From NCBI GenBank assembly GCA_001829155.1, contig MIAO01000096.1:1-43083 (forward strand): a DNA stretch of 43,083 nt, in the 5' to 3' direction. The stretch comes from Spirochaetes bacterium GWB1_36_13. Its GTDB lineage: Bacteria > Spirochaetota > GWB1-36-13. Under the pieces are notes generated by a model. It did no database searches and was not told where the DNA came from. It saw only the letters and a list, made by a program, of their open reading frames with translations. The translations under genes and the position numbers were made by a program. Below, one piece after another: positions 1 through 43,083 of the stretch. Each line of letters begins with the position of its first letter. The first letter of the stretch is position 1.

Positions 1-105
1 AACTCGGGCAGCGATAGGTTAGAAAAACTTGCAAATAAAATAACCCAAAAAATACTGCCACAGAAAAAAATCCCTCCCGTTTTTCAGAAGACAGGTCGGT
101 CATGA
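1..105 (+). CDS. Possible C-terminal end of a gene starting outside the window
   Basis: Frame 1 is open from the first base to a TGA at 103-105, giving 34 residues ending in PPVFQKTGRS. The other two plus frames hit stops within the first 21 bases. The composition (mixed charged and hydrophobic residues, proline-rich end) looks protein-like, but the stretch is too short to identify a family. It would be convergent with the small Cys/His gene that ends at 115. It may equally be chance open frame. Confidence 0.35.
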   Translation, partial: NSGSDRLEKLANKITQKILPQKKIPPVFQKTGRS

Positions 106-114
106 TTGAGTTTT

Positions 115-396
115 TTAACCCTCCGGCTTTTTAACTTCTTTTTCAGGAATGATGATTTGATAATCATAAGCAATCGAATTATTGCGGTAAACCTTACGGA
201 CATCATCTCTGTGCCTGGAAAAAGTGCATCCCGGCGCTTTTGAATCTTCATTGCCGCAGCACTGCCATCCTTTTTTATGATCCCCCTCTGTGTCAATGTC
301 ATAAGGGAAATAAAACTGGGGATGGTATCGGCAGGAATCCGAATGATTGTCTTCATCCCGATAAAATTTTCCGCAGTAACCACAAAATCTTTCCAT
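115..396 (-). CDS. Small Cys/His-rich putative zinc-binding protein
   Basis: This 93-residue protein carries paired metal-ligand-like residues: CGYC at the N-terminus, then CRYHP, WQCCG, and PGC followed by a His. The YHP...W-CCG...GC...H spacing resembles small treble-clef or CHORD-like zinc modules, so a structural zinc site is likely; the biochemical role is unknown. The ATG is preceded by an AGGAT-type ribosome-binding site on the minus strand. It lies 76 bases downstream of the HEPN-like gene on the same strand, so it may be the last gene of that accessory cluster. The overlapping ORF at 84-383 is a shadow. Existence as a gene is fairly secure because of the patterned cysteines; function is not. 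Confidence 0.6.
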   Translation of the reverse strand: MERFCGYCGKFYRDEDNHSDSCRYHPQFYFPYDIDTEGDHKKGWQCCGNEDSKAPGCTFSRHRDDVRKVYRNNSIAYDYQIIIPEKEVKKPEG

Positions 397-472
397 TTTT
401 TTATCCTACCCAGATTGGTAAAATTAAAAATAACAAAAAAAGACTGTTTTAAAAAATATCTTTTTCTGCAGG

Positions 473-1123
473 TTATTTATGTTTAATTTTTGAGGAAAAG
501 CTTAATATTCTTTTAGAATTGTGCCAAGCTTTAAAGGCATATTGTTCAAGATCTAAATGAATTGAAAATGCTTGTTCTATATCTTTTATTAAAATTTTTT
601 CACCCTCATTGCCTTTTGAATTAAATATTGTGCCTTTATAATTAACATTGATTGATTTATAGGTATAATATGCACCATTATAATGAACTATAGCATTTCG
701 GATATAATAAAACAAATCCAAATTTCTTTTTTCTTCATCTGAAAAACCGAATGAATTCTTTTTATAATCAACAGATATATCATTTTCTGATAATGAATAA
801 TTTTTCTTGGTTAAATCTTTGATTATTTGCTCAAAGCAAATCCATGATGATATAATTAATGAGCTGACAATATCATCTAAAAAATTATGAAATAACTCAT
901 TGTTACCTTCAATTAAAGCTTTTTCAAATAAATTATAATCTTTTAATTTTTCCTTAAATGATCTACTATTTTCTTTTGGTACTGAAAAAGTAAACTTTTC
1001 TCCATTTGAATTTAAAGTAACAAATAATAGTTTTGTAAAAAAAACTGATTTAATGGATTCAAAATATCCAGGAACTTTCGCTTCATCTAAATTTGTTACA
1101 GTTTCTATTTTATAGTTTTTCAA
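473..1123 (-). CDS. HEPN-like domain protein next to HicAB
   Basis: This 216-residue protein is very Lys/Asn/Ile-rich. Near residue 142 it has IRNAIVH, an R-N-x3-H arrangement matching the R-x4-6-H signature of HEPN domains, set in a helix-rich region (LFYYIRNAIVHYNG). HEPN proteins are often metal-independent RNases in toxin-antitoxin, abortive-infection or CRISPR systems; others are non-catalytic. The TTG start is chosen because a strong GGAGG lies 4 bases upstream and there is no in-frame ATG. It begins 45 bases after hicB on the same strand and is the most AT-rich gene of the window, which suggests acquisition. No MNT nucleotidyltransferase partner is visible. The HEPN assignment rests on one motif. 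Confidence 0.5.
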   Translation of the reverse strand: MKNYKIETVTNLDEAKVPGYFESIKSVFFTKLLFVTLNSNGEKFTFSVPKENSRSFKEKLKDYNLFEKALIEGNNELFHNFLDDIVSSLIISSWICFEQIIKDLTKKNYSLSENDISVDYKKNSFGFSDEEKRNLDLFYYIRNAIVHYNGAYYTYKSINVNYKGTIFNSKGNEGEKILIKDIEQAFSIHLDLEQYAFKAWHNSKRILSFSSKIKHK

Positions 1124-1168
1124 ATATCCTCCAAAAATTGGAGCGTGTTGAATTTGCGCTGTGTAATT

Positions 1169-1390
1169 TTAAGCATAAGCTAATTTGCGGCATTTAGGGA
1201 TGGGAATTTCTCTGCCAAGATCCTTTGCTGTTTCTATCCATTCACTAATAATTAATTCAACATTTTTTAAAGTTTCTTCATAAGTAAAGCCATCTGACAT
1301 ACAACCAGCTAATTCTGGTACTTCAGCAATATATCGATTGTCTTCTCCACTCCAATAGATAATAATTTCATATTTATAATTTTGATTCAT
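1169..1390 (-). CDS. hicB: HicB-family antitoxin
   Basis: The 73-residue protein has the HicB partial RNase H-like fold signature: YEIIIYWSGEDNRYIAEVPELAGC, then YEETLKNVELIISEWIETA and a basic tail. HicB binds and neutralises the HicA mRNA interferase and usually autorepresses the operon. This is the short form without an obvious C-terminal HTH, so DNA binding would need an N-terminal or partner surface. Its ATG overlaps the hicA stop by 4 bases, and its AGGAGG ribosome-binding site lies inside the end of hicA, so translation is coupled. Confidence 0.9.
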   Translation of the reverse strand: MNQNYKYEIIIYWSGEDNRYIAEVPELAGCMSDGFTYEETLKNVELIISEWIETAKDLGREIPIPKCRKLAYA

Positions 1391-1641
1391 AGACTGCCTC
1401 CTAACTTATAATCAATAATAATTTTTCTAATTTGTTTCACTTGATATGCTTTTGCATTTTTACTTTCAGGTTGAATGTTGATAATTTCATCAATATTTTC
1501 TTTTGTGAAAATATGATGGCTTCCCTTTATTCTTAATGAAAACCCTAAATGTTGAAGAAGATGGCATAATTCATGAAAATCAATATTCTGGTCTGCATTA
1601 CCACTCAAAATTTTTACTAAAAATTTCTCTAATTTGCTCAA
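1387..1641 (-). CDS. hicA: HicA-family mRNA interferase toxin
   Basis: The 84-residue protein matches the long-N-terminus HicA subfamily: FHELCHLLQHLGFSLRIKGSHHIF followed by KAYQVKQIRKII. The GSHH motif (around residues 40-43) contains the catalytic histidine of the double-stranded-RNA-binding-like fold, so the toxin appears intact. The start is a TTG with AGG about 7 bases upstream; no better ATG is in frame. The toxin-first order with a 4-base overlap is the classic hicAB arrangement. The operon promoter should lie in 1642-1700, but I see no convincing -35/-10 pair. Confidence 0.9.
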   Translation of the reverse strand: MSKLEKFLVKILSGNADQNIDFHELCHLLQHLGFSLRIKGSHHIFTKENIDEIINIQPESKNAKAYQVKQIRKIIIDYKLGGSL

Positions 1642-1976
1642 AAAAATACCTGTTTTTTATAGTTTAATTTATGAAATATAACATTTTTTTTTAAAAATCT
1701 AAAATTACACGGCATTATTATTAATGTTCCCGCCTTCGCTGGAAAGAAAGAGTGCGGGGATAATAAGGCTGTTTTTTTAGGATTTTTTATTTAGTTGATT
1801 GAAAAATAATGATATTAATCTTAAAACTCATTTTTTTTTCGTCTGTGGGTAAAAAAAATCAAGGTTTTTGAACTTGAAATCTGAGTTTTTTAGATTGAGT
1901 TATAATAAAACATTGAATTTTAAGTCTGTTGTTTTTAGATTTAATGAACAAAAAAAAGAGTTTTAAAAGGGTGCAG
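1642..1976. other. Divergent intergenic region between hicA and tyrA
   Basis: No coding frame is convincing here. It holds a degenerate copy (1727-1744, TTCCCGCCTTCGCTGGAA) of the hairpin repeat found intact at 15506-15525. A TATAAT hexamer at 1901-1906, about 70 bases before the tyrA start, could be a -10 box; a well-spaced -35 is not evident (TTGAAA at 1874 gives 21-base spacing). The remainder is AT-rich with several A and T runs. Confidence 0.5.
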
Positions 1977-2801
1977 ATGGAAAGTTTTTTTATTGCCGGC
2001 GCCGGATTGATGGGCGGATCTCTCATTAAGGCTTTGAGAAAAGCTTATCCTCAATCTATCATTCGGGCAGGGGTCAGAAAACCGGATCAATATCCGGAAT
2101 TGAAAAACTGGACAGACGGTGTGTTTGCACTGGATCAAATTCCTCTCATCAAAGAAAAAACCATTGCCGTGATTAATACGCCGGTCTATACTATTCCCGA
2201 TCTGGCAGAAATTCTTGCCGGAAAACTGACTCAGGACTCGATTATCACAGATGTCGGCAGTACAAAACAAGGAATTACAGAAGCATTGAAGGGAATTAAG
2301 AATTTTATCGGTTCCCATCCCATGGCGGGAAAAGAAAAGGCTGGATTTGAGCATTCCGATCCCTCTATTTTTATAGATAAAACAGCCGCAATCTGCCCTT
2401 ATGATTTTCATCAGGAAGAAATGATTTTGAGGCTGGAAAAGTTTTGGCAGTCCATCGGAATGAAAACAATCCGGATTGCACCTTCGGAGCATGACTGGGT
2501 CACGGCTTATTCCAGCCACCTGCCGCACGCTTTGAGTTTTATTTTCGGCGCGCTTGGGAAAAACGAAAAAATGGATTTAAAAGGAATCTACGGCAACAGT
2601 TTTCTTGAGTTTAGCCGGATCGGAAAATCGGAGGAAGAGATATGGATTCCTATTTTTCAATCGAATAAAAAAAATCTTGTGGTTTTGATTGAAAAATTTA
2701 TTAAATTTCTTTATCGTTTTCAGGAAACTTTGGAAAATAATCAGCCTGAAGAGATAAAAAAACTGATCGAGGATTCAAAAGAATTTTTAAAAACTATTTA
2801 A
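1977..2801 (+). CDS. tyrA: Prephenate dehydrogenase (TyrA)
   Basis: It oxidatively decarboxylates prephenate (or arogenate) in tyrosine synthesis. The N-terminal NAD(P) Rossmann fold shows FIAGAGLMGGSLIKAL, and the mid-region shows DVGSTKQGI, GSHPMAGKEKAG and SSHLPHALSF, the standard TyrA blocks including the catalytic-region histidines. The ATG at 1977 gives 274 residues and puts the glycine loop at the expected distance from the N-terminus, with AGGG just upstream. The ORF-track TTG at 1929 and ATG at 1944 would add a basic tail not seen in the family. No chorismate mutase or ACT domain is present. It precedes rpsA; in many bacteria tyrA/aroA/cmk/rpsA cluster, but here cmk and aroA are absent. 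Confidence 0.93.
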   Translation: MESFFIAGAGLMGGSLIKALRKAYPQSIIRAGVRKPDQYPELKNWTDGVFALDQIPLIKEKTIAVINTPVYTIPDLAEILAGKLTQDSIITDVGSTKQGITEALKGIKNFIGSHPMAGKEKAGFEHSDPSIFIDKTAAICPYDFHQEEMILRLEKFWQSIGMKTIRIAPSEHDWVTAYSSHLPHALSFIFGALGKNEKMDLKGIYGNSFLEFSRIGKSEEEIWIPIFQSNKKNLVVLIEKFIKFLYRFQETLENNQPEEIKKLIEDSKEFLKTI

Positions 2802-2812
2802 AAATAGTTTTT
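2789..2812 (+). terminator. AT-rich hairpin over the tyrA stop codon
   Basis: AAAAACTATTT, a 2-base loop, and AAATAGTTTTT form an 11-bp perfect stem that includes the tyrA TAA. The right arm ends in five T. It is terminator-like but contains one G-C pair only, so it may attenuate rather than stop transcription into rpsA. Confidence 0.4.
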
Positions 2813-2862
2813 GATATAAGATTAAATCTTTAAAGAATTTAAAAAGAGAAGAGAGGATGTTT

Positions 2863-4623
2863 ATGAGCTCACAAGACTTTAAATCGATGCTGGAAGCAAG
2901 TTATGAGGAGAACCAGCTTCCTGAAATCGGAAAAATCATTAAAACCACTGTCATTCAGATTACGGACAAAGAAGTGATTCTGGATGTCGGATCAAAAAGT
3001 GAGTCAAGCATTGGTTTGAATGAATTCAAGACTCCGCCGAAAGTAGGGGAGGAGATTGAAGTCTTTGTCGAAAAATCCGGTGAAAATTATGTAAAAGTTT
3101 CCTTTGCGAAAGCTTCTGAGAAAAAAGCTTTTGCTATGGTGAAAAATGCTTTTCAAAGTAGCGAATCAGTTGAAGGAAAAATCACTGAGGTGGTCAAGGG
3201 CGGCTTTAAGGTTCTTTTAGAAGAATTTATTCAGGCTTTTTTACCCCTTTCTCAGCTTGATTTAAACCGGATTGATGAAAAACAGCTGGATCAATATAAA
3301 AATAAAGCCTATCAGGTAAAAGTGATCAAGTTTGAGGACAAGGGAAGAAACATTAATATTGTTGTATCCCGTATTCCTCTTTTAGAGATAGAAAAAAATA
3401 AAAAAGTTTCTGTTTTCTTTCAGGAAAATAAAATTGGGGATGAAGTCAAAGGAAAAGTGGTCAAAATTAATCCTAAAAGCGTCATCGTTGAAATAGAAGG
3501 GCTTTTGACAGGTCTGATCCGAATCGGGGATCTTTCATGGGACAGAATTGAAAAACCTGAAGATGTGGTCAAGAATGGGGAAAGCCTCAATCTCAGAATT
3601 ATTAAAATGGATCCTGAAAAGAATGAAGTTCTTCTCAGTTTAAAAGATATGAAACAAGACCCTTGGGTTGATTTTGCCAAAAAACATCAGGAAGGCGATG
3701 TGATTCGGGGAGAGGTTGTTAAGATTCATCAGAATAAACAGGTTTTTGTGAAGGTTGAAGAAGGAATCGACGGATTTATCCGTTTTGAAGACCTTTCATG
3801 GAGCAAAACAATCAGAAGAGCAGATGAAGCGGTTGAACTGAATGCTATGATTGATACAAAAATCCTTGAAATCAACCCTGAAAGAAAAAAACTCCTTCTG
3901 GGATTAAAACAAATGCAGGGCGATCCATGGAATACAATTGATGAAAAATATCCAAAAGGAAAAAAAGTCAAGGGAAAAATCCTTGATATTAAAGATTTTG
4001 GTGTTTTTGTTGAACTTGAAAACGGTATTGAAGCTCTTCTTCATAAAAACGATATTGACTGGAACCTGAATAATTCAGACCTTACAAAATACAATGTAGG
4101 CGATGAAATTGAAGTGATTATCACAAATGTCAATAAAAAAGAAAGAAAAATCAGCGTGGGCATCAAACAGCTTTTCGACAACCCATGGGATAATTTTGCT
4201 TCTGAATACCCAAAGGGAAGCATTATTAAAGGGAAAGTAAAAGAAATTAAAGAAAAAGACCTGATTATCGAGTTTGAAAACCAGATTGAAGGATCACTTT
4301 ATATCCGTGAACTGGAGAAAAAAATTGAAAATCTTTCTGATCATTATAAAATCGGAGATGAAGTCGAGGCTATGGTTATCGATATCAATCCTAAAAAAAG
4401 CTATCTCAAACTTTCTATTCGGGAAATGGTGAAAAGAGAAAGAGAAAAAGATTTAGAAAATTATATCAATCAGACCGAAGAAGTTGAATCGATGAGTTTT
4501 GGAGATCTTCTTGGAAATAATCTGGACAAAATCAAAAATAAAATCCAAAAAAATGCCAAGATTCAAGAAGAATCAAAAACTGTTCAAAATAAAACAAAAT
4601 CCGAAGAACCGAAGGAGCAGTAA
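2863..4623 (+). CDS. rpsA: 30S ribosomal protein S1
   Basis: The protein contains six consecutive S1/OB-fold domains, roughly residues 23-85, 104-170, 192-262, 279-347, 363-433 and 450-518. The later ones carry the typical G-x-V-x-G-x-V start and a DLSW/DIDW block. This is the full six-domain form that recruits mRNA to the 30S subunit. A charged Lys/Glu-rich tail follows. The start is ATG 2863, because GAGAGG at 2851-2856 sits 6 bases before it; the ORF-track ATG at 2857 abuts the ribosome-binding site directly. It is the first gene of a tight block; the next gene starts 2 bases after its stop. Confidence 0.95.
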   Translation: MSSQDFKSMLEASYEENQLPEIGKIIKTTVIQITDKEVILDVGSKSESSIGLNEFKTPPKVGEEIEVFVEKSGENYVKVSFAKASEKKAFAMVKNAFQSSESVEGKITEVVKGGFKVLLEEFIQAFLPLSQLDLNRIDEKQLDQYKNKAYQVKVIKFEDKGRNINIVVSRIPLLEIEKNKKVSVFFQENKIGDEVKGKVVKINPKSVIVEIEGLLTGLIRIGDLSWDRIEKPEDVVKNGESLNLRIIKMDPEKNEVLLSLKDMKQDPWVDFAKKHQEGDVIRGEVVKIHQNKQVFVKVEEGIDGFIRFEDLSWSKTIRRADEAVELNAMIDTKILEINPERKKLLLGLKQMQGDPWNTIDEKYPKGKKVKGKILDIKDFGVFVELENGIEALLHKNDIDWNLNNSDLTKYNVGDEIEVIITNVNKKERKISVGIKQLFDNPWDNFASEYPKGSIIKGKVKEIKEKDLIIEFENQIEGSLYIRELEKKIENLSDHYKIGDEVEAMVIDINPKKSYLKLSIREMVKREREKDLENYINQTEEVESMSFGDLLGNNLDKIKNKIQKNAKIQEESKTVQNKTKSEEPKEQ

Positions 4624-4625
4624 AA

Positions 4626-5312
4626 ATGGGGCATCACAGGACTGGTAAACAGGATTTTCTTATTGAAAAAATCGGGATATTTGTGAAACAGACTCTTTTG
4701 AAAAGAAAAGTGTTTAATTGGATGCTATTAGCGCTTCTTGTCGTAGTCGTCGTCGCAATTGCGGTTGTCATTGTCCGTGAAAATCACAGAAAAGAAGTGA
4801 AAGCTCTTTATACAGCCGGATTTTACAAATACAAAGAAATCGGAAATCAATTGGATGATACCAATAAGGCGAGAGCAGGCGCGGCTAAGGCTGAGCTTGA
4901 AAAAGTCATTGAAAAAGGATATCAATTCCCAGAGTATTATCTTGCTCAGTTTAATATAGGAAATATTTACATTTTCCTCAATGAGCCAGATAAAGCAAAG
5001 AAATATTTTCAAGCGGTTGAAGAAGCGGATAAAGATTTTTTTGTCCGTCCTAAAGCAATGCTGGGTCTGGCAAGAATCTTTCAAAATGAAGGAAATTACG
5101 AAGAAGCTTTAAAAATCTATGAAAGAGTCTTGAATGATTATCAGGACTACAATCAGGATTTTGCCCATTATCTCATGGGAATCTGCTATGAGAAGAAAGG
5201 CGAGATTGATAAAGCTGTTGAAAATTATAAAAAAATACGGGAAGATTCATCTTATAAGGCAGAGGCTGATAAAAGCCTTGAGATTATTGAGAAATTAAAC
5301 CAGCTGAAGTAA
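4626..5312 (+). CDS. Membrane-anchored TPR protein
   Basis: This 228-residue protein has a basic N-terminus, one strong transmembrane segment near residues 34-52 (MLLALLVVVVVAIAVVIV), then an alpha-helical domain with TPR-type repeats (YYLAQFNIGNIYIFLNEPDKAKKYF; ALKIYERVLNDY; AHYLMGICYEKKGEIDKAVENYKKI). The layout resembles YfgM/TPR_21-type proteins that sit at the inner membrane with the repeats facing the periplasm and assist envelope protein handling. AAGGAG at 4612-4617, inside the end of rpsA, gives coupled translation. The exact partner cannot be told from sequence. Confidence 0.8.
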   Translation: MGHHRTGKQDFLIEKIGIFVKQTLLKRKVFNWMLLALLVVVVVAIAVVIVRENHRKEVKALYTAGFYKYKEIGNQLDDTNKARAGAAKAELEKVIEKGYQFPEYYLAQFNIGNIYIFLNEPDKAKKYFQAVEEADKDFFVRPKAMLGLARIFQNEGNYEEALKIYERVLNDYQDYNQDFAHYLMGICYEKKGEIDKAVENYKKIREDSSYKAEADKSLEIIEKLNQLK

Positions 5313-5314
5313 AA

Positions 5315-6586
5315 ATGATCACGGTTTTTGAGGATAAGGAAAAATTTTATCAATGGGTCTCTCACGAGCGGCTGGATTTTGAAAAAGAAAATGAAACTGT
5401 AAGAAAGGTTATTCAAGAAGTCTATCAAGACGGCGATACTGCGGTTCGTAAATATACCAAACAGTTTGACGGAATCGAAATTGAAAACTTTCGTGTCAGC
5501 GATGAAGAAAGGAAAAAACTTCTTTCTCAAGTGGAACCGAAAGTTTTTGATATTCTGGAACAGGCAAAAAAAAATATCACTGAGTTTCATCAGGCACAGA
5601 AACAGCATTCCTGGCATTATGAAAATGAGGGAAGATTTTTAGGGCAGCTGGTCAGACCGATTGAAAAAGTCGGTCTCTATGTACCGGGAGGCAAAGGCAA
5701 TTATCCTTCTACTGTTTTAATGACAGCGATTCCAGCAAAGGTGGCGGGAGTGCCTGAAATCTATATGACCACTCCTCCCAAAAAAGACGGAAGTCTTTCC
5801 CCTGTCAATATTGCGGCGGCAGAAGTCTGCGGAATTAAAGATGTTTTCAAAATAGGCGGGGTTCAGGCTGTTGCGGCTTTCGCCTACGGTACAAAACAAA
5901 TTCCTAAAGTTTATAAAGTAGTGGGGCCGGGAAACAGTTTTGTGACGCTTGCTAAAAAATACCTTTACGGCACGATTGACATCGATTCTCTGGCAGGGCC
6001 TTCAGAGGTAATGATTCTAGCGGATGAAACCTCCAATCTGCAATATATTGTGGCAGATGCTTTAGCTCAGGCTGAACATAGTGAAGACGCAGCTTCCATG
6101 ATACTTCTTCCAAATAAAAAATTGGCAGATGCTTTTATTGTAGAGCTTGAGAAAATGCTTGCACTTTCTCCTCGAAAAGAAATCCTCTTGGATTCAATAC
6201 AAAAACACTCTTCCGTCATTCTTTATAAAAATATGGAAGAAGCGGTTGAAATTATGAATGAATACGCTCCTGAACACCTTGAGATTATGAGCGCAAAAAT
6301 ATCTTATCAGGAAATTGCTCAAAAAGTAAAAAATGCCGGCGCTATTTTTATTGGAGATTATGCTCCTGTAGCTTTGGGCGATTATTTTGCAGGTCCGAAT
6401 CACACGCTCCCCACCAGCGGGACAGCTAAATACGCGTCTCCTTTAGGTGTTTATGATTTTGTCAAATATACTTCAATCATTCAATATTCACGGGAACGGT
6501 TTGAAAAAGAAAAAGAATCGATTGCCGCATTGGCGGAGCTTGAAAGTTTTTATGAACATGCCAATTCAATCAAAATCAGAAAATAA
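5315..6586 (+). CDS. hisD: Histidinol dehydrogenase
   Basis: It catalyses the last two oxidations of histidine synthesis (L-histidinol to L-histidine, zinc and NAD+ dependent). The 423-residue length is normal. Visible family blocks include GLYVPGG, VGPGNSFVT, SLAGPSE, DALAQAEHSEDAAS (zinc Gln and His), EYAPEHLEI (catalytic Glu-His), GDYFAGPNHTLPTSG and a C-terminal YEHA that matches the last zinc histidine. It starts 3 bases after the TPR gene stop. No other his gene is in the window, so either the his genes are dispersed or the pathway is partial. Confidence 0.95.
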   Translation: MITVFEDKEKFYQWVSHERLDFEKENETVRKVIQEVYQDGDTAVRKYTKQFDGIEIENFRVSDEERKKLLSQVEPKVFDILEQAKKNITEFHQAQKQHSWHYENEGRFLGQLVRPIEKVGLYVPGGKGNYPSTVLMTAIPAKVAGVPEIYMTTPPKKDGSLSPVNIAAAEVCGIKDVFKIGGVQAVAAFAYGTKQIPKVYKVVGPGNSFVTLAKKYLYGTIDIDSLAGPSEVMILADETSNLQYIVADALAQAEHSEDAASMILLPNKKLADAFIVELEKMLALSPRKEILLDSIQKHSSVILYKNMEEAVEIMNEYAPEHLEIMSAKISYQEIAQKVKNAGAIFIGDYAPVALGDYFAGPNHTLPTSGTAKYASPLGVYDFVKYTSIIQYSRERFEKEKESIAALAELESFYEHANSIKIRK

Positions 6587-6600
6587 ACTGGAAGTTTTTT

Positions 6601-7401
6601 ATGCCTTATACAAAAATAAACGGATTGGATTTTTACTATGAAATAACCGGAAAAGGAAACCCGGTTATTTTTATAAATGGAATTTTTGCGACTACTCTTC
6701 ATTGGGGCTATCAGGTCAATGCTTTGAAAAATGATTTCAGGGTCATCACTTTCGACGGCAGGGATCAGGGGCAGACCCAAAGACCTACAAAAGATTATGT
6801 GTTTCAGGATCATATTTCTGACTTGAAAGGTCTGATGGACAACCTGGGCATTGAAAAAGCCGATATTGCGGCTATTTCTCATGGGAGCACAGTGGCCGGA
6901 CAGTTTGCCTCTCAGTATCCTGAAAAAGTAAATAAACTGGTTTTAATCAGCGGAATCGCTGATTTTGACCCGATGACCCGGGATATTTTCAAATTTATCG
7001 CTTCCTGTCTTGAAGAACAAAGCCTCGCTGAATTTTATAAAACTCTCATGCTTTTCGGCTGCGGAGAAGTGTTTTACGCAAAAATAGCGGATAAATTAGA
7101 TTTATTGGCCGATGATTTTGCAAAACGCTTTGATCATAACCGAGATATCCCTCACCGCCTGATTCGTGCCGCCCGGGCAGGACAGCTTCCTTTTACCAAA
7201 AAACTTGCGAATATTACTGCGCCTACCTTGGTAGTTGCGGGACGGTATGACCGCTACATTAATTTATCCAGAGCTTTTCATCTCAAAGAAAATATCAAAA
7301 ACTCGAAACTCGTTATTATCGAAGAATGCGGACATACGGTCAATATTGAAAAACCTGAAGAATTAAACCAAGTTCTTTTCGATTTTTTAAAAGATTCTTA
7401 A
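6601..7401 (+). CDS. Alpha/beta-hydrolase fold protein
   Basis: This 266-residue alpha/beta hydrolase belongs to the 3-oxoadipate enol-lactonase/esterase-like group. The catalytic triad is visible: Ser93 in AISHGS, Asp217 in GRYDRYI, and His245 in ECGHTVNIE. The nucleophile elbow is A-x-S-x-G rather than G-x-S-x-G, a tolerated small-residue change. FINGIFATTLHW supplies the oxyanion-hole region. TGGAAG at 6589-6594 is the ribosome-binding site. It is followed with zero spacing by an MFS transporter, so hydrolase and transporter may handle the same compound. The substrate is unknown. Confidence 0.87.
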   Translation: MPYTKINGLDFYYEITGKGNPVIFINGIFATTLHWGYQVNALKNDFRVITFDGRDQGQTQRPTKDYVFQDHISDLKGLMDNLGIEKADIAAISHGSTVAGQFASQYPEKVNKLVLISGIADFDPMTRDIFKFIASCLEEQSLAEFYKTLMLFGCGEVFYAKIADKLDLLADDFAKRFDHNRDIPHRLIRAARAGQLPFTKKLANITAPTLVVAGRYDRYINLSRAFHLKENIKNSKLVIIEECGHTVNIEKPEELNQVLFDFLKDS

Positions 7402-8586
7402 ATGCTTGAAAACTTCACTAGACGACAGAAAATAAACTATTTTTTAATCCTTTTTGGAGCCGGGTTTCATTTTTTGGTTCTGGCTTATTTCTGGCACCTG
7501 CCCCGTTTTGTTCTTTCAATCGGCGGGAACGAAAGTGATTTTGGATTGATACTGGGAATGACCGCTTTCCCTATTTTTCTTTTTTCCCCTGTTTCAGGCT
7601 ATCTTTCGGATCGTATCTCACCTAAGATTCTGATTCTTTCAGGTATTTTTTTGGCAGCAGGAAGCTCTTTTGCTTTTCTTTTGATTGAAAGAATCTCTAT
7701 TTGGATCTATATTCTCAGGATTCTCCAAGGATTAGGGCACGCCTTTGTTTTTGCGCCCGCATTGGGGCTTTTATCAAAAATGATTCCTGAAAAAAATAAA
7801 GCAGAGGGATTGGGTTATTTTGCGGTAGCCATCCAGTCAGCCAATACAGTGGGCAGTCTTTTAGCGAGCCGCATGCTGGATAAAGGAGTCTTTGTTTTTT
7901 TTACGACAGCGGCTTTATCGGGGGCTGTTTCATGGATTTTAATGAGTTTTGTTAAAATAGAGAAAGAAGAAAAAAAAGCTGAAATTCATAGGGATGAAAA
8001 AAAATCATGGCTGAATACCGTTTTGCAGAAAAAATTTCTTTCAGGATATATCTTGATTCTTTTTTTAGGCGGGATGTTTGGAACCGTTCTCCAGTTTTTG
8101 CCCGCTTTTTTTGATTCTCTTTATCAGAAAAATGAAATTTCAAATCCTCTCCACTCTTCTTTTTTTCTTACCACCGCAATGGCTTTAATTGCCTTAAGCC
8201 GGGTTTTTTTGGGTAAAATGACCGACCGTGTCGATAAGGTGAAAATTACCCGTATCAACTTTGTATTTTTATCCATCAGTGTTTTTCTGATTTCGTTGAT
8301 TTACAATCCTCTTTCTGCTGTCGGCATCGCCTTGTTTTTCGGGGCAAGCTACGGTCTTCTTTATCCTGTTTTAAACGCTTTGGTTTTGATGCGCTCGGAT
8401 ATCAAAGACAGGGGAAAGGTCTCAGGGGTTTTGACCATGCTTTTTGATACGGGGTTCAGCGCTTTTGCTTTTTTAAACGGAATGCTGGTTTTTCATTACG
8501 GCTACAAACTGATGTTCAGTGCGCTGGCAGGGCTGATGGTTTTAGGTTTTTTCATTTTTACTTTTCTGGAGAGAAAAAAAGCGTAA
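7402..8586 (+). CDS. MFS transporter
   Basis: The 394-residue protein has about 12 hydrophobic segments in two six-helix halves with a charged central loop (KIEKEEKKAEIHRDEKKSW). The loop between helices 2 and 3 reads GYLSDRISPKILIL, the Major Facilitator motif A, and RILQGLGHAFVFAPALG is a helix-4 motif typical of sugar/drug efflux-type members. Its ATG follows the hydrolase stop directly, so the two are co-translated. Substrate and direction cannot be assigned. Confidence 0.88.
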   Translation: MLENFTRRQKINYFLILFGAGFHFLVLAYFWHLPRFVLSIGGNESDFGLILGMTAFPIFLFSPVSGYLSDRISPKILILSGIFLAAGSSFAFLLIERISIWIYILRILQGLGHAFVFAPALGLLSKMIPEKNKAEGLGYFAVAIQSANTVGSLLASRMLDKGVFVFFTTAALSGAVSWILMSFVKIEKEEKKAEIHRDEKKSWLNTVLQKKFLSGYILILFLGGMFGTVLQFLPAFFDSLYQKNEISNPLHSSFFLTTAMALIALSRVFLGKMTDRVDKVKITRINFVFLSISVFLISLIYNPLSAVGIALFFGASYGLLYPVLNALVLMRSDIKDRGKVSGVLTMLFDTGFSAFAFLNGMLVFHYGYKLMFSALAGLMVLGFFIFTFLERKKA

Positions 8587-8594
8587 CGGTTTAG

Positions 8595-8625
8595 AAATAA
8601 AATCTATTTTTATTTTATTTTTTTT
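8595..8625 (+). terminator. Possible weak terminator after the MFS gene
   Basis: AAATAAAAT and ATTTTATTT form a 9-bp A/T-only stem with an 8-base loop, followed by five T. The T-tract fits an intrinsic terminator; the GC-free stem makes this uncertain. Confidence 0.35.
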
Positions 8626-8756
8626 GGTAAATTTATATTTTACAAATGATTGAAAGGAAGTTTATTCTATACAAAAAAGTTTTTAAATTGTCCTTTTTTG
8701 TAATAATACAAAATTGAATCATGGATGATCTATTATATTGATTATATTGTTTTTAG

Positions 8757-8783
8757 ATTCCCCGGTCAAGCCGGAGAATGACA
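8757..8783. repeat. Short hairpin repeat (ATTCCCCGG...CCGGAGAATGACA)
   Basis: ATTCCCCGG, a TCAAG loop, and CCGGAGAAT pair with a single mismatch and are followed by GACA. It has the same plan as the hairpin at 15506-15525 (ATTCCCGC/GCGGGAATGACA). This is the kind of dispersed palindrome found in intergenic DNA of many bacteria. Confidence 0.6.
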
Positions 8784-8824
8784 AAAGTGATGATAAAAAA
8801 ACGGAGAAATTATATTTTGTTTAG

Positions 8825-8920
8825 TCAGGCTGTCGATTATTATTTAAATTAACTCGGATTCTAATAAACTTACAAATATCAATGATAACAAGGTATAGTT
8901 TTCAATAATCGACAGCCTGA
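8825..8920. mobile_element. MITE-like element, copy 1 (96 bp)
   Basis: It is bounded by perfect 17-bp terminal inverted repeats, TCAGGCTGTCGATTATT at 8825-8841 and its complement at 8904-8920. It has no coding capacity. The left 34 bases nearly match copy 3 (TATTATTTAAATTAACTCGGA), and the right end shares TTTCAATAATCGACAGCCTGA with copies 2 and 3. The flanks (TTAG and GTAT) do not form a clean duplication, so this is probably the oldest copy or one that has rearranged. Confidence 0.8.
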
Positions 8921-8952
8921 GTATAGAATGAAATGATTTTAAATTGCAATAA

Positions 8953-8998
8953 TTTTTGCCAAGAAGGGTAGGTTTAAACCTACCCTTCTTGGCAGAAA
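8953..8998. repeat. Perfect 38-bp palindrome (extends to 46 bp with one mismatch)
   Basis: GCCAAGAAGGGTAGGTTT followed immediately by its exact complement spans 8958-8993. One more pair gives 38 bp perfect (8957-8994), and a single mismatch then allows T/A pairing out to 8953-8998. There is no loop, so it would extrude as a cruciform or fold as RNA with a tight turn. It sits 41 bases before the flhB start and overlaps no gene. Confidence 0.9.
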
Positions 8999-9038
8999 AA
9001 CAATTTGCTTGAATGCTTTTTTTCTGGGGAGGGGGAAG

Positions 9039-10172
9039 TTGGAGCAATTCTTGAAATATCCATTTTTAGAATCTTATTACTTTGATCTTCAGCTTTTTGC
9101 CGCCAATCCTGAGGATGAAGGACGGACAGAAGAGGCGACTGAAAAAAGAAAGAAAAAATCAAGGGAAGAAGGGCAGGTTGCCAAGTCTCAGGATTTTATT
9201 TCATCGCTCGTGTTTCTTTTTTCTTTCTGGACGCTCTGGCTCATGGCGCAGTTTATTTTTCTGACCCTGAAAAACCTCATGGCAGACAGTTTTAAGGCAA
9301 TCAATAAACCTTTCAGTTTCAACGATGTCACTTCTTATATCGGGGATTTTTCCCTGACATTCTGGAAACTGACGGGACCTATTTTTCTCACGGCTGTTGT
9401 GGTCGGGATTTTTGCCAATGTGCTTCAGGTCGGATTTATGTTCAGCACCAAAATCATTCAGCCTAAATTCAACCGGATTTCATTCACCTTTGAAAAACTC
9501 CGTGAAAAAATATTTTTTTCTAAACAAATGATGTTTAATCTTTTATTTTCAATTGTCAAAGTAGTGATTTTGGGAATCATTTTTTATATTATTATCAAGG
9601 CGGATATTAAAGAAATTATCAATATGGCGGATTATGGGATTGAACAGTCTCTCGCCGTTATATTAAATACAGCTTTAAAAATGTTTAATGCGGCGGGAAT
9701 TTTTCTTCTTTCGATCAGTATTCCGGATTATCTGATTAAAAAGAAGCAGCATGCAGATTCTTTGAAAATGAGCAAACAGGATATTAAACAGGAATATAAA
9801 GAGGAAGAAGGAGACCCGATGATCAAAGGGTATATCCGGGATATGTACAATAAAATGCTTTCCAAAGCCAGTATCCGCAAAACAGTGCCGGAAGCAACCG
9901 TTGTTATTACCAACCCGACTCACTTTGCGGTAGCAGTCAAGTATGACCCGGTTTCGTTTCCGACTCCTGTGGTGATTGCAAAAGGCGAGGATGACGAAGC
10001 TCTCTTGATTCGTCAGATTGCATTTGAAAATGATGTGCCGGTAGTGGAAGACAAGCCTTTGGCTCGAAGTCTTTATAAACTGACCAATGTGGGAGATGAA
10101 ATCCCTTCTGAGTTTTTCAGTGTCATTGCGACTCTTCTGGTCAATGTCGGTGCGATTAAAAATACAGCATAA
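9039..10172 (+). CDS. flhB: Flagellar export apparatus protein FlhB
   Basis: FlhB is the substrate-specificity switch of the flagellar type III export gate. The N-terminal block DLQLFAANPEDEGRTEEATEKRKKKSREEGQVAKSQD is characteristic. About four transmembrane segments follow, then the cytoplasmic domain with the self-cleavage motif NPTH in VVITNPTHFAVAVKY and VVEDKPLARSLY. The TTG at 9039 is preferred over the ORF-track TTG at 9009 because GGAGG at 9028-9032 lies 6 bases before it; this gives 377 residues. It is alone: no FlhA, FliR or FliQ neighbours, unlike the usual flagellar cluster. I see no truncation. Confidence 0.93.
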   Translation: MEQFLKYPFLESYYFDLQLFAANPEDEGRTEEATEKRKKKSREEGQVAKSQDFISSLVFLFSFWTLWLMAQFIFLTLKNLMADSFKAINKPFSFNDVTSYIGDFSLTFWKLTGPIFLTAVVVGIFANVLQVGFMFSTKIIQPKFNRISFTFEKLREKIFFSKQMMFNLLFSIVKVVILGIIFYIIIKADIKEIINMADYGIEQSLAVILNTALKMFNAAGIFLLSISIPDYLIKKKQHADSLKMSKQDIKQEYKEEEGDPMIKGYIRDMYNKMLSKASIRKTVPEATVVITNPTHFAVAVKYDPVSFPTPVVIAKGEDDEALLIRQIAFENDVPVVEDKPLARSLYKLTNVGDEIPSEFFSVIATLLVNVGAIKNTA

Positions 10173-10315
10173 TTTCAATATAGACATTAGATTAAAAGTT
10201 TGATAGAATGATTGAATGAAGAATCTATAAAATTGGTCTAAATTATGAAAAATGATTTAAAATCAGTTTGATTTTTTTATCGAAATTGAGCTGGATGATA
10301 AAAAGCGGGGGGGCT

Positions 10316-13300
10316 ATGTTTCAGAACTCTTTTCATTTAAAAAACGCTTCAGAGATTGAAAATTTTTATCAATTTTTAAATTTTCTGGATGAATTTGTTT
10401 TTATCCTGAATGAAAAAGGAATGATTCTTTTTTCTAATCAATTTATCAACGACAAATTAGACTATGCTGAAAATGAGCTTTTAGGTCAGTCTGTTGAAAT
10501 TCTTCATCAAGAAAAAGATTTGGAAGAGCTCCGTGTTAATCTCAAGAATATTTTTTCAAAAAAATTACTGAAATGCGATTTGTCTCTTCTCTCGAAAAAA
10601 GGTGAAAAGTTTTTTGTTGAATCAAAAATATTTTTAGGAAAAATAGAAGATAAAAAAGTGATTGTCTGTCTCAGTAAAGATATGAGTGAAATTAAAAAAA
10701 TTGAAGAAACTCTCAAAAAAAGCGAGGAAAGGTGGAAATTTGCCCTCGAAGGAAGCGGCGATGGAATCTGGGACTGGAATATACAAACAGGAGAAGTCTT
10801 TTTCTCAACTCAATGGAAAAAAATGCTCGGATTTGAGGAAGATGAGATAGAGGGAAGTCTCGAAGAATGGGAAAAAAGAGTCCATCCCGATGATCTTAAA
10901 AAGGTTTTTCAGGATATTCAAAAGCACTTTGACGGGATATTGCCCTATTATCATAACGAACACAGGGTGCTCTGCAAGGACGGAAGTTATAAATGGATTT
11001 TAGACAAGGGAATGGTAGTTGAGAAAGATGAAAAGGGAAAACCTCTGCGGATGCTCGGAACCCACTCGGATATTACTGATAAAAAAAATGCTGAGCTCCT
11101 TTTTTATGAAAGAGATCGAAGGTATAGAGGAATTTTTGATCATTCAGATGACGGTATTTTTTTGATCCGTATTGATGAAAATAAAAAATTTATTTATGAA
11201 GAAACCAATCGTTCTCATCAGCTTAAAACCGGAATTTTGCCTGAAATGATTCAAGGTAAAACTCCAGAAGAACTCTTACCACAGGATATGGCTCAACAAT
11301 TAATAGAAAATTATCAAAGATGTTTACAACAAAAAAAACCAATTATCTATGAAGAAGAATTGGTTTTAGCCGCAGGAAAAAGAATATGGCTGACCCAATT
11401 AGTGCCCATCCCTAATTCTTCATCGGAAATTGATCTCATTGCAGGAATTAGTTTAGATATTACAGAAAGAAAAGAAAAAGAACAAAAAATTAAAGAAATA
11501 TCACTTGAAAATCAAAGGGTTTTTGAATATGCGATCAATTTAAGCTGTGTTGCGGGATTTGACGGGTATTTTAAAAAACTCAATCCGGCATGGGAAAAAC
11601 TTCTGGGATGGACTATTTCTGAGATGATGAGCCGTCCTTGTATTGAATTGGTTCATCCTGACGATGTAAAAGCGACTTTAAAAGCAGCAGAGGGGCTTGT
11701 TGAAGGAAAAAATATCATCAGTTTTGAAAACCGCTACAAAGCTAAAGACGGAACCTATAAATGGCTTTTGTGGAACTCGACTTTTGATATGGAAAAAAGC
11801 CTGATATACGCCTCTGTGATTGATGTTTCCGATCGGAAACTGGCGGAAGATGAGAAAAGCAGGGAAGACCGTTTATTGACTTCGATCGCTGAGACTCTTG
11901 CCCTCCTTTTAATGAGTAAAGACTTGAATGAGGTGATCCAGGACTGTTTCCGTATCATCGGAGAAGCCTCTCATGTAGATCGGATTTATTTATTTGAAAG
12001 CAATTATAATTTTGAAATGCAGGAATGGACTGTCAGCCAAAAAAATGAATGGACAGGATCCGGCATTATTCCCCAAATTGACAATCCCGATCTCCAAAAT
12101 GTCCCTTTTCATGCGCTTCCGCTTTTTATGGAAAAACTTTTAAACCGTCAGACTATTGCCGGTCTGGTCAAAGATTTTGAACCTGAGCTCAAAGATTATC
12201 TCGAGCCTCAGCAAATCCTTTCAATCATTATTATTCCCATTTTTATTGATGAGCTTTTTTGGGGTTTTGTCGGTTTTGACGAGTGCAAGTATGAAAGAAA
12301 CTGGTCAAATGCCGAGCAGGCAATTCTTCTCTCCTTTGCTTCTTCTGTTTCTGCCGCGATTAAAAGAAATCAGTCTGAAGCGGAAATCCTTAAATCGAAA
12401 GAAATCGCTGAACGGGCAAACCGTTCGAAAAGTGAATTTCTGGCTAATATGAGCCATGAAATCAGGACTCCGATGAATGCTATTTTAGGTTTTTCTGAAA
12501 TCCTCAAAAAACACATATCAGAAAAAAAGCTTTTGGATTATATCAACGGGATTATTTTGAGCGGCAATAACTTGCTCGATTTGATCAATGATGTCTTGGA
12601 TCTTTCTAAAATAGAAGCGGGAATGATGCATATCGAATACGAAGCAGTCGATCTTTATGCCCTTTGTTATGAAATGAAACAGATTTTCGAAATTAAAATG
12701 ACAGAAAAAGGATTGGTTTTTGACATTGAGATTCATTCCCAGCTTCCCAAAAAGGTGATTCTTGATGAAATCAGAGTGAAGCAGATTCTTTTGAATCTGA
12801 TCGGCAATGCGGTGAAATTTACTTCAAGAGGAAGGGTGAGTTTAATCGTTTCTACCGAATTTTTAGATCAAATGCAAAGTGAAATCAATTTGATAATGAC
12901 TGTAAAGGATACGGGTATTGGTATTTCTCAAAACCAGCAGGAACTGATTTTTCAAGCTTTCCAGCAGCAGGAAGGTCAGAAAAATAGTTATGGAGGGACG
13001 GGGTTAGGTCTTACTATCAGCCGGAGACTTGCTGAATTGATGGATGGAAAAATTTCAGTTGAAAGCGTTTTGGGAGTTGGCTCTTCTTTTCATGTTTGCA
13101 TTCCTCATGTCAAGGTCGCGTCGATCAAAGAAACTTCCATTTCGGAAAATGCGGAAAATGAAGAAGAAATTGAATTTGAAGAGGCAAATGTTCTTTTGGT
13201 GGAAGATATTGAGACCAACCGGAAGGTTGTCAGAGGATTATTGGAAGATTATCATCTCACGATTCTTGAAGCTCAAAACGGATTGGAAGCTCTTAAGATT

Positions 13301-13834
13301 CTTGATTTTTTTAAACCCGATGTCATTTTAATGGACATACAGATGCCTCTTTTCGATGGATTTCAGACAGCTGAAAAGATCAGAAAAACCCCTCAGCTTA
13401 GAAAAATACCGATTATCGGGTTGAGCGCTCTTTATACTGAAAATGATAAAGAAAAAATTGAGACGCTTTTTGATGATTTTATGAAAAAACCTGTGCATGA
13501 AAAAGATTTGATCCGATATCTTTCAAAATATCTTCATTATCAAAAAAAAGAAAAAAATGACAAACAGATAGAGCGAGTGGATAAACTCATTCTTTCTGAA
13601 GAAGAGACTCAGATGGTCAGTGAAAATTTTAAAAAAGAATGGAATGAATTGAAAAACGGTATGGCAATTTCAAAAATCATGGATTTTGCAAACCGTTTGA
13701 AAGTATTCTCGAAAGAGAAGGACTTAGAAAACTTGGTTTCTTATTCAGAAGAAATATTTGAAGAAGCCGATAGTTTTAATATAGGAAAAGTTAAAGAATT
13801 GCTGGATGCGTTAAAAAAAATAATGGGAGAATAA
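10316..13834 (+). CDS. Hybrid sensor histidine kinase (PAS x4-GAF-HisKA-HATPase-REC)
   Basis: This 1172-residue soluble sensor has four PAS regions, two with clear PAC-type HPDDL/HPDDV blocks, then a GAF domain around residues 535-680. The HisKA box [20 protein letters not shown] carries the phospho-accepting His714. A full HATPase domain ([30 protein letters not shown]) follows, then a receiver with Asp1007 in [12 protein letters not shown]. The last 85 residues are helical and resemble an Hpt domain without the phospho-histidine. There is no transmembrane segment, so a cytoplasmic signal is sensed. ATG 10316 is chosen because of the G-run (GCGGGGGGG) 3-4 bases upstream. It precedes a REC-kinase by one base. 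Confidence 0.92.
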
Positions 13835-13835
13835 A

Positions 13836-14951
13836 ATGGAAAACCTGACCGAAATTTTAGTGGTAGATGATCTGATTGAAAACATCAAGGTAATCGGAAA
13901 TATCTTGAAAATGAATGATTATAAACTATCTATTGCCATGAATGGAAAGGAAGCGTTGTCTTATCTGGAAGACCATTTCCCTGATTTGATTCTTTTAGAT
14001 GTCACTATGCCGGAATTAAATGGTTTTACGGTTTGCGAAATGATAAAAAAAAATGAGAAGCTGAAAAATATTCCCGTTATTTTTCTGACGGCAAAAGTTG
14101 AATCAGAAGATATTTTAAGGGGGTTTCAGGCGGGAGGTGTGGATTATATTACCAAGCCTTTCAATCATGATGAGCTTTTATCGAGGGTCAAGACTCATAT
14201 CGAGCTTAAAAAATCAAAGGATCTGATTCTGGAGCAGAATGAGAAACTGGAAAAAATGAATCAGGAAAAAAATAAATTTTTTTCAATTATCGCGCATGAT
14301 ATCAGGAATCCTGTAACAGCTATTTTTGGTTTTGCGGATCTTTTAAAAAATAAAATCAATGAGATGAGTGATCAAGAAAGAAAAAAAAGTATTGATATTC
14401 TTTATCAGTCTTCTGTACAATTGGCTGATCTTATCGAGCACCTTTTAGACTGGGTGAAAATGCAGATCAATAAAACTGATTTTAAGCCTGTTTTATTTTT
14501 CCTGAAAAAAGAAGTTTTAAAAGTTTTTCAGTTTCAGCAGTTGCAGGCAGATATGAAAAAAATCAAGCTGTATGAAAATATTTCTGAAAATACGGAGATA
14601 AAAGCCGACTTAAATATGTTTCGTTCTATTTTGATCAATCTGGTTTCCAATGCACTGAAATTTACTCCTGAAAACGGAGAGGTAAAGGTAGAGGCGTTTT
14701 CTGATGAAAAAGAATTGAGAGTATCGGTGATGGATAATGGAATAGGGATGGAGCCTGAAATCATCAATAAACTTTTTCAACTCGGTTCCCAGCATACCAC
14801 CTGGGGAACAGCGGATGAAAAAGGAACCGGGCTCGGACTTTTATTATGCAGGGAATTTGCTGAAAAACATGGAGGAAAAATCGAAGTGAAAAGCGAGAAA
14901 GGGAAAGGGAGCACCTTTAGTCTGGTACTCCCTATTGTAGCCAAAAAATAA
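13836..14951 (+). CDS. Response regulator-histidine kinase (REC-HisKA-HATPase)
   Basis: The 371-residue protein has an N-terminal receiver (Asp55 in LLDVTMPELNGF, Lys107 in YITKPF), a short coiled coil, a HisKA box with His154 in FFSIIAHDIRNPVTAIFGF, and an HATPase domain (NLVSNALKFTP, DNGIGM, GTGLGLLLCREF). It has no sensor domain, so its input is presumably phosphate from a partner. The hybrid kinase ending one base upstream is the obvious donor, making a multi-step relay likely. The LLDWVKMQIN segment and kinase core resemble those of the membrane kinase at 20083, so the two cores may be paralogous. No DNA-binding output is encoded here. Confidence 0.92.
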   Translation: MENLTEILVVDDLIENIKVIGNILKMNDYKLSIAMNGKEALSYLEDHFPDLILLDVTMPELNGFTVCEMIKKNEKLKNIPVIFLTAKVESEDILRGFQAGGVDYITKPFNHDELLSRVKTHIELKKSKDLILEQNEKLEKMNQEKNKFFSIIAHDIRNPVTAIFGFADLLKNKINEMSDQERKKSIDILYQSSVQLADLIEHLLDWVKMQINKTDFKPVLFFLKKEVLKVFQFQQLQADMKKIKLYENISENTEIKADLNMFRSILINLVSNALKFTPENGEVKVEAFSDEKELRVSVMDNGIGMEPEIINKLFQLGSQHTTWGTADEKGTGLGLLLCREFAEKHGGKIEVKSEKGKGSTFSLVLPIVAKK

Positions 14952-14954
14952 ATT

Positions 14955-15370
14955 TGAAGCACGGCATACGGCATCATAAAAAAGACCTGCGCTTGCTATG
15001 AGAAATGCGTTATTCCCCACAGAATCGACGGTTTCAATATTTCCTGCATACATAGCGGCAATAAGCGGAGTTCGATACCATGAGTATGCGCCCATCGGTC
15101 TTGTGCTGTAGAGATTAATGTTAATGCCTTTTGCATTCAGAAGCATTTTTACTATTTCAATATCAACCTGTTTATTTCCTGCAGCTTCTACTAAAACAGT
15201 ATCCTCATGTTTGACATTAACATCATGTCCTTGTTTGATAAGAAGGGCTACTTTTGCCGCATCATTTTTCCAAACAGCTTCGATGAGTGGGGCAACGGCA
15301 CCGCTCAACAAGTTTTGACTGAAAAAAGAAAAGAAATGATTAGAAAGACTTTTATAAAATATTTTTTCAT
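14955..15370 (-). pseudogene. Decayed secreted ankyrin-repeat protein gene
   Basis: An ATG at 15370 with GAGGA 5 bases upstream starts a signal-peptide-like stretch (MKKYFIKVFLIISFLFS) that runs into TGA after 21 codons. The adjoining frame, open through the same region, carries ankyrin repeats (PLIEAVWKNDAAKVALLIKQGHDVNVKHEDTVLVEAA; YRTPLIAAMYAGNIETVDSVGNNAFLIASAG). Adding one base to the six-T run near 15321-15326 would join signal peptide and repeats. The third repeat also looks internally shortened (NIETV joined to DSVGN), and the gene loses ankyrin character about where the REC-kinase gene ends. The ORF-track version starting at TTG 15311 is the leftover open frame. A sequencing error in the T-run could explain the frameshift but not the truncation. 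Confidence 0.7.
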
Positions 15371-15392
15371 GATTTCCTCGATATGAGATTAT

Positions 15393-15615
15393 TCAGGCTG
15401 TCGATTATTATTTATACTAAACTAATTATAAAATGACCGCCTGTCATTCCGGTTTTTGTTTGCAAAAGATCGGAATCTGTTATTTAAAATACTTATTGTC
15501 AATAGATTCCCGCCTTCGCGGGAATGACAAAGAAAATATAAAAACGGTCAAAATAAATTTGTTTTAGTATAACAAGATGGTTGATGGAAATAATTTTCAA
15601 CAATCGACAGCCTGA
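15393..15615. mobile_element. MITE-like element, copy 2 (223 bp)
   Basis: The left end is TCAGGCTGTCGATTATT at 15393-15409. The right end is its complement with one change (AACAATCGACAGCCTGA). The element is flanked on both sides by TTAT (15389-15392 and 15616-15619), a direct repeat and therefore a target-site duplication rather than an extension of the inverted ends. The interior carries two other repeat fragments: TGTCATTCCGG...CGGAATCTG and the hairpin at 15506-15525. It encodes no transposase. It interrupts the 3' end of the small accessory gene at 15620-15766. Confidence 0.85.
15506..15525. repeat. Hairpin repeat nested inside MITE copy 2
   Basis: ATTCCCGC-CTTC-GCGGGAAT is a perfect 8-bp stem followed by GACAAAG. 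A degenerate relative is at 1727-1744 and a differently sequenced analogue at 8757-8783. Confidence 0.7.
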
Positions 15616-15766
15616 TTATTTCTTCTTCCGCCCATTCTTTATCCCTTTCCGTCATGGGCTCGTCTCCTTTGTTCCAGTTTTTAAAACCGTAGGCAAGACA
15701 TCCCAGTCCCGAAAAAATAGTGAGTAAATATACTATTCCAATCGAAAAGTCTGTGAAACCAAGCAT
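15548..15766 (-). CDS. Orphan symporter small accessory protein with MITE-derived C-terminus
   Basis: The first 50 residues (MLGFTDFSIGIVYLLTIFSGLGCLAYGFKNWNKGDE...WAEEE) match the small single-span accessory proteins encoded directly before sodium:solute symporters: MLG start, one membrane helix, and a Y-G-x-x-N-W-N-K-G-D motif. The ribosome-binding site GGAGG is strong. After residue 51 the frame enters MITE copy 2 at its TTAT junction, so the last ~21 residues (RLSIVENYF...) and the stop are supplied by the element. No symporter follows on the minus strand; a broken ankyrin gene lies there instead. The gene is probably a remnant, although the protein could still be made. Confidence 0.65.
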   Translation of the reverse strand: MLGFTDFSIGIVYLLTIFSGLGCLAYGFKNWNKGDEPMTERDKEWAEEEIIRLSIVENYFHQPSCYTKTNLF

Positions 15767-15887
15767 GTATCCTCCATTTTAAGCATAATTTTATTCAAAT
15801 ATAGTATCATTTTTTTCTAAAAAATAATAATTTTGTATATATTTACTATTAATAAATATTTTCTTAACTTTTAGGGAGAAAGAGGAA

Positions 15888-17318
15888 ATGGAAGAAAAAA
15901 AGAAACAGGAAAATCCGTTGGTAAAAAAATATAAATCTTCATGGGAATTGATTGAAGAAGAAGAAAAAAAAATTGTTGATCTTTTTGGAGAATCTTATAT
16001 CGATTTTATATCTTATTCAAAAACTGAAAGAAAAGCAGTTGAATTCAGCCTGAAACTGGCTCAGTCCAAAGGCTTTCAAGATATCAATACGAAAAAAACT
16101 CTGAAAGCGGGAGATAAGGTTTATTTCATAAACCGGGCTAAAAATATTTTATTGGCTGTGATTGGAAAAGAACCTTTAGAAAAAGGATTTAATCTTTTAG
16201 CGGCGCATGTGGATGCTCCCAGACTGGACTTGAAACCCAATCCGCTTTATGAAGATTCGGGAATGGCTTTATTAAAGACCCATTATTACGGCGGAATCAA
16301 AAAATATCAGTGGGCAGCTATTCCTCTGGCTCTTTATGGAGTGGTGATTAATCAAAAAGGCGAAAAGATTGATATTAATATCGGGGATGATCCGAATGAC
16401 CCAATTTTTTATATCAGCGACCTTCTCATTCATCTGGCTAAGGATCAGATGAAAAAATCTCTGGATGAGGGTATTTCCGGGGAGGATTTAAATGTTCTTT
16501 GCGGTTCGATCCCTCTGGTTGGAAAAGAAGATGAGAAGAAACCGGAAAATCCGATTAAAGAAAATATTTTAAATATTTTAAACCAGAAATACGGCATTAC
16601 GGAAGAAGAGCTGGTGGGAAGCGAGTTTGAAATTGTTCCGGCAGGGCTTGCCCGTTATGTCGGATTTGACAAGAGTCTGATCGCAGGATACGGACATGAC
16701 GACAGATCCTGTTCTTTTGCTTCTCTTCGTGCTGTTTTGGATTTAAAAGAAGTACCAGACCGGACATCTTTAGTGCTTTTAGCCGATAAAGAAGAGATAG
16801 GAAGCTATGGAAACACCGGTCTGGAAAGCGATTTTCTTTCTTATGCCGTTCTTGAGCTCATGGATAAAAAAGAAAACAGGGCGGATATTCTTTCTTTAAA
16901 AAGAGTTTTGAAAAATTCAATGGCGATTTCAGCGGATGTTGGGGCGGCAGTTGATCCAAACTATCCGGGAGTCGAAGATAAAAAAAATGCCTGCTATCTT
17001 TCCAAGGGCGTTATTTTAAAAAAATATACGGGTTCCCGTGGAAAATCTGGGGCAAGCGATGCAAATGCTGAATTTATCAGCATGATGAGAAATCTTTTTA
17101 CTTCCAATGAAATCAACTGGCAGACCGGCGAACTGGGAAAAGTGGATCAGGGCGGCGGAGGCACAGTGGCTTTTCTTCTGGCTAAAATGAACATGGATGT
17201 ACTGGATGTAGGACTACCGGTTCTTTCCATGCACGCTCCGACTGAAGTGATCGCAAAAATAGACTTGTATATGGCTTATAAAGCTTATAGAGTCTTTTTG
17301 GAAAAAGCCGGTTGTTAA
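15888..17318 (+). CDS. M18-family aminopeptidase
   Basis: This 476-residue cytosolic zinc aminopeptidase belongs to the bacterial aminopeptidase-I group. Metal-ligand blocks in order: LLAAHVDAPRLDLKP (first His and Asp), GYGHDDRSCSFASL (bridging Asp), LADKEEIGSYGNTG (catalytic Glu pair), ISADVGAAVDPNYP, and LSMHAPTEVIAKIDLY (last His). KSGASDANAEF and DQGGGGTVAFLLAKM are also family blocks. It removes N-terminal residues, often acidic or hydrophobic, in peptide turnover. The ribosome-binding site is strong (AGGGAGAAAGAGG). It stands alone upstream of the PP2C gene (24-base gap), and a functional link to signalling is not evident. Confidence 0.93.
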   Translation: MEEKKKQENPLVKKYKSSWELIEEEEKKIVDLFGESYIDFISYSKTERKAVEFSLKLAQSKGFQDINTKKTLKAGDKVYFINRAKNILLAVIGKEPLEKGFNLLAAHVDAPRLDLKPNPLYEDSGMALLKTHYYGGIKKYQWAAIPLALYGVVINQKGEKIDINIGDDPNDPIFYISDLLIHLAKDQMKKSLDEGISGEDLNVLCGSIPLVGKEDEKKPENPIKENILNILNQKYGITEEELVGSEFEIVPAGLARYVGFDKSLIAGYGHDDRSCSFASLRAVLDLKEVPDRTSLVLLADKEEIGSYGNTGLESDFLSYAVLELMDKKENRADILSLKRVLKNSMAISADVGAAVDPNYPGVEDKKNACYLSKGVILKKYTGSRGKSGASDANAEFISMMRNLFTSNEINWQTGELGKVDQGGGGTVAFLLAKMNMDVLDVGLPVLSMHAPTEVIAKIDLYMAYKAYRVFLEKAGC

Positions 17319-17342
17319 GCTGCTCTGAAATTTAGGAGCCTC

Positions 17343-19832
17343 ATGAATATCAAAAGCCTGAAAGCAAAGATTTCATTTATTGGATTTCTCTTTTATTCTT
17401 TTATATTTTTATTTTTCAGCCTGACTTTTTATTACCTTCTTTCTCAGAGTATTAAAAAAAATATTTCAGACACCCAGTTTCAGATGATTTCCCAAATTGC
17501 GTTTGATATTGAAAATAATCTTCAAATCAGGATATCAGCTTTAGAAAGGGTTTCAAAAATTTTTTCAAAAAAAAATATTAAAAATCAGAAAGATTTAAAT
17601 TTATTTTTACTTGAAAGAGAAGGAACCGGGACACTTTTTAATGGGCTTTTCATAGCTGATTTAAAAGGAAGACTTCTGGTTCAGGCTCATTTCAGCAATC
17701 CGCTAGATTTAGAATTAATTTTTGAAGAAAAATTTGTTTCTGAAATTCATAAGACTCAAAAAACTGTAATTTCCACTCCTTTTATTGAAAAAAATTCAAA
17801 CATGCCTTCTATTATTATTGGCACTCCGATTTTTAACTCTCAAAAAGAGATTGCAGGAATTATTGGCGGCGCTATGGATCTTTTTCAGAATGAACTATTT
17901 CAGGAAATGAACAATATTCATATTGGAAAAAAAGGCTATATGTATCTTTTTGATAAAGAGAAAAGGCTGATAGTCCACTGGGATAAAAAGAGGCTTCTGA
18001 CAAAGGTTCCAGACGGAGCCAATAAAGGTATAGATATGGCGGTAAATGGCTTTGAGGGAACAGTTGAAAATCAAAACTCTTATGGATTAAAAGCATTGAC
18101 TACCTTTAAGAAATTGAAGATGAAAGACTGGATTTTAGGGAGCAATTACCCTATTGAAGAAGCTTATGAGTCTGTTGAAAAATTGAAAGAAATTTTTTAT
18201 CTGATTTTTTTAAGTTCCCTTCTTTTTTTTCTAAGTTATTATCTGCTGATTCGAAAATACCTTTTTCCTCTTTCCAATCTGACCGATCATTTTAAAAAAC
18301 TTCCTGAAACAAACTGGGAACAACGGTATTTTCAATACTCAAAAAAAGATGAAATCGGCTATCTTTCAGAGGCTTTCAATCAGATGATTGATAAACTTCA
18401 AACTTCGGAAGAAGAAATCAGAAAACTTTCCAATGCGGTGAACCAGTCTCCTGTCTCAATTGTGGTAACAGATATCAATGGAAAAATCACTTTTGTCAAC
18501 CCCAGTTTTGAAGATATTACAGGATATCCGATTGAGGAAGCGATGGGAAAAAATCCGAATATTCTAAAATCGGGTAAACATGACGATGAATTTTATCAGG
18601 AAATGTGGAATACGATTTCTAATGGAAAGACATGGCAGGGAGAAATCTGCAATAAGAAAAAAGACGAGTCTTTGTATTGGGAAGATGCGACCATTTCTCC
18701 AGTCAAAAATAATGAAGGAGAAATTACCCATTATATTGGCGTGAAAAGAGATATCAGTAAAGAAAAGGAAACGGAAGAAAAACTGCGCATTTATACATTG
18801 ACGATTGAAAAAGAACTGACTGAAAAAAGAAACGCTTTGTTGAACGCTCAGAAAATTCAAAGAAATTTAAATCCTCAGCAGATTCCTGTTTTTGAGAAAT
18901 TCAATATATCAGCTTTTTATCTTCCCTCTGAGGAACTGGGAGGGGATTTTTTTGATGTCCGTGTGATAGGCGAAAAACTGGTCATTATTCTGGGGGACTG
19001 TGAAGGGCATGGGCTGGAAGCCGCTTTAGACAGTGTGCTGACGAAGGCTATCTGCGACCGGTATTACAGTCTTTTTGAAATTGCCCGCACTGATATTTTT
19101 CTTCAGGCAGTCAATAATGATATTCTGGAATATTTTAAGGGAGAAAAATTTTTAACTCTTTTTGCGGCTGTCATTGATTTGGAGACAAACGAGTTGTTTT
19201 ATTCCAGCGCCAATGCTGAAATTCCTTTTCTGATACGGAAAAACAAAGCTTTTTTATTGGAAAGACCGGAGGGATTTCATATTGGTTTTGAAGCAAATAT
19301 GAATTTTGAAAGAAAATCTATCCGTTTGATGGAAAATGATAAACTGGCTTTTTATTCCGATTCTGTGCGGGAAATGATGTCGAAAGACCTTGTTCCTTTC
19401 GGTCTCGAAAATCTTGAGAATATTTTCAGCCGTTTTATCCATTCTCTTCAGACTGATTTAGCTCTTTTTCTATCAGAAGTGAAGAGTTTTTATGGACGAT
19501 TCCCTTTAGAGGATGACACCACTCTTGTTTTTATTGAGTATAAAGGGGGAAGTCTCTGGAAAAAAGAGGTTGAAAGTCAAAAAGAAATCAATGAGCTGAT
19601 CCATCATATTTTTGAATTGTTCTATCAATATAATTTTCCTGAGCAGAAAAAAACTCCTTTGCTGGAGTTTCTGAAGTTAAATCTAAAAACAGGAGTGAAA
19701 ATTAATTTTTCTATTCATTTTAAAAAATTATGGATTAAAATAGAATCTTATGAAAAAAAGTTTTCTGTTTTTGAAATTGAAAATCAATCTAAAAAAACAA
19801 ATTTTGAATTAACCAATTCTTTTCATTTTTAA
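17343..19832 (+). CDS. Membrane sensor PP2C/SpoIIE-type phosphatase (dCache-HAMP-PAS-PP2C)
   Basis: The 829-residue protein starts with a transmembrane helix (residues ~12-33). A periplasmic dCache-like sensor follows (DLFQNELFQEMNNIHIGKKGYMYLFDKEKRLIVHW), then a second helix (~280-300), HAMP, and a PAS domain (AVNQSPVSIVVTDINGKITFVNPSFEDITGY). The SpoIIE/RsbU-type phosphatase has its metal aspartates in SEELGGDFFDV, LGDCEGHGLEAAL and DDTTLVFIEY. Such proteins dephosphorylate anti-sigma-antagonist proteins in response to a signal, but no STAS or RsbW-type gene is nearby. About 100 C-terminal residues after the phosphatase have no recognised domain and no GHKL ATP-binding motifs that I can see. 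AGGAG lies 6 bases before the start. Confidence 0.9.
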   Translation: MNIKSLKAKISFIGFLFYSFIFLFFSLTFYYLLSQSIKKNISDTQFQMISQIAFDIENNLQIRISALERVSKIFSKKNIKNQKDLNLFLLEREGTGTLFNGLFIADLKGRLLVQAHFSNPLDLELIFEEKFVSEIHKTQKTVISTPFIEKNSNMPSIIIGTPIFNSQKEIAGIIGGAMDLFQNELFQEMNNIHIGKKGYMYLFDKEKRLIVHWDKKRLLTKVPDGANKGIDMAVNGFEGTVENQNSYGLKALTTFKKLKMKDWILGSNYPIEEAYESVEKLKEIFYLIFLSSLLFFLSYYLLIRKYLFPLSNLTDHFKKLPETNWEQRYFQYSKKDEIGYLSEAFNQMIDKLQTSEEEIRKLSNAVNQSPVSIVVTDINGKITFVNPSFEDITGYPIEEAMGKNPNILKSGKHDDEFYQEMWNTISNGKTWQGEICNKKKDESLYWEDATISPVKNNEGEITHYIGVKRDISKEKETEEKLRIYTLTIEKELTEKRNALLNAQKIQRNLNPQQIPVFEKFNISAFYLPSEELGGDFFDVRVIGEKLVIILGDCEGHGLEAALDSVLTKAICDRYYSLFEIARTDIFLQAVNNDILEYFKGEKFLTLFAAVIDLETNELFYSSANAEIPFLIRKNKAFLLERPEGFHIGFEANMNFERKSIRLMENDKLAFYSDSVREMMSKDLVPFGLENLENIFSRFIHSLQTDLALFLSEVKSFYGRFPLEDDTTLVFIEYKGGSLWKKEVESQKEINELIHHIFELFYQYNFPEQKKTPLLEFLKLNLKTGVKINFSIHFKKLWIKIESYEKKFSVFEIENQSKKTNFELTNSFHF

Positions 19833-19862
19833 AACAGAATTTGATAAAAGAAAAACATTTAT

Positions 19863-20032
19863 TCAGGCTGTCGATTATTATTGAAATTAACTCGGACACT
19901 GAGCGGAGTCGAGGTGTCACTTCGGCTGTGCTCAGTGACCGTACGGCTACGATAATAACCAAAACAAAGCTATTAAAGATTGAATCAGTAAAGAGAATTG
20001 ATGGAAATAGCTTTCAATAATCGACAGCCTGA
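19863..20032. mobile_element. MITE-like element, copy 3 (170 bp)
   Basis: It has perfect 17-bp terminal inverted repeats (TCAGGCTGTCGATTATT at the left, complement at 20016-20032) and a TTAT target-site duplication (19859-19862 and 20033-20036). The left 34 bases match copy 1, and the right end shares TTGATGGAAATA with copy 2. The centre holds a separate imperfect palindrome at 19897-19937. It has no coding capacity and lies between the PP2C gene and a histidine kinase gene. Confidence 0.87.
19897..19937. repeat. Imperfect palindrome nested inside MITE copy 3
   Basis: CACTGAGCGGAGTCGAGGTG is followed by TCACTTCGGCTGTGCTCAGTG. The arms are complementary except for four positions. It resembles the CACTGAGCGGAGTCGAAGTG-type dispersed repeats common in intergenic regions of many bacteria. 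Confidence 0.65.
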
Positions 20033-20082
20033 TTATTTTATATTTCAGTTTATTATAAATAATTTATAAAAGGGACAATGGC

Positions 20083-21426
20083 ATGAACCTAAAAAAAATA
20101 TTTTCTTTTTTATGTTTCCAAATTGATGAAACGCAAAATAATTTCAGCCTGAAAGATTATGAAGAGTACAGGAAAAAAAAGCTGATCAGTCTTTTTACTT
20201 TTATCTTTTCATTCTATCTTCTTTTTTACAGTTTTATCGATATATTTATTCTGAATCATGTCTTATTCGGAATTTTTCTTTTTACAGCCTTAATATTTGG
20301 TATTCTTAATTTTATTTTTTTTACAAAAAAGATGATTCAAAGAGAAACCGCTTCCAATGTGATTATTTCTTTTTCTTTTGTTATTTTCTCAAGCCGTTTT
20401 TATCAAGGCGGAATTGAAGCTTCAGGGATTTTCTGGATGTTTTTATTCCCGATTTTATCTTTTTTTTTAAAGGGAGGGAAAAAAGGGGTTTTTCTGACAC
20501 TGCTTTTATTTTTTACAAACCTGATTCTCTATTTCTGTTTTCAGGATGAAAATCATCTGAAATATCCTTTAAAATACACTATTATTGCTTTTTCGGTCTA
20601 TCTTTTGTCGGCCGGTTTTTCTTTTTTTTATGAATATTCTTTAAAACAGTATTTTTATTTGATCGAAGTAAAAACCGCAGAGCTTGTCAAATCAAAAAAA
20701 CAAACTGAGGATGCAAGGGAAGAACTTCTTAAAACCAATCAAATCAAAGATAAAATGTTTACAGTCATATCTCATGACCTTCGGGGATCTTTAGGAAGCA
20801 TTAAAAATTTTGTCAGCTATCTGATATCAGACCCTTCCTATGCTCAGGAAAAATTAAGCGATTCTTTGAATCTGATTCTTTTAGGGTGCAATACAACTTA
20901 TGATCTTTTAAATAATCTTTTGGAATGGGCGAAAATGCAGATCAACCGGGTGGAGTATCAGCCGTCTGATTTTTTAATCAATGATTTGATTAAAGACAAT
21001 TTTGCCCAAAATCAAGCTGCTTCCATCTCGAAATCAATCAGTCTGGTTTTTGAGAACTCTCAAAATTTCTGGGTTTATGCGGATAAAAATATGACTGATC
21101 TTATTTTAAGAAATCTGATTATGAATGCGCTGAAATTTACTCCTCACGGAGGAAGCGTCAAAGTTGAGGTTCAGGAAAAAGAAGAGGGTGTAGAAGTGGC
21201 AGTGCGGGATACGGGGATTGGAATGTCTCCTGAAATGATTGATAAATTGACTCGAAATGAAAATTGTGAGAGCCATCTGGGAACGGATGGGGAAAAAGGG
21301 GCAGGAATAGGGCTTTCTCTTTCTAAAGAGTGTGCGGAAAAAAATAGAAGCAGGCTTTTGATAGAGAGTGAAAAAGGAAAGGGAACCCGTATTTTCTTTT
21401 TATTAAAAAAATCATCTTATGTATAG
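20083..21426 (+). CDS. Membrane sensor histidine kinase
   Basis: The 447-residue protein has about six transmembrane helices in residues 33-185 (MASE-like, short loops, no large periplasmic domain), then a short coiled coil. The HisKA box has His231 in FTVISHDLRGSLGS. The HATPase domain shows LIMNALKFTP, DTGIGM and GAGIGLSLSKECAEK. It would sense membrane state or a ligand within the bilayer. It has no cognate response regulator adjacent; the kinase core (NLLEWAKMQIN) resembles the REC-kinase at 13836. It is separated from the PP2C gene by MITE copy 3 and lies 19 bases before the kinase-phosphatase fusion gene, so those two are probably co-transcribed. Confidence 0.9.
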   Translation: MNLKKIFSFLCFQIDETQNNFSLKDYEEYRKKKLISLFTFIFSFYLLFYSFIDIFILNHVLFGIFLFTALIFGILNFIFFTKKMIQRETASNVIISFSFVIFSSRFYQGGIEASGIFWMFLFPILSFFLKGGKKGVFLTLLLFFTNLILYFCFQDENHLKYPLKYTIIAFSVYLLSAGFSFFYEYSLKQYFYLIEVKTAELVKSKKQTEDAREELLKTNQIKDKMFTVISHDLRGSLGSIKNFVSYLISDPSYAQEKLSDSLNLILLGCNTTYDLLNNLLEWAKMQINRVEYQPSDFLINDLIKDNFAQNQAASISKSISLVFENSQNFWVYADKNMTDLILRNLIMNALKFTPHGGSVKVEVQEKEEGVEVAVRDTGIGMSPEMIDKLTRNENCESHLGTDGEKGAGIGLSLSKECAEKNRSRLLIESEKGKGTRIFFLLKKSSYV

Positions 21427-21445
21427 CTAAAAAGAGGAGAAACAA

Positions 21446-23761
21446 ATGGAAAAAGCAGTTTTAATTACCCAGTGTCTTCAAAATGATTTTGTCGAACCCA
21501 TTGATAAATATGATCCGCTGCCCAACATGCTTCATATAGGCTACAGTGAGGCGAAAAGGCTGATGGGGGAAAATCTTTCCGATTCTCCGGTTCATTCGGT
21601 GATTGACTGGGCGTACCGGATTTCTGAAAAAGACCTTGCTATTATTCATATCAGGGACTGGCACGATTCTTCAGATCATCTTCAGGAAGAGCATTTAACC
21701 CTTTTTGGGGAACACTGCCTGAAAAACACAAGGGGAGCGGAATTTGTTTTTAAAAATCAAATGCTTCCGGGAAGAAAAGATTTTATTGTCAATGCTTCCG
21801 GAATCAATGATTTTATCGATACCAATCTTGAGGAAATCCTTTCAGGCTATCAAAATCAAAAAATGAAAATCGGGCTGATGGGAGTCTGGACCGAGGCAAA
21901 AATCCTTTTTCTCTCTTATGAATTAAAATCCCGTTATCCTTTTTTTGAGATCGGGCTTTGCAGCGCATTGACCGCCAGTTCGTCCCGGGCTACTCATTTT
22001 AATGCTTTGGATCAGATTAAAAACATTCTGGGCATCCGCATCTTTTCATCAGTGGGAGATTTCACCACTTTTCTGGGCAATTCTTTACCAGATATACAAA
22101 CCAAGTTAAAGGGAAGAGAGAATTCTATCCAGATTGACCTCGATCCTCCCTTTTCCATATCGGAAACAGATAAAAAGATTCTGGCCTATCTTTTTAAAGA
22201 CTGCCGGAAAGTGGAACTGAAATCTCTGGACGGCGGTTTTTCAGGGAATCTGGTTTTGAAAGCGAAAAGTACCGATATTTTGGGGCATAAGCAGGTGCCT
22301 ACAGTCATTAAAATCGGGCAGAGAAACTTGATTTCAAAAGAGAGGATGTCTTTTGAAAAAATTCAGGAAGTTATGGGAAACAATGCCCCCAATATCGTGG
22401 ATTCAGTTGAGCTGGAAGACAGGGGAGGGATCAAATACCGTTATGCTTCGATGCTGGATACTCAGGTCAAAACTTTTCAGGATTTTTATGAGCAGGATGG
22501 AAGTCAGTCAAAAATCAGCCAGTTTCTGGATATTGTTTTTAAGGATCATCTGGGGAGGCTTTATGAAGCCAGTGAGTATGAAAAGCTCAATCTTTTAAAT
22601 TATTATGATTTTCAGGCAAAGTATGCTCCGTTTGTGCGGAAAAATGTGGAAGCGGTGATAGAAAAAAAAGCCGGTCAGGAGACAATTGAAATTATTCCGG
22701 GGAAAGTGATTCCCAATGTCTGTTCCTTTTATGAAAAAGACTTGCTGACTTTAAAAGAATATACGGCTGAAACCCATTACATGGCTTATCTTCACGGTGA
22801 TCTCAACGGAAAAAATATTATCATTGATCATCAATCCAATGTCTGGCTGATTGATTTTTTTCATACCCACAGAGGGCATATTTTAAAAGACTTGATTAAA
22901 ATGGAAAATGATATTCTTTATATCTTTACTAAAATCAATTCTTTAGAGGAATTGCAGGAAGGGCTTCTTCTGACAGATAAACTTTTGAATATTCATGATT
23001 TGAAGCCGATTCTTCCAAAAAAGTGGATGGAAGAGTTTAAGTTTCCTCAAATTAAAAAAGCGTTTCTCTCGATTCGAAAGCTGAGATCATTTTACGCTGA
23101 CTTGATTCAGACAGACCGTGATCCCTATCAGATTTATACAGGATTGATGCGTTACGCTATGCATACGCTTTCTTTTGATGAGTCAAACCTGTTTCAAAAA
23201 AAATGGGCGCTTTATACTGGAAGCCTTTGCGCGGAAAAAATTAAAAATTCAATTTATGCTTCAAAAAAGCTGAGGATTGATTTTCTGACTCTTCCTAAAA
23301 GTGCGAAAGGAAAAATCGGGCTGACACTGCTTCCGGGTAGAAAAGACAAAGAGAGGATGATTTACGATGATTTAGAGGTTTTGAAAGAAAATCAGATTAC
23401 CCATATTGTCTGCCTTCTCACAGAAGATGAAATGGTTCGTTTTGGAGTGCCTGATTTAAAAAAACAGTATGCGGAAAAAGGGTTTGAAGTTTATTATTTT
23501 CCTATTCTGGATCAGGGAATTACCGAAAAAGTTTTGACCCATTCGTTATTTGACTGGATAGAGAATGCATTGGAAAATAAAAAAAATATTTTAATTCACT
23601 GTGTAGGCGGATTGGGAAGATCGGGGATGATCGCTGCGGCGTTTTTAAAAAACAGATTCGGGTTTTCACCGGAAGAGGCGATCTCAACGGTAAGGAAAAC
23701 CAGAGGGGAAAGAGCGGTTGAGACTCGATCCCAGGAACAGTTTGTCTATGATTACGATTAA
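21446..23761 (+). CDS. Pseudo-nicotinamidase / APH-like kinase / dual-specificity phosphatase fusion
   Basis: Three domains lie in 771 residues. Residues 1-~205 form an isochorismatase-superfamily fold closest to nicotinamidase (RDWH...H...HCLKNTRGAEFV keeps the Asp-His-His metal site). However, the catalytic triad is lost: the Asp before QNDF is Cys, the Lys position reads Asn (FIVNAS), and the nucleophile Cys after GVWTEA is Lys. Residues ~225-560 are an APH/choline-kinase-type phosphotransferase: Gly-loop LDGGFSGN, Lys in TVIKIG, HGDLNGKN (His450, Asp452, Asn457) and LIDFFHTHRG. Residues ~610-770 are a CDKN3/KAP-like dual-specificity phosphatase with HCVGGLGRSG (Cys719, Arg725) and the acid in FPILDQG. 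The kinase and phosphatase look catalytically intact. A strong ribosome-binding site (AGAGGAG) and a downstream terminator mark a complete gene. Confidence 0.85.
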   Translation: MEKAVLITQCLQNDFVEPIDKYDPLPNMLHIGYSEAKRLMGENLSDSPVHSVIDWAYRISEKDLAIIHIRDWHDSSDHLQEEHLTLFGEHCLKNTRGAEFVFKNQMLPGRKDFIVNASGINDFIDTNLEEILSGYQNQKMKIGLMGVWTEAKILFLSYELKSRYPFFEIGLCSALTASSSRATHFNALDQIKNILGIRIFSSVGDFTTFLGNSLPDIQTKLKGRENSIQIDLDPPFSISETDKKILAYLFKDCRKVELKSLDGGFSGNLVLKAKSTDILGHKQVPTVIKIGQRNLISKERMSFEKIQEVMGNNAPNIVDSVELEDRGGIKYRYASMLDTQVKTFQDFYEQDGSQSKISQFLDIVFKDHLGRLYEASEYEKLNLLNYYDFQAKYAPFVRKNVEAVIEKKAGQETIEIIPGKVIPNVCSFYEKDLLTLKEYTAETHYMAYLHGDLNGKNIIIDHQSNVWLIDFFHTHRGHILKDLIKMENDILYIFTKINSLEELQEGLLLTDKLLNIHDLKPILPKKWMEEFKFPQIKKAFLSIRKLRSFYADLIQTDRDPYQIYTGLMRYAMHTLSFDESNLFQKKWALYTGSLCAEKIKNSIYASKKLRIDFLTLPKSAKGKIGLTLLPGRKDKERMIYDDLEVLKENQITHIVCLLTEDEMVRFGVPDLKKQYAEKGFEVYYFPILDQGITEKVLTHSLFDWIENALENKKNILIHCVGGLGRSGMIAAAFLKNRFGFSPEEAISTVRKTRGERAVETRSQEQFVYDYD

Positions 23762-23763
23762 TT

Positions 23764-23792
23764 AAAAAACGCTGTGAGTCAGCGTTTTTTTT
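23764..23792 (+). terminator. Rho-independent terminator after the fusion gene
   Basis: AAAAAACGCTG, a TGAGT loop, and CAGCGTTTTTT form an 11-bp stem running into eight T in total. It lies 2 bases after the stop at 23761 and is the clearest intrinsic terminator in the window. Confidence 0.85.
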
Positions 23793-23930
23793 AGGCGGGT
23801 TCTAAAAATTAAATTTTTCTGTCATTTCAAACAAAGTGAGAAATCTTAATGTATTGATATATTAATAAAGATTTCTCTTCGCTTTGCTCATCGAAATGAC
23901 AATTTTCTTTATTTTTAGAACTGCCCTTTA
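23791..23930. repeat. Inverted-repeat element between convergent genes
   Basis: The left arm GTTCTAAAAATTAAATTTTTCTGTCATTTC and the right arm GAAATGACAATTTTCTTTATTTTTAGAAC are imperfect complements at the two ends of a ~140-bp unit. Inside are inverted copies of a GTCATTTCRAAC-AAGTGAGAAATCTT-type repeat; the right copy has an extra insertion. It has no coding capacity and no sequence relation to the TCAGGCTGTCG family. Its right edge coincides with the stop codon of the TatT-like gene. Confidence 0.65.
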
Positions 23931-24668
23931 GTCTTCCAAAATTTCTTTTTCAAGTTTTTTCATTTTAGCAAGACAGTAGTTTTCTTCTGTCAGTTCTTTT
24001 TCATTGACGGGAAGCTTGATGCCTGTTCTGAGTATCTCTAGCGCTTTTTGATTTTCTCCTGCGTCAAAGAGAGCTTCGGCATAATAAAGATAGGTAAATC
24101 TGAGTTTTTTGCTGATTGCCATGGCTTTTTCAAAATATTTTAATGAAAGGTCGTCGTCTCCAAAACTGATAGGCCATCCCGGCGCTTTAGAATAAAGCCG
24201 TCCCAATACCATGAGGGCAAAACCGTTTTGATAATCTGGGGATTTTTTCTCGATCCATTCAAAAACTTCTTTTGCTTTTTCTATATAGGATAGGCTTTTG
24301 TTTAACTGAGCAAGCTCTGCATAGGAAATTCCCAAAAGAAGATGAGCTTCCATTCCGTTTGGATTCAGAGAAATCGCTTTTTGCGATGCTTTTGAAGCTT
24401 TTAAATAAAAATCTTCTTTTTGATCCTTGTCTTTTTCAAAGAATTTTGCATAAAAATTGGATGAGTAGGCGAATAAACAAAGGGACTCATAATCTTTTTC
24501 CTGAGATTCATAGGCAGCTTGATGAAATATTTTCATAGCTTCCAAAGCTTTTTCAGGCGAATGCCTTTTTTCCCACAATTGCTTTCCTTTTAAAATGAAC
24601 GGTTCTTTCTCTGCGAAAATAAAAAGATTGGTCATGAGCAAAAGCAATGGCAGTATTATTTTTTTCAT
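23928..24668 (-). CDS. TatT-like periplasmic TPR protein
   Basis: The 246-residue protein starts with a signal peptide (MKKIILPLLLLMTNLFIFAEKEP) and continues as helical TPR-type repeats. LMVLGRLYSKAPGWPISFGDDDLSLKYFEKAMAIS is the signature of TRAP-transporter T-component (TatT) family proteins, known from Treponema pallidum as trimeric partners of TRAP substrate-binding proteins. No TRAP P, Q or M genes lie in the window, so it may act elsewhere or with another transporter. I see no lipobox Cys, so the mature protein may be soluble. A TCCTC-complement (GAGGA) ribosome-binding site is upstream. It is convergent with the fusion gene. Confidence 0.8.
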   Translation of the reverse strand: MKKIILPLLLLMTNLFIFAEKEPFILKGKQLWEKRHSPEKALEAMKIFHQAAYESQEKDYESLCLFAYSSNFYAKFFEKDKDQKEDFYLKASKASQKAISLNPNGMEAHLLLGISYAELAQLNKSLSYIEKAKEVFEWIEKKSPDYQNGFALMVLGRLYSKAPGWPISFGDDDLSLKYFEKAMAISKKLRFTYLYYAEALFDAGENQKALEILRTGIKLPVNEKELTEENYCLAKMKKLEKEILED

Positions 24669-24896
24669 GATAAAATCCTCTTTTAGGTATTTTTTTTAAA
24701 GCTTTTCTTTTATAAAAATAACATGTTTTTTTTAAATTGAATGATTTATTTTCATTGAATTGAGTATTTTTTTATTAAATTTAATATGCTGATATTTTTA
24801 TTTAGAAATTTAATTTTTTGATTCTCCAGAAATCATTTACAATAAAGAGTAATTTTAATAAAGAATATCACGCTGAAAAATTATAAAGGAAGTTTA
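24669..24896. promoter_or_regulatory. Divergent promoter region (TatT-like / DEAD-box helicase)
   Basis: This is an AT-rich 228-base gap between divergent genes. TACAAT at 24838-24843 is a plausible -10 for the helicase, with TTTTTG 17 bases upstream as a weak -35. The resulting leader would be about 50 bases, ending in an AAGGAAG ribosome-binding site. I see no hairpin or riboswitch. Confidence 0.35.
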
Positions 24897-26477
24897 ATGG
24901 AAAACTTAGAAAAATTCAGAGCGCTCGGACTGTCTGAAAATGTAATTGAAGCCTTAAAAATAAAAGGTTTTGAAGAACCGAGCCCGATTCAGGAACTCAC
25001 CATTCCTCTCTTACTGAACGGCGAAAAGGATATTATCGGACAAGCTCAGACAGGTACAGGTAAAACAGCCGCGTTTGGTCTTCCGCTGATTGAAAGAATC
25101 GAAGAAAAAAATGAAACAGTTCAAGCTCTTATTTTGGTTCCGACACGGGAACTGGCTATCCAGGTAGCAGAAGAGATTCACTCTCTCAAAGGAAAAAAAA
25201 GACTCTATATTACTCCGATTTACGGAGGTCAATCCATTGATCAGCAGATCAAAAAATTAAAAAGGGGCGTTCATATTGTCGTTGGAACTCCGGGACGGAT
25301 CATCGACCATATCAACCGCAAAACGCTTAAATTGGCTAATCTTTCTTATGCTATTCTCGATGAAGCGGATGAAATGCTGAATATGGGATTTATAGACGAT
25401 ATCAAGGAAATATTAGGTCATACTCCTGAAAATAAAAGAATGCTTCTTTTTTCTGCAACCATGCCGGATGAAATCATGATGATTGCGCGAAAATATATGA
25501 AGGATTACGAAATTGTCCGCGTGCAGAAAGAAACTCTGACCACAAACCTGACAGATCAAATCTATTTTGAGGTTTCTCATAATGACAAATTTGAAGCGCT
25601 CTGCCGGATTATCGATATAGAGTCAGAATTTTACGGACTGATATTTTGCCGTACCAAGATTGATGCGGACCAGATTTCAAACCAGATGATTGAGAGAGGC
25701 TATGATGCCGAAGCGCTTCATGGTGATATTTCGCAGTTTCAAAGAGAAAATATCTTGGCGAAGTTTAAAAAGAAGAGAATCAATATTCTAGTTGCGACCG
25801 ATGTTGCGGCAAGAGGAATTGATATCAATAACCTGACCCATGTTATCAACTACTCGCTTCCTCAAGACCCTGAGTCTTATGTTCACAGGATAGGAAGAAC
25901 TGGAAGAGCTGGAAAAGAAGGAACAGCGATTACTTTCGTAACCCCTGAAGAATACCGGAAACTGGTTTTTATCAAAAGAATTTCCAAGACAGAAATCAGA
26001 AAAGAAAAACTTCCGAAAATACAGGATGTGATTAATGCCAAGAAAACCCGCATTAAAAATAAAATTTTAAGTATTCTTGAAAATGGTGAATATGAAGATT
26101 TTTCAGAAATTGCGAAAGATATTCTGGAAGGAAAAGAAGCAGAACAGGTTTTAGCGTCTGTTATGAAGCATTTTTTTGAAGATGAGCTGGATTTAAACAG
26201 TTATAATGAGATTCAAGATGTTTCTGTCAATACAAAAGGAAAAAGCCGTCTTTTCGTTGCGATGGGAAAAATGGACAATATGACTCCAAAAAAAGTGGTT
26301 GATTTTATCAAACAAGAAGCGAAAATTGATGAAAATAAAATCAGAGATGTCAAAATCTTTGAAGCTTTCTCTTTTATTACGGTTCCTTTTGAAGAGGCTG
26401 AAATTATTTTAAGAGCCTTTAAATCGAAAAACAGAGGCAGAAGACCGATTGTAGAAAGAGCAAAAGAAAAGAGATAA
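24897..26477 (+). CDS. deaD: DEAD-box RNA helicase with DbpA-type RNA-binding domain
   Basis: The 526-residue ATP-dependent RNA helicase has all core motifs: Q motif (GFEEPSPIQ), AQTGTGKT, PTRELA, TPGR, DEAD, SAT, ATDVAARGID and HRIGRTGR. The C-terminal domain (KSRLFVAMGKMDNMTPKKVVDFIKQEA...IFEAFSFITVPFEEAE) is the DbpA/CsdA RNA-binding RRM-like fold, followed by a short basic tail. This places it with DeaD/CsdA-type helicases acting in ribosome assembly and cold-shock RNA unwinding. The next gene follows after 10 bases. Confidence 0.93.
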   Translation: MENLEKFRALGLSENVIEALKIKGFEEPSPIQELTIPLLLNGEKDIIGQAQTGTGKTAAFGLPLIERIEEKNETVQALILVPTRELAIQVAEEIHSLKGKKRLYITPIYGGQSIDQQIKKLKRGVHIVVGTPGRIIDHINRKTLKLANLSYAILDEADEMLNMGFIDDIKEILGHTPENKRMLLFSATMPDEIMMIARKYMKDYEIVRVQKETLTTNLTDQIYFEVSHNDKFEALCRIIDIESEFYGLIFCRTKIDADQISNQMIERGYDAEALHGDISQFQRENILAKFKKKRINILVATDVAARGIDINNLTHVINYSLPQDPESYVHRIGRTGRAGKEGTAITFVTPEEYRKLVFIKRISKTEIRKEKLPKIQDVINAKKTRIKNKILSILENGEYEDFSEIAKDILEGKEAEQVLASVMKHFFEDELDLNSYNEIQDVSVNTKGKSRLFVAMGKMDNMTPKKVVDFIKQEAKIDENKIRDVKIFEAFSFITVPFEEAEIILRAFKSKNRGRRPIVERAKEKR

Positions 26478-26487
26478 GGAGAAGGAA

Positions 26488-27744
26488 ATGAATCTTTTCA
26501 AAAAAGCTTTTCTGGTCATAGTTCTTTTTCTGGCTTTTGGTTTATTTGCCAAAAACAATTCAAAAGCCTGGCTGAAAATAAAAAGCTTTCCTCTCAATGC
26601 CGCTATTCTGATTAATGGAGAGCCCAAGAAATTTTCACTGGAAGAAGAAACAACCAAAAAGATTTATTTAGAAAAAGGAAAATACACTCTCTCGTTCACT
26701 GCTGAAGGGTATTATGATAAAACTCTGACGGTTTTGCTGGATCAGGAGGTATTTCTTGAAAATAAACTTGAAAAAAAAGATTCTCACCTTGCTTTACTCA
26801 AAGAAATTGAAACTGGAAAACAGCCGAAATCGATTGCGTTTACTCCCGACGGGAACTATCTTGTCGTGCCTCTTTTAGATGACAACGGAGTGGATATTAT
26901 TTCTGTCCGGGATCTGAAAAAAATCAAAAGAATTGAATTTCCTGAAAAATATGCTTCCAAAAAAGGTTTTGTCGAATCTGCTTTTTCGATTCAGAAAAAT
27001 GAACTCTGGATATCCCAGATGTGGGCGAATGTGATTCATGTGATTGATTTAAAAGATTTTTCCTATAAAAAAACGATTCAAACCGGCGGAAAATTCAGCA
27101 AAGTGATTCTTTTTTCAGATAATGAAAAAACGGTTTTTGTATCAAACTGGATTTCAGAAGATATTTCAGTGATTGACACTGAAAATTACAAACTGATCAA
27201 AAAAATCAAGACAGACGGTATTCCCCGCGGTATGCTGATGAGTCCTGACGGGAAATATCTTTATGCGTGTATTTTCGATAAAGGCAAAATTGAGAAAATT
27301 GACCTTGCCACGGGCAAGACGATCAAAGTTTTATCTCCGGGAAGCGCTTTAAGGCATGTGGTGGCAGATAAAAGTAAAAATCTTTTTTATGCGTCGGCCA
27401 TGGGCAGCGGGCAGATTATAGTCGTTTCTTTTCAAAACGATAAAGTGATTAAAAAGATCAAGGTAGGGGACAAACCGAATACGATTCAGCTTTCTGCTGA
27501 TAAAAAGTTTTTGTTTATTTCAACCCGCGGTCCGAATAATCGGAAATCTTATCTTTTGAAAGGTCCCATATTTGGAAAAGTATTTGTCATGAACACAGAA
27601 AACTTTGAAATTAAAGATTGGATCTGGGGAAAAAATCAGCCCACCGGTCTGGATGTTTCTCCTGATAATAAATACCTTGCTTTTACAGATTTTCTGGATC
27701 AAAATATTGAAATTTACGCCATAAAACCAGATTTATGGAACTAA
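26488..27744 (+). CDS. Secreted PEGA/YncE-like beta-propeller protein
   Basis: The 418-residue protein has a signal peptide (MNLFKKAFLVIVLFLAFGLFA), then a PEGA-like beta domain (AWLKIKSFPLNAAILINGEPKKF...LEKGKYTLSFTAEGYYDKTLTV). A seven-bladed YVTN/YncE-type propeller follows, with repeated phrases such as PKSIAFTPDGNYLVVPL, VFVSNWISEDISVIDTENYKLIKKIKTDG and PRGMLMSPDGKYLYACI. It is predicted periplasmic or surface-exposed and binding rather than enzymatic. It starts 10 bases after the helicase gene with a GGAGAAGGA ribosome-binding site. Its stop overlaps the stop of the converging kinase gene. Confidence 0.85.
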   Translation: MNLFKKAFLVIVLFLAFGLFAKNNSKAWLKIKSFPLNAAILINGEPKKFSLEEETTKKIYLEKGKYTLSFTAEGYYDKTLTVLLDQEVFLENKLEKKDSHLALLKEIETGKQPKSIAFTPDGNYLVVPLLDDNGVDIISVRDLKKIKRIEFPEKYASKKGFVESAFSIQKNELWISQMWANVIHVIDLKDFSYKKTIQTGGKFSKVILFSDNEKTVFVSNWISEDISVIDTENYKLIKKIKTDGIPRGMLMSPDGKYLYACIFDKGKIEKIDLATGKTIKVLSPGSALRHVVADKSKNLFYASAMGSGQIIVVSFQNDKVIKKIKVGDKPNTIQLSADKKFLFISTRGPNNRKSYLLKGPIFGKVFVMNTENFEIKDWIWGKNQPTGLDVSPDNKYLAFTDFLDQNIEIYAIKPDLWN

Positions 27745-29879
27745 TTTCCGAAAGCAGGCGATTCTTGAAAAGAGATTCGGAACTCAGTTCCGTTTTCTCT
27801 TTTTATGGATATTTCTCCTCCTATCTGAGAAGTAAAAAGATGAACCAAATTTAACCCAAATCCTTTTGAATGCAAAGGATCGATTTCATCTGGCATTCCG
27901 ATTCCATTGTCTTTAATGATCAATTCCATTTTATTTTCAGCTGTTTTTTTAAGGCTGATAAAAATCTGGGGGTTTTTGTGATCGGAAAAAGCGTATTTGA
28001 AAGAATTGGTAATGAGTTCATTGACAATAACCCCGAGGGGAAAAAGAATCTGGTTATCAAAGTAAAAATCCCCTATTTCTTTTTTTATTTCATAACTGGA
28101 ATGAATATGAAGGGTTGCCGTAATTTCCTCAATCAGGCTGTTAAAATAGTCTTCTGTAGAGATGTTTTTATAGTCTGTGGTCCGGTAGAGTTTATCGTAA
28201 ATCACCATCATGCTTAAAATTCGGTTTCTTGCGTCAAGAAGGGCGGAAGACGCATTGGAATCTGGGAGCATGCCGGCTTGAATGTAAAGAAAATGAGCGA
28301 TCGTATTCATATTGTTTTTGATTCTGTGATGAACCTCTTTTAAAAGAGTTTCTTTTTCCAAAAGAAGATTTTTTACTTTTTCTTCAGCTCTTTTTTTTCC
28401 TGTAATATCTTTGATTGAGCTTAAAAGCCGGATAAAAGAGCTTTCCGGTTCTTTTATCACATAAATATTGTTATGAATCCAGCGGGTTTCACCGTTTTTA
28501 GTTTGAATTCTCAGCTCTGCTGAAATATCCTTGCCTTTTTTTAATTCTTCAATCCCTTGATAATATTTTTGAAGATCATCAGGATGAACAATCTTTGCCC
28601 ATTTTTCAAATGAAGAAATTTCTTCAGCAGTGTATCCGTATTGATCTAAAACTTTTCCAACGATCCATTCCCTGACAATTTTTCCATCCGGATAAACCAG
28701 AGAAGAACTGGCCGCATCGCTGGTCATTTCTGAAAGGAGTTTATAGCGTTTCTCGCTTTCTAAAAGCGCTTTTTCTGTTTCCTTGTAATCGGTAATATCA
28801 ATGGCAAATCCGCCAATAAGAGGGGTTTTCCCTTCTCGGTGAATGGAAAACTTGGTTGTTTCAAAAATTCTTTTTATGCCGTTTTTATCTGGAATCGTTT
28901 CAATTGTTTGAATCAAGCCTTTTTCGAGTGCGAGTTGATCATTGTTTAGCATAGCCCGGGCTATTTTTTCTGGAAATGATTCAGGAAAATCTTTGCCTAT
29001 TGGGAATTCACCCATTATTTCACTAAACTTTGGATTAATATAGAGAGTTTCACTTTTACTGTTTTTCAAAAATGAAATAAAAGGGATGGATTCCATGAAT
29101 TTCATAAACTGATCACGGCTTTCTTGTAAACTTTCCTCGTATTTTTTTCTTTCTGTCATATCTCTCAAGAATGACTGGTAACTCCCGTCTGACATCATTT
29201 TCGAGTGCATTTCTACAGTAATCATTGTTCCGTCAGATCTTAAAAGGTTTCTTTCGGCAATAACAGTTTCGCCTTTTTGAATCAAGTCATAGCGCAGAGG
29301 TTTTTCTTCTAAAACATTTTCTGGAAAAAGTGAAAATATCGGTTTCCCGACAACTTCTTCTTTTTTTTTACCCAACATTTCAAGAATCTTTTGATTTGCT
29401 TCTGTAATAATTCCCTGATGATTTCCGAATAAAACTCCATCTACAGCCAATTCAATCATTTCATAAAAAAGTTTCTGGCTGGAAACAGTTTTTTGATGAG
29501 CGGTAAAAAGTTCAAAAGCCATTTCAATTGAAGATAAAAGAACAAAATCTCCTGAATTTTTGATCACATATCCATACCGGGTAATGCTTTTGACTTTTTC
29601 AACCGTTTCTTTTTCAGAGTGGGAGGTCAGAAAAACAATGGGAATATTGATCATTTCAAGGATTTTCTTTGAGGTTTGAGGACCGTCCATCCCAGAACCT
29701 AAATTAATATCCATGAGAATAAGGTCAATTGCAGTATGATCTTGAATTAATTTTAAAGCTTCTTCGCCGCTGGAGGCGGTAATAACTTGATAACCGTTTT
29801 TTTGAAGCATTCTGGATTCAGCTAAGGCAAGAATCTTTTCATCTTCTACAAGAAGAATGGTTTTAGATAGTAATATCAA
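27741..29879 (-). CDS. Soluble sensor kinase (REC-PAS x3-HisKA_2-HATPase)
   Basis: The 712-residue protein opens with a receiver domain (Asp57 in LILMDINLGSGMDG; IVFLTSHSE). Three PAS regions follow (LAVDGVLFGNHQGIITEANQKIL; the SFLKNSKSETLYINPKF block; a third with HPDDLQKYYQGI). The HisKA_2 box KEVHHRIKNNMNTIAHFL and an HATPase (VNELITNSFKYAF, DNGIGMP, KGFGLNLVHL) complete it. HisKA_2 kinases commonly feed general-stress or single-domain regulators; no partner is adjacent. The TTG start is supported by AGGA 7 bases upstream. The gene converges on the beta-propeller gene with stop codons overlapping within 4 bases. Confidence 0.9.
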   Translation of the reverse strand: MILLSKTILLVEDEKILALAESRMLQKNGYQVITASSGEEALKLIQDHTAIDLILMDINLGSGMDGPQTSKKILEMINIPIVFLTSHSEKETVEKVKSITRYGYVIKNSGDFVLLSSIEMAFELFTAHQKTVSSQKLFYEMIELAVDGVLFGNHQGIITEANQKILEMLGKKKEEVVGKPIFSLFPENVLEEKPLRYDLIQKGETVIAERNLLRSDGTMITVEMHSKMMSDGSYQSFLRDMTERKKYEESLQESRDQFMKFMESIPFISFLKNSKSETLYINPKFSEIMGEFPIGKDFPESFPEKIARAMLNNDQLALEKGLIQTIETIPDKNGIKRIFETTKFSIHREGKTPLIGGFAIDITDYKETEKALLESEKRYKLLSEMTSDAASSSLVYPDGKIVREWIVGKVLDQYGYTAEEISSFEKWAKIVHPDDLQKYYQGIEELKKGKDISAELRIQTKNGETRWIHNNIYVIKEPESSFIRLLSSIKDITGKKRAEEKVKNLLLEKETLLKEVHHRIKNNMNTIAHFLYIQAGMLPDSNASSALLDARNRILSMMVIYDKLYRTTDYKNISTEDYFNSLIEEITATLHIHSSYEIKKEIGDFYFDNQILFPLGVIVNELITNSFKYAFSDHKNPQIFISLKKTAENKMELIIKDNGIGMPDEIDPLHSKGFGLNLVHLFTSQIGGEISIKRENGTEFRISFQESPAFGN

Positions 29880-29971
29880 ATAAAAATCCTAATCAAGTCA
29901 TTTCTTTTTTCAAACTTTAAATTTAAATATAAAGAGAAAATAAAACAAAAAAGAACCTATCTATTACAGAT

Positions 29972-30020
29972 AAAATAGCAAATGAGCGAACTCCTGTACC
30001 GGGCGGAGTAAAGCTATTTT
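29972..30020 (-). terminator. Structured hairpin between the HD gene and the sensor-kinase gene
   Basis: AAAATAGC and GCTATTTT form the outer 8-bp stem; ACTCC and GGAGT form an inner stem around TGTACCGGGC. On the minus strand it lies just after the HD-gene stop and ends in TTTT, so a terminator is plausible. It is far more structured than the surrounding AT-rich DNA. Confidence 0.5.
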
Positions 30021-30028
30021 GACAAATG

Positions 30029-30820
30029 TTAAAAACATTTCGCTGCTTTGTTCATAAATTCCTGAAAGGAAGCAAAAACTTCTTTTTTTTCGGGAGAATC
30101 AGGCAGGGCGGAAAAAATTTTGTCAAAAAGTTTTCTTTCATCCGCCAATTTCAGAGTAATGGGGAAATACACATTAAATATCCAGCTTAAATGATAGACA
30201 ATAATATCGTTGACTGTTTTTCTGTCTTCGATTTTGATGCACTCGTTTTTCTTAAAACTTTCCACAACAAAGGGGCTGTACTTTCCGTTGTCTAAAAGAC
30301 CGTATTCTAAAGCAGGATTTTTATTGTTTCTGCGCTGCTCGTAATAATAATCTGCCAGTACTCTCCAGATATCAAGTTTGTCTGAATCACGGAGAATCTT
30401 TGAAAAAAGCGTTGTTTTTTTGGGTGCGTCCAAAGGAATTTCATAGCGGTTATGATAAAGTATGGCATCTAAAATCAAAGAAGATTCTTTTTCTGACAAA
30501 TGACTTAATACTGAATCTTTTCTTAAAATAGTGACAGAAAGTTCAGCGTGATTGGCGGAAATTCTATCCAGAAAGGTCTGGTATTGGTAAAATTGCTGAA
30601 ATCGTCCCAGATCATGAAAAAGAGCCGTTGTTTTGGCAAGAAAAAGCTCTTCATGGGAAAAAGAAAGAAAATCAGCAATCTGTTCTGCGTTTTTAATAAC
30701 TTCATAGGTATGCAGCTCTTTCAGGGTAAAATTTTCTTCAACAAGAGGGGGAGTATTGGGATAAGAATTCCGGTGGTTTTGAAACCATTTGAGATAATTT
30801 TCAAATAACGCGTTTTTCAT
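30029..30820 (-). CDS. HD-domain phosphohydrolase
   Basis: The 263-residue protein has an HD superfamily metal site: His in ELHTYEVIKNA, the His-Asp doublet in TTALFHDLGRFQQ, additional His in ILYHNRYEIP, and Asp in LRDSDKLDIWR. Such proteins hydrolyse phosphodi- or monoesters, often nucleotides, but the substrate cannot be read from sequence. Its ATG overlaps the end of the AMMECR1 gene by 4 bases (ATGA), so the two are translationally coupled and probably work together. Confidence 0.83.
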   Translation of the reverse strand: MKNALFENYLKWFQNHRNSYPNTPPLVEENFTLKELHTYEVIKNAEQIADFLSFSHEELFLAKTTALFHDLGRFQQFYQYQTFLDRISANHAELSVTILRKDSVLSHLSEKESSLILDAILYHNRYEIPLDAPKKTTLFSKILRDSDKLDIWRVLADYYYEQRRNNKNPALEYGLLDNGKYSPFVVESFKKNECIKIEDRKTVNDIIVYHLSWIFNVYFPITLKLADERKLFDKIFSALPDSPEKKEVFASFQEFMNKAAKCF

Positions 30821-31356
30821 TTTTCTGAGATGACCAGTCCTGTATAAATTTCTATTGTGATATCAGGATTTTTCCATGCGTCTGAATCCATCCCGCCTTT
30901 TTCGGCAAGGGAAGACATAAAATCTTCAAGATCGGGAATCTGTTCCCATACTTGAGGAAGATAGGTGCTTTTGTGATAACCTTTTGAAAGAACAACTCCG
31001 TGTTTACCCGGCACAATATCAGAAAGAGAGGCTTTTTGAAGCGGAGAAAGAACTGTGACTTCCAAATCAATCTGATCGTATTCGTTTTTTTTAAGGGAAG
31101 TAAAACGCGGATCTTCGAAAGCGGCTGCAAGCGCCATTTTTGGAATCCCTTCTTTCAGAGGATAGTATCCGATAATATTTCCAATACAGCCCCGTAAAGC
31201 GTTTTTTTTATGAAGGGTTACAAAAATGCCGGAGATTTCGTTAAAAACAGGGTCTTGGGAAAAAACTTTGATTTTGGATTCTCCAAACAATGCTTTTTCT
31301 ATTGTTTCACGGGCAAGTTTAAGAATTTCTTTTTGTGTGTCAATGCTGATTGTCAT
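30817..31356 (-). CDS. amrA: AMMECR1-domain protein (AmmeMemoRadiSam system protein A type)
   Basis: The 179-residue protein spans one AMMECR1 domain with the hallmark LRGCIG near residue 55. ALAAAFEDPRFTSLKKNEYDQIDLEVTVLSPLQKAS, GKHGVVLSKGYHKSTYLPQVWEQ and a C-terminal YTGLV follow. In many genomes this domain travels with MEMO-like and radical SAM proteins. Neither is in this window; instead it is coupled to an HD hydrolase. The biochemical activity of the family is poorly known. It starts just downstream of the hairpin that follows the GyrI-like gene, so it likely has its own promoter within 31357-31374 or reads through. Confidence 0.88.
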   Translation of the reverse strand: MTISIDTQKEILKLARETIEKALFGESKIKVFSQDPVFNEISGIFVTLHKKNALRGCIGNIIGYYPLKEGIPKMALAAAFEDPRFTSLKKNEYDQIDLEVTVLSPLQKASLSDIVPGKHGVVLSKGYHKSTYLPQVWEQIPDLEDFMSSLAEKGGMDSDAWKNPDITIEIYTGLVISEK

Positions 31357-31374
31357 TGTTCTGCCTTATTTAAA

Positions 31375-31406
31375 AAAAGAGCAAAGGAAAAATCCCCGGC
31401 TCTTTT
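31375..31406 (-). terminator. Terminator after the GyrI-like gene
   Basis: On the minus strand AAAAGAGC...GCTCTTTT forms an 8-bp stem whose loop contains a further GGA/TCC pairing, and the right arm continues into a run of seven T. It lies 29 bases after the GyrI-like stop and just before the AMMECR1 start. Confidence 0.7.
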
Positions 31407-31434
31407 AATAAAAAAAATATAAATAGCCTTTTGA

Positions 31435-31914
31435 CTACTTTTTTTTAATTGGAATCGAAATTTCAGTAATCAAGTCTTCTTCTTTCGTGTTTACCGGAGA
31501 ATTCAAATAAGCCTCAATCAGAAAATTTTCAGCCAGAGTATATTCAGAGTTTTTAGCGATCCAGTCTCTTAATGCCTGATAGGCTTTCATTTTCTCAGCC
31601 GCATAGTAAGGTCCTTTATAGGTTACCTGCGCAGAGGCATTATGAGAAAGAACCATTTTTTGAAATCCTTCTGTTGCATTGGTTTCATTTTTAACCGGCA
31701 CGCAGACTGCTGCCCTGCATTTTTCCACAGGAGTATCTTTGGGATTATCATAATAAATAGCCATAATTGCTCCAACCAATTCAGAAGAATTTTTCGCCGC
31801 CCATGCGAAACATTCCTGAAAAAGTTCTCCCAATTCCCAATAAGGTCCGGTTTTCTCTTTAAAAATCACTGAGACAGGATTTAAACTTTTGACTGTAACT
31901 TGATATTCACCCAT
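31435..31914 (-). CDS. GyrI-like small-molecule-binding protein
   Basis: The protein is a stand-alone GyrI-like/AraC effector-binding fold: YQVTVKSLNPVSVIFKEKTGPYWELGELFQECFAWAAK, ...MAIYYDNPKDTPVEKCRAAVCVPV, a central region KMVLSHNASAQVTYKGPY, and a C-terminal LIEAYLNSPVNTKEEDLITEISIPIKK. Such single-domain proteins bind hydrophobic ligands or inhibit partners such as gyrase. ATG 31914 (159 residues) is chosen over the ORF-track TTG 31929, because the TTG lies within the ribosome-binding site GAGAGGAG that precedes the ATG by about 6 bases. It has its own terminator, so it is monocistronic. Confidence 0.8.
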   Translation of the reverse strand: MGEYQVTVKSLNPVSVIFKEKTGPYWELGELFQECFAWAAKNSSELVGAIMAIYYDNPKDTPVEKCRAAVCVPVKNETNATEGFQKMVLSHNASAQVTYKGPYYAAEKMKAYQALRDWIAKNSEYTLAENFLIEAYLNSPVNTKEEDLITEISIPIKKK

Positions 31915-31929
31915 CTTTTCTCCTCTCAA

Positions 31930-32209
31930 TTTTTAATTAAAATACAATTTTTAAATCTAATCAAATTTTTCAGATTTGTATAATCTTTTTCATGAGAAGA
32001 AGAGATTTTCTGAACCGGAAAACTGCTCTTGCGGTTTCCTTGCTATGGTGTGATCTATACTTTGAAATAAAGATGATTTATGGACAAAGAGGGATGACGG
32101 AAACAGTTCATTTAAAAAAATACAATTCTTTCAATTTTAGTTTACTTTTTATCCTTTTTTATCATAAATTTATGTATGAAAAAAGTAAAGAGGGAGAATA
32201 AAGAGAGTT
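31930..32209. other. Divergent intergenic region (GyrI-like / psd)
   Basis: The 280-base gap contains TATAAT at 31979-31984 (psd direction, no good -35). It also holds a 69-codon open frame starting at 31992 whose first residues, MRRRDFLNRKTALAVSL, resemble a twin-arginine leader but which lacks a ribosome-binding site and any recognisable body. psd itself has a GAG-rich ribosome-binding site just before its start. Confidence 0.4.
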
Positions 32210-32884
32210 ATGAGAGATATTTTCAGAGAAGGGAAAAAGGTTTTCCTATTGTCAGGAATTCTTTTTCTGGGTTTTGGAGTTTTATGGTATTTTCAAAGAG
32301 TGTCCCAATGGGGGATTGTTTTTTTGATTTTAAGCTTATTGATGATTTTTCTTTTTGGATATACGATCTTTTTTTTAAGGGTGCCGAGAAGAAAAACCAA
32401 GATTGATCCTGACCTAATCTATGCTTCGGCAGACGGCTTTGTTATGCTTATTGATGAAGACTGCGAAGCTCCCGCATTTTTGGAAGGCAGAGTGCAAAAA
32501 GTATTAATTTTCATGCATGTTGCCAGTATGCACTGGAATCTATCTCCGATAGAAGGAACTGTGGAATATGAAAAATATCAGAAGGGAAGCCTGAAAAATG
32601 TCATGAAAGAATCTTCCTGGCAGACCAATGAGCACCAGTTGATTGGAATTGAAAATAAAGAAAAGAATATAAAAATTTTAGTTTCTATGATTGCAGGTCT
32701 TATTGCAAGAAGAATCCGGTTTTTTAAAAAAACAGGCGATGCTTTGAAACAGGGAGAGACAATGGGATTAATTAAATACGGGTCTGCCAATATGATTTTT
32801 ATTCCGAAGGATTTTGAAATTGTAGTCAAAAAAGGGCAGAAATCAAGAGCTGGGTTAACAGTTGTGGCAAGGAGAAAAAAATAA
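32210..32884 (+). CDS. psd: Phosphatidylserine decarboxylase (short, type A-like)
   Basis: It converts phosphatidylserine to phosphatidylethanolamine. The 224-residue protein has two N-terminal membrane helices (~11-30 and 36-56), the ASADG block with the catalytic Asp (residue 75), and His108 in ASMHWN. The self-cleavage Gly191-Ser192 in LIKYGSANMIF would generate the pyruvoyl group. The length matches the short class found with pssA in many bacteria. The Asp that precedes the His in the usual DVHVN block is Ser here. The stop overlaps the pssA ATG by one base, so synthesis of the two consecutive enzymes is coupled. Confidence 0.9.
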   Translation: MRDIFREGKKVFLLSGILFLGFGVLWYFQRVSQWGIVFLILSLLMIFLFGYTIFFLRVPRRKTKIDPDLIYASADGFVMLIDEDCEAPAFLEGRVQKVLIFMHVASMHWNLSPIEGTVEYEKYQKGSLKNVMKESSWQTNEHQLIGIENKEKNIKILVSMIAGLIARRIRFFKKTGDALKQGETMGLIKYGSANMIFIPKDFEIVVKKGQKSRAGLTVVARRKK

Positions 32885-33654
32885 TGATGAAGAGAATGAT
32901 ACCGAGTATCGTCACTTTTTTAAACCTGTTTTGCGGTTTTTTATCGATTTATTATTCCAATCAAATTGGAAATAATAATCTTTTCGCTTTAACCATATCG
33001 TCAATGGCGATTATGCTGGCGACTATTTTTGATCTTCTGGACGGAAGGCTGGCAAGAATTTTAAAAGTAGAGTCCAATATCGGGAAAGAGCTGGATTCGT
33101 TTTCAGATTTAATCACTTTTGGACTGGCTCCGGCATTTCTTTTTTTAAACTTTTTCCAATACCTGCTTTTCCAGAAAGGAATAGTTGTTTCTCCTGTCAT
33201 TATTATTGTGTTTAGTTTTATTTATACCATTACTGCCGCGATGAGACTGGCAATGTATAATATCAATACAAATCCGAATGAGAAGGTAGAGTATTTTACC
33301 GGAATGGCATCGACTTTTGCCGGAATCAGCGTAGCCGGACTGATCGGATTTAATTATATTCCAACCCTGGTGGATGACTGGTGGATAAAAGACTTTTATT
33401 TGTTTCAATTGCCTGGAAATCCTGTTTTTTATGCGGTGTTTTATCTCTTTTTTGCATTTTTAATGGTTTCAAAAGTAAAATATAAAAAATCTTCTACAAT
33501 GCTTTTTAATTTTAAGGGCGGAATAGGGTATATTTTATATAATGTTGGATTTTTTGTATTCCTGATTTTCGCTTTCAGGTATTTTATTATTGTGATGGTG
33601 ATTACTTATACGATTATCCCGGTTTTTAGAATATTTAAAAAGAAGAAGGCATGA
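32884..33654 (+). CDS. pssA: CDP-diacylglycerol-serine O-phosphatidyltransferase
   Basis: It makes phosphatidylserine from CDP-diacylglycerol and serine, the substrate of the preceding Psd. The 256-residue membrane protein has about eight hydrophobic segments. It carries the CDP-alcohol phosphotransferase motif D-G-x2-A-R-x8-G-x3-D-x3-D, seen as DLLDGRLARILKVESNIGKELDSFSD. Two successive ATG codons (32884 and 32887) are possible starts; the first overlaps the psd stop. It overlaps lnt by 4 bases. Confidence 0.95.
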   Translation: MMKRMIPSIVTFLNLFCGFLSIYYSNQIGNNNLFALTISSMAIMLATIFDLLDGRLARILKVESNIGKELDSFSDLITFGLAPAFLFLNFFQYLLFQKGIVVSPVIIIVFSFIYTITAAMRLAMYNINTNPNEKVEYFTGMASTFAGISVAGLIGFNYIPTLVDDWWIKDFYLFQLPGNPVFYAVFYLFFAFLMVSKVKYKKSSTMLFNFKGGIGYILYNVGFFVFLIFAFRYFIIVMVITYTIIPVFRIFKKKKA

Positions 33655-35246
33655 CCAGAAAAGAAAAACGAAAAAAGATTATTCAGAAATACCTGCGCTG
33701 GCTTCCGAAACGGAAGATTAATTTAAGTATTTTAGGCGGAGTTCTTTTCTTTTTCACAACTCCTCCTTTTAATCTCTGGATTCTGGGATTTTTTCTTTTC
33801 ATTCCTTTTTTTATGATTGAAGAAGAAGAGGAAAACTGGGGCAAAATATTTATTTACGGCTGGATATTTGGTCTGGTCATGTATTTTACCAGTTTTTTCT
33901 GGCTGGTCGATACGATTCAGATTTTTGGGGGCTTGCCTTATACAGCTTCTATTTTTGTCTATATATTTTTCTGTCTTATTTTTGCCCTGAAGTATGCGTT
34001 TTTTTTCTGGATCGCAAAAATGTTCCGTACTTACGGAATTCCAAAGTTTTTATCTTACGGCAGCGCTCTTTTGATTGTTGAAATTTTTTATCCTGAAATA
34101 TTTCCTTTTTATGTGGGCAATTCCCAGCTTGCAAACTACTATTTTATCCAAATCATAGACGCTGTAGGAATCAAGGGGATGAGTTTTATTCTGGTTTTAT
34201 GTAATTCATTGATTTATGATTTTATTTTTGCCAGAAACCGAAAGATTATGCTTATTTTAGCCAGTCTTGTTTTTATGGTTTACAGTTATGGAATTATTCG
34301 TGTGATTCAGATAAAAGAACATCAGAGCAAGGCTCCTTTTCTTAATATCGGGATAATTCAGCCGGATACTCCTTTTATTACTTCGATCACACAGACCACA
34401 TTAAGAATGATTGATCAAACCGTATTGGAGCAGACAAGGAATCTGATTGAAAAAGCAGGAGAAGACAAACTTGATCTGATTGTGTGGCCTGAGTCGGCTA
34501 CTCCTTTCCAAATTTCTGAGGGGGCGTATGCGGATCAGTTTCTTCTTTCGGAAATGAAAAAAATCATTGAGAAAGAGAAAGTAGGGTTTATCTTCAGCGA
34601 GATTGATTTGGATGCTTATTTTAAAGGGAAAAATCTTTACAGCACTGCGACAATCATGGGAACGGACGGAAAAAAACTCGACTCTTATAATAAAATTTAC
34701 CTTCTTCCATTTGGGGAATACCTGCCGTTGGGGGGATTTTTTCCATCTCTTTACAACCTCTTCCCCCAAGTAGGAAAATTTCAGTCTGGAACTGAAATCA
34801 AGAATTTCCAGTTTAAGGGAATAAACCTTTCTCCTCAGATATGTTATGAGATTATTAATCCTGATCTGGTGAGGAAATTTGTGAGGAAGGGAGGAGATGT
34901 TATTATCAATCTGACCAACGACAAATGGTTTGGGCAGACCAATGCCAGTCTTTATCACCTCTGGCTTTTGGTACCGCGCGCTATTGAAAACCGGGTGCCT
35001 TTAGTCCGGGCAACCAACAGCGGGATTTCTGCGGTCATTGACCAGACAGGCGAGATGATTGCCGGACCTACCGATATATTTGTCAAAGACATCCTTTCGG
35101 CAAAGGTTTTTATTGTGAAAAGGATTTTTGGTCTTTATTCTTATATTGGAGATTTTCTCTTAATTTTTATTATTCTTTTCAGTCTTTATCTTGTTTATAA
35201 AGATAAATACATCTACAAAACCCATCTTCAGTTTCCAAAATCTTGA
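33651..35246 (+). CDS. lnt: Apolipoprotein N-acyltransferase
   Basis: It adds the third acyl chain to lipoproteins in the inner membrane of diderms. The 531-residue protein has an N-terminal membrane part (about six to seven helices to residue ~215), a periplasmic nitrilase-fold domain, and a last helix near the C-terminus. The catalytic triad is visible: Glu281 in VWPESATP, Lys348 in NKIYLLPFGEYLP, Cys398 in SPQICYEIINPD. NRVPLVRATNSGISAVID is a further family block. It starts with ATGA overlapping the pssA stop. Phospholipid synthesis and lipoprotein acylation being coupled makes sense because Lnt uses phospholipid as acyl donor. Confidence 0.95.
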   Translation: MTRKEKRKKIIQKYLRWLPKRKINLSILGGVLFFFTTPPFNLWILGFFLFIPFFMIEEEEENWGKIFIYGWIFGLVMYFTSFFWLVDTIQIFGGLPYTASIFVYIFFCLIFALKYAFFFWIAKMFRTYGIPKFLSYGSALLIVEIFYPEIFPFYVGNSQLANYYFIQIIDAVGIKGMSFILVLCNSLIYDFIFARNRKIMLILASLVFMVYSYGIIRVIQIKEHQSKAPFLNIGIIQPDTPFITSITQTTLRMIDQTVLEQTRNLIEKAGEDKLDLIVWPESATPFQISEGAYADQFLLSEMKKIIEKEKVGFIFSEIDLDAYFKGKNLYSTATIMGTDGKKLDSYNKIYLLPFGEYLPLGGFFPSLYNLFPQVGKFQSGTEIKNFQFKGINLSPQICYEIINPDLVRKFVRKGGDVIINLTNDKWFGQTNASLYHLWLLVPRAIENRVPLVRATNSGISAVIDQTGEMIAGPTDIFVKDILSAKVFIVKRIFGLYSYIGDFLLIFIILFSLYLVYKDKYIYKTHLQFPKS

Positions 35247-35271
35247 GTTTATGAAAGAAGGAGCTTTCTCA

Positions 35272-36399
35272 TTGCAAAACAGGGAATTATATTATTTAAC
35301 AAAAAAAGAAAAAAATACAAAAGCCAGGCTGGGTGAACTCCGCCTTGCACACGGAGTGGTGCAGACTCCTGTTTTTATGCCGGTCGGGACAATCGGCACA
35401 GTCAAAACCATGTCTTCCATTGAGATGGCGAAAATCGGGTATGAACTGATTTTGAATAACACTCTTCATCTTTTTTTGAGACCCGGGCTGGATATTATTA
35501 AAGAGTTTAAAGGGATCAAAAATATGATCCGCTGGAATAAAAACCTTTTGACTGATTCTGGGGGCTATCAGGTCTTCAGTCTTTCTGATTTTCGGCACAT
35601 CAATGATGATGGAGTTATTTTTAAAGATCCTATGACAGGCTCAAAGCATTTTTTTAACCCGGAAATTGTGATTGATATCCAAAAAATCATCGGCTCAGAT
35701 ATTATTATGCCCTTAGATGAGTGTACGCCCACAAGCGTAGATAAATCCTACTCGAAAATAGCAAAAGACAGAACGACCCGCTGGGCAAAACGCAGCAGGG
35801 ATTATATCAAAACAATAGAAGACCCGCCTTTCTTGTTTGGAATTACTCAGGGAAACATGTATGAAGATTTAAGAAAAGAAAGTATTTTAGAACTTGTTGA
35901 CCTCGATTTTGACGGATATTCGATCGGTGGACTGAGTGTGGGGGAAAATAAGGAAATAATGTATTCAATCACCGATATTTCCACTGCTATCCTGCCGGAG
36001 AACAAAGCCCGGTATCTGATGGGGGTAGGGAGTCCTGAAGACCTTGTGGAGACCGTAGGGCTTGGAATTGATATGTTTGATTGTGTGATGCCCACTCGGA
36101 ATGCGCGAAACGGTTCTGTTTTTACCCATTTTGGAAAAATGAATTTAATCAATGCAAAACATAAAACTTCTCAACTTCCAATTGAAGAAGGATGCCCTTG
36201 TTTTGCCTGTCAAAACTATTCGAGAGGATATATCCGTCATCTTTTTAAAACCAGAGAAATGCTCGGCTATCAGCTTGCAACCGTTCATAATCTCACCTAT
36301 ATTTTCAATCTGATGAAAGAAATCCGGAAAGCGATTGAAGAAGACCGTTATCCAATGTTTAAAAAGAAGTTTTACGAGCTTTATTTTCATAAAGAATAA
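35272..36399 (+). CDS. tgt: tRNA-guanine transglycosylase
   Basis: It exchanges G34 for preQ1 in GUN-anticodon tRNAs during queuosine synthesis. Family blocks: RLAHGVVQTPVFMPVGT, LTDSGGYQVFSL (catalytic-site Asp), GGLSVGE, DMFDCVMPTRNARNG (nucleophile Asp), and the zinc site CPCFACQNYSRGYIRHLFKTREMLG...HN. TTG 35272 is preferred: AAGGAG at 35258-35263 lies 8 bases before it and the resulting 375 residues equal the usual family length. The alternative is ATG 35251, 4 bases after the lnt stop. The ORF-track start at 35191 would overlap lnt by 56 bases and add an unrelated N-terminus. Confidence 0.94.
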   Translation: MQNRELYYLTKKEKNTKARLGELRLAHGVVQTPVFMPVGTIGTVKTMSSIEMAKIGYELILNNTLHLFLRPGLDIIKEFKGIKNMIRWNKNLLTDSGGYQVFSLSDFRHINDDGVIFKDPMTGSKHFFNPEIVIDIQKIIGSDIIMPLDECTPTSVDKSYSKIAKDRTTRWAKRSRDYIKTIEDPPFLFGITQGNMYEDLRKESILELVDLDFDGYSIGGLSVGENKEIMYSITDISTAILPENKARYLMGVGSPEDLVETVGLGIDMFDCVMPTRNARNGSVFTHFGKMNLINAKHKTSQLPIEEGCPCFACQNYSRGYIRHLFKTREMLGYQLATVHNLTYIFNLMKEIRKAIEEDRYPMFKKKFYELYFHKE

Positions 36400-36437
36400 A
36401 AATTTTCTACACGCACTTTGTGAATAAACCGGTAATA

Positions 36438-36471
36438 GAGGTAGGGAACAACGATCGTTGTTCCCTACCTC
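36438..36471. repeat. Perfect 34-bp palindrome between convergent tgt and greA-like genes
   Basis: GAGGTAGGGAACAACGA is followed directly by its exact complement, with no loop (centre 36454/36455). It has no T-tract on either side, so it is not a textbook intrinsic terminator, though it sits where a bidirectional one would. Its arms share the GTAGGG/CCCTAC flavour of the palindrome at 8957 but are otherwise different. Confidence 0.85.
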
Positions 36472-36479
36472 AAATCCAA

Positions 36480-39254
36480 TTAACCTTTATAAGGTTTGAT
36501 ATCTAAAATTTTAATATGGACATCTTGTCCGCCGATTTCTACATTAATATCCTGATTTTTCTTTCCACCCAGCATTGCTTTTGCAAGTGGAGAATTGTAG
36601 GCCAGAATATGTTTCTCTTCGTTGGTGTCCCAGAAACCAAGAATAGTATAAGATTCTTTTTTAGCGTTTCTTTCTATCTGAACCGTTGTTCCCGGAGTAA
36701 CTTCTTCACCGGAAATCTGACTTAAATCAATAATTTTTGTTTTATCGATCAATTCCTGAAGGAATTTTATCTGATTGTTTAAAGTGCTTTCTTTTTCACG
36801 GGCAGCCTGATACTCGGCATTTTCCCGAAGGTCGCCTTTCTGTCTGGCTTTATCGATTTCAACAACATTTTTCGATTTTTCAATATTGAGTTCTTCGATT
36901 TTTTTTCTTTGTTTATTAAAGCCGTCTTCACTGGACCAGATTATTCTTTCGTCAAGATAATCAATAATAACATGAGAAATTAGATCGTCTTGTGATTTGA
37001 CTTCTTCAACATGCGGAAGTTTCTTTAAAATCTGGCGAATCAGTTCATTTTTTCCTGTTTTTCCTTTGTTGGTGGAAATCAAGCCGGATGAGTTTTTAAT
37101 CAAATGATAAATTTTAACAATATAATCTTCATCCTGATGAGAAACTACAAAATCAATAAAAGAAGTAGGCTCACCCTCTTCCTGATCGATCAATTCTCTG
37201 AAAAGAATATCGGTGGCGGTATTTAAAATATTTTTTGCTTCGGGAGTGGAAATAGAAGGGGTAAACCAGTTGAGTTTTTTCTGGTTCATCAGTTTTCCAA
37301 TGGTATCGATCCGATAAAGAATTTCGATATAGAGATCTTTGAGTGAAAATTGATAGGTTCTGTAATCTCCTTCAATCATTCTCTCAAGGCACCACATGGT
37401 AATATAAGGATTCATCTTGAATTTATTGTGAATTGTATCTTCTACCAGTTCCTTCATATCTTCGGGAGAAAGATGAAGAGAGAGTTTTTCCATGATATGG
37501 GGAGCCAGCTGACCTCGGTCAATCCAGAAAATTTCCTGAAGCACTGTTTCACATTCAGGAAGTTCTTTTTCAATATAATTGATGATTTCTTTTTTATAAT
37601 CAGCTTTATAATTATGGAGAAGGGTTTTAATCAGGTTGTCTTCGTCGTTAAAAATACTGAAGGAATATTCGATTTCCCCGACATATTTTTTATTGGTTCT
37701 GAAAAGTCTTTTTAAAAGAATAAAAGAAATCAGCTGCTCATGAAAATCAAATCTCGGGTTTTGAATCGTATCTTTAAAGTATTGCACCATTTCTTTAAAT
37801 TCATCTGCAAATTCTTCAATTAGGTCGGATTCCTTGATAAATTCCTCATAAATTTTGACCTTATCGTCAAATTTCTTGGTCTGATGGAAGCTGTTGATCA
37901 ATTCTTCTTCGTATGAAAGTTTAATGTCTCTTAAGATGTATTTCGGTCGTCCTTCTTTGATCATACCGATATTGGATTCTTCTTTCAGATAGGTTTTAGC
38001 ATTGTTCCACCACTTGTTCCATTCATTGGTATTAATAATATCCGGTACCAGTTCATCTTTAAAATTGTCGATACTGAGTTCTTTATCAGGAAAACTCTTT
38101 AAAATAGCGACCAGAATTTTCTTCGCTTCTTCTTTGGAATGGATGTTTCCGATTTTCTTTTCTTTTTTCAAGACCCAGATGTGTTCCGGGGTAAGCGGCA
38201 TTAAAGACTTGAGAGCCATGATATAGCTCATTTTATGGTTGATTTTTCCGTCAAAAATCAGATAAAAATCTTCTCCCTTGATTTCCTGAATCTTACCGAT
38301 TCCCCATGTTTTATGGTAAATATAAGAATCCTGATCAAAAAGAATTTCTTTTTCAAATTTTTTGATTGAGTTTTCAATTTTAGATTTAGGATCGTTTAAT
38401 CCTGAATTTTTCATACAAATTTCAAGCTGAGTTGAATTTTTGTATTTTTCACGGTAAAGGTCAATTAATCTGGATCTGATTTTTTGGTTAAAAGGTTCTT
38501 TGACCAGCATGTTTTTGGCAACAAAAATCGCTTCTTCAATTTTTTCGACACCTTCCAGTTCATCCAGAAGGGAAAGCATCAGATTATGGGAAAGTTCTTG
38601 ATTGTTGTCTGCAATAAAAGAAGCTATGTTTTGAAAAAAATGAATTTCTTCGGGGATTTCGCTGACTATTTTTTTCCAGATCGTCTCCAAAAGTGAAAAT
38701 TGTTTGCTTTTAGCGTATCTTCTTAAAGCTGATTTGAAATATTTCAGAGCAAGAACAGGGTCTTTTTTTTCGTAGTATTCAGCCAGTCTTTTTGCCAAAT
38801 CTCCGTTTTCTGTGTCGATGGCAACCAGTTTTTCGAGTATTTCATATTTTTCTTTTTCTTTTTCTTTCTTGAAATTATCATAAATATGGAGAAGAAGTTT
38901 GTAAGCGTAAATGCTTTCTTCATTCTCAATGATTTTATTTAAAATCGTTTCAACGACCGACCATCTTTTATTGTCCTTAAATATTTCAACCAGATGAATT
39001 AATGAGTCCGTATTCTCTTTGTCATCGATTTTATAAGACAAAAGACCGAGAATATAAAGACCTGTAATGCTTTTAGGGGAATTTTTAACAAAATCAAGAG
39101 TAATTTGATGGGCTTCCGTTTCTTTTTTTTCGTTAATAATAGATTTTAATAGATTTTCTAAATCATCAGACTCTTTTTTTCCGAAATTTTCTATAGTAGA
39201 ACGAGTCCATTGTTCTTCTTTTAATTTTTCTTGTAATTCTTTTAAGATTGCCAT
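36480..39254 (-). CDS. greA: Large GreA-fusion transcription elongation factor
   Basis: The 924-residue protein's last ~150 residues are a complete GreA: coiled coil with KGDLRENAEYQAAREKES (acidic tip that enters the RNAP secondary channel) and the C-terminal FKBP-like domain (ILGFWDTNEEKHILAYNSPLAKAMLGGK). Upstream are ~300 residues of helical repeats. A small beta domain at ~310-360 (YIYHKTWGIGKIQEIKGEDFYLIFDGKINHKMS) resembles CarD/tudor-type RNAP-binding modules. A long helical middle follows. Spirochaetes have GreA proteins of about this size, so this is a lineage-type architecture rather than an artefact. GAGGA lies 7 bases before the ATG. It follows a TPR gene by 15 bases in the same operon. 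Confidence 0.9.
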   Translation of the reverse strand: MAILKELQEKLKEEQWTRSTIENFGKKESDDLENLLKSIINEKKETEAHQITLDFVKNSPKSITGLYILGLLSYKIDDKENTDSLIHLVEIFKDNKRWSVVETILNKIIENEESIYAYKLLLHIYDNFKKEKEKEKYEILEKLVAIDTENGDLAKRLAEYYEKKDPVLALKYFKSALRRYAKSKQFSLLETIWKKIVSEIPEEIHFFQNIASFIADNNQELSHNLMLSLLDELEGVEKIEEAIFVAKNMLVKEPFNQKIRSRLIDLYREKYKNSTQLEICMKNSGLNDPKSKIENSIKKFEKEILFDQDSYIYHKTWGIGKIQEIKGEDFYLIFDGKINHKMSYIMALKSLMPLTPEHIWVLKKEKKIGNIHSKEEAKKILVAILKSFPDKELSIDNFKDELVPDIINTNEWNKWWNNAKTYLKEESNIGMIKEGRPKYILRDIKLSYEEELINSFHQTKKFDDKVKIYEEFIKESDLIEEFADEFKEMVQYFKDTIQNPRFDFHEQLISFILLKRLFRTNKKYVGEIEYSFSIFNDEDNLIKTLLHNYKADYKKEIINYIEKELPECETVLQEIFWIDRGQLAPHIMEKLSLHLSPEDMKELVEDTIHNKFKMNPYITMWCLERMIEGDYRTYQFSLKDLYIEILYRIDTIGKLMNQKKLNWFTPSISTPEAKNILNTATDILFRELIDQEEGEPTSFIDFVVSHQDEDYIVKIYHLIKNSSGLISTNKGKTGKNELIRQILKKLPHVEEVKSQDDLISHVIIDYLDERIIWSSEDGFNKQRKKIEELNIEKSKNVVEIDKARQKGDLRENAEYQAAREKESTLNNQIKFLQELIDKTKIIDLSQISGEEVTPGTTVQIERNAKKESYTILGFWDTNEEKHILAYNSPLAKAMLGGKKNQDINVEIGGQDVHIKILDIKPYKG

Positions 39255-39269
39255 AAAAATTCCTCTTTT

Positions 39270-40178
39270 CTAAATTTTTAATTTCTGGTAAATAACGGGA
39301 TCTAAAATTTCCAAAGCTTTTAAATTTTCTTTGATCAACTCAGGCTTGTTCTGAGCCAAATAATAATCTATTTTAAAAAGATTAAGTCTTAACAGGTTTA
39401 AAAGATCCTCTTTTTTTTTGGAACGATTGTATTTATTCTCAAAAACCTGGATTCGTTTATCCATTTCGCTTGTTTCCTGCAAAGACAATTCTCTCTTGAT
39501 CTTAAAAAAACCTCCTGTAATACCGCTGATTCCAATCCATTGCAGTAAGTTCTTCAGTTCAGGCATTTTACCTGTCTTGTTATAATTCTTCTTATAATAG
39601 TATAGTATTTTTTCTATAAAATCAGAATTTACATCCCATAAATTTAATACAGAAGGGTTCATAAAAAAAGCTTCTCTGTAGCAAAGGAGCGCTTTTTCAA
39701 TTTTTTTTTCAGAAAAATACATTTTTCCGAGGATTCCCCATGGTTCAGATTGTTTTGGATAATGCTTGACCAGGCTGACTAAAAATGAAAAAGCGGCTTC
39801 GTTTTTACCGATTCCCAAAAGACTTCTGGCAACCCCCATTTTTACTGAAAAAGGATTTTTATCCAAAGGGTTGACAGGGGTGAGGTTGACCCTGGCGTAA
39901 ATTTTTTTCATAATATGAAAAGAAGCAGCGTCTATCAATTGTCTGGGGGGAGTAATGGATTTCGAGTAAATTTTTTCAAGGAATTTGTCCCAGACTGTAA
40001 TAGGACTTTCAGCGCTTTGAATCTCTTTTTCATTTTTCATCCAGTAGTTTGCGATATCCAGTCCCCAGTCCAAAATTTCAGCTTCTTCCAGATTGTTATG
40101 ATAATCATAAAATATTTTTTCGTTTATTTCAATAAATTGTCCCTGTTTTAAAAGTTCAACAAGTTCATTTTCAATCAT
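39270..40178 (-). CDS. TPR-containing protein of the greA operon
   Basis: The 302-residue cytosolic protein has no signal peptide. The clearest TPR pair is MGVARSLLGIGKNEAAFSFLVSLVKHYPKQSEPWGILGKMYFSEKKIEKALLCYREAFFMNP near residues 113-175. The rest is helical. It lies between the unknown gene (8-base overlap, ATGATTGA) and the greA fusion (15-base gap), so the three are translationally linked. A role as adaptor to the GreA helical domain is speculation. Confidence 0.78.
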   Translation of the reverse strand: MIENELVELLKQGQFIEINEKIFYDYHNNLEEAEILDWGLDIANYWMKNEKEIQSAESPITVWDKFLEKIYSKSITPPRQLIDAASFHIMKKIYARVNLTPVNPLDKNPFSVKMGVARSLLGIGKNEAAFSFLVSLVKHYPKQSEPWGILGKMYFSEKKIEKALLCYREAFFMNPSVLNLWDVNSDFIEKILYYYKKNYNKTGKMPELKNLLQWIGISGITGGFFKIKRELSLQETSEMDKRIQVFENKYNRSKKKEDLLNLLRLNLFKIDYYLAQNKPELIKENLKALEILDPVIYQKLKI

Positions 40179-40638
40179 GATTTTTTTCTTCCTCTATCGA
40201 TTCAAGCAAAAGAAAACTTCCGTCAAAGTCTTTTCCAAAAGATTCAAGATTTCTTTGAATGACAGAACTTTTTTCTGTCTCGAAAAATTGAAACTCACCC
40301 ATTCTCAAGACTTTTAAAGAATAGGGAAGAGGAGAATCTGTATCTTGATAAAAAAAATCAAGAGTATAGCGGAGCTGTCCTTGATTATTGTAATATTCTT
40401 TTTTTATCAGTCTTTTTAAGTGATCGTAAAAATATTTGACCGATTCTGTTATTCCCAGGTCTTCTACACGGCTGGTCTGAGAAACCAGAGTAGAATCCTG
40501 ATAAAGAAATTCATAACTGCCGTAATATTTTTTTAAAAACCGTTTTTTTTCATAAACAGTGATCAGAGAAAGCTGGTTGGAATCATAAAAATAGTAATAA
40601 ATAAATTGATTCTCAATTTTTTTAATTTTCTTTTGCAT
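40171..40638 (-). CDS. Unknown protein with YD/MORN-like strands, first gene of the greA operon
   Basis: I do not recognise this 155-residue protein. It is rich in Tyr, Phe and Lys and contains short repeated beta-like phrases (FIYYYFYDSNQLSLITVYEK; VKYFYDHLKRLIKKEYYNNQGQLRYTLDFFYQD) reminiscent of YD or MORN-type repeats. No signal peptide or membrane helix. It overlaps the TPR gene by 8 bases. The ribosome-binding site is weak. Conservation of this trio elsewhere would support a shared function in transcription. Confidence 0.65.
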   Translation of the reverse strand: MQKKIKKIENQFIYYYFYDSNQLSLITVYEKKRFLKKYYGSYEFLYQDSTLVSQTSRVEDLGITESVKYFYDHLKRLIKKEYYNNQGQLRYTLDFFYQDTDSPLPYSLKVLRMGEFQFFETEKSSVIQRNLESFGKDFDGSFLLLESIEEEKNHD

Positions 40639-40780
40639 TTTTTACTCTTTTTAGATTTAAAAAGTGGTATATATTTTATTTTAGATTTCAAAAAATTAAT
40701 TAATACTATTAAAATTTAAGGAATTAAAAATTAAAAAAAAATTATATTTTTTAAATATCCTGAGAAGAATTGAGGAAACG

Positions 40781-42814
40781 ATGGAAGAACAAAGTATTTT
40801 AAACGAAATGGAAGATTTGATTTTAAAAATAAATCATCACAATTTTCTTTATTATGTCGAGGCAAAGCCTGAAATCAGCGATCTGGAATACGACCGTCTG
40901 TTTGACCGCCTTGTGTTTCTGGAAAAAAAATATTCCCATCTCAAAAAAGACTATTCGCCTACAGGAAGAGTCGGAAGCGATACGGACAATCAATTTCCTG
41001 AAATAGCGCATACGATTCCTGTTTTGAGTCTGGATAAGATTTACAACGCTTCTGACCTTTCCAAATGGCTTGAAAAAACTCAGGAAAAAACGGATCAAAA
41101 AATATCTTTCAGCATTGAGCCCAAGATTGACGGGTTTTCGGTGGCGCTTTATTATAAAAATGGAGTTTTATCCCATATTGTCAGCCGTGGAAATGGGAAC
41201 ACAGGCAATGATTTAACTGAAAATATCAAAACAATAAAATCCATTCCGTTAAAACTTTTATCTCCTATCGATCTGGCGGTGAGGGGCGAGGTCTATATTG
41301 AAAAAGAAGATTTTTTGAAATACAATCAGAAAATGGGGAATGTCTATGCCAATCCCAGGAATTTTGCAGCGGGAAGCGTACGGAGAAATAAAAGCAGTGA
41401 AGTGGGTAAAATTCCTTTAAAAATCTTGGTTTATGATGGATACAGCGAAAGTTTCGAGGCTCATTCCAATGAAGAAATGCACTCATTTTTAATCCAAAAC
41501 CTTTTTCCTCTCAACCCTGAGATTCTTTTTTTCAATTTTGAAAACAAAGAAAAAGTCTTGACTTATCTTTCTGAAATAGAAGAAAAAAGAAAAAACCTCC
41601 AGTTTGAAATAGACGGGCTGGTGATTAAAGTCAATGAATATCAGTACCGGGAAGAGCTGGGCTATACGGCTCACCATCCCCGATGGGCAGTTGCCTATAA
41701 GTTTGAAGCGCCCCAGAATATTTCTAAAGTGATGGGTATTCAGATCAATGTGGGGCGGACGGGGCGGATCACTCCTTTAGCCTTGATTGAACCCGTTAAA
41801 ATAGGGGGAAGCACTGTTTCCAGAGCCACTTTGCATAATCAGGAATATATTAATTCGTTGGAGCTGGCTGTCGGGGATACGGTGATTGTATCCAAAAGGG
41901 GAGAGATTATTCCCGCAATTGAAGAAGTAGTGGAAAAAGGCGAGGGAGAAATTTTTAGTCTTCCTGACCGCTGCCCTGAGTGTGAATCCAAACTGATGGA
42001 AAAAGGGGCGCATCTTTTTTGCGTGAATCCTTTCTGCAAAGCAAGAATGAGGGAAAAACTCGCCTATTTTGTGCAGGTAATGGATATTGAAAATTTTGGA
42101 AAAGAAACCGTTAAACTTCTTTTTGAAAAGAAAATCATAGAAAATATTCCGGATATTTACTATTTAAAAGAATCTCATCTTATTAATATGGAAGGATTTG
42201 GAGATAAAAAAACACAACTGATTCTAGAAGGAATCAAAAAAAGCCTTGAAAACCCCTATGAAACGGTTTTTACTGCCTTGGGGTTTGATGAAATCGCCGT
42301 AAAAGTGATTCAAATTTTATCGTCCAACGGTCTGGATTCTTTTGAAAAAATTATTGACGCCGCAAAAAAAAATGACCCTGAAATATTTTTAAAATTCCAT
42401 GGAATCGGGAAAAGCACGGCTGAATCCATCATCAGGGAGTTTAATGATATAAAAAATATCAATCTGATTGAAGAGTTTGAAAAGATTGGACTGAAAACGG
42501 AAGATGAAAAAGAATCGAGGATAAAATTTTCTGAAAATTTAAAAAACACTGTCTGGTGCGTAACCGGAAGTTTTGAAAATTTCAAGCCGCGTGAAAAAGC
42601 TCTAGAACTCATCTTATCTCACGGCGGAAGCGTGAGTGAAAGCGTGACCAAAAGAACCACCCATCTTCTGAAAGGCGAGGGAGGGGGAAGCAAAAATGAA
42701 AAAGCTGCCAAGCTGGGAATCAAAATTGTAAGTGAAACTGAATTTCTAAAAATGCTTTCCAATCAGGAAGAAGATTTGCCCCAAAAAGAAAACTTTTTTG
42801 AAAGCTTGTTTTGA
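40781..42814 (+). CDS. ligA: NAD+-dependent DNA ligase
   Basis: The 677-residue enzyme is complete: an N-terminal Ia domain, the adenylation domain with Lys115 in IEPKIDGFSVAL, and YKFEAPQ. The OB-fold has the NVGRTGRITPLA region. The zinc finger reads CPECESKLMEKGAHLFCVNPFCKARMREKL, and helix-hairpin-helix repeats and a C-terminal BRCT domain (NTVWCVTGSFENFKPREKALELILSHGG...) follow. It seals nicks in replication and repair. TTGAGGAAACG precedes the ATG. It is divergent from the greA operon across a 142-base AT-rich gap. Confidence 0.96.
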   Translation: MEEQSILNEMEDLILKINHHNFLYYVEAKPEISDLEYDRLFDRLVFLEKKYSHLKKDYSPTGRVGSDTDNQFPEIAHTIPVLSLDKIYNASDLSKWLEKTQEKTDQKISFSIEPKIDGFSVALYYKNGVLSHIVSRGNGNTGNDLTENIKTIKSIPLKLLSPIDLAVRGEVYIEKEDFLKYNQKMGNVYANPRNFAAGSVRRNKSSEVGKIPLKILVYDGYSESFEAHSNEEMHSFLIQNLFPLNPEILFFNFENKEKVLTYLSEIEEKRKNLQFEIDGLVIKVNEYQYREELGYTAHHPRWAVAYKFEAPQNISKVMGIQINVGRTGRITPLALIEPVKIGGSTVSRATLHNQEYINSLELAVGDTVIVSKRGEIIPAIEEVVEKGEGEIFSLPDRCPECESKLMEKGAHLFCVNPFCKARMREKLAYFVQVMDIENFGKETVKLLFEKKIIENIPDIYYLKESHLINMEGFGDKKTQLILEGIKKSLENPYETVFTALGFDEIAVKVIQILSSNGLDSFEKIIDAAKKNDPEIFLKFHGIGKSTAESIIREFNDIKNINLIEEFEKIGLKTEDEKESRIKFSENLKNTVWCVTGSFENFKPREKALELILSHGGSVSESVTKRTTHLLKGEGGGSKNEKAAKLGIKIVSETEFLKMLSNQEEDLPQKENFFESLF

Positions 42815-43083
42815 ATTATTGAAAAATAGAACTATGGTTTCAAACCTGAAATAAAGCCGGATGGGGAAAGCCTCTCTCGTGGGGTATCAAATGCAATGAT
42901 TTTAAAAATTTTGGGGTGAAAAAAAAACAGATTTTGTTTCTGGATAATCTCTGTATTATTTTTTATCAAAACAGAAATTGATTTAAGAAAAGACTCCGCC
43001 TGCTGGATAAACTATAAAACGGGATTTTTATTTCGTAAAACCCCATCGGATTAGAAGGATATACGAAATTCGTATATATGGAG
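42815..43083. other. Intergenic tail downstream of ligA
   Basis: I see no convincing gene. An inverted repeat ATATACGAA-A-TTCGTATAT at 43059-43077 ends one base before an ATG (43078) that may start a gene outside the window; GAAGGAT lies 17 bases before that ATG, too far for a normal ribosome-binding site. GGTTTCAAACC near 42838 is a small palindrome. No terminator is evident after ligA. Confidence 0.4.

Follow-up and report, generated by a model that had tools for sequence, protein, structure and literature searches.

The window, a 43,083-nucleotide stretch of contig MIAO01000096.1 from Spirochaetes bacterium GWB1_36_13, carries on its minus strand a 72-residue open reading frame (ORF) that starts as the small accessory protein of a sodium-coupled symporter and ends inside a MITE. 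We read the accessory gene, with about even confidence, as a recent relic of an accessory–symporter operon that has a MITE at the breakpoint of a deletion, the loss having most likely come about through the element. The ORF, its parts and its divergent neighbour are as follows:

15548–15766, minus strand: accessory-protein relic with a MITE-encoded tail, a 72-aa ORF recognised by its match to NF045580 and by a Shine–Dalgarno (SD) sequence, GGAGG, ahead of the ATG.
15620–15766, minus strand: native accessory codons, residues 1–49 (MLGFTD...NWNKGDE...EWAEEE).
15548–15616, minus strand: residues 51 (in part) to 72 and the stop codon, encoded by the element (right arm and core).
15888–17318, plus strand: M18 aminopeptidase, divergent neighbour of the accessory gene (NF002600, 674 bits).

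The coordinates and strand of the 72-aa ORF were verified. In an NCBIfam profile search it scores 48.1 bits against NF045580 (symporter small accessory protein), for which the curated cut-off is 35; the match comprises residues 1–33 and covers profile positions 1–33 in full, and the family assignment spans the first 49 residues. The earlier note held that the protein keeps its membrane helix and NWNKGDE motif, and both are indeed there: the membrane stretch is intact (hydropathy 2.0 over 19 residues, starting at residue 7), as is the YG...NWNKGDE motif, and the native part retains 7/7 of the invariant residues of the local accessory alignment. The family score of the relic equals that of the intact paralog in the same genome (48.9 versus 46.3 bits), which indicates that the loss is recent. 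The C-terminus is where the proteins part. The paralog closes with EEEKKIEQEFE and a relative in genome G021 with EEEKVIEKELE, each followed directly by the stop, so that both extend ~8 residues (KKIEQEFE, KVIEKELE) beyond the EEE block; these residues are missing from the window gene, which diverges immediately after EEE. Its tail begins after residue 49–50, and the last 21–22 residues and the stop are supplied by the element, in agreement with the earlier claim that the insertion rewrites the end of the protein. Members of the family are about 53–66 aa long and have an acidic end and a stop just before the symporter; the window ORF, at 72 aa, departs from this pattern. A literature search on the NF045580 accessory family found no paper, and a scan of the genome collection with a single accessory protein gave no confirmed relatives.

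The family was surveyed in a phylum sample, where 27 of 296 genomes contain NF045580 above the cut-off, and the gene surroundings were read for 32 family members in the phylum, the intact paralog and the window gene included. A symporter gene homologous to the one on contig C106 of the same genome lies directly downstream in 30 of the 32, usually overlapping the accessory gene or separated from it by ≤20 nt. One of these adjacent cases, the first of two in genome G123, has a symporter fragment only; at this locus (L113; G123:C112, 1477–2250) accessory–symporter pairs stand in tandem, the first symporter is reduced to an N-terminal fragment, a further symporter loss in this family, and no MITE was seen. 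The exceptions are the window gene and a gene of genome G200. The latter (L128; G200:C1:13532-13627) is a divergent accessory gene of 54 aa, scoring 42 bits and having no adjacent symporter, which makes it a second orphan in the phylum; the symporters of G200 sit on other contigs.

That no symporter follows the accessory gene, as had been noted before, holds for the whole window, in which neither SSF homology nor a symporter remnant was found. The genome has three SSF genes, one on C106 and two on C63. The C106 symporter is accompanied by its own intact accessory gene of 53 aa (the paralog), and the two C63 proteins are only distantly related (21–30% over partial length), so no widowed partner is seen and the idea of a widowed symporter elsewhere in the genome was rejected. 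The search for a symporter gene lacking its accessory partner, proposed in the earlier note, thus yielded none of the accessory-linked kind in a genome that is 93% complete. The window gene is a true orphan. Given its length, its end and its lack of an adjacent symporter, we file it as a relic of NF045580 and not as a working member. An intact short gene with no symporter beside it had been named as the finding that would speak against the earlier account; G200 offers one, a weak case from a single genome with no sign of functioning alone. In G001, the only genome of the same order, the aminopeptidase is the sole gene in common here; its neighbours differ and the genome has no accessory gene, and this was set aside as an orthologous locus. 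Scanning the collection with the aminopeptidase returned distant genomes only, mainly Clostridia.

The sequence in which the accessory gene ends comprises the following features:

15393–15615, unstranded: composite MITE of 223 bp with ends TCAGGCTGTCGATT and AATCGACAGCCTGA, present in about 60 genome copies.
15413–15571, unstranded: inner repeat TATACTAAAC...GTTTTAGTATA nested in the MITE, with 40 copies scored among 243 genome candidates.
15389–15392, unstranded: TTAT at the left flank, corresponding to TA + N of the target and not to a 4-bp duplication (flank comparison of MITE copies).
15616–15619, unstranded: TTAT at the right flank, corresponding to N + TA of the target and likewise not a 4-bp duplication (same comparison).

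The element is short, occurs in many copies, has terminal inverted repeats (TIRs) and lacks coding capacity for a transposase, as expected of a MITE. Searched with ≤1 mismatch, the 3.04-Mb genome yields 126 matches to the element's inverted ends (TCAGGCTGTCGATT), compared with 0 for the reversed control, which is far above chance. Two-ended copies measure 96–376 bp, and most carry two unlike arms. In the copy between accessory gene and ankyrin gene, 20 nt from one arm and ~45 nt from the other enclose a different repeat (15413–15571) that is much commoner than the MITE and has inverted ends of its own; this copy is thus a composite, a property absent from the earlier note. Copies of the inner repeat (at least 40 genome-wide) often contain the palindrome ATTCCCGCGAAGGCGGGAAT, and many contigs terminate in this repeat. 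A copy on contig C43 matches the left half of the element at 98% identity, which points to the element being a young copy; since the flanks on C43 differ, the composite's left junction also exists elsewhere in the genome. Part of the core is nearest to a copy on C82 (99%). A derivation of the element as a chimera of the C43 and C82 copies was rejected because C82 lacks this right arm.

Two further MITE copies lie in the window, at 8825–8920 and 19863–20032. The first (96 bp) is nested in the end of another repeat (GTTTAG/GTATAG) and shows the pre-insertion site with a one-base duplication. The second (170 bp) begins 31 bp past the stop of an 829-aa ORF (17343–19832) and has TTAT at both flanks. 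In the first 100 TIR places of the listing, no facing TIR pair was spaced between ~400 bp and a few kb, and seven further genomes of the phylum gave no hit to the MITE, in a search run without a positive control.

The TTAT on either side had been treated in the earlier note as a duplicated target, and this part of its account does not stand. For the 29 two-ended MITE copies, observed flank pairs were compared with shuffled pairs: 4/29 copies have identical flanking 4-mers, no significant excess over shuffled pairs (2.2, P = 0.16), while the single base adjoining each MITE end agrees in 20/29 against 10.6 expected (P = 0.0001). The dinucleotide TA is located one base off the left end in 25/29 copies and one base off the right end in 18/29, and in three nested copies (L061, L066 and the one at 8825) the host repeat is restored best by removing one base. 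These observations suggest that the target of the MITE resembles TA-N-TA and that about one base is duplicated, in which case TTAT on both sides would be mostly a by-product of the target. The shuffled-pair test together with the restoration of the nested sites rules out TTAT as a target-site duplication; a TA duplication as in IS630/RUP is unsupported, the TA being one base away from the ends and the nested copies being restored with one base removed. Matching flanks are consequently no proof of a clean insertion. Since duplications of one and of four bases differ by 3 nt, conclusions about the reading frame are unaffected.

On the other side of the element the minus strand leads into an ankyrin gene:

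14844–15311, minus strand: ankyrin-repeat ORF with a TTG start, probably a gene remnant, with Ank homology to about 15020 (Pfam Ank 5.7e-08, Ank_2 7.7e-08).
15305–15370, minus strand: likely true ankyrin start, with the SD sequence GAGG at 15376–15379, the ATG at 15370 and a signal-peptide-like stretch MKKYFIKVFLIISFLFSVKTC followed by TGA, as read from the sequence.

This SD sequence, 13 nt past the element, and its ATG were absent from the earlier note. The signal-peptide-like frame (MKKYFIKVFLIISFLFSVKTC) ends in TGA precisely where the ankyrin ORF opens in a different frame, and the ankyrin gene therefore looks frameshifted or broken; the last third of the ankyrin ORF is without an ankyrin match. 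Excision of the element with one TTAT leaves the accessory frame open and in phase with the ankyrin ORF, a claim of the earlier note that we reproduced. Such an open in-phase run is expected in 3–10% of shuffled sequences and is thus near chance, and it carries little weight given the separate ankyrin start, which lies in another frame.

Our preferred reading accounts for these observations as follows. The accessory gene would ancestrally have headed an accessory–symporter operon, from which a deletion would have taken the last ~8 accessory codons, the stop and the entire symporter gene, fusing the accessory gene to the region ahead of the broken ankyrin gene. The MITE copy exactly at the breakpoint would then supply 21–22 codons and a stop by chance, and we infer that the 72-aa product is without function. 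The likeliest route may be recombination between two MITE copies, one at or just after the accessory end and the other ahead of the ankyrin gene, which would leave a single MITE copy with flanks from two sites; a transposition-linked deletion would be the other form of loss through the element. Both edges of the lost segment are at the element, ~8 codons short of the expected stop on one side and 13 nt before the ankyrin SD on the other, and this favours a loss together with or through it. Three points tell against this reading: a T adjoins the element at either end, an agreement seen in 20/29 copies that slightly favours clean insertion; there is no second copy or intact locus to display the parents of a recombination; and G001 has nothing but the aminopeptidase in common at the locus and lacks the accessory gene. 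The earlier note had offered two alternatives, that stop and symporter were lost before the insertion or removed with it; this was the right question, and either order may apply, as the TTAT behind the idea of a clean insertion is no duplication.

The symporter and the accessory end could instead have been lost first, with the MITE transposing cleanly into an existing junction, a history that we regard as possible and clearly less probable. It would explain the single shared flanking base (T/T), which is like that of most copies, and the empty site, which reads open and in phase into the ankyrin ORF so that nothing need be added. However, the insertion would have had to hit within ~10–13 nt of an independent breakpoint, the open frame is expected in 3–10% of random sequences, and the ankyrin start is in another frame. 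The junction might also be an artefact, the contig having been joined via a multi-copy repeat while the real downstream symporter is on another contig or missing. The assembly is a draft of 151 contigs, and many contig ends lie ≤250 bp from a copy of the element or its core (for example C38, C42, C59, C65 and C67, and further C72, C104, C111 and C137), which implies that the element breaks the assembly. Yet exact matches to the other fetched copies run to 81 bp at most, and to no more than 23 bp in the right arm past 15580, so longer words or paired reads would resolve the element; moreover, no contig has a symporter of the accessory-linked type missing its accessory gene, in a genome 93% complete. 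We consider a misassembly unlikely.

It is still more doubtful that the orphan protein works, for instance with the C106 symporter or alone, its new tail being harmless. The undecayed native part (7/7 invariant residues), the good SD and the example of G200, where an accessory gene also lacks an adjacent symporter, would be compatible with this, but the C106 symporter already has an accessory gene, the acidic end is gone, and 30 of 32 family genes stand next to a symporter. Least probable of all, and hardly to be expected, is that the 72-residue hybrid, freed from its symporter, is expressed and either has an independent role or acts with the distant C106 symporter.

The locus is a further clear example of a MITE forming the end of a bacterial coding frame, here at an operon-deletion breakpoint, where the orphan accessory gene left behind allows the missing symporter to be called. 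The survey also documents, as a by-product, a near-strict pairing of the NF045580 accessory family with a symporter in one phylum, and the flank analysis cautions against taking identical tetranucleotides at the flanks of a TA-targeting element as proof of a target-site duplication.

Compared with the NF045580 family, window residues 1–49 have the membrane helix, the C/YG/NW motif and the start of the acidic tail, whereas the adjacent symporter is absent and the last ~8 residues and stop are replaced by the MITE. Protein ends of MITE origin are known from other bacteria. In Coxiella burnetii Dugway, QMITE2 lies at the 3' end of enhC and encodes 33 C-terminal residues of EnhC, and several genes have 3' ends that are overlapped by QMITEs (PMC5896051). 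There too the MITE provides C-terminal residues and the stop falls at or just past the element, but the rest of enhC is intact and a comparison between strains is possible, while here the downstream operon gene is lost as well. Pneumococcal RUP elements insert at TA-containing targets and are thought to be mobilised by IS630-Spn1 (PMC2229807). Like the window MITE they are short non-autonomous repeats with TA-containing targets that also insert within other mobile repeats; they differ in end sequence, and for the MITE described here the duplication appears to be about one base and no transposase source was identified. In-frame fusions with host ORFs are formed by RU-3 and by the Neisseria Correia/NEMIS elements (PMC2229807), whose open frames are joined to host ORFs as in the window. 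Those are other elements with recurrent fusions, in contrast to the single fusion described here, to which the operon deletion at its breakpoint is the added feature.
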